Origin: Deltaproteobacteria bacterium | GTDB taxonomy: Bacteria > Desulfobacterota > DSM-4660 > Desulfatiglandales > HGW-15 | Length of the DNA: 55,496 nucleotides | Assembly: GCA_016930795.1 (NCBI GenBank) | Contig: JAFGFY010000026.1 | Span: forward strand, 1 to 55,496 | Reading direction: 5' to 3' | Shown: piece by piece, positions 1 to 55,496 of the stretch | How the letters are laid out: each line of letters begins with the position of its first letter | Position numbering within the stretch: position 1 is the first letter of the stretch | Position numbers and translations under genes: made by a program | Notes under the pieces: model-generated | Told to the model about the DNA's origin: nothing | Database searches by the model: none | Seen by the model: only the letters and a program-made list of their open reading frames with translations

Positions 1-2334
1 AAGAAGGAAGACGATAAGGCATCGTCTGAGGAGAGTCCGGTACCTAAGGAAGAGGATGCCGGTGTTGAGATATTCTTTGATAGCGGTGATTCTAGGGAGG
101 AGACTTCCTCAGATATTGAGAGAACCGCTAGGGCGGATGAGGAGATCACGGAGGTTCTGGAGAAATCCGCTCTCAATACCATGATTTCCGCGCTTGAAGG
201 GGGTGGGAGGAAAGGAGACGAAAAAGCGTCCGCTGAGGAAAGCTCTGCGTCTGAGGAAGAGGAGGCCGATGTTGGGATAGTCGTTGACGGCGACGATCTA
301 AAGGAAGAGATTTCTGCAGATACGGAGGGGATTGATGAAGCAACAAAAGAAGGCCCCCTATTTCAAGAGAAACCTGCCGCGCCTAGTTCAATCATCATAG
401 AGGATTCTTTGTTTGAAACAAACGCGAATGAAACATATCCTGAATCAACATTTGAAGAGGAGTCAATACCAGAAGACAGGAAAGAAGTTGTTGAGGAAGC
501 GCCTCAAGCCGTCGATCTTGAGAAAGAGCAGACATCAGATTCTGCGAATGCCGACCTGAAAGAGGAGAAGACACGATCCCAAGAGAAACCTGCCGCATTT
601 ACAGCGATACTCTCCAAGCTACCAGGGAACGAGGTAGATGTGTTTGATGTTCATCATATACTAGAAGATAAGGAGAGGCCGACACTTGAAGAAAAGAGGG
701 AGGGTATAGAAAGGACTTCTGAGGCAGTCGGCTTGGAGATAGGGCCTCTTTCGGACTCATCAGAGCCGGCAAAGGAAGAGCCCCGATTTCAAGACATACT
801 CATGCCCAGTTTAATGTCCTCCAAGGATTCTAAAGTCAACACGGATGCGGAGGAGCATCATCATAAGCCGGTGGCCGAAGAAGAGTCCGTGCCAAAGGAA
901 GAGGATGGTATTGAGAGGGTTTCTGAATCCGTTATACCTGGGAAAGAGGAACCCGCGGACCTGGAGGAAGATTCTGCTCTCACTGAGGAGGACCTCCAAC
1001 TTATAAGGAGGTCCGGACATCACTCAAAGGTTATAAGAATTGGGCTACCCCTTGTCCTATTTGGAATTCTTGTCATCATTTTGATTATCCAATATTCACC
1101 ACTTGATTTTTTCAGCCATGAGCAAGCGCGGAAGCTGATGAGTGACCAGTCGGTTGAAGTCTCTTCTCCCAAGAAGCAGGGGGTTACCCCTAAGACTTTA
1201 AGAGAGAGGTCCCCAGCTACAAAACAAGGAATTCAACCTTCCACTCCTGCTTCAGCAGAGAAGGAGATCGTTCGGGCTCCTGTTCCCAGGAAGCGAGATG
1301 CCGGTCCAAAGACTCAGAAGGAGACAGTTGATGCCGATATCCAGGAGGTACAGCCTTCGACCGCTGAACCTCCAATCATCCTGGCGATGAAGGAGAATGT
1401 TGAGGGATCTTCCCCTCGGGACCAGAACACGACCTCGACGACCTCGAAGGAAACCTTTGTCACAACTGACCTAGAAGTCCAGCCCCAACCCCCTGAACCC
1501 GCAACACCCCCTCCGCCCGGTGACGCTTTTGTAAAAGCTGAGGCAAATCAGAGCAATGCATCAATATCTCGTCCCTATTCGGTATACCTTGGCTCGTATA
1601 GCACCCTTAAGAGTACAGAGAAGGCCATTTCGAACTACAACGAGAACGGCCTGTCATCCCTCTACTGGCAAGAAGTGGATCTAGGAGACAAGGGGATATG
1701 GTACAGGGTCTTTACAGGACAATTCGAAACCAAGAATGAGGCGGAGGAATACGTCAAAGAGCGTCAGCTTGTAGATGCCGAAGTCCGGAAGACAGAACCG
1801 AGTGCCATAGTCAGTTCTGTTTCGGTCAAGGATATTGCACCTAAAACGAAAATCCCGGAAAAACAGAGACTGCTGCCTGAGGCTATGGCTGGATCATCCT
1901 ACCCGTATTCTGTCTATGCCGGCTCCTACAAAGACCTTGATCGTGCCCGGAAAGCGGTTTCCGACTTGCAGAAAAAGGGGGCTTCTTACTGGGTGAGAAC
2001 CGACCTTGGAGAGAAAGGGATATGGTACAGGGTCTATATCGGCTGTTTTCAAACCAGGGACCAGGCCGAGACATTCATTAAAAACCATCAAATAGCGGAT
2101 GGAGAGTCCAAGCGCACAACCTATGCCAATCTCATAGGAACCTACGGATCAGAGGAGGAACTTGACAGGATGCGCCTTTCTCTTTTAAATCTGGAATTCA
2201 GTCCATATGTCATTGAGGCATCCGGTGGCAAATCTCACCTCTTCACGGGGGCCTTTTATCAAAAGGCCGATGCGGAGAAAGAACAGCTTGATTTGAAAGC
2301 AAAGGGAATAAAGAGTCAACTCGTTGAAAGATAA
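1..2334 (+). CDS. SPOR-repeat membrane protein with long acidic N-terminal region (5'-truncated by window edge)
   Basis: Frame stays open from base 1 through the listed ORF start at 181. Acidic low-complexity N-terminus, one TM helix (VIRIGLPLVLFGILVIILIIQY), then three C-terminal SPOR-like repeats (YSVYLGSY.., YSVYAGSY.., NLIGTYGS..). Confidence 0.8.
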   Translation, partial: KKEDDKASSEESPVPKEEDAGVEIFFDSGDSREETSSDIERTARADEEITEVLEKSALNTMISALEGGGRKGDEKASAEESSASEEEEADVGIVVDGDDLKEEISADTEGIDEATKEGPLFQEKPAAPSSIIIEDSLFETNANETYPESTFEEESIPEDRKEVVEEAPQAVDLEKEQTSDSANADLKEEKTRSQEKPAAFTAILSKLPGNEVDVFDVHHILEDKERPTLEEKREGIERTSEAVGLEIGPLSDSSEPAKEEPRFQDILMPSLMSSKDSKVNTDAEEHHHKPVAEEESVPKEEDGIERVSESVIPGKEEPADLEEDSALTEEDLQLIRRSGHHSKVIRIGLPLVLFGILVIILIIQYSPLDFFSHEQARKLMSDQSVEVSSPKKQGVTPKTLRERSPATKQGIQPSTPASAEKEIVRAPVPRKRDAGPKTQKETVDADIQEVQPSTAEPPIILAMKENVEGSSPRDQNTTSTTSKETFVTTDLEVQPQPPEPATPPPPGDAFVKAEANQSNASISRPYSVYLGSYSTLKSTEKAISNYNENGLSSLYWQEVDLGDKGIWYRVFTGQFETKNEAEEYVKERQLVDAEVRKTEPSAIVSSVSVKDIAPKTKIPEKQRLLPEAMAGSSYPYSVYAGSYKDLDRARKAVSDLQKKGASYWVRTDLGEKGIWYRVYIGCFQTRDQAETFIKNHQIADGESKRTTYANLIGTYGSEEELDRMRLSLLNLEFSPYVIEASGGKSHLFTGAFYQKADAEKEQLDLKAKGIKSQLVER

Positions 2335-2863
2335 GAGAATCGTTTTGTTCCGAACCCCTGTTTTCGTTTTTCTCCTCTGAAGTCTGGGTAAATTCTTACC
2401 AGTATATGAGATTTCATTTCCTTTCTAAGGGAAGCTTTTTCTTCAGAGTCCTATCACGCATTTTTTCCTATTATCTAACTATATGAAATTATAAAAATAA
2501 ATCAACTGATCTCTTCTCCTCCCTTCTTGGCACACCGCTTGCTGATAGAGAAGTCAGAAGCGCATCAACATTTTCCTTTTTGACAAAGATCAAGAAGATG
2601 AAGGCCATGAAGATCATAGTGGACCCTAAAGGAAGGATGATGTCAGAAACAGACTGTCGTAATTTATTCCTGGACTGTTCCGGAGAAAGGAAGATGGGCA
2701 AAGTATCACTGAGAAAGCTGCGAAGTGTTTTCAAAAGGCAAGAAGATCGTGGCTTCGGATTTATAAGGAAGCTATCCATCACAGCAAAAAGATGAGTTCT
2801 TGGAGAATGAAACGATAGGCATCGTTTCGACGATACCCGTCCGTATTATATGGAAAGAGGCAT

Positions 2864-3091
2864 ATGATTATGTATAGAAATATCGGTATGTTAAGGTCAT
2901 TTCATATGGATAGAGGCGGCAGACGTTCAGGACAAGATCGCAGGCGTTTTGCCTATTCAAATCATATTCCGGAAAGAAGGCTTGGAAAAGACCAGGAATT
3001 GAGCCGTGACCGGAGAAATGGCAAGGATCGGAGAAAAGCATTGTGCGACAGATATTTTTCGGATCTGAGGAGCGGCCGCCGCTTTGAGTGA
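2864..3091 (+). CDS. small Arg/Asp-rich protein with repeated GxDRR/DRRxGKDRR motifs
   Basis: 75-aa ORF (GGRRSGQDRRRF..RDRRNGKDRRK), located between two SPOR paralogs and overlapping the next ORF start. Confidence 0.5.
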   Translation: MIMYRNIGMLRSFHMDRGGRRSGQDRRRFAYSNHIPERRLGKDQELSRDRRNGKDRRKALCDRYFSDLRSGRRFE

Positions 3092-4547
3092 AGGATCGCC
3101 AACAGACAATTCAATGAAAAACTACAGCAATCGGGTCTTTGTTTGTGACGGTCATAAAGAGAGGGATAATCGAATGAGTAACATTGATAACGCCCATGGA
3201 GAGATTAAGGAGTCTCCTAGCACGACAGAGTTGCTGGCAAGCCTTTTTAAAGGATCAAGGGAATCCCAGATTAGGCGTGTCAAAGAGAAAACACGCCCTA
3301 AATCAGCTACAAGAATGGGTGGCGCACCCATCAGAACGATGAAAGACGCTCAACAGCAGATTCCAGTAAATCATCGAGGGAGGCAGATGTGGTTTTCTGG
3401 TTCCAAAATAGAGGCTAGGGTAATAAAAAAGAAGACTCATGTCAGGAAGCCAGCTGTGTCCGGGAGAATGCTTGTAAAGGGTCGCAGGATCAAAGCCCAA
3501 GCGCAAGAGAAACCTCAAAAGAGCGTCGCTGAAAAAAGATCAGTATATGCCATTCGGCAAAACAGGGAAAGAGGGGTTTCCCAAAGCCGTATTGTGAAAA
3601 GAGAAAGATCCGCTGTTTCAGAAGGTTATATACATCCCACTGAGGTGAGTAACTATTCTCAAAGAAGGTCCATTTTTGGTTCGACGACCTTAGGCATTGG
3701 GTTGCCTTTTGTCATGGGGGTTCTTTTAGCTTTTTTGGGAACCCGGTTAACGCCATTATACCTATTTGATGGCGATCAGGCGATCGCGTTGGCGAAAAAC
3801 GAGATGGTTGAGAATCCTGTCCCTGTGAAGCAGGATGTCGCCATCCCAATGACCTCAGAAGCGGCAGTTGAGACCGCAAAACTGGATAATGAGAATAAAA
3901 GCCCTGAACCGCCGCCAATCGGCCTGGAAAAGGGGGCGATTGAAGGGTTGATCCCCAAAGAGTCCGATACCTCTGTTTCTGAGACACCCAAAAAAACCAT
4001 TGCCCCCGCAAAACAGGCGGTATCTCCTTCAGATCCTGAGCTTTCTCAGTCGACTCATAGTGACGAGGCGGCAAAGACTGAAACGTTTCAGAGGGATGAA
4101 ATTCAATCATATCCTTATTCCATCTATCTGGGCTCTTACAAAAACATAAATCGCACCGAGGAGGCCATTTCCATCTTCAAAAAGAAGGGATTGTCTCCAT
4201 ATTGGGTAAGAGTCGATCTTGGAGAGAAGGGCGTGTGGTATAGGGTCTTGGCCGGGTATTTCCATACAAAAGACGAAGTAAACGCATTTATCGAGAAAAA
4301 TCAGATAACTGAGGGGAGATCCAGGTATGTACTCTATGCTAACCTCATAGGCCTTTTCAGTTCGGATGAAGAACTCAGAGAAAAGAAACTATCCCTTGTA
4401 GAGTTGGGGTACTGTCCCTATGTCATTGAAGGGGATGACGGTGAATCTCTTCTTTATAGCGGAGCCTTTTATTATAAGGAGGACGCTGAAAAAGAGCATA
4501 TTGAATTGGCGTCAAAGGGGATTCAGAGCCGGCTTGCCAAACGGTGA
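3084..4547 (+). CDS. SPOR-repeat membrane protein, paralog of the upstream gene
   Basis: TM helix (GIGLPFVMGVLLAFLGTRL). C-terminal repeats YSIYLGSYKNINRTEEAIS..GVWYRVLAGYF and NLIGLFSSDEELREKKLSLVELGYCPYVIE closely match the end of the 1-2334 product. Translation may start at a downstream Met. Confidence 0.75.
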   Translation: MSEGSPTDNSMKNYSNRVFVCDGHKERDNRMSNIDNAHGEIKESPSTTELLASLFKGSRESQIRRVKEKTRPKSATRMGGAPIRTMKDAQQQIPVNHRGRQMWFSGSKIEARVIKKKTHVRKPAVSGRMLVKGRRIKAQAQEKPQKSVAEKRSVYAIRQNRERGVSQSRIVKRERSAVSEGYIHPTEVSNYSQRRSIFGSTTLGIGLPFVMGVLLAFLGTRLTPLYLFDGDQAIALAKNEMVENPVPVKQDVAIPMTSEAAVETAKLDNENKSPEPPPIGLEKGAIEGLIPKESDTSVSETPKKTIAPAKQAVSPSDPELSQSTHSDEAAKTETFQRDEIQSYPYSIYLGSYKNINRTEEAISIFKKKGLSPYWVRVDLGEKGVWYRVLAGYFHTKDEVNAFIEKNQITEGRSRYVLYANLIGLFSSDEELREKKLSLVELGYCPYVIEGDDGESLLYSGAFYYKEDAEKEHIELASKGIQSRLAKR

Positions 4548-4661
4548 GAGCTGTAACGCCCTTAACTCATTGTTCTTTCTAAACCGTTCTATTGACAGTG
4601 GCTTCATGTAAGAAGGGGCTTCGTGATGTCCTTTCAGCCTCTCTTCCTCCGTTTTCAGCCC

Positions 4662-5567
4662 TCACTCAAATTCTTCAGACTCCTCGGTGGGATAAAAGAG
4701 GTATTGACTTTCTCCCTGGATTTCCGCGCCTGTCCCGTGGAGAAGAGAGCTTTCTGAATGTTTTCGGAAGTCTCTGGCTTTCTCCTCCAGGGCATTCAGC
4801 TTTTGAATGACCCCATGCTCTTTCAGCATAACTTTTATCGTGTGAAAGATCTGCCCGCTGCCATAGAGAAATGCCCCTTCATGAAGGAGTTTGCAGGCGA
4901 CCATATGTTTGAAGGTGTCAAACTTGATTTGCTCTCTAATGCGGTTCAGGTCTTTTACGACATAATCGATTTCCTCCCTCAAGTGGGGAGTGATCAAGAG
5001 CCTGTGTTTCTCCTTGTAGATGGCCTCGTCGATCCTTTCAACTAATTCCTTTGGGAAGTCGTCCCCCACCACCACAATCAGATCCATATCCGAACCATTA
5101 ACCAGTTTTCCGGTACTTCGCTCAGGACGTGGGACGTTGTGGGCCATGTTGTAAACGATATCCCCTCCGATAATGAAACAGACTTGCTCCTGAATCGGGA
5201 GTTCACATTCCAGTTTGTCGACCAGAGTGGAGACAATGCTGTAGGCAAGCTCTAATTTTGCTTTGCTGATCGTCTCAATGCGTAATGCGATATTTTTGGT
5301 TTTCTGACTAAGTAAGACGTCTTGCTTGGCAAGCCCAATTACCGAATAAGTAAGGAATTCCCTTAAGATGGAAGGGGAGAGACGGGCAAAGCCCTTGATC
5401 CGGCGGTCCAGTCTCATGTATCTCGTCCCAACGAATCGAATCACGAGGTTCTTGGAGAGCGTGCAGGTTCGCCAGAGTATAAGACCATCGCCGCCTAGAG
5501 TCTCCATTATCTCCGATCCGGTGAGAGGGCCTTTCTCATGAATAAGGGCTATGATTTTTTGTTCCAT
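4662..5567 (-). CDS. nucleotidyltransferase-like protein with N-terminal winged-helix-like region
   Basis: GSDMDLIVVVGDDF resembles a pol-beta-type nucleotidyltransferase GSxxDxD region. N-terminus MEQKIIALIHEKGPLTGSEIMETL is HTH-like. Start moved to Met19 of the listed ORF. Confidence 0.5.
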   Translation of the reverse strand: MEQKIIALIHEKGPLTGSEIMETLGGDGLILWRTCTLSKNLVIRFVGTRYMRLDRRIKGFARLSPSILREFLTYSVIGLAKQDVLLSQKTKNIALRIETISKAKLELAYSIVSTLVDKLECELPIQEQVCFIIGGDIVYNMAHNVPRPERSTGKLVNGSDMDLIVVVGDDFPKELVERIDEAIYKEKHRLLITPHLREEIDYVVKDLNRIREQIKFDTFKHMVACKLLHEGAFLYGSGQIFHTIKVMLKEHGVIQKLNALEEKARDFRKHSESSLLHGTGAEIQGESQYLFYPTEESEEFE

Positions 5568-5777
5568 TCCTCTATAGGTTTTCAAGACTCTGCAGGGGAA
5601 ACTTGCACCATAAAATCTCAATCAGCAGGTTTCAAAATCTGTGACCTTCTTGGTGATGGGTAAAAGAATTCTTCTGAGTCGCTCATAGAGATAAATCGAC
5701 GTCCAATTCTCATGTTTTTAGAATATTCTTAATCCTACGTTTCTGAGAACGACGCTAGACAGAAAAAAGCTTGGCGA

Positions 5778-6815
5778 TTATGTTATCGGTCTGGAAATGA
5801 GAGTGCTTCGGCGGCGTCTCGCCAATTCACGCTTATCAATGACCTCGTCTGACTCATCAATGATTTCTCTTCCAAGGATTTCTTCCAGTATGTCCTCCAG
5901 GGTGATCAGACCTGAAAGCCCACCATACTCGTCGATGACCACGAAGAGCTTTTGCCTGGTGGCCATAAATTCCGTAAAAACATCGTTCAGTTTGGCCGAT
6001 TCGACCACGAAGCGCGCCGGTCTCATAAGCGAGGTCAGCGGACTATCCTTTTCCCCTTGGGCCAGGGTTGTAAATAGCTCTTTTGTCAGAACAATGCCCA
6101 CCACATCCTCCGTGTCCTTATCATAGACAGGGAAACGGCTATGCTCCCATTTTTTTGATGTTCTGGCTGCTGCTTCTACGGAGAGATGCTCACTGAGGGA
6201 GAAGATCACGGTCCTCGGCGTCATCACATCCTCGACCGTTTTTTCATTCAGGGACAAAATGTTTTCTATCACTCTCTTTTGGTAGTTTTCTATGCCTCCT
6301 GTCCGGAGGCTAATCTGTGCCATGATTCTCAGCTCATTAGGCGATACAGACTCATCGACTTTTCCCCTGGCAACGAGTCGTGTGATATGACCGCACAGCC
6401 ATATGATAGGAGCCATAAGGCTGACCAAGATTTTCAATGGGTATGCGACAAAAGGGACTAGAGGCCTGGCATAGATGACCCCCGCGGTCTTGGGGATGAC
6501 TTCTGAGAAGATCAAGATGATCAAAGTGAAAAAGGCAGAGAAGTACCCTAGCCATTGATGCCCAAATACTATGGTTGCGGCCGATCCGGCGACAGCGGCA
6601 CCGGCTGTGTGTGCAATGGTATTCAGGGATAATATGGCGGTAATCGGCCTGTCTATATTATCTCGTAATTCTTTAAAGATTTTTCCACTTGTTTTCTTTT
6701 CTTGGACCATTGCTTCAACGCGCCTCATGGGCGTTGAATAAAGGACCGCCTCAAAAAGGGAGCACACTGCTGAAATAAAAAGGGCACAACTTACGGCAAT
6801 TATGAGTTCAAGCAT
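5778..6815 (-). CDS. CNNM/HlyC-CorC-family membrane protein (DUF21 + CBS pair)
   Basis: Hydrophobic N-terminal DUF21-like domain; VEDVMTPRTVIFSLSE..SRFPVYDKDTEDVVGIVLTKEL and VVIDEYGGLSGLITLEDILEEILGREI. Confidence 0.85.
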   Translation of the reverse strand: MLELIIAVSCALFISAVCSLFEAVLYSTPMRRVEAMVQEKKTSGKIFKELRDNIDRPITAILSLNTIAHTAGAAVAGSAATIVFGHQWLGYFSAFFTLIILIFSEVIPKTAGVIYARPLVPFVAYPLKILVSLMAPIIWLCGHITRLVARGKVDESVSPNELRIMAQISLRTGGIENYQKRVIENILSLNEKTVEDVMTPRTVIFSLSEHLSVEAAARTSKKWEHSRFPVYDKDTEDVVGIVLTKELFTTLAQGEKDSPLTSLMRPARFVVESAKLNDVFTEFMATRQKLFVVIDEYGGLSGLITLEDILEEILGREIIDESDEVIDKRELARRRRSTLISRPIT

Positions 6816-6917
6816 TTTTCAACAACCCCCCAAGAATCTTTTGTTGAAGAATATCCACTCTTGCGCCTTCATTCTTTACCCAATTCTGATCGATTCCGTT
6901 ATGAAAAGATCAGCGGA

Positions 6918-7550
6918 TTACTCACCCTCAAGTCTGTTGATGTATGCGAGTTCTCTAGGACTGTTTACATTAAGAAAGGATTTCAACCTAGAATCAAAGG
7001 ATCGAATTTCTTCCTCTTTCACATACCGTACTCTGATGTTATCAAAGATTTCGATGATCTGATAGCCCCGTGCGTCAATCAGTTTCTCGATGGCAGGGAG
7101 ACAGTTTTTGGTGTATATGGCATGGAGCGGTTCTATTTTCCAGTCTATTTTAGGGACAACGGCGTCAAAGTCATCCCTTATTTCAACCATATAACGGATA
7201 AGACTGCCCTGAATAAACGGCATATCACATGCTACGAAAAACCCTGATTCATCGGATATGGTCTCTAATCCAGTATAGACGCCGCCTAGGGGGCCAAGAC
7301 CCTTGATGATATCCTCACGCATCGGGAGTTGGAGATAGTCGTATTCGCGGGGAGTATTGGTGATAATTATCAGGTTTTCAAATAGAGGCCGTATCACACT
7401 GATGACCCTTTCAATCAAACGCGTGCCGCCTACTTCCACCAAGGCCTTGTTTTTTCCATAGCGAAGGCTTTTCCCACCAGCAAGGATAATCCCGGTGATG
7501 TCTTTCGGACTTGAAATGATTGTATCAGAATCCTTCGATGCGTCGGACAT
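6918..7550 (-). CDS. mobA: molybdenum cofactor guanylyltransferase
   Basis: GIILAGGKSLRYGKNKALVEVGGTRLIERV; GLGPLGGVYTGLE; FVACDMPF. Overlaps fdhD. Confidence 0.88.
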   Translation of the reverse strand: MSDASKDSDTIISSPKDITGIILAGGKSLRYGKNKALVEVGGTRLIERVISVIRPLFENLIIITNTPREYDYLQLPMREDIIKGLGPLGGVYTGLETISDESGFFVACDMPFIQGSLIRYMVEIRDDFDAVVPKIDWKIEPLHAIYTKNCLPAIEKLIDARGYQIIEIFDNIRVRYVKEEEIRSFDSRLKSFLNVNSPRELAYINRLEGE

Positions 7551-8358
7551 GACTGTATATGCGATTGGAGTCTTTCGCCATATCTATGAGGGTGACGTTA
7601 TATAGTTTGGCTGCGCGGACAGCCCTCGATGTCGGTCGGGACATGACAACAAAGAGGGGTATCCCGGTACGTACGGTCTTGAGAATCATCTCAAGACTGG
7701 CCCTGCCACTCGAGAGTAAAATCTTGTCGTGACATGGGATCTCTTTGATAAGCGCGGCTCCGATGACCTTATCAACGGCATTGTGACGTCCCATATCTTC
7801 AGCGCAAACCAGTGGGTTTCCGTCGGAATCCAAGAGGATAGCAGCATGGGCGCCCCCGGTCTTCCTATAAAGAGGTTGATACTGTTCCAGAATATGGGGT
7901 AATCGCTTGAGTACAGCCATGGAGAACTTTTTTTTGCTCTTTACCCTTACAAGTCCTCTCTCCAGGTCATCATAATTTTCTTTTCCGCAAATGCCACAAC
8001 TGGAATAGGATGTCCTCATCTCCTTTTTTTCAGGCAGTTGTGATTCTATGGAGGGGATTTTGACCTTTGCTTGAATGATCTCTTCTCCATCTTCCTTCCC
8101 AAGAGGAGCAATGAGACACTCTTCTATATCGGAGATTTGATTAATGAGTCCTTCCGTATAGATGAAACCGGTGACAAGCTCTCTGGCCATTCCTGGGGTG
8201 AACATAATCAGAGTGCTTGTCTTCTCATTGACGATAATCTCGATAGGAGTCTCCAGAATAAGATGACTCGAGACCGGTAGGATTCGACCGTCAGCGTAGG
8301 TGAAGGACCGAAGGGATGAATACATGTCTTTGGGCGTCATCTGGCAAATATCTAACAT
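7525..8358 (-). CDS. fdhD: formate dehydrogenase accessory sulfurtransferase
   Basis: SSCGICGKEN Cys motif; TGGAHAAILLDSDGNPLVCAEDMGRHNAVDKVIG; SSGRASLEMILKTVRTGIPLFVVMSRPTSRAV. Confidence 0.92.
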   Translation of the reverse strand: MLDICQMTPKDMYSSLRSFTYADGRILPVSSHLILETPIEIIVNEKTSTLIMFTPGMARELVTGFIYTEGLINQISDIEECLIAPLGKEDGEEIIQAKVKIPSIESQLPEKKEMRTSYSSCGICGKENYDDLERGLVRVKSKKKFSMAVLKRLPHILEQYQPLYRKTGGAHAAILLDSDGNPLVCAEDMGRHNAVDKVIGAALIKEIPCHDKILLSSGRASLEMILKTVRTGIPLFVVMSRPTSRAVRAAKLYNVTLIDMAKDSNRIYSHVRRIEGF

Positions 8359-8458
8359 ACGAAATAGTGTGTCAAAGATTCAATTCGATCAGAGATCACT
8401 CCTATATCGAGGAAAAACACTCATATTAATAATCAGTTAGACGATTTTGTGCGAACCG

Positions 8459-8872
8459 TCAATTTCCTCTCTCACAGAGTTCCACCAAAACTCCATTGGT
8501 CTCTTTGGGATGAATAAAGGCAATTCTTGCCCCTCCTGCCCCTTTTCTCGGTGCTTGATCAATCAATCGCACTCCTTTTTCTTTCAACTCTCTGAGTGCT
8601 TCTTCTATGTCTTCTACACGGAAGGCGATATGCTGAACACCTTCTCCGCGAGAACCCAAGTATTTCGCGACCGGTCCGTCAGAGTCAGTGGATTCCAGCA
8701 ATTCTACCTCGCTGTCTGCAACGGGTAAGAAAGCCACGTTGACTTTCTGATCTGAGACATGTTCAATATCATCGATTTCAAGCCCTAGTATATCGGTGTA
8801 GAACTTGCCTGCCTGTTCGATCCCTTTTACGGCGATGCCGATGTGATCAATGCGTTTAACTTTCATATCCAC
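8459..8872 (-). CDS. mce: methylmalonyl-CoA epimerase
   Basis: Glyoxalase/VOC fold: KRIDHIGIAVKGIEQAGKFYTDILGLE; GEGVQHIAFRVEDIEEAL; HPKETNGVLVELCER. Confidence 0.88.
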   Translation of the reverse strand: MDMKVKRIDHIGIAVKGIEQAGKFYTDILGLEIDDIEHVSDQKVNVAFLPVADSEVELLESTDSDGPVAKYLGSRGEGVQHIAFRVEDIEEALRELKEKGVRLIDQAPRKGAGGARIAFIHPKETNGVLVELCERGN

Positions 8873-9101
8873 TCCTTAGTTTCGCTGGAAATTCTTGCCT
8901 TTACTGGCAAGGTGTATTATATTTACCGAACCTTGGAAATCTCCTCAACATCGTGAACCTCAAGGTCTTTCGAATGTGCCATTTGCCCGTTCAGGAGATC
9001 CCACTGGAGAGGGACCTGGGTTTTGCGAGAGGTGTGAACAGGCCGATATAAGGTGATTTCCCTAGATTTTTAACCTACTCAATGCTCGAAGTCCAGAGGT
9101 T

Positions 9102-9332
9102 TTGTCTGTGAAGAGAGACCCACTCGATTTCCTGTCCTCCAGGTCCCAGACGTCCACACCGCGGCAGGCGGATTTTGACCAGCTTGAGGCCACCGAGCTC
9201 TATTGTCCCCAATGCGGTCGTTCCGTCCGGGTCAAAAAGTCTCTACTCCTGATTTTACCTGAGGGGGAGAAGTTTGAATACCGGTGCCAATTCTGTGGGA
9301 CCACGGTGGGAGATAAAATGAATCGTTTCTGA
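9102..9332 (+). CDS. small zinc-ribbon protein
   Basis: 76-aa ORF with two CxxC pairs (CPQCGRSVRV..CQFCGTTV); non-ATG (TTG or GTG) start. Confidence 0.5.
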   Translation: MSVKRDPLDFLSSRSQTSTPRQADFDQLEATELYCPQCGRSVRVKKSLLLILPEGEKFEYRCQFCGTTVGDKMNRF

Positions 9333-9525
9333 CCTTGGGGGAATGAAAGGGCTGATTTGCACCATATCGGTTCTGTACGGCCAATGGGGTGTATCTTTTC
9401 GGCTAGTCTGCAAAAGGGCGTTTTTCTGCGCTCTGAAACTGGAAGCGCCTTTTTGAAAAGGGCCTCCTTTCCGCGCGAGGAAAGTGATTTTCATTGTTAA
9501 CAGAACACTCTAAGGAGGATATCTG

Positions 9526-10770
9526 ATGAAACAATCTATCGTCTTCGTATTTATGGCATGTGCTATATTTTGCGTGACATCGCCCCTTCTGGCCGGCGGC
9601 ATAGACAACAAGACCAATTACAGTGCGGAGTACCTTCGGTCTCTCAATCGGAATGCCGCAACCGACTCGGCCGACGCCGTGATTTACAATCCCGCGGGCG
9701 TGATGAAGATGAAGGATGGGATATACCTGAAGCTCGATCTTCAGTATACCGCCATCAAAGAAGCCACCAATCGGTTCAGCGGCATGGAATTCGAGTCTGA
9801 TAAAACAGACATTGTCCCCGCCCTGTTCGCCCTTTATAAAAAGGATCGGTGGTCGGCCTTTGGGGCCTTTTCTATCCCTGCCGGAGGGGGGAGCATCGAA
9901 TTTGAGCAAGGGAACGCAACGACAACCGGAATCGGCATGGGATTGATCCCTAGTTTTATGGGTGCCTACGATACGATCTCCGATCAATATCTCGAAGGCA
10001 AAAACGTCTATTATGGTTATACCGTGGGAGGGGCCTACGCCTTGAGTGATATGTTTTCCATGTCTCTGGCCGCCCGATATATAAACGCAGAAAAAGATGG
10101 CAATGGATTTGTCACGTTGTCTGGCTTATATCCTGATGCAACATATGCTGTGGACTATGAGCAGGAAGACGGTGGATTGGGCTTCATTCTGGGTCTAAAT
10201 TTCACCCCCGCGGAAGAGTGGAATATCGGGGTGAGGTATGAAAGCAAGACAGGCCTTGATTTGGAGTACACGGTCAATAAAGATGATGTGGATCCGCTTA
10301 CACCTGATCCAGGCGGTATTCTTCCTCCGACCGGTTTTGTCGAGAATAGAGATCTCCCTGCCATATTCGGTCTTGGCGTCGCCTACACAGTGTCGCCAAA
10401 TATAAGAATTGAAGCCGACCTGACTTACTATCTGAACGATGACGCGGATTGGTCAGACCCAAGGTTTCGCGACGTGGATAACGGCTTTGATCTGGGTGTC
10501 GCCCTGGAATATGCCTTCAGCCCGGAGTTGAAATGGAGTGTCGGGTACTTGTTGACCCAGACCGGTTTAGATCCGGACGGCCTCCTTCTTGAGTATCCGG
10601 AGTTAGACGCCCACACCATCGCTGCAGGCGTAGCCTATGAGTTCAATTCCTCCTGGACATCAAATGTGGGTTTGACGAAAATCTTCTATGGCGATGAAAC
10701 AACGAGCTCCGGGATAACACTCGAAAAAGACGTTTTGCTGCTGGGCGTCAGCGTTCAGTACAGGTTTTAA
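9526..10770 (+). CDS. OmpP1/FadL/TodX-family outer-membrane protein
   Basis: Signal peptide; SLNRNAATDSADAVIYNPAGVMKMKDGIYL; C-terminal VSVQYRF ending in Phe. Confidence 0.85.
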   Translation: MKQSIVFVFMACAIFCVTSPLLAGGIDNKTNYSAEYLRSLNRNAATDSADAVIYNPAGVMKMKDGIYLKLDLQYTAIKEATNRFSGMEFESDKTDIVPALFALYKKDRWSAFGAFSIPAGGGSIEFEQGNATTTGIGMGLIPSFMGAYDTISDQYLEGKNVYYGYTVGGAYALSDMFSMSLAARYINAEKDGNGFVTLSGLYPDATYAVDYEQEDGGLGFILGLNFTPAEEWNIGVRYESKTGLDLEYTVNKDDVDPLTPDPGGILPPTGFVENRDLPAIFGLGVAYTVSPNIRIEADLTYYLNDDADWSDPRFRDVDNGFDLGVALEYAFSPELKWSVGYLLTQTGLDPDGLLLEYPELDAHTIAAGVAYEFNSSWTSNVGLTKIFYGDETTSSGITLEKDVLLLGVSVQYRF

Positions 10771-10805
10771 ACAGCCGTCCTCTTTTGTTTTGGGAGAGAC
10801 CCCAT

Positions 10806-12386
10806 ATGAGAGTCCTTGTGAGTGATGATCTTTCGGATTTGGGTATAGAGATCTTTCGGGAGACACCCGAAATCGAGGTGGACATCAATACGGGCCTTAG
10901 CCCCGAAGATCTGAAGACCATTATCGGGCAGTACCACGGGCTTGTAATTCGGAGCGCCACCAAAGTGACTGACGAGGTCATAGCGGCTGCCGAGAACCTT
11001 AAGGTGATAGGACGCGCAGGGATCGGTCTGGACAATGTAGATATCCCAGCGGCCAGCCGGAGGGGGATTGTGGTGATGAACACACCGGAAGGCAATAGCG
11101 TCACCACAGCAGAACATACCGTGGCCATGATGATGGCCCTTTCCCGGAATATCCCGGAAGGGACGCTTTCTCTTAAGCAGGGGAAATGGGAAAAGAAAAA
11201 ACTGCTGGGCCGGGAGATCTATAATAAGACGCTGGGCCTGATTGGTGTCGGCAAGATCGGAAGAATCGTGGCGGATAGGGCAAGGGGAATGAAGATGAAG
11301 GTCATTGCCTATGATCCCTACCTTAGGCCGGAGACTCTGGATGAACTGGATGTGGTGCCTGTTTCCTTTGAAGAGTTGCTGAAAAGGGCCGATTATGTCT
11401 CAATCCATACTCCTAGGACTGATGAAACCACTAATCTAATCAACAAGGAAATCCTGACCAATATGAAGAAAGGGGCCATGCTGGTCAATTGCGCCCGGGG
11501 TGGAATCGTCAATGAGGATGATCTCTATGAAGCCCTAAAATCGGGTCATTTAGGGGGTGCCGCCCTTGATGTTTTTGCATCTGAACCACCCGGACATATG
11601 AAACTGATGGATTTGCCCAACTTCATTTGTACACCCCATCTCGGGGCATCAACCAGGGAGGCCCAAGATAATGTAGCTAAGGATGTAGCTGAACAAATCG
11701 TCGCATATCTGTTGCACGGAACAGTTAAGAATGCGGTGAATGTGCCGAACATCGGTCCTGAACTTGTGAATATCCTAAGACCCTATGCATCCCTAGCAGA
11801 GAAAATGGGCTCTTTGCAGGCCCAACTCGTGGACAGCGGAATTTTGGAGGTCGAGATCAATTATGCCGGAAAGGTGGCAGAATATGATATAACCCCTTTG
11901 ACCACAGCTACGCTAAAGGGGCTTCTCACTCCCATTCTAAAAGATGACGTGAATTATGTGAATGCCTCGTTTGTCGCCTCTGATAGGGGAATTAAGGTGG
12001 TGGAGTCGAAGACTAAGACATCGGAGGATTTTGCCAGCCTTATCAAGCTTTGGGTAAAATCCATGGAAGGATTGAACATTGTCTCAGGTACTATCTTTGG
12101 CAAGACCTTGCCCAGGATCTTACGCCTCAATGATTTTTATCTTGAAGCCATTCCTGAAGGGCACATCCTGATGATAGAGAATGAAGATGTGCCAGGGGTC
12201 ATCGGTCTGATCAGTACGGTTTTGGGAAAATATAATGTAAACATAAGCCGCATGCATGTGGGACAGCAAAAGGCAAAGAAACAGAATGTTGTATTACTGA
12301 CCACAAGTGTTTCCGTCAATGAGGAAGTCCTTGAAGCCATTTGTGGTTTGGAGGGTGTTTTTTCCGCCCGAAGAATAGAGCTATAA
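10806..12386 (+). CDS. serA: D-3-phosphoglycerate dehydrogenase (long form with C-terminal ACT domain)
   Basis: MRVLVSDDLSDLGIEIF; GRAGIGLDNVDIPAASRRGIVVMNTPEGN; GLIGVGKIGRIVADRARG; ACT region DVPGVIGLISTVLGKYNVNISRMHVGQ. Start set at the MRVL ATG (10806) instead of the listed 10785. Confidence 0.95.
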   Translation: MRVLVSDDLSDLGIEIFRETPEIEVDINTGLSPEDLKTIIGQYHGLVIRSATKVTDEVIAAAENLKVIGRAGIGLDNVDIPAASRRGIVVMNTPEGNSVTTAEHTVAMMMALSRNIPEGTLSLKQGKWEKKKLLGREIYNKTLGLIGVGKIGRIVADRARGMKMKVIAYDPYLRPETLDELDVVPVSFEELLKRADYVSIHTPRTDETTNLINKEILTNMKKGAMLVNCARGGIVNEDDLYEALKSGHLGGAALDVFASEPPGHMKLMDLPNFICTPHLGASTREAQDNVAKDVAEQIVAYLLHGTVKNAVNVPNIGPELVNILRPYASLAEKMGSLQAQLVDSGILEVEINYAGKVAEYDITPLTTATLKGLLTPILKDDVNYVNASFVASDRGIKVVESKTKTSEDFASLIKLWVKSMEGLNIVSGTIFGKTLPRILRLNDFYLEAIPEGHILMIENEDVPGVIGLISTVLGKYNVNISRMHVGQQKAKKQNVVLLTTSVSVNEEVLEAICGLEGVFSARRIEL

Positions 12387-12418
12387 TGATAGACAACCGT
12401 TTCTAGGGGGCCAGAACG

Positions 12419-12805
12419 ATGGGTGAAGAAGAGAAAGGATTTGTGATAAAGGATAAACGGTCATTAAATGAAAAGGGCGAGTTAAAAGAAGAGGGGCAAG
12501 AAGAGATCAAAGGGGAGGAAAAGAAGGAAGAGACAGAAGAAGATCTCCAGAGGATTCCTCTCCCAGAGGTGAGTCTCAGTTCCCTGGTTTTCAGTCTCAG
12601 TTCATCTGCTCTGTTGCATCTCGGAGAGATTGCTGATCCCCAGACCGGTAAAAAGAAAGAGGACTTGGCCTTAGCCAAACACTCTATCGATACCATTGGT
12701 ATGTTGAAAGAGAAGACCAAAGGGAATTTGACCGAAGAGGAAGACAAATTCCTTGAGTCAATCCTTACTGATCTCAGATGGCGTTATGTGAAGGCCAAGA
12801 AATAG
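12419..12805 (+). CDS. DUF1844 domain-containing protein
   Basis: SLVFSLSSSALLHLGEIADPQTGKKKEDLALAKHSIDTIGMLKEKTKGNLTEEEDKFLESILTDLRWRYV. Confidence 0.8.
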   Translation: MGEEEKGFVIKDKRSLNEKGELKEEGQEEIKGEEKKEETEEDLQRIPLPEVSLSSLVFSLSSSALLHLGEIADPQTGKKKEDLALAKHSIDTIGMLKEKTKGNLTEEEDKFLESILTDLRWRYVKAKK

Positions 12806-12881
12806 ACCTTTAGCATGTCACAATACTCAGGATCAGTGTTCGCCTTAGTCACACTAATTATTGTTTTAAAATGAGGATAGG

Positions 12882-14339
12882 ATGGACAGCATAATGAGAG
12901 GACGGAGATTATTGTTTGTTGGATCGGCCATACTTTTTTTTGTTGTTGGCCTGGCATTTGCCACACTCTTCGCGGATATCCCGGCACCCTCTGCCCAAAC
13001 GGCGGGGACCAAGCCGGCGTCTCCCGAATCTTTTTCCGGATTGGTCAAGGAGGCGAGAGATTCTGTGGTCAATATCAGCACGGTCAAGATTATCAAGCGA
13101 GAGCAGATGTTTGAATCGCCGTTTGGTCGAAATGATCCATTCAATGATATGTTTGAGCGGTTCTTTGGAGACCGGATACCTCGGGAGTCGCGGCAGACCA
13201 GCTTGGGATCCGGCTTCATCATTGACAAAAACGGCTTCATCCTAACGAATAATCATGTGGTGGAGCAGACTGACGAGATCAAAGTGATGCTGAGTAATGG
13301 AACGGAGTATGACGCGGAAATCGTCGGCCGCGACCCCAAAACAGATTTGGCTTTGATACGCATAGAGGCTGAGGAAGATCTAAAGCCCCTTCCCCTTGGA
13401 GACTCAGAAGAACTGGAGGTGGGTGACTGGGTCCTGGCCATTGGAAATCCTTTTGGTCTTGATCACACTTTGACGGTGGGAGTGGTTAGCGCTAAGGGGA
13501 GGACATCTGTTGGTATTACCGACTATGAAGATTTTATCCAGACAGATGCCGCGATTAACCCTGGCAATAGCGGCGGTCCCTTGATTAACCTGAAGGGGGA
13601 AGCAATCGGTATCAACTCTGCGATCTTTTCACAGAGTGGAGGTTATATGGGTATCGGTTTTGCTATTCCCATCAACATGGCCAAGGATCTACTACCACAG
13701 CTCAAGAAAGGGAAGGTAATCAGGGGATGGTTGGGGGTTATGATTCAAGGAATTACGCCGGGGCTCAAAGAGAGTTTTGGGTTAAAAGAGGAAATAGGCG
13801 CCCTGGTCTCTGAAGTCACTCCAGGAGGGCCCGCTGAAGAGGCAGGAATAAAGGAAGGAGATGTCATCGTCTCTTTTGACGGGAGAGAGATTCAGGAGAT
13901 GAGCGATCTTCCCATGATTGTGGCTTCAACGCCGGTAGGAAAGATTGTGACCGTAGAGGTCATCCGGGAAGGGAAGAAAAAGCGATTTGAAGTGAAGATC
14001 GACGAATTGGAGGAGGAGATAGAAGAAGGAGAGACTCCGGGCGAAGAAAAGAGAGATTTGGGCATGACCGTAGATGAAATCACCCCTTCGGTGGCACGCC
14101 AGCTTGACCTTTCCGATGAAAGAGGAGTCGTTGTCGTCCGGGTTGAGAGTAACTCACCGGCGGAGAAGGCCGGTATTGCCAGGGGGGATGTTATCCGGGA
14201 AATCAACCGTGAACCGGTGAACGATGTGGGGACATATATGGAGAAGATCCGTCAACACACGAAGGGGGATGTTATACTTTTTCGTATAAAGAAACGGGGT
14301 GGTCCTACCCTTTTTGTGCCTTTGAAAGTAGAGGAATAG
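12882..14339 (+). CDS. DegP/HtrA-family periplasmic serine protease with two PDZ domains
   Basis: Signal anchor; catalytic motifs LTNNHVVE, TDLALIRIE, NPGNSGGPL; two PDZ-like regions. Confidence 0.95.
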   Translation: MDSIMRGRRLLFVGSAILFFVVGLAFATLFADIPAPSAQTAGTKPASPESFSGLVKEARDSVVNISTVKIIKREQMFESPFGRNDPFNDMFERFFGDRIPRESRQTSLGSGFIIDKNGFILTNNHVVEQTDEIKVMLSNGTEYDAEIVGRDPKTDLALIRIEAEEDLKPLPLGDSEELEVGDWVLAIGNPFGLDHTLTVGVVSAKGRTSVGITDYEDFIQTDAAINPGNSGGPLINLKGEAIGINSAIFSQSGGYMGIGFAIPINMAKDLLPQLKKGKVIRGWLGVMIQGITPGLKESFGLKEEIGALVSEVTPGGPAEEAGIKEGDVIVSFDGREIQEMSDLPMIVASTPVGKIVTVEVIREGKKKRFEVKIDELEEEIEEGETPGEEKRDLGMTVDEITPSVARQLDLSDERGVVVVRVESNSPAEKAGIARGDVIREINREPVNDVGTYMEKIRQHTKGDVILFRIKKRGGPTLFVPLKVEE

Positions 14340-14412
14340 AATAATTGGGGTGACAAGAAAGAGATGAGAGAGGGTGAAAAGTCTTCCAAATATATGCCTC
14401 TGAGGGAATAAG

Positions 14413-15315
14413 TTGTCGCTCGTCACTTCTCAATCGTCACCTTTTACAATCAAAACCCCCGCCAAGCTAAACTTGCGCTTGAAGGTCACGGGTCAGCGAC
14501 CGGATGGGTATCATGATCTGATTTCCATCATGATCCCAATAGACCTCTGTGATGTTCTCAGGATAAAACTCACCTCCCAAAACCGGGTGAGACTTTCCTG
14601 CGAAGGACTTCCAGTCCCTACCGATGAAGAGAACCTTGCCTATCGGGCGGCCCTATCCTTCTTGACCCAAACGGGGATCCAAAGAGGCTTTTCCATCATA
14701 CTCACAAAGAATATTCCGGTGGCGGCTGGGTTAGGTGGAGGAAGCAGTGACGCGGCAGCCGTTCTTCTTGTCATTAATGAGATTTGCGGAAGGCCGTTGA
14801 GTTTTTCCGAACTCCATGCCTTGGCCGTCGCGCTTGGCGCGGACGTGCCTTTTTTTCTGGAGAGTAAGCCTTCACTGGCCACCGGTATTGGCGAGATTCT
14901 GGAGCCACTGGAAAAATGGCCTAAATTCTGGTATGTTATCGTAAAACCTCCCATTCAAGTGGCCACATCGTGGGCCTATAGGAACCTTAAATTAGAGTTG
15001 ACAAGGGGAGAATATGACTTTATAGTAAAAATCCTGAAAAGTGACCCTTTTAGGGTATCAGATGTCCTTGATAACGATTTGGAAAGGGTGACCGCCGCCA
15101 GGTTCCCAGTCATTCAATCCATTAAGATTCGTTTGATGGATGCCGGGGCGGAGGGGGCCCTAATGTCGGGGAGTGGCCCCAGTGTTTTCGGAGTGTTTTC
15201 ATCCTTAGATCAAGCTGAAAAGGCAAGAAAATCACTCATCTCCCAGAATTTGGGGGATGTTTTTATTGTAACGGACTGGAAAAGACCCCAGCCTTCCGAT
15301 TCCTGGATTAGGTAA
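14413..15315 (+). CDS. ispE: 4-diphosphocytidyl-2-C-methyl-D-erythritol kinase
   Basis: TPAKLNLRLKVTGQRPDGYHDL; VAAGLGGGSSDAAAVL; ALMSGSGPSVFGVF. TTG start. Confidence 0.93.
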   Translation: MSLVTSQSSPFTIKTPAKLNLRLKVTGQRPDGYHDLISIMIPIDLCDVLRIKLTSQNRVRLSCEGLPVPTDEENLAYRAALSFLTQTGIQRGFSIILTKNIPVAAGLGGGSSDAAAVLLVINEICGRPLSFSELHALAVALGADVPFFLESKPSLATGIGEILEPLEKWPKFWYVIVKPPIQVATSWAYRNLKLELTRGEYDFIVKILKSDPFRVSDVLDNDLERVTAARFPVIQSIKIRLMDAGAEGALMSGSGPSVFGVFSSLDQAEKARKSLISQNLGDVFIVTDWKRPQPSDSWIR

Positions 15316-15478
15316 CGAAATCAAGAAGATACGCCAAGTATTCCACGTTCTTCATCCGCTGAAGTAGACCACGAAAAAGGGAATTTGCCAAGTGGAGGAC
15401 TTAGGAATTCGGAAGAGAGCCCATTGTCATGTGCGGATGAGGCGATAGAGTTCTCCCGCCCGTAATGAGCTTACCTTT

Positions 15479-15554
15479 TGGGGTGTCGTCAAGTGGTTAA
15501 GACACGGGTTTTTGGAGCCCGCATTCGGAGGTTCGAATCCTCCCACCCCAGCCA
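15479..15554 (+). tRNA. tRNA-Gln (anticodon UUG), CCA encoded
   Basis: Acceptor stem TGGGGTG/CACCCCA; anticodon arm CGGGT-TTTTGGA-GCCCG; T-arm GAGGTTCGAATCCTC; GCCA 3' end. Confidence 0.95.
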
Positions 15555-15618
15555 ATGTGGCTTCGATTACTGCCAAGGCAGATGAACGGTTAATAGACTA
15601 TAGGGCGCACTGATTCCA

Positions 15619-16548
15619 ATGAAACTTTTCGGTGGTACATCTCACACAGCTTTGACTCAAGAGGTCTGCGACTACCTGGGCGTTCAGCCGGGGAAAATGG
15701 TAGCCAAGACTTTTAGCGACGGAGAGACACAGATTGAGATCCATGAGAACATAAGGGGGCGAGACGTCTTTGTTCTTCAATCCACTTGCACTCCCGTTAA
15801 CGATAACTTGATGCAGCTACTGATCATGATGGATGCCCTGAGAAGGGCCTCGGCCGATCGAATCACGGCAGTGATTCCCTACTATGGATATAGTCGACAA
15901 GACCGCAAAGTGAAGCCGAGGGTACCCATCAGTGCCAAGCTGGTGGCTGATCTGATCACTGTTGCAGGGGCAAGCCGGGTCGTTTCCATCGATCTACACG
16001 CAGGTCAGATTCAGGGCTATTTTAACATCCCGGTGGATAATCTTTATGCGGCACCTGTTTTGGTAAAATACATTCAAGCCCACTTTCAAGAGGACCTGGT
16101 GATCGTGTCCCCTGACGCAGGCGGTGTGGAAAGGGCAAGGGCTTATGCTAAGAGGCTGGAAGCGTCCTTGGCTATTATCGATAAAAGGCGCGATGCTCCG
16201 AACGTTGCCGAGGCAATGAATATTGTTGGAGAAGTTGAAGGAAAAACAGCCATCATCCTGGATGATATGATCGATACGGCAGGGACGCTGACTCAGGCGG
16301 CCAAAGCATTGAAGGATAATGGCGCTGGCAACATATATGCATGCTGTACCCACCCCGTTCTATCAGGGACAGCAGTTGAGAGAATAGAGGCCTCCCCTCT
16401 AGATAAGGTAGTGGTGACCAATACCATTCCGCTTAACGAGAAGGCTCGGAACGGCTCTAAGATTATCGCATTGTCTGTAGCGGAATTGCTGGGAGAGACC
16501 ATTAAGAGAGTACATAATTCTGATTCTGTAAGCACGTTGTTTGTGTAA
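15619..16548 (+). CDS. prs: ribose-phosphate pyrophosphokinase
   Basis: [63 protein letters not shown]. Confidence 0.95.
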
Positions 16549-16619
16549 GCGTCACAATGCCTTAGAAAATCAGGCTTTTTCGTTACGCAGACGAGACGTG
16601 CCGTTTTTGGAGGGAATGA

Positions 16620-17309
16620 ATGGCTAAACCGGTTCTGAATGCCCTGACCAGGAAGACCAAAGGAAAAGGGACTGCCAGGAGACTTAGAAGAGATCAACAG
16701 ATACCAGCCAGTTTTTATGGCCCGAATACGCAACCCGTGATGCTGGCTGTGAGTTATGCAGAGCTGGAACGACTCATGCGGCGATCTGCTGCGGAGAATA
16801 TTATTCTTGATTTGAACATACAGTCGGACGATGGGTCTGAGACCAGGAGCGTCATTTTAAAGGAACTCCAAGTCGATCCAGCTAAGGACATCTACCTTCA
16901 TGTGGATTTCTGTGAGATATCTATGGACAAAGAGATTACTGTCCATATTCCCATCTCTCTCAAAGGCACACCCGCGGGTGTTAAGGAAGGAGGTGTTCTC
17001 CAGCATATCAGGAGGGAACTGAACGTCTCCTGTTTGCCTGACAAACTGATAGACACCTTGGAATTGGATGTGTCCGGACTCGAAATCGGAGAGGCCTTGC
17101 ATATTAGAGACATTAATCTCCCCGAAGGTATTACGACCCTCGAGGAAGGTGATCTGACGGTGGCTTCAGTCGCGGCACCGACGGCTGAAATGGAAGGAGC
17201 CCCGGCGGTTAAGGTAGAAGGCGTAGAAGGTGCAGAAGAAGCGCCTGAAGCTCAGGCAGCCGATACAGAAGAGAAGAGCTACGACCAAGAAGCTGCCAGC
17301 GAAGACTAA
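16620..17309 (+). CDS. rplY: 50S ribosomal protein L25/Ctc-form
   Basis: N-terminal L25 domain (GTARRLRRDQQIPASFYGPN) and CTC C-terminal domain (VHIPISLKGTPAGVKEGGVLQHIRRELNVSCLP). Confidence 0.93.
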   Translation: MAKPVLNALTRKTKGKGTARRLRRDQQIPASFYGPNTQPVMLAVSYAELERLMRRSAAENIILDLNIQSDDGSETRSVILKELQVDPAKDIYLHVDFCEISMDKEITVHIPISLKGTPAGVKEGGVLQHIRRELNVSCLPDKLIDTLELDVSGLEIGEALHIRDINLPEGITTLEEGDLTVASVAAPTAEMEGAPAVKVEGVEGAEEAPEAQAADTEEKSYDQEAASED

Positions 17310-17337
17310 AGACTTCTGTGAAGGTCGGTCCTAAAAG

Positions 17338-17919
17338 GTGTATTTGATAGTAGGTCTTGGAAACCCGGGATTAAAGTACAGGAATACACGCCACAACGTA
17401 GGATTTAGGGTTGTGGATTTGTGGGCCAAATCTCTGGGGGTCCGTTTGGACCGCACACGTTTTCAAGGGAGATTTGCCCGGACAAGGTTTCAGAATGCCG
17501 AAGTGATCCTTCTTCGGCCGATGACCTTTATGAATCGGAGTGGAGAGTCTGTTAGGGCCTGCATCGATTTTTTTGATCTCCAGGCGGAGAATGCTCTGGT
17601 GGTTCATGACGATGTTGATCTGCCGGTGGGAAGAGTAAAGGTGGTCAGGGGAGGGGGCGCCGGAGGACATAAAGGCGTTTTATCCGCTATTCAGAATCTA
17701 GGGACCCATGATTTCCCACGAATAAAGGTCGGTGTGGGGCGGCCCAGATACGCCGGAGAATCTGTAGAGGACCATGTTTTGAAATCCTTTTATAGGGATG
17801 AAAAGGAGGTAGTCGAAAGAGTAGTCAAAATGGCGGCTCAGGCATGTGAACTGGTTGTCGACAGTGGTGTTGACGCTGCAATGAATCATTTCAATTCCAT
17901 GGACTTAGCAGTTTCATAG
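17338..17919 (+). CDS. pth: peptidyl-tRNA hydrolase
   Basis: LIVGLGNPGLKYRNTRHNVGF; RPMTFMNRSGESV; VVHDDVDLPVGRVKVVRGGGAGGHKGV. GTG start. Confidence 0.95.
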   Translation: MYLIVGLGNPGLKYRNTRHNVGFRVVDLWAKSLGVRLDRTRFQGRFARTRFQNAEVILLRPMTFMNRSGESVRACIDFFDLQAENALVVHDDVDLPVGRVKVVRGGGAGGHKGVLSAIQNLGTHDFPRIKVGVGRPRYAGESVEDHVLKSFYRDEKEVVERVVKMAAQACELVVDSGVDAAMNHFNSMDLAVS

Positions 17920-18070
17920 CGCCGGTAAAGAGTATGCTTTGATTTTCAGCAATACACTGATGGCTTAAAAATCTCGGTGTGGTCGCCCGCGCTTTGTTGC
18001 CTTTGGGAAGGGGTTCGTAAAGTGAGTTTTGGGTCGATAACACTTCATTTCTTTCAATCAGGGGGTTGAG

Positions 18071-18550
18071 ATGTTTAGTGTAGGCGATTTGGCGGTTTAT
18101 CCAGCACATGGTGTGGGAATAATTGAAAAGATCGAGAGCCAGGAAATCTCGGGTTGTCGCCAGGATTTCTATGTGATGAGAATTCTTGATAACGATATGA
18201 TCATCATGATTCCGAAGCAGAATGTAGACAGTGTTGGATTAAGGGAAATCATCGGCCAGGATGATATTACGAAACTCTACTCTATCCTCAAGAAGAGAGA
18301 TGTTATTATCGATAACCAGACTTGGAACAGACGTTACAGGGAATATATGGATAAGATCAAGACCGGCTCGGTCTTTGAGGTGGCAGAGGTCTACCGGGAC
18401 CTACTGATGTTGAAGGTGGAAAAAGATCTTTCCTTTGGAGAGAGGAAGATGCTGGATACCGCAAGAAGCCTCCTGGTCAAGGAGATATCCTTGGCCAGGA
18501 AAGTGGAGGAGGAACAGGTAGAGGAAGATCTTGAAAGAATCTTCTCATAA
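18071..18550 (+). CDS. CarD-family transcriptional regulator
   Basis: MFSVGDLAVYPAHGVGIIEKIESQEI; MIPKQNVDSVGLREII. Confidence 0.9.
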   Translation: MFSVGDLAVYPAHGVGIIEKIESQEISGCRQDFYVMRILDNDMIIMIPKQNVDSVGLREIIGQDDITKLYSILKKRDVIIDNQTWNRRYREYMDKIKTGSVFEVAEVYRDLLMLKVEKDLSFGERKMLDTARSLLVKEISLARKVEEEQVEEDLERIFS

Positions 18551-18576
18551 CAAGCAGTTGTCCAATCTATTATCCA

Positions 18577-19545
18577 GTGGAGCAGGAACCAGACAGGATT
18601 TTCTCATTTTCAATTACAACCGAGCAGAGAGACATCCGTGTAGATGCCTTTCTCGCTTCACAAATCGATGACCTAACCCGATCCAGGGTTCAAGAACTCA
18701 TACGGAAAGAACTCATAACGGTCAACGGCCGATCCGCGAAATCGGGCTATCGGTTGAAAAGGGGGGATGAAGTCCGTGTTGTTATCCCGCCGGCCGCTCC
18801 ATATGAGTTGAAGGGGGAGACTGTTGAGTTCAGTATTATCCACGAAGATGCATCCCTTATCGTCCTGGATAAGCCTCCCGGCCTGGTTATTCACCCTGCA
18901 CCAGGACACTCAAAAGGTACCTTGGTACATGGACTACTCCAGCATTGCGATGACCTATCAGGTATAGGTGGCGTATTAAGGCCTGGGATTGTCCACCGGC
19001 TCGACAAGGACACATCGGGTCTTGTGGTTGTGGCCAAGAATGACCACGCCTACCAGTTTTTGGCCGAGCAATTCAAGGGAAGAACCATTAGAAAGGAGTA
19101 TCTGGCTACTGTATGCGGCATCCCCGCCGGGACTGAAGGAGAAATCGATCTTCCTATTGCCCGTCACCCCAAGCGAAGAAAAGAGATGTCTGTTCAGCCC
19201 TCTTTGGGGAAAAGAGCGCTGACTTTATGGCAGAAGTTGGAGGAATTCAAGCAAGGTTTTTCACTGCTATCCGTCATTCTTAAGACAGGGAGAACACATC
19301 AAATTCGAGTCCATTTGTCCTATATGGGTTATCCTGTTTTGGGCGATCCCGTCTATGGATACAAGCGAAATTGGTGGAAGAAACGCCTTTCATTGATGGA
19401 TACTATCTTGCCACACGTGAAAAGACAGCAGCTTCATGCTGAAAGATTGGGATTTGTTCATCCCGATTCCGGGAACTATTGTGAATTCAATGCACCGTTA
19501 CCCGATGATATGAGGCTTGTCCTGAAAGCCTTAGGAGGGCTGTAA
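18577..19545 (+). CDS. rluD: RluA/RluD-family 23S rRNA pseudouridine synthase
   Basis: S4 domain; catalytic HRLDKDTSGLVVVAKND; GRTHQIRVHLSYMGYPVLGDPVYG. GTG start. Confidence 0.9.
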   Translation: MEQEPDRIFSFSITTEQRDIRVDAFLASQIDDLTRSRVQELIRKELITVNGRSAKSGYRLKRGDEVRVVIPPAAPYELKGETVEFSIIHEDASLIVLDKPPGLVIHPAPGHSKGTLVHGLLQHCDDLSGIGGVLRPGIVHRLDKDTSGLVVVAKNDHAYQFLAEQFKGRTIRKEYLATVCGIPAGTEGEIDLPIARHPKRRKEMSVQPSLGKRALTLWQKLEEFKQGFSLLSVILKTGRTHQIRVHLSYMGYPVLGDPVYGYKRNWWKKRLSLMDTILPHVKRQQLHAERLGFVHPDSGNYCEFNAPLPDDMRLVLKALGGL

Positions 19546-19570
19546 CGTGAGGATAAATAGCATAAAAAGA

Positions 19571-19598
19571 TTGACAAAAGGCAGTAAACACTTATAAT
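19571..19598 (+). promoter_or_regulatory. near-consensus sigma70 promoter (TTGACA-N16-TATAAT)
   Basis: TTGACA at 19571-19576 and TATAAT at 19593-19598 with a 16-bp spacer, about 590 bp upstream of rho. Confidence 0.65.
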
Positions 19599-19851
19599 TC
19601 TATGTATTGAGATACTTTCCTACCAACAGAGCATTCGGTATAGACCGGATATCATGATCAACTCCATTGTTGTTCTGCTGTGCTATCATCTATCATTCAT
19701 CCAAATGGACTTGAAAGGTTGATCTGAGAATCTCCTCACGGAGCATACCGATAAATTCTATGGCCTTTCTCCTATTCTGAAAGAAGCTTTGCTCTGGGGA
19801 AGGATAATCTGCATGAAAATGCACAGCGAGCGTATTTCCCCAGCTTGTCCA

Positions 19852-19878
19852 TCCGTAGCCACGCCTTGGCGTGACGGA
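19852..19878. repeat. hairpin-forming intergenic repeat (TCCGT-agc-CACGCC-tt-GGCGTG-ACGGA)
   Basis: Nested complementary arms read directly from sequence. Confidence 0.6.
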
Positions 19879-19943
19879 GGACGGGCTGCGGGATTAGCGA
19901 GCGAATCACAATAATAGACTTCCTTACTTTTGGGAGATTCCCT

Positions 19944-19962
19944 GTCCCGCTTTCAGCGGGAC
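19944..19962. repeat. intergenic hairpin GTCCCGCT-TTC-AGCGGGAC
   Basis: 8-bp perfect arms with a 3-nt loop, flanked by an outer partially paired TCCCT/AGGGA. Confidence 0.6.
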
Positions 19963-20190
19963 TGCAGGGATCTTCAAATGGGCGTATGCTTTCCTGTTTG
20001 ACCACAGAAACTGATGTTCCTTGTGAACTCAAAAAACGATAGGAAATGAATCAGCAAATGGTGGATCTCTAAAAGTCTATCATCAGGCTGAGAACCGGCA
20101 CCGGTCTGTAGAGAAGGAGGATCCGAGCAAGAAGTCTGATATGAATTTTACGAGGCTATCGATCAATACATGTACGACGGAGATTAAGAT

Positions 20191-21438
20191 ATGAATCTTG
20201 TGGAACTCAAAAAAATGAAGATTAATGAACTCACGAAGTTGGCGAAGGATTTCAGCATTGAGGGAGCTACTGGAATGCCCAAGCAGGAACTCATTTTTGC
20301 CCTTCTCCAGGCCAATTCCGATCAAAACGGTCTCATTTACGGTGAAGGCGTCCTGGAGATCCTGCCTGATGGGTTTGGCTTTCTTAGGGCCACTGATTCA
20401 AACTACTTACCGGGACCTGATGATATATACATATCCCCTTCTCAGATAAGACGGTTCAATCTGAGAACCGGTGACACGGTTTCGGGTCAGATCAGGCCAC
20501 CCAAAGACACGGAAAGGTATTTTGCACTTTTAAAGGTTGAACAGGTGAATCACGAAGATCCGGAGATCTCGCGTGAAAAGATCCTTTTTGACAATCTCAC
20601 CCCCCTTTACCCCGATGAAAGGGTCGTGCTTGAGACTAAGCCGGACAATTTCTCGTCCAGGATTATGGATCTCATGACTCCCCTCGGCAAAGGGCAACGT
20701 GGGCTTATCGTTGCCCCTCCAAGGACAGGTAAGACCATGCTTCTCCAGAACATCGCCAATAGTGTGACGGCTAATGACAAGAGTATTCACAAGATCGTGC
20801 TTCTTATTGATGAACGGCCGGAAGAAGTGACGGACATGCAGCGGTCCGTGGATGCAGAGGTGATCAGTTCAACGTTTGATGAGCAGCCTCAGAGACATGT
20901 CCAAGTGGCAGAAATGGTCATTGAAAAGGCAAAACGACTGGTAGAGCACAAGCGCGATGTTCTCATTCTTTTGGATAGTATTACAAGGTTGGCTCGTGCC
21001 TATAACGCGACTGTTCCACCGAGCGGCAAGATTCTATCCGGGGGTCTTGATTCCAATGCACTGCATAAGCCGAAACGCTTCTTTGGAGCGGCTAGAAACG
21101 TTGAAGAGGGGGGAAGCCTCACTATTATTGCCACGGCATTGGTCGATACAGGGAGTAGAATGGACGAGGTCATTTTTGAAGAATTCAAAGGAACGGGAAA
21201 TATGGAGATCCATCTGGACAGGAAGCTGACTGACAGACGTGTCTTCCCGTCCGTAGATATTAACCGTTCCGGAACAAGGAAGGAAGAACTCCTAGTGGAT
21301 GAGGCGGACCTGCATCGTATCTGGATACTCAGGAAGCTGCTGGCCCCGCTGACCCCCGTTGATAGCATGGAATTTCTGCTGGACAAGATTAAGGGAACAA
21401 AAGATAATAAAGAATTTTTGGCCTCTATGAGTGAATAG
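20191..21438 (+). CDS. rho: transcription termination factor Rho
   Basis: [75 protein letters not shown]. Confidence 0.97.
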
Positions 21439-21481
21439 AAGCTTTCACTTGCTTTGGTCATTTCAAGGAAAGGGAGAAAAG

Positions 21482-21727
21482 ATGAAAAAGGACATTCATC
21501 CGGAATACCATAAGACCATCGTGCACTGCGCTTGCGGTAACGAATTTGAGACAGGTTCTACTAAAAAGGAGATTAGGGTGGAGATCTGCTCCAAATGTCA
21601 TCCGTTTTTTACGGGAAAGCAGAAACTGGTGGATTCGGCGGGTAAGATAGAGCGTTTTAGACGCAAGTATGCCAAATTTGAAAACGCCCAGGCCCCCAAA
21701 GACTCGGCCGAAACTGAAGAGAACTGA
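21482..21727 (+). CDS. rpmE: 50S ribosomal protein L31 (Cys-containing type)
   Basis: [63 protein letters not shown]. Start corrected to the ATG at 21482. Confidence 0.95.
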
Positions 21728-21777
21728 TACTTCGTGCTTTGTCAAGAATGCTACCAGTGTCCATCCATAAACGGCCC

Positions 21778-21829
21778 TTTTGGCCAATCTTCCGCCGTCG
21801 CTAGAGCTATGGCGGAAGATTGGCCAAAA
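21778..21829. repeat. 19-bp perfect inverted repeat with 14-nt loop
   Basis: TTTTGGCCAATCTTCCGCC (21778-21796) and GGCGGAAGATTGGCCAAAA (21811-21829) are exact reverse complements. Confidence 0.9.
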
Positions 21830-22043
21830 TTCCTCGTTTCTGGAGGGACGCTACCTAATAAAATCTTTCTTGACCTTTTCCCGACACATGCGGCATATTC
21901 GACAGTCAAGCATAGCCCTCGAATGGAAAAAATCAACCCATAGATTTCCAAAGTAGATTTCTGGATAGTACGGCTTTGCCGTTCTGCCGTGAACAAGTAA
22001 CGTTATCCGGCGGTGGGGGCTTTCCCAAGGCTGCGTCTAGGAT

Positions 22044-22064
22044 TCCCGCCCGTTTAGAGCGGGA
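22044..22064. repeat. intergenic hairpin TCCCGC-N9-GCGGGA upstream of prfA
   Basis: Complementary arms read directly. Confidence 0.5.
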
Positions 22065-22089
22065 TTCTCTATTTTGAGGTTGAGTCTCT

Positions 22090-23172
22090 ATGTTTGAAAA
22101 AATCAAAGACATCGAGGAACGATTCAGTCAGTTGGAGGGCGAGCTATCACGGCCAGAGATCATAAATGATCGGAAAGCGTATCAAAAATATACTAAAGAA
22201 CACAGTCTGTTGTCTCCTATTGTTAACACGTTTCGCGAATACCTGTCAGTGCAAAAGGAGATCAAAAGCAATCAGCCTCTTCTCAATGACTCTGATACGG
22301 AAATACGGAAGTTGGCTCGAGAGGAGATCGAAACACTTAAATTTACCCTTGAAGAATTAGAGGAGAAACTCAGAGTATTGCTTCTCCCCAAGGATCCAAA
22401 TGATGAAAAGAACGTCATTTTAGAAATACGAGCAGGCACCGGCGGTGAAGAGGCCGCCCTTTTTGCAGCAGATCTTTTCAGGGCTTACACCAGATACGCG
22501 GAGACAAAGAGATGGAAGACGGAAATTCTCAGCCAGAGCAGTTCGGGTATCGGGGGCTTCAAGGAGGTCATCCTCCTTATAGAGGGTCAGGGTGTTTACA
22601 GCCTTCTCAAGCATGAGAGCGGTGTCCATCGGGTGCAGAGAGTACCTGAGACAGAAGCCCAGGGTCGGATCCACACATCTGCAGTAACGGTCGCAGTACT
22701 CCCTGAGGCGGAGGAAGTGGATGTGGAGATTGATCCAGAGGATCTGCGCATTGATGTCTTTCGGTCCTCCGGCCACGGGGGACAGCACGTCAATGTGACC
22801 GATTCCGCAGTTCGTATCACCCATATACCCAGCGGTCTGGTGGTTTCCTGTCAGGATGAGAAATCACAGCATAAGAATAAGGCAAAGGCCATGAAGGTCC
22901 TCCGCTCCAGGCTGCTGGATAGGCAGCAGGCTGAGCAGGAGTCCAAGATTTCAGAGGAACGGCGAAGGATGGTCGGGTCAGGGGACAGAAGCGAGAAGAT
23001 AAGAACGTACAATTTTCCTCAAGCCAGGGTGACAGACCACAGAATCGGTCTGACTCTGCATCGACTTGAGGATATCCTTCAGGGACAGATGGATCTGATT
23101 CTGGACCCTATTATTACCCATTTTCAGACAGAAGCCCTTAAAGGTGAAAAGGGCTTTTCGAAGATTATATAA
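22090..23172 (+). CDS. prfA: peptide chain release factor 1
   Basis: [26 protein letters not shown] (GGQ); [20 protein letters not shown]. Confidence 0.96.
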
Positions 23173-23243
23173 TCGGTGTAAACCCAAGTTAATGAGTCAA
23201 CCTGAGGCTGATGACTCCTGTCGATAAGGGGTGAACGGTTATT

Positions 23244-24134
23244 GTGCGCCGAAAATCATGGACGATAAAGGGCCTCTTGGAGGTCACCAGCAATTATCTG
23301 AGGGAAAAGGGAGTCGACAACCCTCGTTTGAGCGCGGAAGTCCTTCTAGCTTTTCATCTGAGAATCGACAGAGTAGGACTCTACCTCAATCTTGATCAAC
23401 CCCTTCACGAAAGGGAGGTTACGGCATACCGCGAACTGATCAAGAGACGACTCAACAGAGAACCCATCCAATACATGACAGGCATACAGGAATTCTGGTC
23501 CCTAGATTTCGCGGTCGGTCCTCAGGTTCTCATCCCCCGGCCCGAAACCGAACTCTTGGTGGAGCAGGTCCTTTCTCTGCGTGATGAAGAGAGACTCACG
23601 AAGAGCGAAAACCTCAGAATTTTGGATCTGGGGACCGGGTGCGGTGTGTTGGCAGTTACGTTGGCTCGAGAGCTTGAAGGAGCATCCGTCTGGGCGAGTG
23701 ATGTGTCTGCTGAGGCATTGGCCATCGCTAAAATAAACGCGAAAAAACATGGTGTAGAAGAGAAAATAGAATTTCTGCTTAGTGATATGTGGAAGGGATT
23801 GATCGATTCGTCTCTTGTATTTGATGTCATCGTGTCCAATCCTCCCTATATCGCTTCCGATCACATCTCTTTGCTTGCACCAGAGGTTCGTGACCATGAG
23901 CCGAGGTCGGCCCTTGACGGTGGGGAGCAGGGGATGCGCTTCATTAAGGAAATCATCAAAGAGGCCCCAAAATACCTGAATGCCGGCGGCTGGATATTGC
24001 TGGAGATGGACCCCGAGCAGACCGTAATATCCATGGAATTAATGGACAAGAATAATGATTACATCGAAAAACGCCGGATCAAGGATTATAGTGGGCATTA
24101 TAGAGTGGTCATGGCTCGGAAGTGTGGGCTATAG
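23244..24134 (+). CDS. prmC: release-factor glutamine N5-methyltransferase
   Basis: VLIPRPETELLVEQVL; ILDLGTGCGVLAVTLA; VSNPPYIAS. Directly downstream of prfA. Confidence 0.94.
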   Translation: MRRKSWTIKGLLEVTSNYLREKGVDNPRLSAEVLLAFHLRIDRVGLYLNLDQPLHEREVTAYRELIKRRLNREPIQYMTGIQEFWSLDFAVGPQVLIPRPETELLVEQVLSLRDEERLTKSENLRILDLGTGCGVLAVTLARELEGASVWASDVSAEALAIAKINAKKHGVEEKIEFLLSDMWKGLIDSSLVFDVIVSNPPYIASDHISLLAPEVRDHEPRSALDGGEQGMRFIKEIIKEAPKYLNAGGWILLEMDPEQTVISMELMDKNNDYIEKRRIKDYSGHYRVVMARKCGL

Positions 24135-24284
24135 GGATTTTACCAGCACGCTCAAGGAGTGGGCTCATCCGGTTAACGAACAGAGGATGGGATGATAGAC
24201 TGCTTCAGGTGTTTCTCTTTTCCACGAATCCTTTGAAATCATATCTGGAGTGTACGTTATTTCACAGTTTGTCTTGACAAGAAA

Positions 24285-24299
24285 CCCTACCCCGTAGGG
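24285..24299. promoter_or_regulatory. dyad CCCTAC-CCC-GTAGGG just downstream of a TTGACA element, 5' of hppA
   Basis: TTGACA at 24274-24279, then a 6-bp perfect dyad; about 150 bp upstream of the hppA ATG. Confidence 0.35.
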
Positions 24300-24447
24300 G
24301 GATATCCTATTTTTTGGATCAAGGTGGATTGCTGTCGATGATTGAGTGCTATTCGTAGACTGGCTTCCACTGTAACATATTGTTTCCTTAACTTTTTTAT
24401 CAAGAAGGGGGAGGAAAAGAGGGTATAAAACTAAAGGAGGTAATTCT

Positions 24448-26658
24448 ATGTTTGGAGAAAACGGGCTTTTCTATTATGTTCCGCCGATCGCAGCCCTGGC
24501 TGCCTTGGTTTATGCGTTCATAAAGGCCAGTTGGGTGGGGAAGCAGGACCCCGGCTCTGAGCGGATGCAAAAGATTTCAGGCTGGGTCTCCGACGGGGCC
24601 ATGGCATTCTTGAAAACAGAATACAAGTATCTCGCGATCTTCGTGGTCTGTGTGGCAATTCTTCTGGGAGTGAGTAATGCGGATCTGGAAGATTCCAATG
24701 CATTTATCGCGCTTTCTTTTGTCCTGGGTGCCCTTTGTTCAGGAAGCGCCGGCTGGATCGGCATGAAGGTGGCCACGAAAGCCAACGTCCGCACCACAGC
24801 CGCCGCTCGGGACGGCTTGAACCCGGCCCTTCAGGTGGCCTTTTCAGGCGGCGCGGTGATGGGACTCTGCGTGGTCGGCCTGGGCCTATTGGGCCTCAGC
24901 ATTCTGTTCATTGTCTATACAGCCATGTATCCTGAATCCGTTACGGATACAACATGGATGACACTCGTCCTCAATATCCTTGCCGGCTTCTCTCTGGGAG
25001 CGTCTTCCATCGCGCTCTTTGCCCGTGTGGGGGGCGGTATCTACACCAAGGCCGCTGATGTCGGTGCGGACCTGGTGGGCAAAATTGAGGCCGGTATTCC
25101 GGAGGACCACCCCCTGAATCCGGCGACCATCGCCGACAACGTGGGCGACAACGTGGGGGATGTGGCCGGTATGGGCGCGGACCTTTTTGAGTCCTACATC
25201 GGCGCCATCGTCTCCTCCATGATACTCGGCGCTGTCTGGTTTACCGGGATCGCGAGTGCGGGCGGAAACGGGATGAACGGCGTCTATCTCCCCCTGGTTA
25301 TCGCGGTGATCGGGATTATTGCCTCCATCATAGGGACCTTCTTTGTCAGGACCAAAGAAGGGGGTAATCCCCAAACAGCCCTCAATATGGGGACCACCAT
25401 TGCCGGGATTCTTATGGTCATCTTCACCTTTTTCGCTATCAGGCAACTCCTTCCTGGTGATGGAATCACGGTGACCGGTGTTATTTCCGGCAAGGCGGTC
25501 ACCTATCAATGGTGGGGAATCTTTATCGCGATTGTTGCCGGCCTTGTCGCAGGGATGTGTATCGGCTTTGTCACGGAGTACTACACGGCCACAGGGAAAA
25601 GACCCGTGGGAACCATTGTTGAAGCCTCCAAAACAGGCCCGGCCACCACGATCATTCAAGGGATCGCCGTGGGCATGAATTCCACGACCATTCCGGTCTT
25701 TCTGATCTGCGCGGCCATCCTGATCGCCTACTCCATGGCAGGGCTATACGGCGTTGCCCTCTCGGCCGTGGGCATGCTCTGTACGACGGGTATCCAGCTT
25801 GCAGTGGACGCCTATGGTCCTATAGCCGACAATGCCGGCGGTATCGCCGAGATGGCTCAGTTGGGCAGGGAAGTCCGAGCCCGAACCGACAGACTTGATG
25901 CCGTGGGAAACACCACCGCGGCCATTGGTAAAGGCTTTGCCATTGGCTCTGCGGCCCTCACCGCTCTGGCCATGACCAGCGCCTATCTGACGAAGATGGG
26001 GGGCAAGGTCGATCTCGATGCATCCAATCCCATTGTTCTGGTGGGTCTGCTTCTCGGCTGTATGCTTCCCTTCCGTTTTTCAGCTATGGCCATGGTGGCC
26101 GTGGGTAAGGCGGCAAGCGACATGATTCAGGAGGTGCGTCGTCAGTTCCGTGATATTCCCGAGCTTCGTCCGGCCCTTGAGGCTGCCCAAAGGGCGGAGA
26201 GCGAAGAAAGAAACCCCACCGACGAAGAGGCTAAGATCATCGCGGCTGCTGACGGGAAGGCCGAGTACACCCAGTGTGTGGATATCTCCACCCAGGCCGC
26301 GGTCAGGAAGATGGTGGCCCCGGGACTGATCGCCGTGTTGACCCCGGTTATCGTCGGTATCATCAATCCCGACATGCTCGGCGGCCTGCTTATCGGCGTG
26401 ACCATATCCGGTGTCTGCCTGGCTATCTTTCAAGCAAACGCAGGCGGTGCCTGGGACAACTCCAAGAAACAGGTCAAGGATGAAGGCCACGACAAATGGG
26501 GTGATCAGTATGATGATATGCGTAAGGCGACCGTGACCGGCGATACCGTGGGCGATCCTTTTAAGGACACTTCAGGACCCTCGCTCAATATCCTGATCAA
26601 GTTGATCAGTGTGGTGGCCATGATCATCGCGCCGGTGCTCTACGCCATCCACTTCTAA
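24448..26658 (+). CDS. hppA: membrane-bound ion-pumping pyrophosphatase, probably K+-dependent class
   Basis: Many TM helices; [71 protein letters not shown]. Confidence 0.96.
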
Positions 26659-26683
26659 TAGAAACTCAGTTTGTTCTGATAGC

Positions 26684-26722
26684 AAAAGGGTGTTACACAA
26701 AATCGTGTAACACCCTTTTTTA
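26684..26722 (+). terminator. intrinsic terminator after hppA
   Basis: AAAAGGGTGTTACAC-aaaatc-GTGTAACACCCTTTT followed by T-rich tail; 15-bp perfect stem. Confidence 0.92.
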
Positions 26723-26916
26723 TTTTCAGAACACAGTCTCTTCTATTGGACACCCTGTATCTGTGTATGATCACAGCGTCTTGTTCAGTCCTTTTTTCAA
26801 GAAGGTCCCTTAAGCATATTTGACTTTGATGGAGCTTGGCCGTATTCTTGATCATATGTGTCAGTTTGACTTTTTGAAGGGGATTCAGTGGGGGCTCAGC
26901 AATCTGAAGAAAGAGG

Positions 26917-27005
26917 TATACGGCATACGGTATACGGTACACGGTAGGAATCATAAGGTAGATTAGCGGTTCGTTGGCCGTATACCATATACCTTACACC
27001 TTAAA
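26917..27005. repeat. convergent short heptamer repeat arrays
   Basis: TATACGG-CATACGG-TATACGG-TACACGG (26917-26944), then CCGTATA-CCATATA-CCTTACA-CCTTAAA (26978-27005), complementary in motif and orientation. Confidence 0.75.
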
Positions 27006-27085
27006 CCTTTGTCTTGAGATCCCCGAGCCCCCATTATGTTACATATTCTATCAAGTAAACTAGACTGTTAGGAATTTCCTTTTTT

Positions 27086-28027
27086 ATGAAAAGATATCGC
27101 GATTTCAACAGTTATCTGAAAGAAATATTCGGGGAGCGGGTTCAGAAAATCCCTCTTGACGCAGGTCTTTCGTGTCCGAATCGAGATGGGACTATATCCG
27201 ACAAAGGCTGCATCTTCTGTGACGCACGAGGTTCAGGAACCGGAGCAATGATCAATCACGGTCTTTCAATTATGGAACAGATTCAAAAAGGTCGGGAATA
27301 CCTGGGCAGTCGTTACAGGGCCAGGAAGTTCATGCCGTATTTCCAGTCTTTCACGAATACCTATGCACCCCTTTCGCGACTCAAGGAATTGTACGACCAG
27401 GCCATGGAGTGTCCCGACATGGTGGGGTTATCCGTGGCTACAAGACCCGATTGCGTCACTCAGGAGGTCTTGGCGCTCCTGGGGTCGTACCAAAGAGACC
27501 ACCTGGTCTGGATCGAATATGGGCTTCAATCGGCACATGATATCACCCTTACCAGGATCAACAGGGGACATGATGTGGCCTGTTTTGAGGAAAGCGTGCG
27601 CATGGCAAAAGAGTATGGGTTGAATGTCTGCGCCCACATTATTCTGGGCCTTCCGGGAGAGACCCGGGATATGATGCTTCAGACCGCACGGTTCCTCGGA
27701 AGGTTGCCAATAGACGGTGTCAAGATCCACCTCCTCTACATTGTGAGGGATGCACCTTTGGCGATGCTGTATGAAAAGGGGGAGTATCAGTGTCTGGAAA
27801 AAGAGGTCTATGTGGACCTGGTGGTGGATGTTCTGGAATATCTCCCTTCAGAGATGGTGATCCAAAGACTCACGGGAGATGCCGCAGCAGAGGAACTGGT
27901 AGCCCCTATATGGGCCAAAGATAAATTCGACACTCTCGAGTCTATCAGAAGACGGCTGGAAGAGAGAGATACTTGGCAGGGGAGGCTTTTCCGGCAAGCG
28001 GCAGAAGATAAGAAAATCAGAAGATGA
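27086..28027 (+). CDS. radical SAM protein, TIGR01212/YhcC family
   Basis: KRYRDFNSYLKEIFGERVQKIPLDAGLSCPNRDGTISDKGCIFCDARGSGTGA. Confidence 0.93.
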   Translation: MKRYRDFNSYLKEIFGERVQKIPLDAGLSCPNRDGTISDKGCIFCDARGSGTGAMINHGLSIMEQIQKGREYLGSRYRARKFMPYFQSFTNTYAPLSRLKELYDQAMECPDMVGLSVATRPDCVTQEVLALLGSYQRDHLVWIEYGLQSAHDITLTRINRGHDVACFEESVRMAKEYGLNVCAHIILGLPGETRDMMLQTARFLGRLPIDGVKIHLLYIVRDAPLAMLYEKGEYQCLEKEVYVDLVVDVLEYLPSEMVIQRLTGDAAAEELVAPIWAKDKFDTLESIRRRLEERDTWQGRLFRQAAEDKKIRR

Positions 28028-28058
28028 GAAAATGAAAAGACAAGAATATGAGAAAGGA
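28003..28058. repeat. degenerate 8-bp tandem repeat (AGAARATG-like), seven units
   Basis: AGAAGATA AGAAAATC AGAAGATG AGAAAATG AAAAGACA AGAATATG AGAAAGGA. Confidence 0.65.
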
Positions 28059-28153
28059 AAAAGAGTGAAGAGACCCTTTTCCCCCTAGCCATTCTCCTCG
28101 GTTTGTGCTAAACACGGGGTCAAAGTGAGAGCTGTTCTTTCAGGAGAGAAGAT

Positions 28154-28345
28154 ATGGATGTTCCGCGGATGTTCGGTAAGGCCATTGTGATGATTATCCC
28201 CGGCTTTGTGGGCGCCGGTGCTGTTTGGGATGTGTTTCACAATTGGACAGCCATTGGAATCTGGACCATTGCTATGGTCATATTCACCTGTGCCGTCGTC
28301 TTAAGAAAGGAATGTAAAAGGCTGAAATCTTTGCTCCTGGATTAA
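28154..28345 (+). CDS. small two-helix membrane protein
   Basis: 63-aa ORF with upstream GGAGAGA; hydrophobic segments AIVMIIPGFVGAGAVW and IGIWTIAMVIFTCAVVL. Confidence 0.5.
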   Translation: MDVPRMFGKAIVMIIPGFVGAGAVWDVFHNWTAIGIWTIAMVIFTCAVVLRKECKRLKSLLLD

Positions 28346-28432
28346 CTCCAGGATCCTCCGGAGAGGCCCCCCTTCCTTTGGCGGGAAACTCCGAACCTTG
28401 TGAACAGGAAAGACTGAACCTCTGAACCCAGA

Positions 28433-29404
28433 TTAGATTTTATAGTATTCCCTGTACCAGACCAGGAAGTTGTGAATCCCCTCCCGAATAGATGTCTTAG
28501 GGCTGAATTCGAGCATCTCCTTTGATTTCTGGATATCTGCTGATGTGGCCGGCACGTCCCCCGGCTGTAGGGGCATCATATTCTTTTTTGCTTCCATCCC
28601 CAGTTCGTCTTCGATAACTCGAATAAACTCCATAAGCTCGGTAGTATTGGAGTTCCCAAGATTAAAGATCTCATAGGCATGTGTCTTTTCTATAGCGGCT
28701 ATGGTGCCGTCGACAATATCATCTATATAAGTAAAATCTCGCCGCATCCGACCGTAATTGTAGACATCGATGGGCCTGTTGTTCAGAATGGCGTCCGTGA
28801 AGAGAAAAAGGGCCATATCCGGGCGGCCCCACGGTCCATAGACGGTGAAGAATCTCAACCCTGTACAGGGGAAACCAAACAGGTGATGGTAGGCATGGGC
28901 CATCAATTCATTGGCCTTTTTGGTGGCAGCGTACAGGGAAACGGGAGTGTCCACCCGGTCTTCCACACTAAACGGGGTCTTTTCGTTGCTTCCGTAGACA
29001 GAGGAAGATGAGGCATAGACAAAATTCTGAACCTGGTATTCACGGGCCATTTCAAGAAGATTGAGAAACCCTTCCAAGTTACTCTTTTGATAAGAAAACG
29101 GATTTTCCAGAGAATATCTTACACCAGCCTGGGCGGCTAGATTGCAGACCCGATCAATGGCGTGGGTCTGAAAGATTTTTTTGAGCCCGGGCAGATTTTG
29201 AATATCCTCTTTGCAGAATACGAAGTCCGGATAGGGTTTTAGAATCTCAAGCCGGGATTCCTTCAGAGAGACATCATAGTACTCATTCATGCTGTCTAAA
29301 CCGATGACCCGGTATCCTCTTTCCAATAGTCCTCTGCTGAGATGGAACCCAATGAACCCAGCCGCACCCGTCACCAATATGGTCGGGAGATTGTTTTTGT
29401 TCAT
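28433..29404 (-). CDS. NAD-dependent sugar-nucleotide epimerase (UDP-glucuronate 4-epimerase-like)
   Basis: TILVTGAAGFIGFHLSRGLL; YASSSSVYG; YAATKKANELMAHAYHHLFGFPCTGLRFFTVYGPWGRPDMA. Start set at MNKNNLPT because the upstream part of the ORF is a terminator hairpin. Confidence 0.9.
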   Translation of the reverse strand: MNKNNLPTILVTGAAGFIGFHLSRGLLERGYRVIGLDSMNEYYDVSLKESRLEILKPYPDFVFCKEDIQNLPGLKKIFQTHAIDRVCNLAAQAGVRYSLENPFSYQKSNLEGFLNLLEMAREYQVQNFVYASSSSVYGSNEKTPFSVEDRVDTPVSLYAATKKANELMAHAYHHLFGFPCTGLRFFTVYGPWGRPDMALFLFTDAILNNRPIDVYNYGRMRRDFTYIDDIVDGTIAAIEKTHAYEIFNLGNSNTTELMEFIRVIEDELGMEAKKNMMPLQPGDVPATSADIQKSKEMLEFSPKTSIREGIHNFLVWYREYYKI

Positions 29405-29424
29405 TATGTTCCTTTCTTTGTGAC

Positions 29425-29467
29425 AAAAAAAAGATTGTACCCGGAAGTCACCTTCCGGATACAATCT
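29425..29467 (-). terminator. intrinsic terminator for the groES-groEL operon
   Basis: On the minus strand: AGATTGTA-t-CCGGAAG-gtga-CTTCCGG-g-TACAATCT followed by a run of T. Confidence 0.85.
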
Positions 29468-29519
29468 GATTTTACAATTTTGTCTGGTTTTTGTCCAGCT
29501 GTCTATGCGTCAATGGGTG

Positions 29520-31199
<1,680 letters not shown>

Positions 31200-31238
31200 T
31201 TAACAGTAATCGGGTTTATAGTTTGGTCATCATGCAGC

Positions 31239-31532
31239 TCATTCCACGATGGCAATGATGTCGTCTTCTCTCATGATCAGCTGTTCTTCTCCATCTATGG
31301 TGATTTCGGTTCCAGCATACTTCCCGAACAGGACCCGATCACCCACTTTGACTACAAGAGATTGTTTTTTGCCGTTTTCAAGGGTCTTGCCGTCACCCAC
31401 GGCCATGATCTTCCCCTCAGCAGGTTTTTCTTTTGCCGTATCCGGGATAATGATACCCCCTTTGGTTGTCTCTTGCTCCTCAATTCTGGATACAATAACT
31501 CGGTCATACAACGGTTTGATCTTCATTTTCAA
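31239..31532 (-). CDS. groS: co-chaperonin GroES
   Basis: [45 protein letters not shown]. Confidence 0.97.
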
Positions 31533-31861
31533 TATCTCCTCCTGATGTCAGTAATAAAATGTGGGTTTGATTCAAACAAAAAGACAAATCTTCACCTCCT
31601 TCAATAAACTGTTACCGCTAAACGGTTATCCCCGTCTGTCTAAATGATATCCCGAAAACGGGGGCTTGTGCCGGCCATGGATTTACGGGGGTATTTACCT
31701 TGGGGAGGTATATATATTCAATTTTGGGTGGCGAATAGATCCCTTCTCGCCTTCAGATCTAAGATTTTAAAAAGCTAATAATTCCATTGGAAATGTCAAG
31801 AGGGGGCAAGAAAAAACCACTATTTCTCTTTCACGTTTCTATTCAATTCTCGGAATATCCA

Positions 31862-32821
31862 TTACTCGGATGAACCAACCCACCACTTGAGGGTTTTCCG
31901 AATCCCTTCTCTCAGGTCAATTTTGGGGCTCCAACCCAGTCCATTTTCGGCCTTTTCTATCTTGAGACAACTCCGTGTCACATCACCCGGGCGGGCCAGT
32001 GCTGTCCCCGGCATGGCCAATTCCTCGGGTAAACCAGGATATATTTCTCTAACAGCCTCGTAGATGACCCGATAAAGCTCCAACGTTTTTGTCTCTATCC
32101 CAGTCCCGATATTGAAGAAATCATCATTTCCTTTGCTCAGGGCCAGTAGGCTTGCCTCCGTCACATCTCCCACATAACAGTAATCCCGGATCATGCCCTT
32201 GGGGTCTTCAGGAAAATGATTGAGGGTGCAGGGCTTTCTATTCAGGAGATTATTCATAAAAATGGCCACGACCCCTGCCTCCCCGTGGGGTATTTGGCGT
32301 GGGCCATAGACATTCGCATATCGCAGGGTTGTAAAACTAAGACCATACTGGTGTTTGTAATAGGCAAGATAATATTCGGATGCAAGTTTGGCAACTGCGT
32401 ATGGTGAAAGGGGTTTAGGCGGATAGGCTTCAGAGGTGGGGTATTCATCGGCCTCACCATAGATGGCTCCTCCGGATGAGATAAAGATACATTTTTTGAC
32501 CCTATACTTTACAGCCTTTTCTAGAAGGTTTAAAAACCCTTTTATATTGATATCTGCGTCCAAGAGTGGATCAGAGACGGATGCTGGGACACTGATCTGT
32601 GCGGCGTGGTGGTTCAAGACATCGGGGCGCTCGAGTTCAAAGATGCCGTCCATCTCCTCGGAACGGATGTCTTTCTCGTAAAAACATGCCTTTGGATGGA
32701 CATTTTCCTTCTTGCCGTTGGAAAGGTCATCCACTACCGCCACCTGATGCCCTGCCCGTATGTACGCGTCGACCACATTGGACCCGATAAATCCCGCTCC
32801 TCCGCTTACCATGATCTTCAT
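31862..32821 (-). CDS. NAD-dependent epimerase (UDP-glucose 4-epimerase-like)
   Basis: MKIMVSGGAGFIGSNVVDAYIRAGHQVAVVDDLSNG; FISSGGAIYGEADEYPTSE; SPYAVAKLASEYYL. Start trimmed to MKIM. Confidence 0.88.
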   Translation of the reverse strand: MKIMVSGGAGFIGSNVVDAYIRAGHQVAVVDDLSNGKKENVHPKACFYEKDIRSEEMDGIFELERPDVLNHHAAQISVPASVSDPLLDADINIKGFLNLLEKAVKYRVKKCIFISSGGAIYGEADEYPTSEAYPPKPLSPYAVAKLASEYYLAYYKHQYGLSFTTLRYANVYGPRQIPHGEAGVVAIFMNNLLNRKPCTLNHFPEDPKGMIRDYCYVGDVTEASLLALSKGNDDFFNIGTGIETKTLELYRVIYEAVREIYPGLPEELAMPGTALARPGDVTRSCLKIEKAENGLGWSPKIDLREGIRKTLKWWVGSSE

Positions 32822-33147
32822 GAAAAACCCTCCTGTCAAAAAGTAGTCTGTCAACTCATGAATGGCTGTATTATCGTCATTATAGTATGAAAGTCAAGGG
32901 ATTGTAGTTAGTTAGCGCGTTTGGACCATGGGGCCCAAGAATCATTTTCTCTCGGTTTCCCCTTCGGTGGTTTGAGACGAAGAGTTTCAAACAGGAGGCT
33001 CCTGTTAGGAACGCCTTTGGACATCAGTAGAGTATATGGCCTCTATAACCCCTGTAATCTCTATACCTGGCGACCGAGCGGATGTGAGGGAAAGAGAGTG
33101 CTGCAGCAGGCCTCAGTCCATACAGGAAGGATACTAAGATAAATTCA

Positions 33148-33204
33148 CTATTGCAAAGAAGGGTTTATTATTATAATTCTAACAGATTACCTCTTTTGCA
33201 ATAG
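33148..33204. repeat. 10-bp perfect inverted repeat in leader of the cysteine synthase–CysRS-like fusion gene
   Basis: CTATTGCAAA (33148-33157) and TTTGCAATAG (33195-33204), ending 16 bp before the start codon. Confidence 0.75.
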
Positions 33205-33220
33205 TCGCGGAGAGAAATCC

Positions 33221-35539
33221 ATGGCAAAGAAGCTAGGAAACATCCTTGACCACATAGGCGGGACACCGCTGGTTCCCATCAAACGGCTGAACTCCAACAG
33301 GGATGTCCAAATTTTAGCAAAACTGGAGTCTTTCAACCCGGGTGGTTCCGTCAAGGACCGCCCCGCCTTTGCCATGATAGAGGAGGGGGAAAGGAGGGGA
33401 CAGCTGACAAAAGAGAAGGTCATCCTTGAGGCTACCAGCGGGAATACGGGGATTGGACTGTCTCTTGTCGCAGCGGTTAAGGGGTACCGGATCCTTTTGG
33501 TTATGTCTGAATCCGTCAGTGAAGAGCGAAAAAAGGTCCTGCGGGCCATGGGAGCCGATTTAGTCTTTACGCCTGCTCATCTAGGAACAGACGGGGCCAT
33601 TGAGTTTGTCTATGATCTGATCCGGGAAGAACCTGAAAAATACTGGCTCGCCGACCAATTCAACAATGAGGCAAATTGGAGAGCTCATTATGATGGGACG
33701 GCTTCGGAAATTTGGGAGCAGACCAATGGGAATCTGGATGTGATTGTTGCCACCATGGGAACAACAGGGACCCTGATGGGGCTTTCAAGATGGTTCAAGG
33801 GGCTTAAGCCGGAGGTGGAAATCGTGGGTGTAGAGCCTTACCTTGGACATAAGATCCAAGGCCTGAAAAACATGAAGGAATCCTACTGCCCAGGTATATT
33901 TGAAAAGGGCCGAGTGGATCGGATCATTAATATTGAAGATGAAGAGGCCTATCACATGGCCAGGGTGTTAGCCAAAGAAGAGGGAATCTTTGTAGGCATG
34001 AGCTCGGGAGCGGCCATGACCATTGCGCTGAAGATTGCCAAGGAGATGAAACAAGGCCGGATCGTGGTTATTTTGCCTGACTCAGGTGAGAGATACCTCA
34101 GTACCTCCCTTTTTGCAGTCAAAGAAAAATCGGGTATAGTCCTTTACAACACGATGACGCGAAAAAAGGATGAGTTTGTCCCGATTCATGAAAAAAGGGT
34201 GAAGATCTATACTTGTGGTCCCACCCTCTGCCAGCTGATTCACATCGGGCAAAGCCGACGTCTTGTCTTTTCAGATCTGTTAAGGCGTTATCTTGAGTTC
34301 AAGGGGTATCATGTTACTCACATCATGAATGTGACGGATCTGGATGACCGAACCATAGAAGGAGCAGACAAGGCAGGCCAATCCCTCAAAGATTTTACAG
34401 AAGGTTTCTATCAGGAATTCCTAAGAGACCTAGATACCCTGAGAATCAAGAGGGCTGCGGACTATCCCAAGGCCAGTGAGTATGTGGAGGACATGATCAG
34501 AGTAGCCCAGAAACTCATGGACAAGGGGTATGCTTATGAAAAACTGAGGTCTGTCTATTTCGATATATCGCGATTTGAAGACTATGGAAAGCTATCCAGG
34601 ATAGACCTTGACAAGATTCGTTTGGGAAAGACAGTGGATCTGGAAGAGTATGAAAAAGAAAATCCCCGGGATTTCACCCTTCTCAAGAGAGCCAGTCTCC
34701 ATGAACTGAAGAAAGGCATATTTTTCAAGACCAGGTGGGGAAACATTCGGCCGAGCTGGCACCTGGAATGCCCGGCCATGGCCATGAAGCTTCTGGGAGA
34801 TACCTATGATATACACATGAGCGGATCCGACCTGATCTTTCCACATCATGAAAACACCATCGCCATCAGCAAGGCGGTCACCGGAAAACCGCCTGCCCAT
34901 TATTGGCTCCACAATGAGTTGGTGATGGTCGAAGGGAAAAAGCCTTCCCGCGGTTCCGATCATGATGCCTATACCATTAGGCGAATTTTAGAGCAAGGTT
35001 ACACCGGGAGGGTGATCCGATTTTGGCTTCTTAGCCGTCATTACCGAAAACCCATATCTTTTTCGTGGTCAAGCCTCGATGCGGCCAAGAATACCGTCGC
35101 GCATCTGGATTTGTTTGTCGAAAAGCTCAGGTCCTCCTCGCCCGGTGGCCCTTATTCGGAGATGGATCAACTGCTCTACAATCTGAAACATAAGTTTATC
35201 GAAGCCATGGACGATGACCTAAACATGGCTCTCGCCCTGGCATCTCTTTTCGAGTTCACACGAGAGGTCAACCGTGTTATGGATCAAAGGGGTCTCTCAA
35301 CTCTGGACAAACAGAAGGCGGGAGAGGGACTTCAGGAGATCAACTCGTTTATGGACATTCTGGATTTAGAGCCTTCGAAACCGGGAGAAGAGGTGGAGAA
35401 ACGAGTTAAGGAGAGAGAAGAGGCCAGGAAAAAGAAGGATTGGGCAGCGGCAGACCGGATTCGTCAAGAATTGAAGGACATGGGCATCGAGGTGATCGAC
35501 ACGAAAGAGGGACCTGTATGGCGGATGGAAAAAGAGTGA
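33221..35539 (+). CDS. fusion protein: cysteine synthase (PLP) + cysteinyl-tRNA synthetase-like domain
   Basis: N-terminal half: IGGTPLVPIKRL, SFNPGGSVKDRPA (PLP Lys), ATSGNTGIGLSLVA. From about residue 305: LYNTMTRKKDEFVPIHEKRVKIYTCGPTLCQLIHIGQSRRLVFSDLLRRYL, RPSWHLECPAM, DIHMSGSDLIFPHHENT. Single uninterrupted frame. Confidence 0.92.
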   Translation: MAKKLGNILDHIGGTPLVPIKRLNSNRDVQILAKLESFNPGGSVKDRPAFAMIEEGERRGQLTKEKVILEATSGNTGIGLSLVAAVKGYRILLVMSESVSEERKKVLRAMGADLVFTPAHLGTDGAIEFVYDLIREEPEKYWLADQFNNEANWRAHYDGTASEIWEQTNGNLDVIVATMGTTGTLMGLSRWFKGLKPEVEIVGVEPYLGHKIQGLKNMKESYCPGIFEKGRVDRIINIEDEEAYHMARVLAKEEGIFVGMSSGAAMTIALKIAKEMKQGRIVVILPDSGERYLSTSLFAVKEKSGIVLYNTMTRKKDEFVPIHEKRVKIYTCGPTLCQLIHIGQSRRLVFSDLLRRYLEFKGYHVTHIMNVTDLDDRTIEGADKAGQSLKDFTEGFYQEFLRDLDTLRIKRAADYPKASEYVEDMIRVAQKLMDKGYAYEKLRSVYFDISRFEDYGKLSRIDLDKIRLGKTVDLEEYEKENPRDFTLLKRASLHELKKGIFFKTRWGNIRPSWHLECPAMAMKLLGDTYDIHMSGSDLIFPHHENTIAISKAVTGKPPAHYWLHNELVMVEGKKPSRGSDHDAYTIRRILEQGYTGRVIRFWLLSRHYRKPISFSWSSLDAAKNTVAHLDLFVEKLRSSSPGGPYSEMDQLLYNLKHKFIEAMDDDLNMALALASLFEFTREVNRVMDQRGLSTLDKQKAGEGLQEINSFMDILDLEPSKPGEEVEKRVKEREEARKKKDWAAADRIRQELKDMGIEVIDTKEGPVWRMEKE

Positions 35540-36039
35540 CCCTCTCTGCATCATAATCATAGCCTGTTTTCACTTCTGCTTTTCTTCAGATCTGTCGAAA
35601 ATCGAATCGCCAAGAGTTTGAAGCTTTCATAACGGTTTGCCAAGTCATTACAGCCCTTGTATTATTAAAACCTATGCCAATATTCGCGTTAATAGGGTTT
35701 TATACGTATTTACAGATACTTAAGGTGAAATTAAAGAAGGCTGAGACTTGAAAGATCCTTCCTGTCTCGCAGTCATTTTCCGGCAAAACAGGATGTTTCT
35801 TGTCCAACAGGAAACCTTAGCCAGACCTGTGTTGCCAGATAGTCTGATCACAGCCCATTTTCTACATGCGAAAAATTCTGCTAACAAGTAGAAATCGGGT
35901 TCTCGATTCTTTGAGTATCCTGCCATCAACTCCACAGGAGAGTTCCTTTCGGTTGTCGTTAACTTTTTGAAATAGTGGCATAAAATCGTTTTAAGCCAGT
36001 TTGGCATCGCTTTTGCTTTCTCATAGGACCAGGACCGAT

Positions 36040-36417
36040 ATGCCCCTGAAAATCGTCGGCAAGTTGATCAATAGGGTTGAGGAGCGGATCTTGGCACGAA
36101 TAATCAAACAGAGAATCTTAATAAAACAGGGCAGAAGTATTATAGGCCCCGTTCTACCCAGGCTGGCCTTCAATGGAACATCCAACAGCCATGGATTGCA
36201 GGAGAAAAGGTCCCACATTTCATGCGTTTCATGTGGGAGTGAGGTCAGTTTGGGCCAAGAGGTGTTCTGCACCTATGGCGGTCCAGCCAAGTGCTTTTCT
36301 TGCGGTGCAGCGTTGGGGTTAAATATGGAAAGCGGAACTTTCGAAATCAATGACCCCATCAGTCCCCTTTTTAATATGCCCATTGGCCACAACTCTCAGG
36401 GAAGTGTGATTGGTTAG
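36040..36417 (+). CDS. small protein with C-terminal Cys-rich putative zinc-binding region
   Basis: CVSCGSEVSLGQEVFCTYGGPAKCFSCGAALG. Start placed at the internal ATG (36040). Confidence 0.4.
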   Translation: MPLKIVGKLINRVEERILARIIKQRILIKQGRSIIGPVLPRLAFNGTSNSHGLQEKRSHISCVSCGSEVSLGQEVFCTYGGPAKCFSCGAALGLNMESGTFEINDPISPLFNMPIGHNSQGSVIG

Positions 36418-36475
36418 GAAAACAAGAGAGCATAATAAAGTAGACGAATTTTGTTAAAGGTGTAAAGGAGCCCAT

Positions 36476-36574
36476 ATGCAAAGTCCGAATATATGTACGA
36501 GAAAAGGTATGGAAATCCTACTCGGATTAGGCACTGTGTCAGTTTGGTTGTTCGTGATGTTTATGATTTTATGA
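36476..36574 (+). CDS. 32-aa putative single-pass membrane microprotein
   Basis: AAGGAG 5' of ATG; translation MQSPNICTRKGMEILLGLGTVSVWLFVMFMIL. Confidence 0.4.
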   Translation: MQSPNICTRKGMEILLGLGTVSVWLFVMFMIL

Positions 36575-36961
36575 CCGGGTCTATGTAGTCACATCTCAAG
36601 CCTTACAATACACAAATATACTTCCTTTTAAAGCAATGAGGCACATAAACAAATGAACATGGGATTCTCTCTCTGTTTGATTCAGAAAACCATGTTTTTC
36701 CCCGTCCATTGGGGTCAAGGATTTTAGACTTGCCGGCGCCCAGCCCCCCCATACTGCATGCGCACGCCCGTGCAACCATCGACTATGACCTTAGGCCGAC
36801 TAGGAACACATTTTCCCAACCCCAAACGGGACATGGCAGGTGAATTAAAGCAGAAGGAAATATTTTTACGTTCAGAGGACTGTCAGGATTCTGTCCGGAC
36901 TTCCTGCTTTTAGTGGGGGTTCTCTGGTTTCCTGTTCCGCAACAAGAGCGATCGGAGCCTC

Positions 36962-36990
36962 GCGGATTTATCCGCCGAACCCATGGCGGA
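36962..36990. repeat. hairpins GCGGAT-tt-ATCCGC and TCCGCC-N8-GGCGGA
   Basis: Overlapping complementary arms in intergenic DNA. Confidence 0.5.
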
Positions 36991-37194
36991 CTTGTGCGCT
37001 TCACCGCACGCAGCATCTTATCGACCGCATAAATCGACCCCTGTTAGAGGAAGGGGAGCTTTAAATATCGTAGCGAAATGAAACTCTCTGTTGAAAAAGC
37101 AGCGGTGATTCTGTATAGCTTATATGAAATGGAACGGGAATCGAATGACCAGAATCATTCCAGTATCCTAATCTTATTTTAGATCAGGAGGGGT

Positions 37195-38274
37195 TTGATG
37201 AACAGGTTTCTGATTGTAGATGTGGGGGCCGGAACCATGGACGTACTTTGCTATGATATGGGATCCGATGAACACTACAAGGCGGTTGTCAAATCACCTA
37301 TAAGGACATTGGCGGAGGCGGCGGAAAATCTTCCCGGGAATCTTTTAATCACCGGAACTGAGATGGGCGGTGGAGAATTATCAGTAGTCTTGGAACGTCG
37401 TAGCAAGAAAGATGAAGTGATAATGTCTGCTTCGGCAGCGGCCACGATCCATCACAATCCGGAAAAGGTGCGGTCTTTAGGGATAAAAATAGTTGATGAT
37501 AATGAAATTGCAAACCTGCAACGGCGTCAAGCATATCACATGCTCAGAACATGTGACCTGGAAGTGGACCGCCTGGAAGAGATTGTCAAGGGATTGGGGA
37601 TACCTCTCTCATTTGATGTGGTAGGACTGTGCGCACAAGATCACGGAAGAGCGCCTGATGGCATGTCGCATTTGGATTATCGCCATCAGATCTTCAAGGC
37701 CGGTCTAGATGAAAACCCTTTTCTTCATGGATTGCTCTACAGAGATGATGAAATCCCGGCGAGCCTGAGTCGCCTCAAGGCGATGGCTGAAAGTGCCAAG
37801 ATGTTGTCTGCCGATGAGATTTACGTGATGGACAGCGGGATGGCGGCCATCCTGGGGGCTTCCATGGATTGGCGAGTAAGGGAGAAAAAAAGAACAATGG
37901 TCTTGGATGTGGCAACCTCCCACACCGTGGCAGCTGCTCTCGATAGAGGAGAAATGGCGGGATTTTTTGAATACCATACCAAAGATATTACACTGGAGAG
38001 ATTGGAGGCGTTATTAGAAGCCCTAGCGGACGGTAGACTGAACCATGAAGAGATATTGAAAGAGGGTGGGCATGGTGCCTATATTCGCAAGGCCCTTGGA
38101 TTTCGAATAAGAGAAGGCATTGTGGCAACCGGTCCAAAACGAAGATTGGTTGAGCAATCTCGGCTGCCGATTCTTTTCGGATCGCCTTTAGGGGATAACA
38201 TGATGACAGGTACCGTCGGAGTATTGGAAGCCATCCGTAGGCGAAAGGGACTCAGGGCCATTTCTTTTCTATGA
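37195..38274 (+). CDS. DUF1786-like ASKHA-type protein
   Basis: FLIVDVGAGTMDVLCYD phosphate-1-like motif; VVLERRSKKDEVIMSASAAATIHHNPE; DVVGLCAQDHGRAPDGMSH. Confidence 0.7.
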   Translation: MMNRFLIVDVGAGTMDVLCYDMGSDEHYKAVVKSPIRTLAEAAENLPGNLLITGTEMGGGELSVVLERRSKKDEVIMSASAAATIHHNPEKVRSLGIKIVDDNEIANLQRRQAYHMLRTCDLEVDRLEEIVKGLGIPLSFDVVGLCAQDHGRAPDGMSHLDYRHQIFKAGLDENPFLHGLLYRDDEIPASLSRLKAMAESAKMLSADEIYVMDSGMAAILGASMDWRVREKKRTMVLDVATSHTVAAALDRGEMAGFFEYHTKDITLERLEALLEALADGRLNHEEILKEGGHGAYIRKALGFRIREGIVATGPKRRLVEQSRLPILFGSPLGDNMMTGTVGVLEAIRRRKGLRAISFL

Positions 38275-38340
38275 GACTTTGGTTGATAATTTTGTTGTAG
38301 AAAACCAATGGCCGAGGTATAGACCAGGAATCTGATTAAT

Positions 38341-38610
38341 ATGATTTCGGAGGGAGAACAGGACATGGATGCTATGCAGGATTATTTTCTATGCAATAGT
38401 TGTCAAAATAAAGATTTTAGGCAGATTTACAACTTCTCGATTCGATTTCACGGGGTTAATTTCTCCGATGACCTTATATATGATAAATTGACCGAAGAGA
38501 TTTTCCAGTGTACAAAGTGTAACAAGACTTTCACCAGAGACGATATTGAGAAAGTGCTGGATGAAATAAGAAAAAATGTGAAGGAAAAAAGATTGGCTTC
38601 GAAATCCTAA
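38341..38610 (+). CDS. small two-CxxC zinc-ribbon protein
   Basis: FLCNSCQNKDFRQIYNFSIRFHGVNFSDDLIYDKLTEEIFQCTKCNKTFTRDDIEKVLDEI. Confidence 0.6.
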   Translation: MISEGEQDMDAMQDYFLCNSCQNKDFRQIYNFSIRFHGVNFSDDLIYDKLTEEIFQCTKCNKTFTRDDIEKVLDEIRKNVKEKRLASKS

Positions 38611-38874
38611 TCATTCGGGCTGTCGGTTGCCGGAAAGATATCGAATTTGTTGCCGGAGAGCACATGGCAATACGATACCTATCATACCTTTTCCCTAGAC
38701 ATGTGGCGGCTATGGTCGCTGTGATTATCCAAGCGAGGGATGATCTACCTTGATGAGAGTATGATGCTGATTTCGAAGACAGGATTGAAATGTGATGAAG
38801 TGAAGAACTGATGGATCTGCCAGACATCCAAAATGTGACAAATCACAGATATGGTCGGACTCCTATAAGGTAGT

Positions 38875-39597
38875 TCAGCCGGCGTCAGTCTCTTTTTGAT
38901 AGAACTGAAAACGGTAGGACCCCAACTCAATAGTGTCATAGTCCTTCAAGAGAGTACTTTCCGTTATAACCTGACCATTAACTCTCAGCTTTGACAACCC
39001 CTGAGTAAATGTTATTCGAAAACCACTTGGACGTTTGCTGATTGTGGCGGCAGTGGCCCCCATGAACAGGCCTGAGAGTCTTATCTCCGAAGTTTTTGCC
39101 TTGCCTATTTTGGTGAGTTTCTTGGTTAACACGATTTCATCCAGGCCGGAGTGATCGATGAAGCTTATGACTCCAACCTTTTCGGGGACTCTTATGGCCT
39201 GTGTGTCTCCTGTCTGTTTGGCGAGTAATTCCTTCTGTCTGGTAGTATCCAACATCATTGTCCTGTCCAGACTTGATTTTTGTATCAACGCCTCGGCTGA
39301 TTCCCCTTTTTGAGCGTCGACAAACAGTATGAGATGCTTGCCGATGATGATGTTGTCTGCATGTCTTAGTCGGTGGGAAACGATCCTCTTGTTGTTTACA
39401 AATGTGGAGTTGGTGCTTTGCAGGTCCGTCAAAATGTAGCCCGGGCCGACCTTATCAATTTTTGCATGGTAGGAAGAAACGGCGGGGTTGTCTATAACAA
39501 TACCATTATCTTCCTCACGACCGATGGTTATGCTGTCATTCAGAAGAAGATATTCTTTGAGCACTCGTTTTTTAAAGGTTAATATCAGCTTGGGCAT
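38875..39597 (-). CDS. FHA-domain protein, probably two FHA-like domains
   Basis: SITIGREEDNGIVIDNPAVSSYHAKIDKVGPGYILTDLQSTNSTFVNNKRI; C-terminal second FHA-like stretch LTKIGKAKTSEIRLSGLFMGATAATISKRPSGFRIT. Confidence 0.85.
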   Translation of the reverse strand: MPKLILTFKKRVLKEYLLLNDSITIGREEDNGIVIDNPAVSSYHAKIDKVGPGYILTDLQSTNSTFVNNKRIVSHRLRHADNIIIGKHLILFVDAQKGESAEALIQKSSLDRTMMLDTTRQKELLAKQTGDTQAIRVPEKVGVISFIDHSGLDEIVLTKKLTKIGKAKTSEIRLSGLFMGATAATISKRPSGFRITFTQGLSKLRVNGQVITESTLLKDYDTIELGSYRFQFYQKETDAG

Positions 39598-39667
39598 GAT
39601 TCTACCTCACATCCAAGACATTAATATTTTACCTCAATTAAAGGCAAAAACGCAATATGAAACTGAT

Positions 39668-40519
39668 CTACGGTTTTTTCTTCTCCTTTCGTCTGGTTAG
39701 CCCATCAGCCAGGAACAGCCTCGCCTTTTTCAGTAGGCCAGGACTTTCCCCTTTATCGTCCGTAAGAAAGACAGAGATTACAGTCGTATTGTCATGCCCT
39801 CCCCTCTCTAAGACCTTAGCCATGAATTGGTTGCAGAGTCTTCTGGGACTATCTTCACCCTGTGTCGCTTCTAGGATTTCTCTCTCTGATACAAGATCCG
39901 TAAGGCCGTCCGAGCAAAGTATGAAGCGATCATTGCTTCCAAATTCGACCTCAAAGACATCCGCGTCAACTTTTTCAGTGGAACCGAGGTTTTTGGTCAA
40001 AACGTGTTTAAGATTGGTTGAGGAGGCCTCCTCAGCGGTCATCATGCCCATTGCAATCTGTTCGGCTACCACCGTATGATCTTTGGACAACTGCTCAATT
40101 CCACCGTTTCTCACCATGTAGATACGGCTGTCACCCACATTTGCGGCAATGACCATAGAGGGAGTAACAGCCAGTACCGCCACGGTGGTTCCCATCCCGT
40201 AGCACTTTTCATTCTCCATAGCCAGTTCGTAGACGACTCGATTGGCTAACCTGATACTGCTGAGGACATAATTTCCCGTCCTGGTCAGAGAGTGATCAGG
40301 ATATCCAAAGATCCTATCTTCAATAACCCCTTCCTTTGCCCATTGCCGAAAGCACTTGTTGATCATTTCAACAGCTACTCTACTCGCGACATCACCTGCT
40401 TGATGTCCTCCCATGCCATCGGCCACGACATACAGGCCCAAGGAATCATCTATGGAAAAGGAGTCCTCGTTCCTATCTCTAACCAGTCCCACATTGGTCT
40501 TGCCCGAAGATACAATCAA
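39668..40519 (-). CDS. PP2C-family serine/threonine phosphatase
   Basis: GLVRDRNEDSFSID; LYVVADGMGGHQAGDVAS; NVGDSRIYMVR; DRFILCSDGLTDLV; GGHDNTTVISV. Confidence 0.93.
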   Translation of the reverse strand: MIVSSGKTNVGLVRDRNEDSFSIDDSLGLYVVADGMGGHQAGDVASRVAVEMINKCFRQWAKEGVIEDRIFGYPDHSLTRTGNYVLSSIRLANRVVYELAMENEKCYGMGTTVAVLAVTPSMVIAANVGDSRIYMVRNGGIEQLSKDHTVVAEQIAMGMMTAEEASSTNLKHVLTKNLGSTEKVDADVFEVEFGSNDRFILCSDGLTDLVSEREILEATQGEDSPRRLCNQFMAKVLERGGHDNTTVISVFLTDDKGESPGLLKKARLFLADGLTRRKEKKKP

Positions 40520-40599
40520 TGATACATCTCCAAGATTGAGGTTTTTCGCATCGGGAAAATCTTCTGCCCGTGACGAGTGAATATCACTTTGAAAAATAG

Positions 40600-43140
40600 C
40601 TATGTGCTTCTTTTAGGATGTTCGTCTTTTGTAGCTCGCTTCTTTTTAAACGAGTCTATTCTTGAAGCAAGAAGTCTAATTACTCTCTCCATCTCCGCCG
40701 CGCTTTTGAATCGATCCGAAGGCTTCTTGGCCAGGGCCTTATCTAGAATCTGGTCACATATTTGGGGGATTCTAGGATCATAGGTTTGTACCGAAGGATG
40801 CCTGACCTGAGTGATCTGATACAACAACCCGCTCAAGTTTTCTCCCTTAAACGGCAATTCGCCCGTAAGTAGTTGAAAGAACAAAATCCCCAAAGAAAAA
40901 ATATCGGATCGCAGATCGACCTTTTGTCCCATGATTTGTTCAGGGGACATATAGTTCGGGGTGCCTAGAATGACTCCCGTCTTCGTCCTGGACGAGGAAA
41001 TTGCCTTTGCAATCCCAAAATCCGTGACCTTAACCTCCCCGTTTTCCAGGAGCATGATATTTGCCGGTTTTATGTCTCTATGGATGACATCTGCCTTGTG
41101 TGCGAAGTCAAGGGCTTCAGCCACATCAGCAATGACCTCTAATGTTTTTCTAAAAGGGAGAAGATTCCCCTTAGAAGTGTGCTGCTCTATACTTATGCCT
41201 TCCACAAACTCCATAGCCATATAGGTCAACTCACCATCCTCCCCGAAATCGTAGATGGTTCCTATGGCGGGATGGGAGAGCTTCCCGACTATTTCCGCCT
41301 CTCGAGAGAATCGCTCCTTGATTTCTTGAATGACATCCTCTTCAAACTCATCTGAAAGACGAATCGTCTTGACGGCCAATATCCGGTTTATTTTGGGATC
41401 AAGAGCCTTGTAGACTTGTCCCATAGAACCTTCACCCAATTCCTCAAGAATCTGATATCTTCCGATACTCGACCTTCTCCCAGCACCGTGTTCCGGCATC
41501 ACATTCACATCACTGTCATCACCAGAGCTGTCAGTGGTGGATGTGCCATCAGATTTTAACCGGGGAATCCGCTCATCCAAATCTCGATAGGGGCCCCATT
41601 TCTCGACATACTCATAAGTAGTCAAGGCCTTATCGATCATTTTTTTGCGTTCGTATTCGAGTCCCAGGGCATAGATGAGATCTTTCACCTCGTTATCCAC
41701 AGGCAGCCTTCGAAATTTGTCAAAGGCTTGATCCAGTAATCCCTGGCTTTGGAAATCGAGACCAAGCAACCGATTTGCCGCAATTGAATCGCTCCTGGCC
41801 ATCTTGGAAGCCATCTGATGCTTGAGAAAGAGAGCCAGGTAGAGCGTCAATATACAATTTGCAGTGTATGTGGTCTTCAGCCATATATCGAATTGGAAAA
41901 ATAAGAACCATCCCGCGAACAAAGTGAGAATGATCAGCCCCATAGCCATCCCGAATCTGCTTATCGATCTTGTTCGCGTTAGGAAATATGAGATAATCCC
42001 ACCCAACAGAACAATAATTAAAGCCTCAATATAGATCATAAAGGAAGGTCGGATCATGAAAGCATCGCTGATGATGTTATCCAAAATGTTTGCTATGAAC
42101 TCAGTATCGCTCATCTTAGATAAGATGGGTGTGTTTATTCGTGCGCTTCCCCGGAAATCCAACCCAATAAGGACGATCTTCCTTTTCAAGGTCGAAGGGA
42201 CCTGCATTTTTTTCAGGATGTCCGCGAAAGAATAATGAGGAAAAAGACCTGGAGCATTTTTGAACTTGATAAGCAGTTCCCCTCTTTTTAGAGGGATTAT
42301 CTGACTTCCCAGTTGGATTTGATGATCTTTTAGGAGGACTTCTTTAGGCTGCAAATCAAGATAGGCCATGGCTAAGCGGAGGGGAAAAGACGGCAGCGCC
42401 GAGCCCTTATAGCTCAGAAACATGAGGTGAGATTGCCCCTTCAAACCGCCATCAACAGTCAACTTGTCATGACCGAGTCCAAGAGCATTTCGAGCAAGAT
42501 CAGAGAAGGGAAGTGATATATTGTATGTAGAAAGCATCTTTCGTGTCGATGCGGAGAGTCTGCCGGACTCTAATAAATCGTTGGAGAGTAGAGCGTCCTG
42601 GTCCTTTTCGAATCCATCATATGAATCATCGGAATGAACAGAAAACGGCAGAACAATATTGCCACTTTGTCGAACACTTTCGACAAGTCTTTTATCCGTG
42701 TCATAATCCCTTTCCAATTGTTTGAGGTTTTCCGATATCCAGCTGGTTAAGGAAGAATCCTTATCGCCAAAAGGATAAGCATTGAGTTTTTTCTCAAAAG
42801 ATTCTACAAATGAAAGAGCCGGGTTTGATTCTCTTTCAACAAAGGGGATATTGATGCCGACAACTTCGGCATTACTTTCCTTAAGCAGATCTATCATTTG
42901 TGCGATAAGATGTCGGGGCCAGGGCCATGAGCCGAGGCTAGCTAGACTTTTATCGTCGATATAGATGATCCCTATTCTGGGTACTGCCCGATCTTGTCCC
43001 TGAACAAATTTCATTTCAGTATCATAGATATATCTCTCGAAAGTCTCAAAAAGAGAGGGGCGTACGAAGGAGAATCCGATGAATACAAGGACAATGATGG
43101 CCACTAATAGGAGATCAGAGTTTGAGATTTTTCTTGTCAT
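40600..43140 (-). CDS. CHASE2-domain transmembrane serine/threonine protein kinase
   Basis: N-terminal TM and CHASE2-like sensor (RIGIIYIDDKSLASLGSWPWPRHLIAQMIDLLKESNAEVVGI); three further TM segments; kinase YQILEELGEGSMGQVYKA, VIHRDIKPANIMLL, VTDFGIAKA. Confidence 0.92.
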   Translation of the reverse strand: MTRKISNSDLLLVAIIVLVFIGFSFVRPSLFETFERYIYDTEMKFVQGQDRAVPRIGIIYIDDKSLASLGSWPWPRHLIAQMIDLLKESNAEVVGINIPFVERESNPALSFVESFEKKLNAYPFGDKDSSLTSWISENLKQLERDYDTDKRLVESVRQSGNIVLPFSVHSDDSYDGFEKDQDALLSNDLLESGRLSASTRKMLSTYNISLPFSDLARNALGLGHDKLTVDGGLKGQSHLMFLSYKGSALPSFPLRLAMAYLDLQPKEVLLKDHQIQLGSQIIPLKRGELLIKFKNAPGLFPHYSFADILKKMQVPSTLKRKIVLIGLDFRGSARINTPILSKMSDTEFIANILDNIISDAFMIRPSFMIYIEALIIVLLGGIISYFLTRTRSISRFGMAMGLIILTLFAGWFLFFQFDIWLKTTYTANCILTLYLALFLKHQMASKMARSDSIAANRLLGLDFQSQGLLDQAFDKFRRLPVDNEVKDLIYALGLEYERKKMIDKALTTYEYVEKWGPYRDLDERIPRLKSDGTSTTDSSGDDSDVNVMPEHGAGRRSSIGRYQILEELGEGSMGQVYKALDPKINRILAVKTIRLSDEFEEDVIQEIKERFSREAEIVGKLSHPAIGTIYDFGEDGELTYMAMEFVEGISIEQHTSKGNLLPFRKTLEVIADVAEALDFAHKADVIHRDIKPANIMLLENGEVKVTDFGIAKAISSSRTKTGVILGTPNYMSPEQIMGQKVDLRSDIFSLGILFFQLLTGELPFKGENLSGLLYQITQVRHPSVQTYDPRIPQICDQILDKALAKKPSDRFKSAAEMERVIRLLASRIDSFKKKRATKDEHPKRST

Positions 43141-43186
43141 AACGATAGAATGCCTATTCTCAGATACGGAAACGGCTTTAGAAGCA

Positions 43187-44722
43187 CTATTCTGAGTTTA
43201 TCTCATATTGTTCTAAATGAAACTCTTCTTTCGCGATGATAATGATGGGTCTGTTTATTCTCTTTTCCATATCCACAATCGATTGCTGCTCCTCATCTTT
43301 GAGAACATGATCGATTTGGGGATTTACCCGCACAAATAGGTTTGCCCCTTCCATAGAGGATCCGGCTTCCCTTTCCAGATCACGGAATATCTCATAACAA
43401 ATCGTCTTTTTTGATTTCAGAGTTCCCCTTCCTTCACAGTAGCTACAGGGTTCGCTCATGAGTCTGTTGAGATTCTCCTTGGTTCTTTTTCTCGTCATTT
43501 CAATGAGCCCTAATTCGGACATGCGGAGGACATAAGTTTTGGCCTTGTCCTTGGTTAAGGCGTCCTTCAAGGTCATAAAAACTCGGTCCTGGTTGGCTTT
43601 CTTTTCCATGTCAATGAAATCAATGACAATCAGACCTCCAATATTCCTGAGACGAAGCTGATAGGCGATCTCTTTTACTGCCTCAAGGTTTGTTTTCAGG
43701 ATGGTCTCTTCCACGTTCCTTGCGCCCACATAGCTTCCCGTGTTTACGTCTATGGCTGTCATAGCCTCTGTTTGTTCGATGACAATGTATCCCCCAGATT
43801 TCAGCCATATCTTTTTTTCCAAGGCCCTGGAAATCTCCATTTCTACGCCATATGTGTCGAAAATAGGATCGACTCCTTTGTAAAGCTCAACGGAATATTT
43901 CAGTCTGGGGGCAAAAGTCTCAATGAATTCCATGATGTTTTTATGCTCTTCTTCAGAATCAATTATGAGTCGGTCCACTTCCCGGGTAAATAGATCGCGT
44001 ACGGATCGGAGCGAGACATTCAAATCTCTGTGAAGGAGACCGGGGCTTGTCAGTTTTGCCATTTTTTCCTTGATATTGGCCCACAACTTCAGGAGGAAAT
44101 CCATTTCAGATTTGAGTTTGTCTCTATCCGCGCCTTCGCTAACCGTCCTTGCTATAAAGCCAAACTCCCCAGGCCTCAACTCTGCGATGATATTCCTGAG
44201 CCTTTCTCGTTCTTCCGTATCTTCTATACGTCTGGAGACCCCGATATGATTGACGGTGGGCATGAGAACAAGGTGCCTGCCGGGCAAGGAGATATGAGAA
44301 GTGAGGCGGGCCCCCTTAGTCCCGATGGGTTCTTTCGCCACTTGAACCATGATATCTTCTCCCTCGTGCAGGAGGTCCTCTATATTGAAAAACGTCCCAG
44401 TCAGAGCGTTTGGCTTCAACTCATCCTGTTCCTCGACTAACGGATTTCCGTCATTGACACTGATAGGGAATATCATCTGTTCCAGCCCCACAAAATCTTT
44501 ATGCACATCCGATACATACAGGAATGCAGTCCTATCAAACCCTATATCAACGAATGCTGCCTGCATTCCAGGAAGAACTCTAACGACTCTTCCACGATAT
44601 ATGTTTCCTGTAAGTTCTTGCCCGGTTTTTCTCTCTATGTGGAGTTCGAGGACAACTCCGTTTTCTACAAGCGCTACTCTGACTTCATGGGGCCTTGAGT
44701 TGATGATGAGTTCACTGACCAT
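43187..44722 (-). CDS. rng: ribonuclease G/E family
   Basis: SELIINSRPHEVRVALVENGVVLELHIER; GNIYRGRVVRVLPGMQAAFVDIGFDRTAFLYVSD; GGLIVIDFIDME; CSYCEGRGTLKS. Confidence 0.93.
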   Translation of the reverse strand: MVSELIINSRPHEVRVALVENGVVLELHIERKTGQELTGNIYRGRVVRVLPGMQAAFVDIGFDRTAFLYVSDVHKDFVGLEQMIFPISVNDGNPLVEEQDELKPNALTGTFFNIEDLLHEGEDIMVQVAKEPIGTKGARLTSHISLPGRHLVLMPTVNHIGVSRRIEDTEERERLRNIIAELRPGEFGFIARTVSEGADRDKLKSEMDFLLKLWANIKEKMAKLTSPGLLHRDLNVSLRSVRDLFTREVDRLIIDSEEEHKNIMEFIETFAPRLKYSVELYKGVDPIFDTYGVEMEISRALEKKIWLKSGGYIVIEQTEAMTAIDVNTGSYVGARNVEETILKTNLEAVKEIAYQLRLRNIGGLIVIDFIDMEKKANQDRVFMTLKDALTKDKAKTYVLRMSELGLIEMTRKRTKENLNRLMSEPCSYCEGRGTLKSKKTICYEIFRDLEREAGSSMEGANLFVRVNPQIDHVLKDEEQQSIVDMEKRINRPIIIIAKEEFHLEQYEINSE

Positions 44723-44733
44723 AGGAAAACCAC

Positions 44734-47253
44734 CTAAAGAGACTGGATCATGACTTGATTCGTCTTAAGTATTTTTATTCGCCGGGTCTCTTGGCCGCTA
44801 AGGTGAAAGACCCCCTTGATGATATCTATTGGTTTTAACTTGGGACCGGGATCATGTGTGATGATCAAATTCAGACCACTTGGCGGAACCAGGTATATAG
44901 ATTTGACCAAGGATCTGGCATCAATTGTTTTTCTGTTTCCCTTTGCCGTTTTAGAAACGGGAAAGCATTTCGACTGAAGAAATCTATCCAAATCAGCCTG
45001 TTTCACTTGCAATCCGTCCAGGGCGATATGATAGTGGCTTTCCTTCAATGTCAGTTTTCCTTTGTCATGGGGAATTTCTTCGAAATGCAGGATTCTGATG
45101 CCATCGGGGAGTTGCCGGGCGATTTTCTCCCTCAACAAGGAAATAGGGATGTTGTCAGACAACTCAATCTCCACCGTTTCATGGATACTCTCAGTGCCCA
45201 CCGGCAGGGCACAAGTGAATGAGATCTTGGGCATAGGATGAAAGCCCTTAGAGTAAACAAGATTTAGGCCAGCCCTCTTGAAGGCCCTGATGAAGAGACG
45301 AACAAGTTCGAGGTGTCCGAGATACTTGGCTCTCAAGGTTTTTGAAAAAGTGATTCTGCATCTTTTTGTCTTGGATATGTCATGGCGGAGGATATCCCCC
45401 TTTATCTCAACAGGGGGATCCCAGTCCTTGTATAGTACGGGGCGAATTCTTTTGTGATCACACACGCCGCATTCAAGGCATTTCTGACGACAATCAGGTG
45501 AGATTTCACCTCGCAGGGCCTTTTCGCTCTCTTTTAAGAGATATCTCCGTGAAACCCCTGACTTGATGTGCTCCCAGGGCAGGACCTCGTCCGTAGATCT
45601 TGGTCGGTATAAATAGAAATCGGGATCCAGATTGGAAAGGGCAAAGGCTTGTTTCCAAATATCCATATTGAAATGTTCTCCCCAGGCATCAAATCTGGCT
45701 CCTAAGCGCCATGCCTCTATGAGCGTCTTGCTCAATCGACGGTCTCCTCGGGAGAAAACACCCTCAAGCCAACTTAACTCAGGCTGGTTCCATTTCACTC
45801 GTATCCGCTTGTCGTTGAAGGCACTTCGGACGAACTGAATACGTCGCCGGCTTTCTTCAATGGGCAGTTGAGGCATCCACATGAAAGGAGTATGGGCTTT
45901 CGGTACAAAGGTGGCAACACTGACATGAAGCTTCTTTCTCTCTCCTTCCTTTTTCGCGGAGTAGGCTAATTTCTCAACGAGATCAACGAGTTGTTGGAGA
46001 TCTTCATCATTTTCAGTTGGAAGGCCAATCATGAAATAGAGTTTGATAAGATTCCAACCCGCCCTGTATACTTGAGGCGCTATATTTAAAATTTCTTTGT
46101 TGGTCAGCGATTTGTTGATAACCCGCTTCAATCTGTCACTGCCCGCCTCAGGGGCCAGGGTAAAACCAGTCTTCCTGACTCTTTTGATCTGGTCGAACCA
46201 ACTCGGATTCAGGCTGTCAATTCTCAGGGAGGGCAGACTAATCGAGACCCTGCTTTTGGCATGTCTATCCATGAGTTCTTCAAGCAATTGATCAAGACAA
46301 GAGTAATCCCCCGAACTCAAAGAGAGCAAAGAGAGTTCCTCAAAACCTGTTTCTTTGAGTGATTTCCCTGCAAGATCGATAACGGAAGCGGGGCTTCGCT
46401 CCCGTGTGGGGCGATATATCATGCCAGCCTGACAGAAGCGACATCCTCTTGTACATCCACGAGAAATCTCTACGACTAATCGGTCATGGATCAGTTCAGC
46501 AAAGGGGACGACCTGACGGCATAGAGAAGGGTTGTAATTGATGTCAGAAATGATGGCCTTTTTTACTTCCTCATAATGCTCTAGCAAAGGCTCGATTGAA
46601 TGAATGACTCCATTGGTTCTATAGTGAGGCTTAAACAGATGGGGCACATACACCCCATCAATTTGGGTTAGTTCGGATAGGAAGGCTTGTTTCTTCCCCG
46701 GCTTTGCCCGTTTTACTTCTTGGACCCTTCGGCATATTTCAAGAGCTGTTTCCTCTCCGTCACCGATCACCATAGCATCAAAAAAATCGGCAACGGGTTC
46801 TGGATTGAAGCAAGCAGGCCCCCCTGCGATGATTAATGGAAAAGAATCATCCCTTTGCTCTGATAGGAAGGGGATGCCGGAAAGATTAAGGATATTTAAA
46901 ACATTGGTGAATGACAATTCATGCTGGAGACTGAAACCGACAATATCAAATTCAAGCAAAGGCCTCCCTGATTCGAGTGCGGGCAGAGGTATTCTCCTTT
47001 CCCGGAGTTCTTCTTCCAGGTCTGTCCACGGGGAAAAGATTCTCTCGGCTGCTAACCAGGTATGACTATTCAGGGTATGATAAAGGATCTTTAACCCTAG
47101 ATGGGACATCCCCACCTCATAGACATCAGGGAAGGCTAGGGCAATAGAGACCTCCACGGCAGCAGGATCTTTCCTTATGGAATTGATCTCGTTTCCTATG
47201 TAGCGACTTGGTCGCTTGATTTGTGAAAACCAGGGCTCGTCGAGTATGGACAT
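44734..47253 (-). CDS. TIGR03960-family radical SAM protein fused to TIGR03936/DUF2344 domain
   Basis: EISRGCTRGCRFCQAGMIYRPTRERSP; C-terminal RITFSKTLRAKYLGHLELVRLFIRAFKRAGLNLVYSKGFHPMPKISFTCALPVGTES. Confidence 0.92.
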   Translation of the reverse strand: MSILDEPWFSQIKRPSRYIGNEINSIRKDPAAVEVSIALAFPDVYEVGMSHLGLKILYHTLNSHTWLAAERIFSPWTDLEEELRERRIPLPALESGRPLLEFDIVGFSLQHELSFTNVLNILNLSGIPFLSEQRDDSFPLIIAGGPACFNPEPVADFFDAMVIGDGEETALEICRRVQEVKRAKPGKKQAFLSELTQIDGVYVPHLFKPHYRTNGVIHSIEPLLEHYEEVKKAIISDINYNPSLCRQVVPFAELIHDRLVVEISRGCTRGCRFCQAGMIYRPTRERSPASVIDLAGKSLKETGFEELSLLSLSSGDYSCLDQLLEELMDRHAKSRVSISLPSLRIDSLNPSWFDQIKRVRKTGFTLAPEAGSDRLKRVINKSLTNKEILNIAPQVYRAGWNLIKLYFMIGLPTENDEDLQQLVDLVEKLAYSAKKEGERKKLHVSVATFVPKAHTPFMWMPQLPIEESRRRIQFVRSAFNDKRIRVKWNQPELSWLEGVFSRGDRRLSKTLIEAWRLGARFDAWGEHFNMDIWKQAFALSNLDPDFYLYRPRSTDEVLPWEHIKSGVSRRYLLKESEKALRGEISPDCRQKCLECGVCDHKRIRPVLYKDWDPPVEIKGDILRHDISKTKRCRITFSKTLRAKYLGHLELVRLFIRAFKRAGLNLVYSKGFHPMPKISFTCALPVGTESIHETVEIELSDNIPISLLREKIARQLPDGIRILHFEEIPHDKGKLTLKESHYHIALDGLQVKQADLDRFLQSKCFPVSKTAKGNRKTIDARSLVKSIYLVPPSGLNLIITHDPGPKLKPIDIIKGVFHLSGQETRRIKILKTNQVMIQSL

Positions 47254-47397
47254 GCTGCGTCATCCTGATCGTAGTCACAAGAGGTCCATGTTGATTTCTT
47301 GAGTGTGATTATCAATCCCTATATTTATTTTAATACAACTGGATGTATTGTCATCTAATATGTGTCGAGGACGCTAAAACAGACCACCTCGATATCT

Positions 47398-49125
47398 CTA
47401 GATATGGAGAATCTCTGAAGATGAGGAGGAAGCGGATTTTTCTAGGAGTATAGTAATCTCCGCCCCTCCGTCAGGGTGGTTTTGTCCTTTAATTTTGCCT
47501 TTGAGACCGTCTACTATCCGTTTGACCGTGGCAAGACCTAGGCCTGATCCTCTTTCTTTTGTGGTGAAGAAGGGAGTAAATAGGTGATGGAGGGCTTTTT
47601 CGTTGAATCCCTGACCCGTATCCCTGACACTCATCCTTACGACTTCCCGTCTTGGTTCAGAGTGATTACCGCTATTCAATACGTCGGCACTGACATAAAC
47701 CATCCCTCCTTCAGACATGGCCTCGCTGGCATTCAGAAGTAGATTCCATAGTATTTGCTTTATCTGTTCAGGATCAGATTCAAGGATGATATTATTTTTG
47801 AAGTCAACTATCACCTGTATTTTTTTTGACCAGTTTTCGCTGTTTCTGAAAAGCTCTACCGATTCAGAGGTCAGTTTGTAGAGATCGAATTTCTGAAGAT
47901 TACAGGGCTTGGGTCTGGCGAAAACAAGAAAATCGCTAACCAGACGGTTCAGTCTTCCTATTTCCGTCAGAATAATACTCATAAGCCGATTATTAACATC
48001 ATCTTTTTCCAAACCTTCGCTGAGCAGTTGAATCGACCCGCTGATAGATGCCATAGGGTTTCGGATCTCATGGGCTATCCCTGCGGCCAGTTGACCGATA
48101 AGCGCGAGATCCTCAACTTTTTTCATCTCCTCTTCAATTTGTCTGACCTCGGTCATATCCTGAAAGAACAAAATCTTCCCTTTCTGTTCTTCGTTTGAAA
48201 GCTTGAGAGGTGAAATCGAGAAGCGGAGAAAGATCCTCTTGCCATCTTCTCTTACATAGGGAAGGTCTATAAATGGATAGGTCGCAGGCGATTGCCGAGT
48301 TGAGTCTTTACTACCGTCCAAGTATTCCGCGACAAAAGGGAGTATTTCCGTGATCTGTCTACCTATAGCCTTACCGGGCTTGACTGCAAAAATATCTTCT
48401 GCGGCCGGATTGAAAAGAATCACCCTGTTCCGATTATCAATGGTGATAACGCCGGATATGATACTTCTCACAATCCTCTCATTGAGGGCCTCCAAGGTGT
48501 CGATATCGTTTTGTTTGGCCTTGAGTTCAATCCGGCCTTTTCGTGCCTGTTCAGAAAGGAAACTGCTAAGAAAAGCGACAAGGAAAAAGGCGCCACTATT
48601 GACAACTACATTGAAGAGGGTATACAGGCCCTCGCTTTCTGCAGGGTAGAGTGTCAGAGGAGGGCTGAAGGGTTGGATCAGATCATAGTAGTTCAAATCG
48701 AGTAAGAGACCATAGAGTATAGTGCTACTAGAAGCTATGATCAAACCGCCCTTGCGATAAAGGATGATGCTGGCGCTGATGATGGCGAGGAAATAGAGGA
48801 AAGAGAATATGCTTTCCGTCCCTCCCGTGGCATAAATAATGGTTGTGGTGAGAACCGTATCCAGAAGAAGCTGGATATAGGCCAGTTTGATGAGGTGCTT
48901 TTTAAACCTAAGGAGAACAATGTAGATAAAGGTGGTAAAGTAGATGGTAGCGATGAGTAAGTAATGGAATGTTTGAATATCCCCGAAATAGGCCCTTGTC
49001 TGCTTTATCTGTATTAGGATGGATGCACCCAAGAGAAGAGAGACTAGGAGGACCCTCAGAAACATCAGTTTCTGAAGGCTGTTAGACAGTTCCAAGTTCG
49101 AAATGTGGGGCTTCGTATCGATCAT
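47398..49125 (-). CDS. PilS-like membrane sensor histidine kinase (6TM-PAS-HisKA-HATPase)
   Basis: TM-rich N-terminus; AAGIAHEIRNPMASISGSIQLL H-box; NLLLNASEAMSEGG; TGQGFNEKALHHLFTPFFTTKERGSGLGLATVKRIV. Confidence 0.9.
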   Translation of the reverse strand: MIDTKPHISNLELSNSLQKLMFLRVLLVSLLLGASILIQIKQTRAYFGDIQTFHYLLIATIYFTTFIYIVLLRFKKHLIKLAYIQLLLDTVLTTTIIYATGGTESIFSFLYFLAIISASIILYRKGGLIIASSSTILYGLLLDLNYYDLIQPFSPPLTLYPAESEGLYTLFNVVVNSGAFFLVAFLSSFLSEQARKGRIELKAKQNDIDTLEALNERIVRSIISGVITIDNRNRVILFNPAAEDIFAVKPGKAIGRQITEILPFVAEYLDGSKDSTRQSPATYPFIDLPYVREDGKRIFLRFSISPLKLSNEEQKGKILFFQDMTEVRQIEEEMKKVEDLALIGQLAAGIAHEIRNPMASISGSIQLLSEGLEKDDVNNRLMSIILTEIGRLNRLVSDFLVFARPKPCNLQKFDLYKLTSESVELFRNSENWSKKIQVIVDFKNNIILESDPEQIKQILWNLLLNASEAMSEGGMVYVSADVLNSGNHSEPRREVVRMSVRDTGQGFNEKALHHLFTPFFTTKERGSGLGLATVKRIVDGLKGKIKGQNHPDGGAEITILLEKSASSSSSEILHI

Positions 49126-49136
49126 GAGGAAAGAAT

Positions 49137-50345
49137 CTATCCCATGGCAGCGGCCATTTGGAAGATAGGTAGATACATGGCTATTACCAGTCCACCGATG
49201 GCCCCTCCAAGAAACAGCATAAGCATGGGTTCCAGCATGGAAGTCAGGGCATCCACTGCGGAATCCACCTCGTCATCATAAAAATCGGCGATCTTGTTCA
49301 GCATGGTATCAAGGGCTCCTGTGGCTTCACCCACCGAGATCATTTGAATAACCATACCTGGGAAGATATCAGTCTCTGATAAGGGGTCGGCAATGGTCTG
49401 TCCTTCTGCAATGCTGGCTCTGACCTCAAATATGATTTCTTCGAGAATGACGTTGCCCGACGTCTTGGCAACGATTTCCAAAGAATCCAATATGGGTACG
49501 CCACTCTGTATCATGGTTCCCAAGGTCCGTGAAAACCTCGCGATAGCTGTTTTTTTGAGCAGATCGCCGAATACAGGTAACTTGAGGGCAATGGTATCAG
49601 TAGTCTTTCGGCCGCCTTTGGAATTTCTATATTTCTTAAATAGGAAGATTAAAGCCGCCACGGCAAGGATCACCCAATGAATATTACTTTTCATGAACCG
49701 GCTCATATTCACCACCATTTGAGTGGGCCCTGGTAGGGCTGCACCAAAATCGGAAAACATCTCCTCAAAAACTGGAATAACAAAAATAAGAATCACTGCG
49801 ATGACCAGAATGGCGATGGCAACCACGACCGCGGGATAGGTCATGGCCCCTTTGATACGTTTCTTCAGGGCCTCGGACTTTTCGATATAATCTGCCAGCC
49901 TTCTCATGATGGTATCAAGGATACCGCCCACTTCACCCGCAGCAACGAGATTTACGAAGAGAGCATCGAAGACTTTGGGATGTTTCTTCATTGCCTCCGC
50001 AAGGGTAGAGCCCCCTTCAACGTCTTTCGTGATTTCCTTAAGGATCGCCCTGAAAGTCTTGTTTTCCGTTTGCTCGGCCAAGATCGTGAGTCCTTGGACC
50101 AGAGGGAGCCCTGCGTCGATCATGGTGGAAAATTGTCTGGTAAAGATGACTATGTCTTTACTCTTAACCTTCGGCTGCATGAAGGCGACATTTTCAAAGA
50201 TATCCTTGGGTTTCGTCTTGATTTTGATGACGGTGAGGTTTCGTCTTTTGAGCTGGCTAAGGGCTATCCTTTCGTCAGCAGCTTCCAGTTCACCTTTAAG
50301 CTTTCTGCCTCTTTTTGTTTGCGCAACATATAGATAGATTGGCAT
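49137..50345 (-). CDS. pilC: type IV pilus inner-membrane platform protein
   Basis: KDIVIFTRQFSTMIDAGLPLVQGLTILAEQTENK; GAMTYPAVVVAIAILVIAVILIFVIPVFEEMF; MLEPMLMLFLGGAIGGLVIAMYLPIFQMAAAMG. Confidence 0.94.
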   Translation of the reverse strand: MPIYLYVAQTKRGRKLKGELEAADERIALSQLKRRNLTVIKIKTKPKDIFENVAFMQPKVKSKDIVIFTRQFSTMIDAGLPLVQGLTILAEQTENKTFRAILKEITKDVEGGSTLAEAMKKHPKVFDALFVNLVAAGEVGGILDTIMRRLADYIEKSEALKKRIKGAMTYPAVVVAIAILVIAVILIFVIPVFEEMFSDFGAALPGPTQMVVNMSRFMKSNIHWVILAVAALIFLFKKYRNSKGGRKTTDTIALKLPVFGDLLKKTAIARFSRTLGTMIQSGVPILDSLEIVAKTSGNVILEEIIFEVRASIAEGQTIADPLSETDIFPGMVIQMISVGEATGALDTMLNKIADFYDDEVDSAVDALTSMLEPMLMLFLGGAIGGLVIAMYLPIFQMAAAMG

Positions 50346-50537
50346 CAGGAAGCCTCCCTTTTAGCTTTGTCTATAAAGAATCAGAATAAGTTAATTATTT
50401 TAATAAATTATGTAGGGTATGTCAAGCCATCAGTGGCAAATGAGCTCTAAACGTGAGTATCCTGGATAAGTGGGGCGATAGGTATTGAAAGTCGCCTGCT
50501 TGTCTCCCATTTAGAGTACCTGCTTCGTCGTTTGTGC

Positions 50538-50567
50538 TTGACAACATACTCATATTCAATGTTATAT
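50538..50567 (+). promoter_or_regulatory. possible sigma70-type promoter (TTGACA-N18-TTATAT)
   Basis: TTGACA 50538-50543 and TTATAT 50562-50567, upstream of the biotinyl-domain gene. Confidence 0.3.
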
Positions 50568-50763
50568 CATGACCTCAATTATTGAAGATGGTGTATGGTG
50601 ATCCCTTCCAGTGGGGATGTTCCGAGGTCAAATCCGGAATAGGCCGTCCGTTTCCCTGAGGGCATAACTTGATGTGGAGAGATCACCTCTATACTCAGGG
50701 CAACATTATGTGAGACAATTCATTGTCTTTTAAAAAATAGAATATCAAAAGGAGGGATCTACT

Positions 50764-50976
50764 GTGAATGATATTACTGCTCCTATGGGAGGAAAAGTGC
50801 TCGATGTTCTTGTTGGTGTGGGAGACTCAGTCAACGAGAATGATGAGCTGCTGATTCTTGAGGCCATGAAGATGGAGTTGCCTATTGTGGCGACGTCATC
50901 CGGTACGGTGAAAGAGGTGAAGTGCAACAAGGACGACTCGGTTGAAGCAGGCGCTGTTTTGATCGTGCTGGAGTAA
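50764..50976 (+). CDS. stand-alone biotin carrier protein
   Basis: 70 aa with EAMKMELP biotinylation motif and flanking lipoyl/biotinyl fold pattern. GTG start. Confidence 0.9.
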   Translation: MNDITAPMGGKVLDVLVGVGDSVNENDELLILEAMKMELPIVATSSGTVKEVKCNKDDSVEAGAVLIVLE

Positions 50977-51216
50977 GGGCAGGTGAGATAAGTTTATATT
51001 TTTGCCTATAGAGAACAATCTCTGCTTGCGAAGGACTTGCCATTCGTTTTCTAGGGACACGATAGAAAACCCAAAGAGCAGAGAGGAGAAACGGTATGTG
51101 AACCGGGAACTAGTCAGAGATATATTGATCACCAGCAGGTCAAAGGCAAAGTGACCGGTAGAGAGAGGGGTGATTATCTTTTTGAATGATAGCAATAGGA
51201 AGTCCGCGGGGCTCTC

Positions 51217-51684
51217 TCAAGTTGCGGTCTTTTGTTTTGCCTTGTCAGCCTTTTGGACCAAATAGGAAATGATTTTTCCCGAAAGGCTCATCCCCAGAAG
51301 AAGGACCATCAGGACAATGAAAACGGCGATATATCGCAGGACCAGGGTCCCGATAATCCACGTCCAGTTGTCTTTCGCAATGATAACGGATGTAGGCGTC
51401 TCATTTTTGGTAATGGTAATAGAGTGCCATTTTAGCCTTCCATCATCTTCAATATAGGTGGAGTCCTTCCAGTTTCGGAACTTGATGTCTTTGTGCTCTT
51501 TCAGGGCCTCTTTGTAGTACTTGACGATCTCATCATGAGTGAGGGGGGTCGTCATCTCTAGGCGTGAATCGGTTTGGAGGCTTACCTTTCCTTTCGGAAC
51601 AGGAGCCCCAAGAAAATCCTCGGAAAAGGCGAACGAGGAAAGAACGATAGAACAGACCATTAACCCAAGTATTATTTTTTTCAT
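51217..51684 (-). CDS. signal-peptide protein with C-terminal OadG-like TM helix
   Basis: MKKIILGLMVCSIVLSSFAFS signal; soluble middle; RYIAVFIVLMVLLLGMSLSGKIISYL C-terminal helix; adjacent to decarboxylase beta. Confidence 0.55.
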   Translation of the reverse strand: MKKIILGLMVCSIVLSSFAFSEDFLGAPVPKGKVSLQTDSRLEMTTPLTHDEIVKYYKEALKEHKDIKFRNWKDSTYIEDDGRLKWHSITITKNETPTSVIIAKDNWTWIIGTLVLRYIAVFIVLMVLLLGMSLSGKIISYLVQKADKAKQKTAT

Positions 51685-51769
51685 TTTACGACCTTCATAT
51701 TTAGCTGTAACTCAGAAAAGATTCATGATGTATTCCCGGTTCAGATATTCCATCATGAGTGTCCCCCCA

Positions 51770-52912
51770 TCAGTCGAACATGGCGATAAACATGCCTGCT
51801 GCTGCGGCTGATCCGATTACGCCTGCCAGATTTGGGCCAATAGCGTGCATCAAGAGAAAGTTGCTTCGATCATATCGCGTGCCCTGTATCTGGGAGACCC
51901 TCGCGGCCATGGGTACGGCCGAGACCCCAGCGGAGCCGATGAGTGGGTTCATTTTCTCCTTAACGAACAGGTTCATGATCTTGACCGTTAGGATGCCGCC
52001 CATGGTGCAGACTCCAAAGTCAATAAGGCCCAGCCCGAAAATGAATAGGGGCTTCCAGCTCAGAAAGTTGTCCGCATGCATCGTGGCCCCGACGGAAAGC
52101 CCCAGAAAGATGGTCATGATGTTCATAAGGGAGCCTTGAGCGGTGTCGGTGAGCCGGTCTACCACGCCACATTCTTTCATCAGGTTGCCCAGCATGAACA
52201 TTCCCATGAGCGGGATGACTGAGGGGACCAGGAGGGCGACAATTCCGGCCGTGACCAAGGGGAAGAGTATCTTTTCCTGTTTCGATACGGGCCGGAGTTG
52301 CCTCATTCGGATTTTCCTCTCCTTGGCCGTGGTCATGAGTCTCATGATGCCGGGCTGGATGAGAGGCACCATGGCCATATAGGAATAGGCCGCAAGAGCG
52401 TTGGCCCCAAGCAACTGGGGGGCCAAATGTTGGGTCAGGTAGATGGTCGTTGGGCCGTCGGCCCCGCCAATGATGCTCACAGAGGCCGCTTCCTTGAGGG
52501 TGAAACCGGCAAGGACCGTTCCGGTAAAGGTGACGAACACACCGAGCTGGGCACCAGCGCCGATGATAAGGGTCTTAGGATTGGCGATGAGAGGACCGAA
52601 ATCGGTCATGGCCCCGAGACCGAGAAAGATGATGCATGGAATGATTTCCCACTCCAAGCCGTAATGGTAAAAGACCCGCAGTAGTTCTCCGTGCCCGTCG
52701 GTCCATCCCATCAAAGGGACGAGAGGGAAATTGACGATAAAGATCCCGAAACCGATGGGCAGAAGAAGGAGGGGTTCATAGTTTTTCTTAATGGCCAGCC
52801 ACATAAACAGGCATCCAATAGCCCACATGATGACGAGTTTCAATTGAAAATTGAATACGCCGGTGAGGTAGACCATCCCGTGCAACATATCCAAAATTTC
52901 ATTTAGGGTCAT
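51770..52912 (-). CDS. sodium-ion-translocating decarboxylase beta subunit
   Basis: LLLPIGFGIFIVNFPL; FLGLGAMTDFGPLIANPKTLIIGAGAQLGVF; SIIGGADGPTTIYLTQHLAPQLLG; GSAGVSAVPMAARVSQ. Confidence 0.95.
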   Translation of the reverse strand: MTLNEILDMLHGMVYLTGVFNFQLKLVIMWAIGCLFMWLAIKKNYEPLLLLPIGFGIFIVNFPLVPLMGWTDGHGELLRVFYHYGLEWEIIPCIIFLGLGAMTDFGPLIANPKTLIIGAGAQLGVFVTFTGTVLAGFTLKEAASVSIIGGADGPTTIYLTQHLAPQLLGANALAAYSYMAMVPLIQPGIMRLMTTAKERKIRMRQLRPVSKQEKILFPLVTAGIVALLVPSVIPLMGMFMLGNLMKECGVVDRLTDTAQGSLMNIMTIFLGLSVGATMHADNFLSWKPLFIFGLGLIDFGVCTMGGILTVKIMNLFVKEKMNPLIGSAGVSAVPMAARVSQIQGTRYDRSNFLLMHAIGPNLAGVIGSAAAAGMFIAMFD

Positions 52913-53260
52913 GGTTCGTTACTCCAGTCATGAGTTCATAAAATACTTATCAAAGCCTTCCATCGGTCGAAAAGGATTTCAACAGGGCTATAATAAAGAC
53001 ACATTTTATTGTCAAGGATATTCGTGTGTGGCGCGCATTTCCGCATGGGAGGAGAAATCTCATTTGTTATCCTCTTGATTTCTTAAGTATAGCAACGGTT
53101 ATTTCCTTTTTGGGCTATGCCTCGACGATGTTGATTGAGCAGGGGTTCAGGGAATCTCCGGTCACTGGAGCCCGTATGGATACAGAAATCGTTTGACAGC
53201 TGTTCCCGTAATGAAATAGCTTTGGGTCAAAAACCCGACTCGACGACTGAGGGAGAACAC

Positions 53261-54937
53261 ATGCTTGACCATAGAGATATCAAACTTCTGGCCGAAGAAT
53301 TCAAAAACTGGTCTGAAAAAACTGAGGCAATCCTGGCCAAACAGCCGGAGCGGCAAGAGGTGTTTGTCAATACCTCGGGAATTCCCGTCAAAAGGCTATA
53401 TACTCCTTTGGATCAAGAGGATATGGCCTATGCCTCTGATATGGGGTTTCCGGGAGAATATCCTTTTACCAGGGGTGTTCAACCCACCATGTATAGAGGA
53501 AGATATTGGACCATGAGACAATATGCAGGATTTGCGTCTGCGGAAGAATCCAATAAGCGGTATCGGTTTCTGCTTGAGCAGGGGCAGACAGGCCTATCTG
53601 TCGCCTTTGATCTTCCCACCCAGATAGGATACGACTCAGACCATGAAATGGCCATGGGCGAGGTGGGAAAGGTCGGTGTGGCTATCGACTCACTTAAAGA
53701 CATGGAGATCCTGTTCAACGAGATTCCACTGGATAGGGTGAGTACCTCCATGACGATAAATGCGCCGGCCTCGATTCTGTTGGCTATGTATTTGGCGGTC
53801 GCAGAACAGCAGGGGGTAAACGCGGAAAAACTGAGAGGGACCATTCAGAACGACATATTAAAGGAGTATTCTTCCAGAGGAACCTATATTTTCTCTCCCA
53901 AACCCTCTATGCGGATTATCACGGACATATTTTCCTATTGTGCTGAAAGGATTCCGCAATGGAACACGATCAGCATCAGCGGGTACCATATCAGAGAGGC
54001 AGGTTCCACGGCGGTTCAGGAAATTGCGTTCACCTTGGCCAACGGGATCGCCTACGTGGAGGCTGCGCTCGAGGCTGGACTGGATGTGGATACATTCGGT
54101 CCCAGGCTCTCATTTTTTTTTAATGCCCATCTGGATTTCTTTGAGGAGGTAGCAAAATACAGGGCTGCAAGGCGTCTTTGGGCCAGGATTATGAAGGAGA
54201 GGTTTAAGGCCAAGAACCCCAAATCCATGATGATTCGGTTTCACACCCAGACCGCCGGATGCAGCTTGACGGCCCAACAGGCCTCAAACAACATTGTGAG
54301 AGTGGCATTTCAGGCCCTGGCAGCTGTTCTAGGAGGGACTCAATCCCTCCATACCAATTCCATGGATGAAGCCCTCTGCTTGCCTTCAGAACAGGCGGTC
54401 CAGATCGCCCTTCGGACTCAACAGTTGATTGCCTATGAATCCGGTGTCTGCGATACCATAGATCCTCTAGGGGGCTCCTATTATGTGGAGGCACTCACGC
54501 AAGAGATAGATCAAAGGGCAGAGGGGTATATTAAGATGATTGATGAGATGGGCGGGGCGGCTGCGGCCATTGAAAAAGGCTTCATCCAGAGGGAAATACA
54601 GGAGAGCGCCTACCAGTACCAGCGGGAGATAGAGAGCGGAAAAAGGGTTGTTGTGGGGGTGAACCGGTTTGAAGTGGAAGAAGAAAAGCCGACCAACCTT
54701 CTAAGGGTGGATCCGTCTGTAAGAGTATCCCAAATAGAGAGGCTTAAAAAGCTCAGATCAGAAAGAGACAATGACCTGGTTTCAAAGAGCCTCTTCGAAT
54801 TAAGGCGGATTGCCCAGGGACGCGAGAACCTGATGCCCTCGATACTCAGAGCGGTGAAAGCCTATGCCACTTTGGGTGAGATTTGTGATGTGTTGAGGGA
54901 AGTTTTTGGGGAATATCAGCAGGTGAGTGTGACTTGA
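53261..54937 (+). CDS. methylmalonyl-CoA mutase large (catalytic) subunit
   Basis: [59 protein letters not shown]-type sequence; [47 protein letters not shown]. Start trimmed to MLDHRD. Confidence 0.96.
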
Positions 54938-54952
54938 ACCGGGGAGTGGACT

Positions 54953-55354
54953 ATGAAAATAGCTAGAAAGATCAGAGTGTTGGCTGCAAAACCCGGCCTT
55001 GACGGTCATGACAGGGGTGTCAAGGTAATTGCCAGGGCATTGATGGACGCAGGAATGGAAGTGATCTATACAGGATTGAGACAGACTCCCCAACAGATTG
55101 TCGAAGCAGCGATCCAGGAAGACGTGGATGTCATTGCCATGAGCGTGCTTTCCGGTGCCCATGATTACTTGTTTCCAGAGGTCATGAACCTCTTAAAGGA
55201 AAAGGAAATTGATGATATCCTGGTTATCGGAGGAGGCATTATTCCCGATGAAGATGTCCCTGCCCTGAAGGACAGCGGGATCTCAGAGATATTCGGGCCT
55301 GGAACCCTCACCGAAGACATTGTCAACTATATCAAACAGAATCTTAAGAGATGA
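54953..55354 (+). CDS. methylmalonyl-CoA mutase B12-binding subunit
   Basis: [36 protein letters not shown] (DxHxxG) and [15 protein letters not shown]. Confidence 0.96.
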
Positions 55355-55430
55355 AGCAAGAGTCAGTAAACCGCAGAATATCGAACAAGGAATAAAGGAT
55401 GTCGAGGCATTCATCCGCCTTCGCAGGAAA

Positions 55431-55480
55431 CCCCGCATTTATGCGGGGAGGAATGCTCTTGTCATCCGCTTCGGCGGATG
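55431..55480. repeat. two adjacent intergenic hairpins
   Basis: CCCCGCAT-TT-ATGCGGGG (55431-55448) and CATCCGC-TTCG-GCGGATG (55463-55480). Confidence 0.7.
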
Positions 55481-55496
55481 TCGCCCTTGACGCCGG

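Follow-up and report, generated by a model that had tools for sequence, protein, structure and literature searches.

In a window of 55,496 nucleotides, the whole stretch of DNA analysed here, we found a 772-aa reading frame that joins a cysteine synthase (OASS) to a CysRS-like half. Our reading, which we hold with about even confidence and which rests on sequence comparison, is that the protein is the main cysteine synthase of its host, covalently joined to a CysRS which has retired from catalysis and would still bind tRNACys through its anticodon domain. In support of this, the OASS site is intact, the activation site is decayed in most members of the family and a canonical CysRS is encoded elsewhere in the genome. 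A tRNA-binding pseudo-synthetase is expected to lose activation selectively while it keeps the ability to read the anticodon, and this is the pattern seen here. The window protein is best read as neither a simple bifunctional enzyme nor an MshC-type ligase.

In other bacteria the feedback control of cysteine synthesis is exerted on CysE. The pseudo-synthetase could replace this feedback in the present host, which appears to lack CysE. The CysRS half would bind tRNACys through its anticodon-binding domain, and occupancy by tRNACys would either alter the OASS activity or keep the OASS near the canonical CysRS and the tRNA. The tRNA state involved would most likely be uncharged tRNACys, accumulating when cysteine is short. 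The fused half would then act like the HisRS-like domain of Gcn2, but directly on a biosynthetic enzyme. Only tentatively do we extend this to the proposal that a biosynthetic enzyme which reads the anticodon of its own tRNA, and is directly controlled by the charging of tRNACys, is widespread in Desulfobacterota.

The fused reading frame and its cysteine synthase half

The reading frame occupies positions 33221..35539 of the plus strand, on which all features given below lie, starts with ATG and contains no internal stops. A single OASS-CysRS ORF had been claimed in the original prediction and is borne out by the ORF reading and by Pfam, which placed PALP at residues 8-287, tRNA-synt_1e at 319-623, DALR_2 at 658-714 and CysS_C at 724-768. 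The accompanying worry about an assembly error was ruled out. The same architecture of ~770 aa is present in 134 homologous sequences, some of them in single-contig genomes, and chance or an assembly artefact was rejected on this ground.

Residues 1-299 (33221..34117) form an OASS/CysM-type PLP enzyme (PALP 237 bits), which passed the NCBIfam cysKM subfamily cut-off of 344.15 with 367.6 bits. The OASS motifs PGGSxKDR (NPGGSVKDR, residues 39-47, 33335..33361) and TSGNTG (residues 72-77, 33434..33451) are intact, and across 102 aligned members we observed no variation at the PLP lysine K45 or at S73-G77 of the substrate free-carboxylate loop. In the predicted structure this half matches CysM 2bhs with a Foldseek TM-score of 0.97. 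It shares its active-site motifs and ~42% identity with the CysM/CysK enzymes 2bhs and 2jc3, which unlike the window protein are stand-alone. In the OASS family the TSGNTG loop holds a free carboxylate, and as this loop is present the OASS half should release its cysteine in free form instead of building it on a tRNA.

The fused OASS is the only recognisable cysteine synthase in the host genome (G000, 4.2 Mb, 94% complete). No CysE (serine acetyltransferase) was found over the cut-off in this genome, so that the acceptor substrate of the fused OASS may be O-phosphoserine as an alternative to O-acetylserine. We considered the lid residue K216 as a mark of O-phosphoserine specificity, but in E. 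coli CysM, which works on O-acetylserine, the aligned residue is R210, so that K216 is non-diagnostic. A pattern search returned one tRNACys with anticodon GCA, and no SepRS exceeded the cut-off. Cysteine synthesis on the tRNA was therefore rejected, the free-carboxylate loop being intact as well. The fusion resembles the SepRS-SepCysS-SepCysE transsulfursome in coupling cysteine synthesis to tRNACys and differs from it on the same two points, as the transsulfursome makes cysteine on the tRNA.

Activation site and anticodon contacts of the CysRS-like half

The CysRS-like half comprises residues 306-772 (34136..35536) and was identified by profile matches and by a fold match to 1u0b_B. AlphaFold2 on 102 sequences gave a pLDDT of 89.8 and a pTM of 0.74, with low confidence in two places, residues 468-478 and the surroundings of the former KMSKS loop. 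With Foldseek we obtained a TM-score of 0.91 of the target for the CysRS 8qhp and of 0.82 for the CysRS-tRNACys complex 1u0b_B, the latter over 486 columns that take in the anticodon domain. Canonical bacterial CysRS (1li5, 1u0b, 8qhp) thus shares the whole fold, 38% identity in the case of 8qhp and the anticodon-binding residues with the fused half, whereas KMSKS, HIGH and E238 are changed in the fusion, which carries an OASS and forms a separate clade.

The four motif readings made beforehand proved correct. CGPTLCQ (residues 332-338, 34214..34234) provides C332, the equivalent of the E. coli zinc ligand C28. In the degenerate HIGH motif HIGQSR (residues 341-346, starting at H341; 34241..34258) the second His is replaced, giving HIGQ. 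FPHHENT (residues 540-546, starting at F540; 34838..34858) retains H542, equivalent to H234, and has T546 at the position of zinc ligand E238. The KMSKS loop remnant KKPSRGSDHDAYT (residues 573-585, 34937..34975) reads KPSRG with an insertion: K573-KPSRGSDHDAYT replaces EKMSKSLGNFxT and is longer by one residue. A further zinc ligand, C517 (C209), lies in WHLEC (residues 513-517, 34757..34771), so the zinc set is incomplete only at E238. The DALR domain (residues 658-714, 35192..35362; Pfam DALR_2) is followed by the anticodon-binding domain CysS_C (residues 724-768, 35390..35524), in which R732, R736, W741, D745, R748 and D760 correspond to R423, R427, W432, D436, R439 and D451 of E. coli. 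The contacts R732, R736, W741, D745 and D760 are all present, and conservation at the contact residues across the family is 82-100%. When E. coli CysRS is bound to tRNACys, G34 of the anticodon is hydrogen-bonded to R427 and D436, W432 stacks on G34, and the water network of G34 is held by R423 and D436 (PMC12684709). The residues of aminoacylation are lost and the putative tRNA-binding residues are retained, as in a pseudo-synthetase.

To obtain a decay profile we mapped the 134 members to E. coli CysRS and reduced them to 74 sequences at 75% identity. Identity to E. coli in the KMSKS motif was 0.61 for K266, 0.20 for M267, 0.38 for S268, 0.05 for K269 and 0.16 for S270, and in the HIGH motif 0.50 for H37, 0.62 for G39 and 0.12 for H40. 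The anticodon residues reached 1.00 for R423, 0.96 for R427, 0.82 for W432, 1.00 for D436, 1.00 for R439 and 0.99 for D451; where W432 is not Trp, it is Phe or Tyr. Mean identities were 0.28 for KMSKS, 0.41 for HIGH and 0.94 for the anticodon contacts. All four anticodon residues are kept in 128/134 members, and in 24/25 of those with at most two zinc ligands. On a tree of 59 fusions KMSKS is intact in 5/59 and the anticodon set in 56/59, and the changes required were 11 for H-x-G, 8 for the zinc set and 2 for the anticodon set. In the most degraded members (L151-L159) the zinc cysteines and both ATP motifs are gone, while in the two that we scanned the anticodon domain is still above the Pfam cut-off. 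In the most degraded member CysS_C exceeds its cut-off and the catalytic-domain match is down to 96 bits. The conservation of the anticodon domain could be partly structural. As a control, CysRS paralogs that have moved away from tRNACys either miss the anticodon domain (CysRS* and a shorter clade, see below) or have a model that ends before it (MshC).

We estimated dN/dS for the CysRS half at 0.03-0.33 in 15 close pairs, degenerate lineages included; these values indicate purifying selection on a half that is in use and does not drift. For nine genomes with both genes the mean pairwise identity was 75% for the OASS halves, 61% for the CysRS halves and 67% for the canonical CysRS.

A KMSKS-like loop is intact in only 8/134 members, and the same number combine it with all four zinc ligands and H-x-G. 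These eight, with KMSRS, may fit an enzyme in which one chain both synthesises cysteine and loads it onto tRNACys. We consider this reading unlikely for the window protein, even though it keeps C332, C517, H542, HIG and the full-length CysRS architecture, and passes the NCBI cysS equivalog TIGR00435 (412 bits, cut-off 340). Divergent KMSKS loops do occur in some class I synthetases. The loop, however, is not intact in the other 126 members and is deleted in some, HIGH and the zinc ligands were lost repeatedly with the remainder under selection, and E238 is Thr in the window protein. A second, canonical cysS, which the original prediction had proposed to look for, is present elsewhere in the host genome (C268, 454 bits) with CGVTVYD, HIGHAR, FPHHENE and KMSKS. 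With this gene and the degenerate motifs, the window protein probably does not channel cysteine to tRNACys, one of the functions first suggested; the eight members whose motifs are intact may do so. The other suggestion, a repurposed paralog, gained support from the separate canonical CysRS and from the family-wide degeneration of the catalytic motifs.

At the zinc site, C28, C209, H234 and E238 were found in 0.78, 0.81, 0.99 and 0.42 of the 74 sequences, and as most members retain three or four ligands, cysteine binding may persist in most of them. The equivalents of C28, C209 and H234, present in 78%, 81% and 99% of the non-redundant members, would suit a sensor similar to HisZ, in which the zinc pseudo-active site binds cysteine and feedback-inhibits the attached OASS with tRNA uninvolved; HisZ is a precedent for a synthetase paralog that mediates feedback inhibition (PMC4335047). 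Such a sensor leaves the near-invariant anticodon contacts unexplained, and several lineages keep the fusion without the zinc cysteines. We therefore give it little probability as the sole function, and cysteine sensing could be either a rival or a complement to tRNA sensing.

Segment 439-513 is highly conserved, specific to the fusion and contains the low-confidence loop 468-478. Together with the full CysRS fold kept in the predicted structure it might point to a scaffold, where the CysRS half docks the synthase on tRNACys, the canonical CysRS or another partner and leaves its kinetics unchanged. The lack of a conserved gene neighbour at 95 loci speaks against this, and we regard it as improbable.

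An MshC-like or other cysteine ligase, which would couple cysteine after its activation to a small amine or a carrier, was also among the functions first suggested. MshC is a CysRS paralog and the window protein does match TIGR03447, but at 170.5 bits it stays far under the cut-off of 485.1, and the ATP motifs are decayed. The 411-position MshC model covers only residues 304-685 and stops short of the anticodon domain, the best-kept part of the protein. MshC lacks the CysRS anticodon domain, whereas the window protein has CysS_C at 724-768. We find this option very improbable and the suggestion is disfavoured.

We also rejected a persulfide synthase: three of the four PLP-binding lysines are replaced (K73 by R377, K76 by E380, K269 by R577) and the fourth, K266, is kept as K574.

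Distribution and history of the fusion

The 134 homologous OASS-CysRS sequences are from Desulfobacterota, where 121/296 sampled genomes carry the fusion, with identities down to ~44%. The carriers are for the most part bacteria of the sulfate-reducing type. When 85,462 species genomes were scanned, 80 best loci came back, nearly all labelled Desulfobacterota or Deltaproteobacteria. We found no full-length fusion in plasmid records. A fusion with 56% identity (L083) occurs in a MAG labelled Candidatus Aminicenantes, which reflects either transfer or mis-binning.

CysE was absent in 63/121 fusion genomes compared to 31/174 of the others, with an odds ratio of 5 that ignores relatedness; about half of the fusion genomes have CysE. 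For bacteria lacking CysE, the fusion hints at another point at which the supply of cysteine could be controlled. A PF01406 search of 27 fusion genomes detected a separate canonical CysRS in 26/27. In the lone exception, G052 (single contig, 5.1 Mb, 8% contamination), we found the fusion and a shorter CysRS-like protein and no canonical CysRS. Either of the two proteins could charge tRNACys there, or the assembly could be faulty.

The phylogeny that had been asked for separates the CysRS halves as one clade (SH-aLRT 97) from canonical CysRS, and E. coli CysRS falls within the canonical group. The OASS halves likewise group in a single clade (95/82), and its sister group consists of stand-alone OASSs from other families of the phylum. 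As each half is monophyletic, a single fusion event with no later fission would explain the sample. Members with near-canonical motifs (L134-136, L138, L139, L143, L146 and L147) branch close to canonical CysRS where they were sampled in the tree. This position, and the eight members that look catalytically intact, suggest that the ancestor was probably active and that decay followed repeatedly.

Two apparent exceptions to the full-length architecture were dismissed. The truncated fusion in G121 is merely at a contig end. In G040 the fusion gene (L196 528-4523, G040:C89) is broken near residue 490, where an insertion brings in a 344-aa ORF that resembles an IS110-type transposase, which explains the split; a separate CysRS and a further OASS are also encoded in this genome.

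No constant functional partner was found among the neighbours at 95 fusion loci. The commonest downstream gene (31/95 loci) gave no Pfam match for the first 150 residues of its product. At 28/95 loci (e.g. L045, MTPVYFPYTYISNPVAEAVAACFGRF...) a conserved gene, likewise with no Pfam match over the first 150 residues of its product, adjoins the fusion directly downstream on the same strand. The upstream neighbour often resembles thymidylate kinase.

Related systems and annotation

The closest parallels are regulatory. In the eukaryotic Gcn2 a degenerate HisRS-like domain is also fused to an effector, and the report of tRNA charging is what we propose for OASS-CysRS (PMC4335047). Gcn2 differs in its kinase effector and its class II synthetase, and its binding of uncharged tRNA is demonstrated, whereas for OASS-CysRS we infer it. 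HisZ, the HisRS paralog regulating HisG, likewise is a degenerate synthetase that governs the biosynthetic enzyme of its own amino acid (PMC4335047). It is a separate subunit sensing histidine and not tRNA, unlike the covalent OASS-CysRS with its anticodon domain.

Our literature search covered open full texts and found no description of an OASS-CysRS fusion, so that the novelty of the arrangement is provisional. The passages searched in a review of synthetase duplication and in a survey of prokaryotic cysteine-encoding systems do not mention it. If our reading is true, amino-acid synthesis is tied to the tRNA state within a single protein, without transcriptional control. The family offers a natural series from an apparently active synthetase to a clear pseudoenzyme within one gene family, which makes it possible to test in what order catalysis and tRNA binding disappear. 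Automatic names for the family are probably misleading and pipelines would probably call the window protein a CysRS, since the TIGR00435 cut-off is exceeded in spite of the damaged catalytic motifs. In this phylum, an annotation as cysteine--tRNA ligase may thus be carried by proteins that do not charge tRNA.

In G173, which is rated 100% complete, CysRS was not detected with PF01406 (best E 3e-7), and SepRS also stayed below its cut-off; a gene missing from the assembly is one option. CysRS* of Desulfobacterales is also a CysRS paralog from related bacteria, but it has no anticodon domain and charges SelC*, a pattern of loss opposite to that of the fusion (PMC9437257). We further encountered a second CysRS-like clade (L117-L124 from G031, G010, G038, G004, G040, G056, G052 and G014, and L209 5765-6982) of ~405-450 aa, likewise without the anticodon domain. 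We detected no tRNA genes within the 12-kb stretches that surround three members of this clade. KMSKS is kept and HIGN mostly so, the zinc ligand Cys209 is changed to Asp and FPHHENE to RHHDYT-like sequences. The one member that was scanned (L119) lies just below the cysS equivalog cut-off, and the clade may be related to CysRS* of Desulfobacterales.
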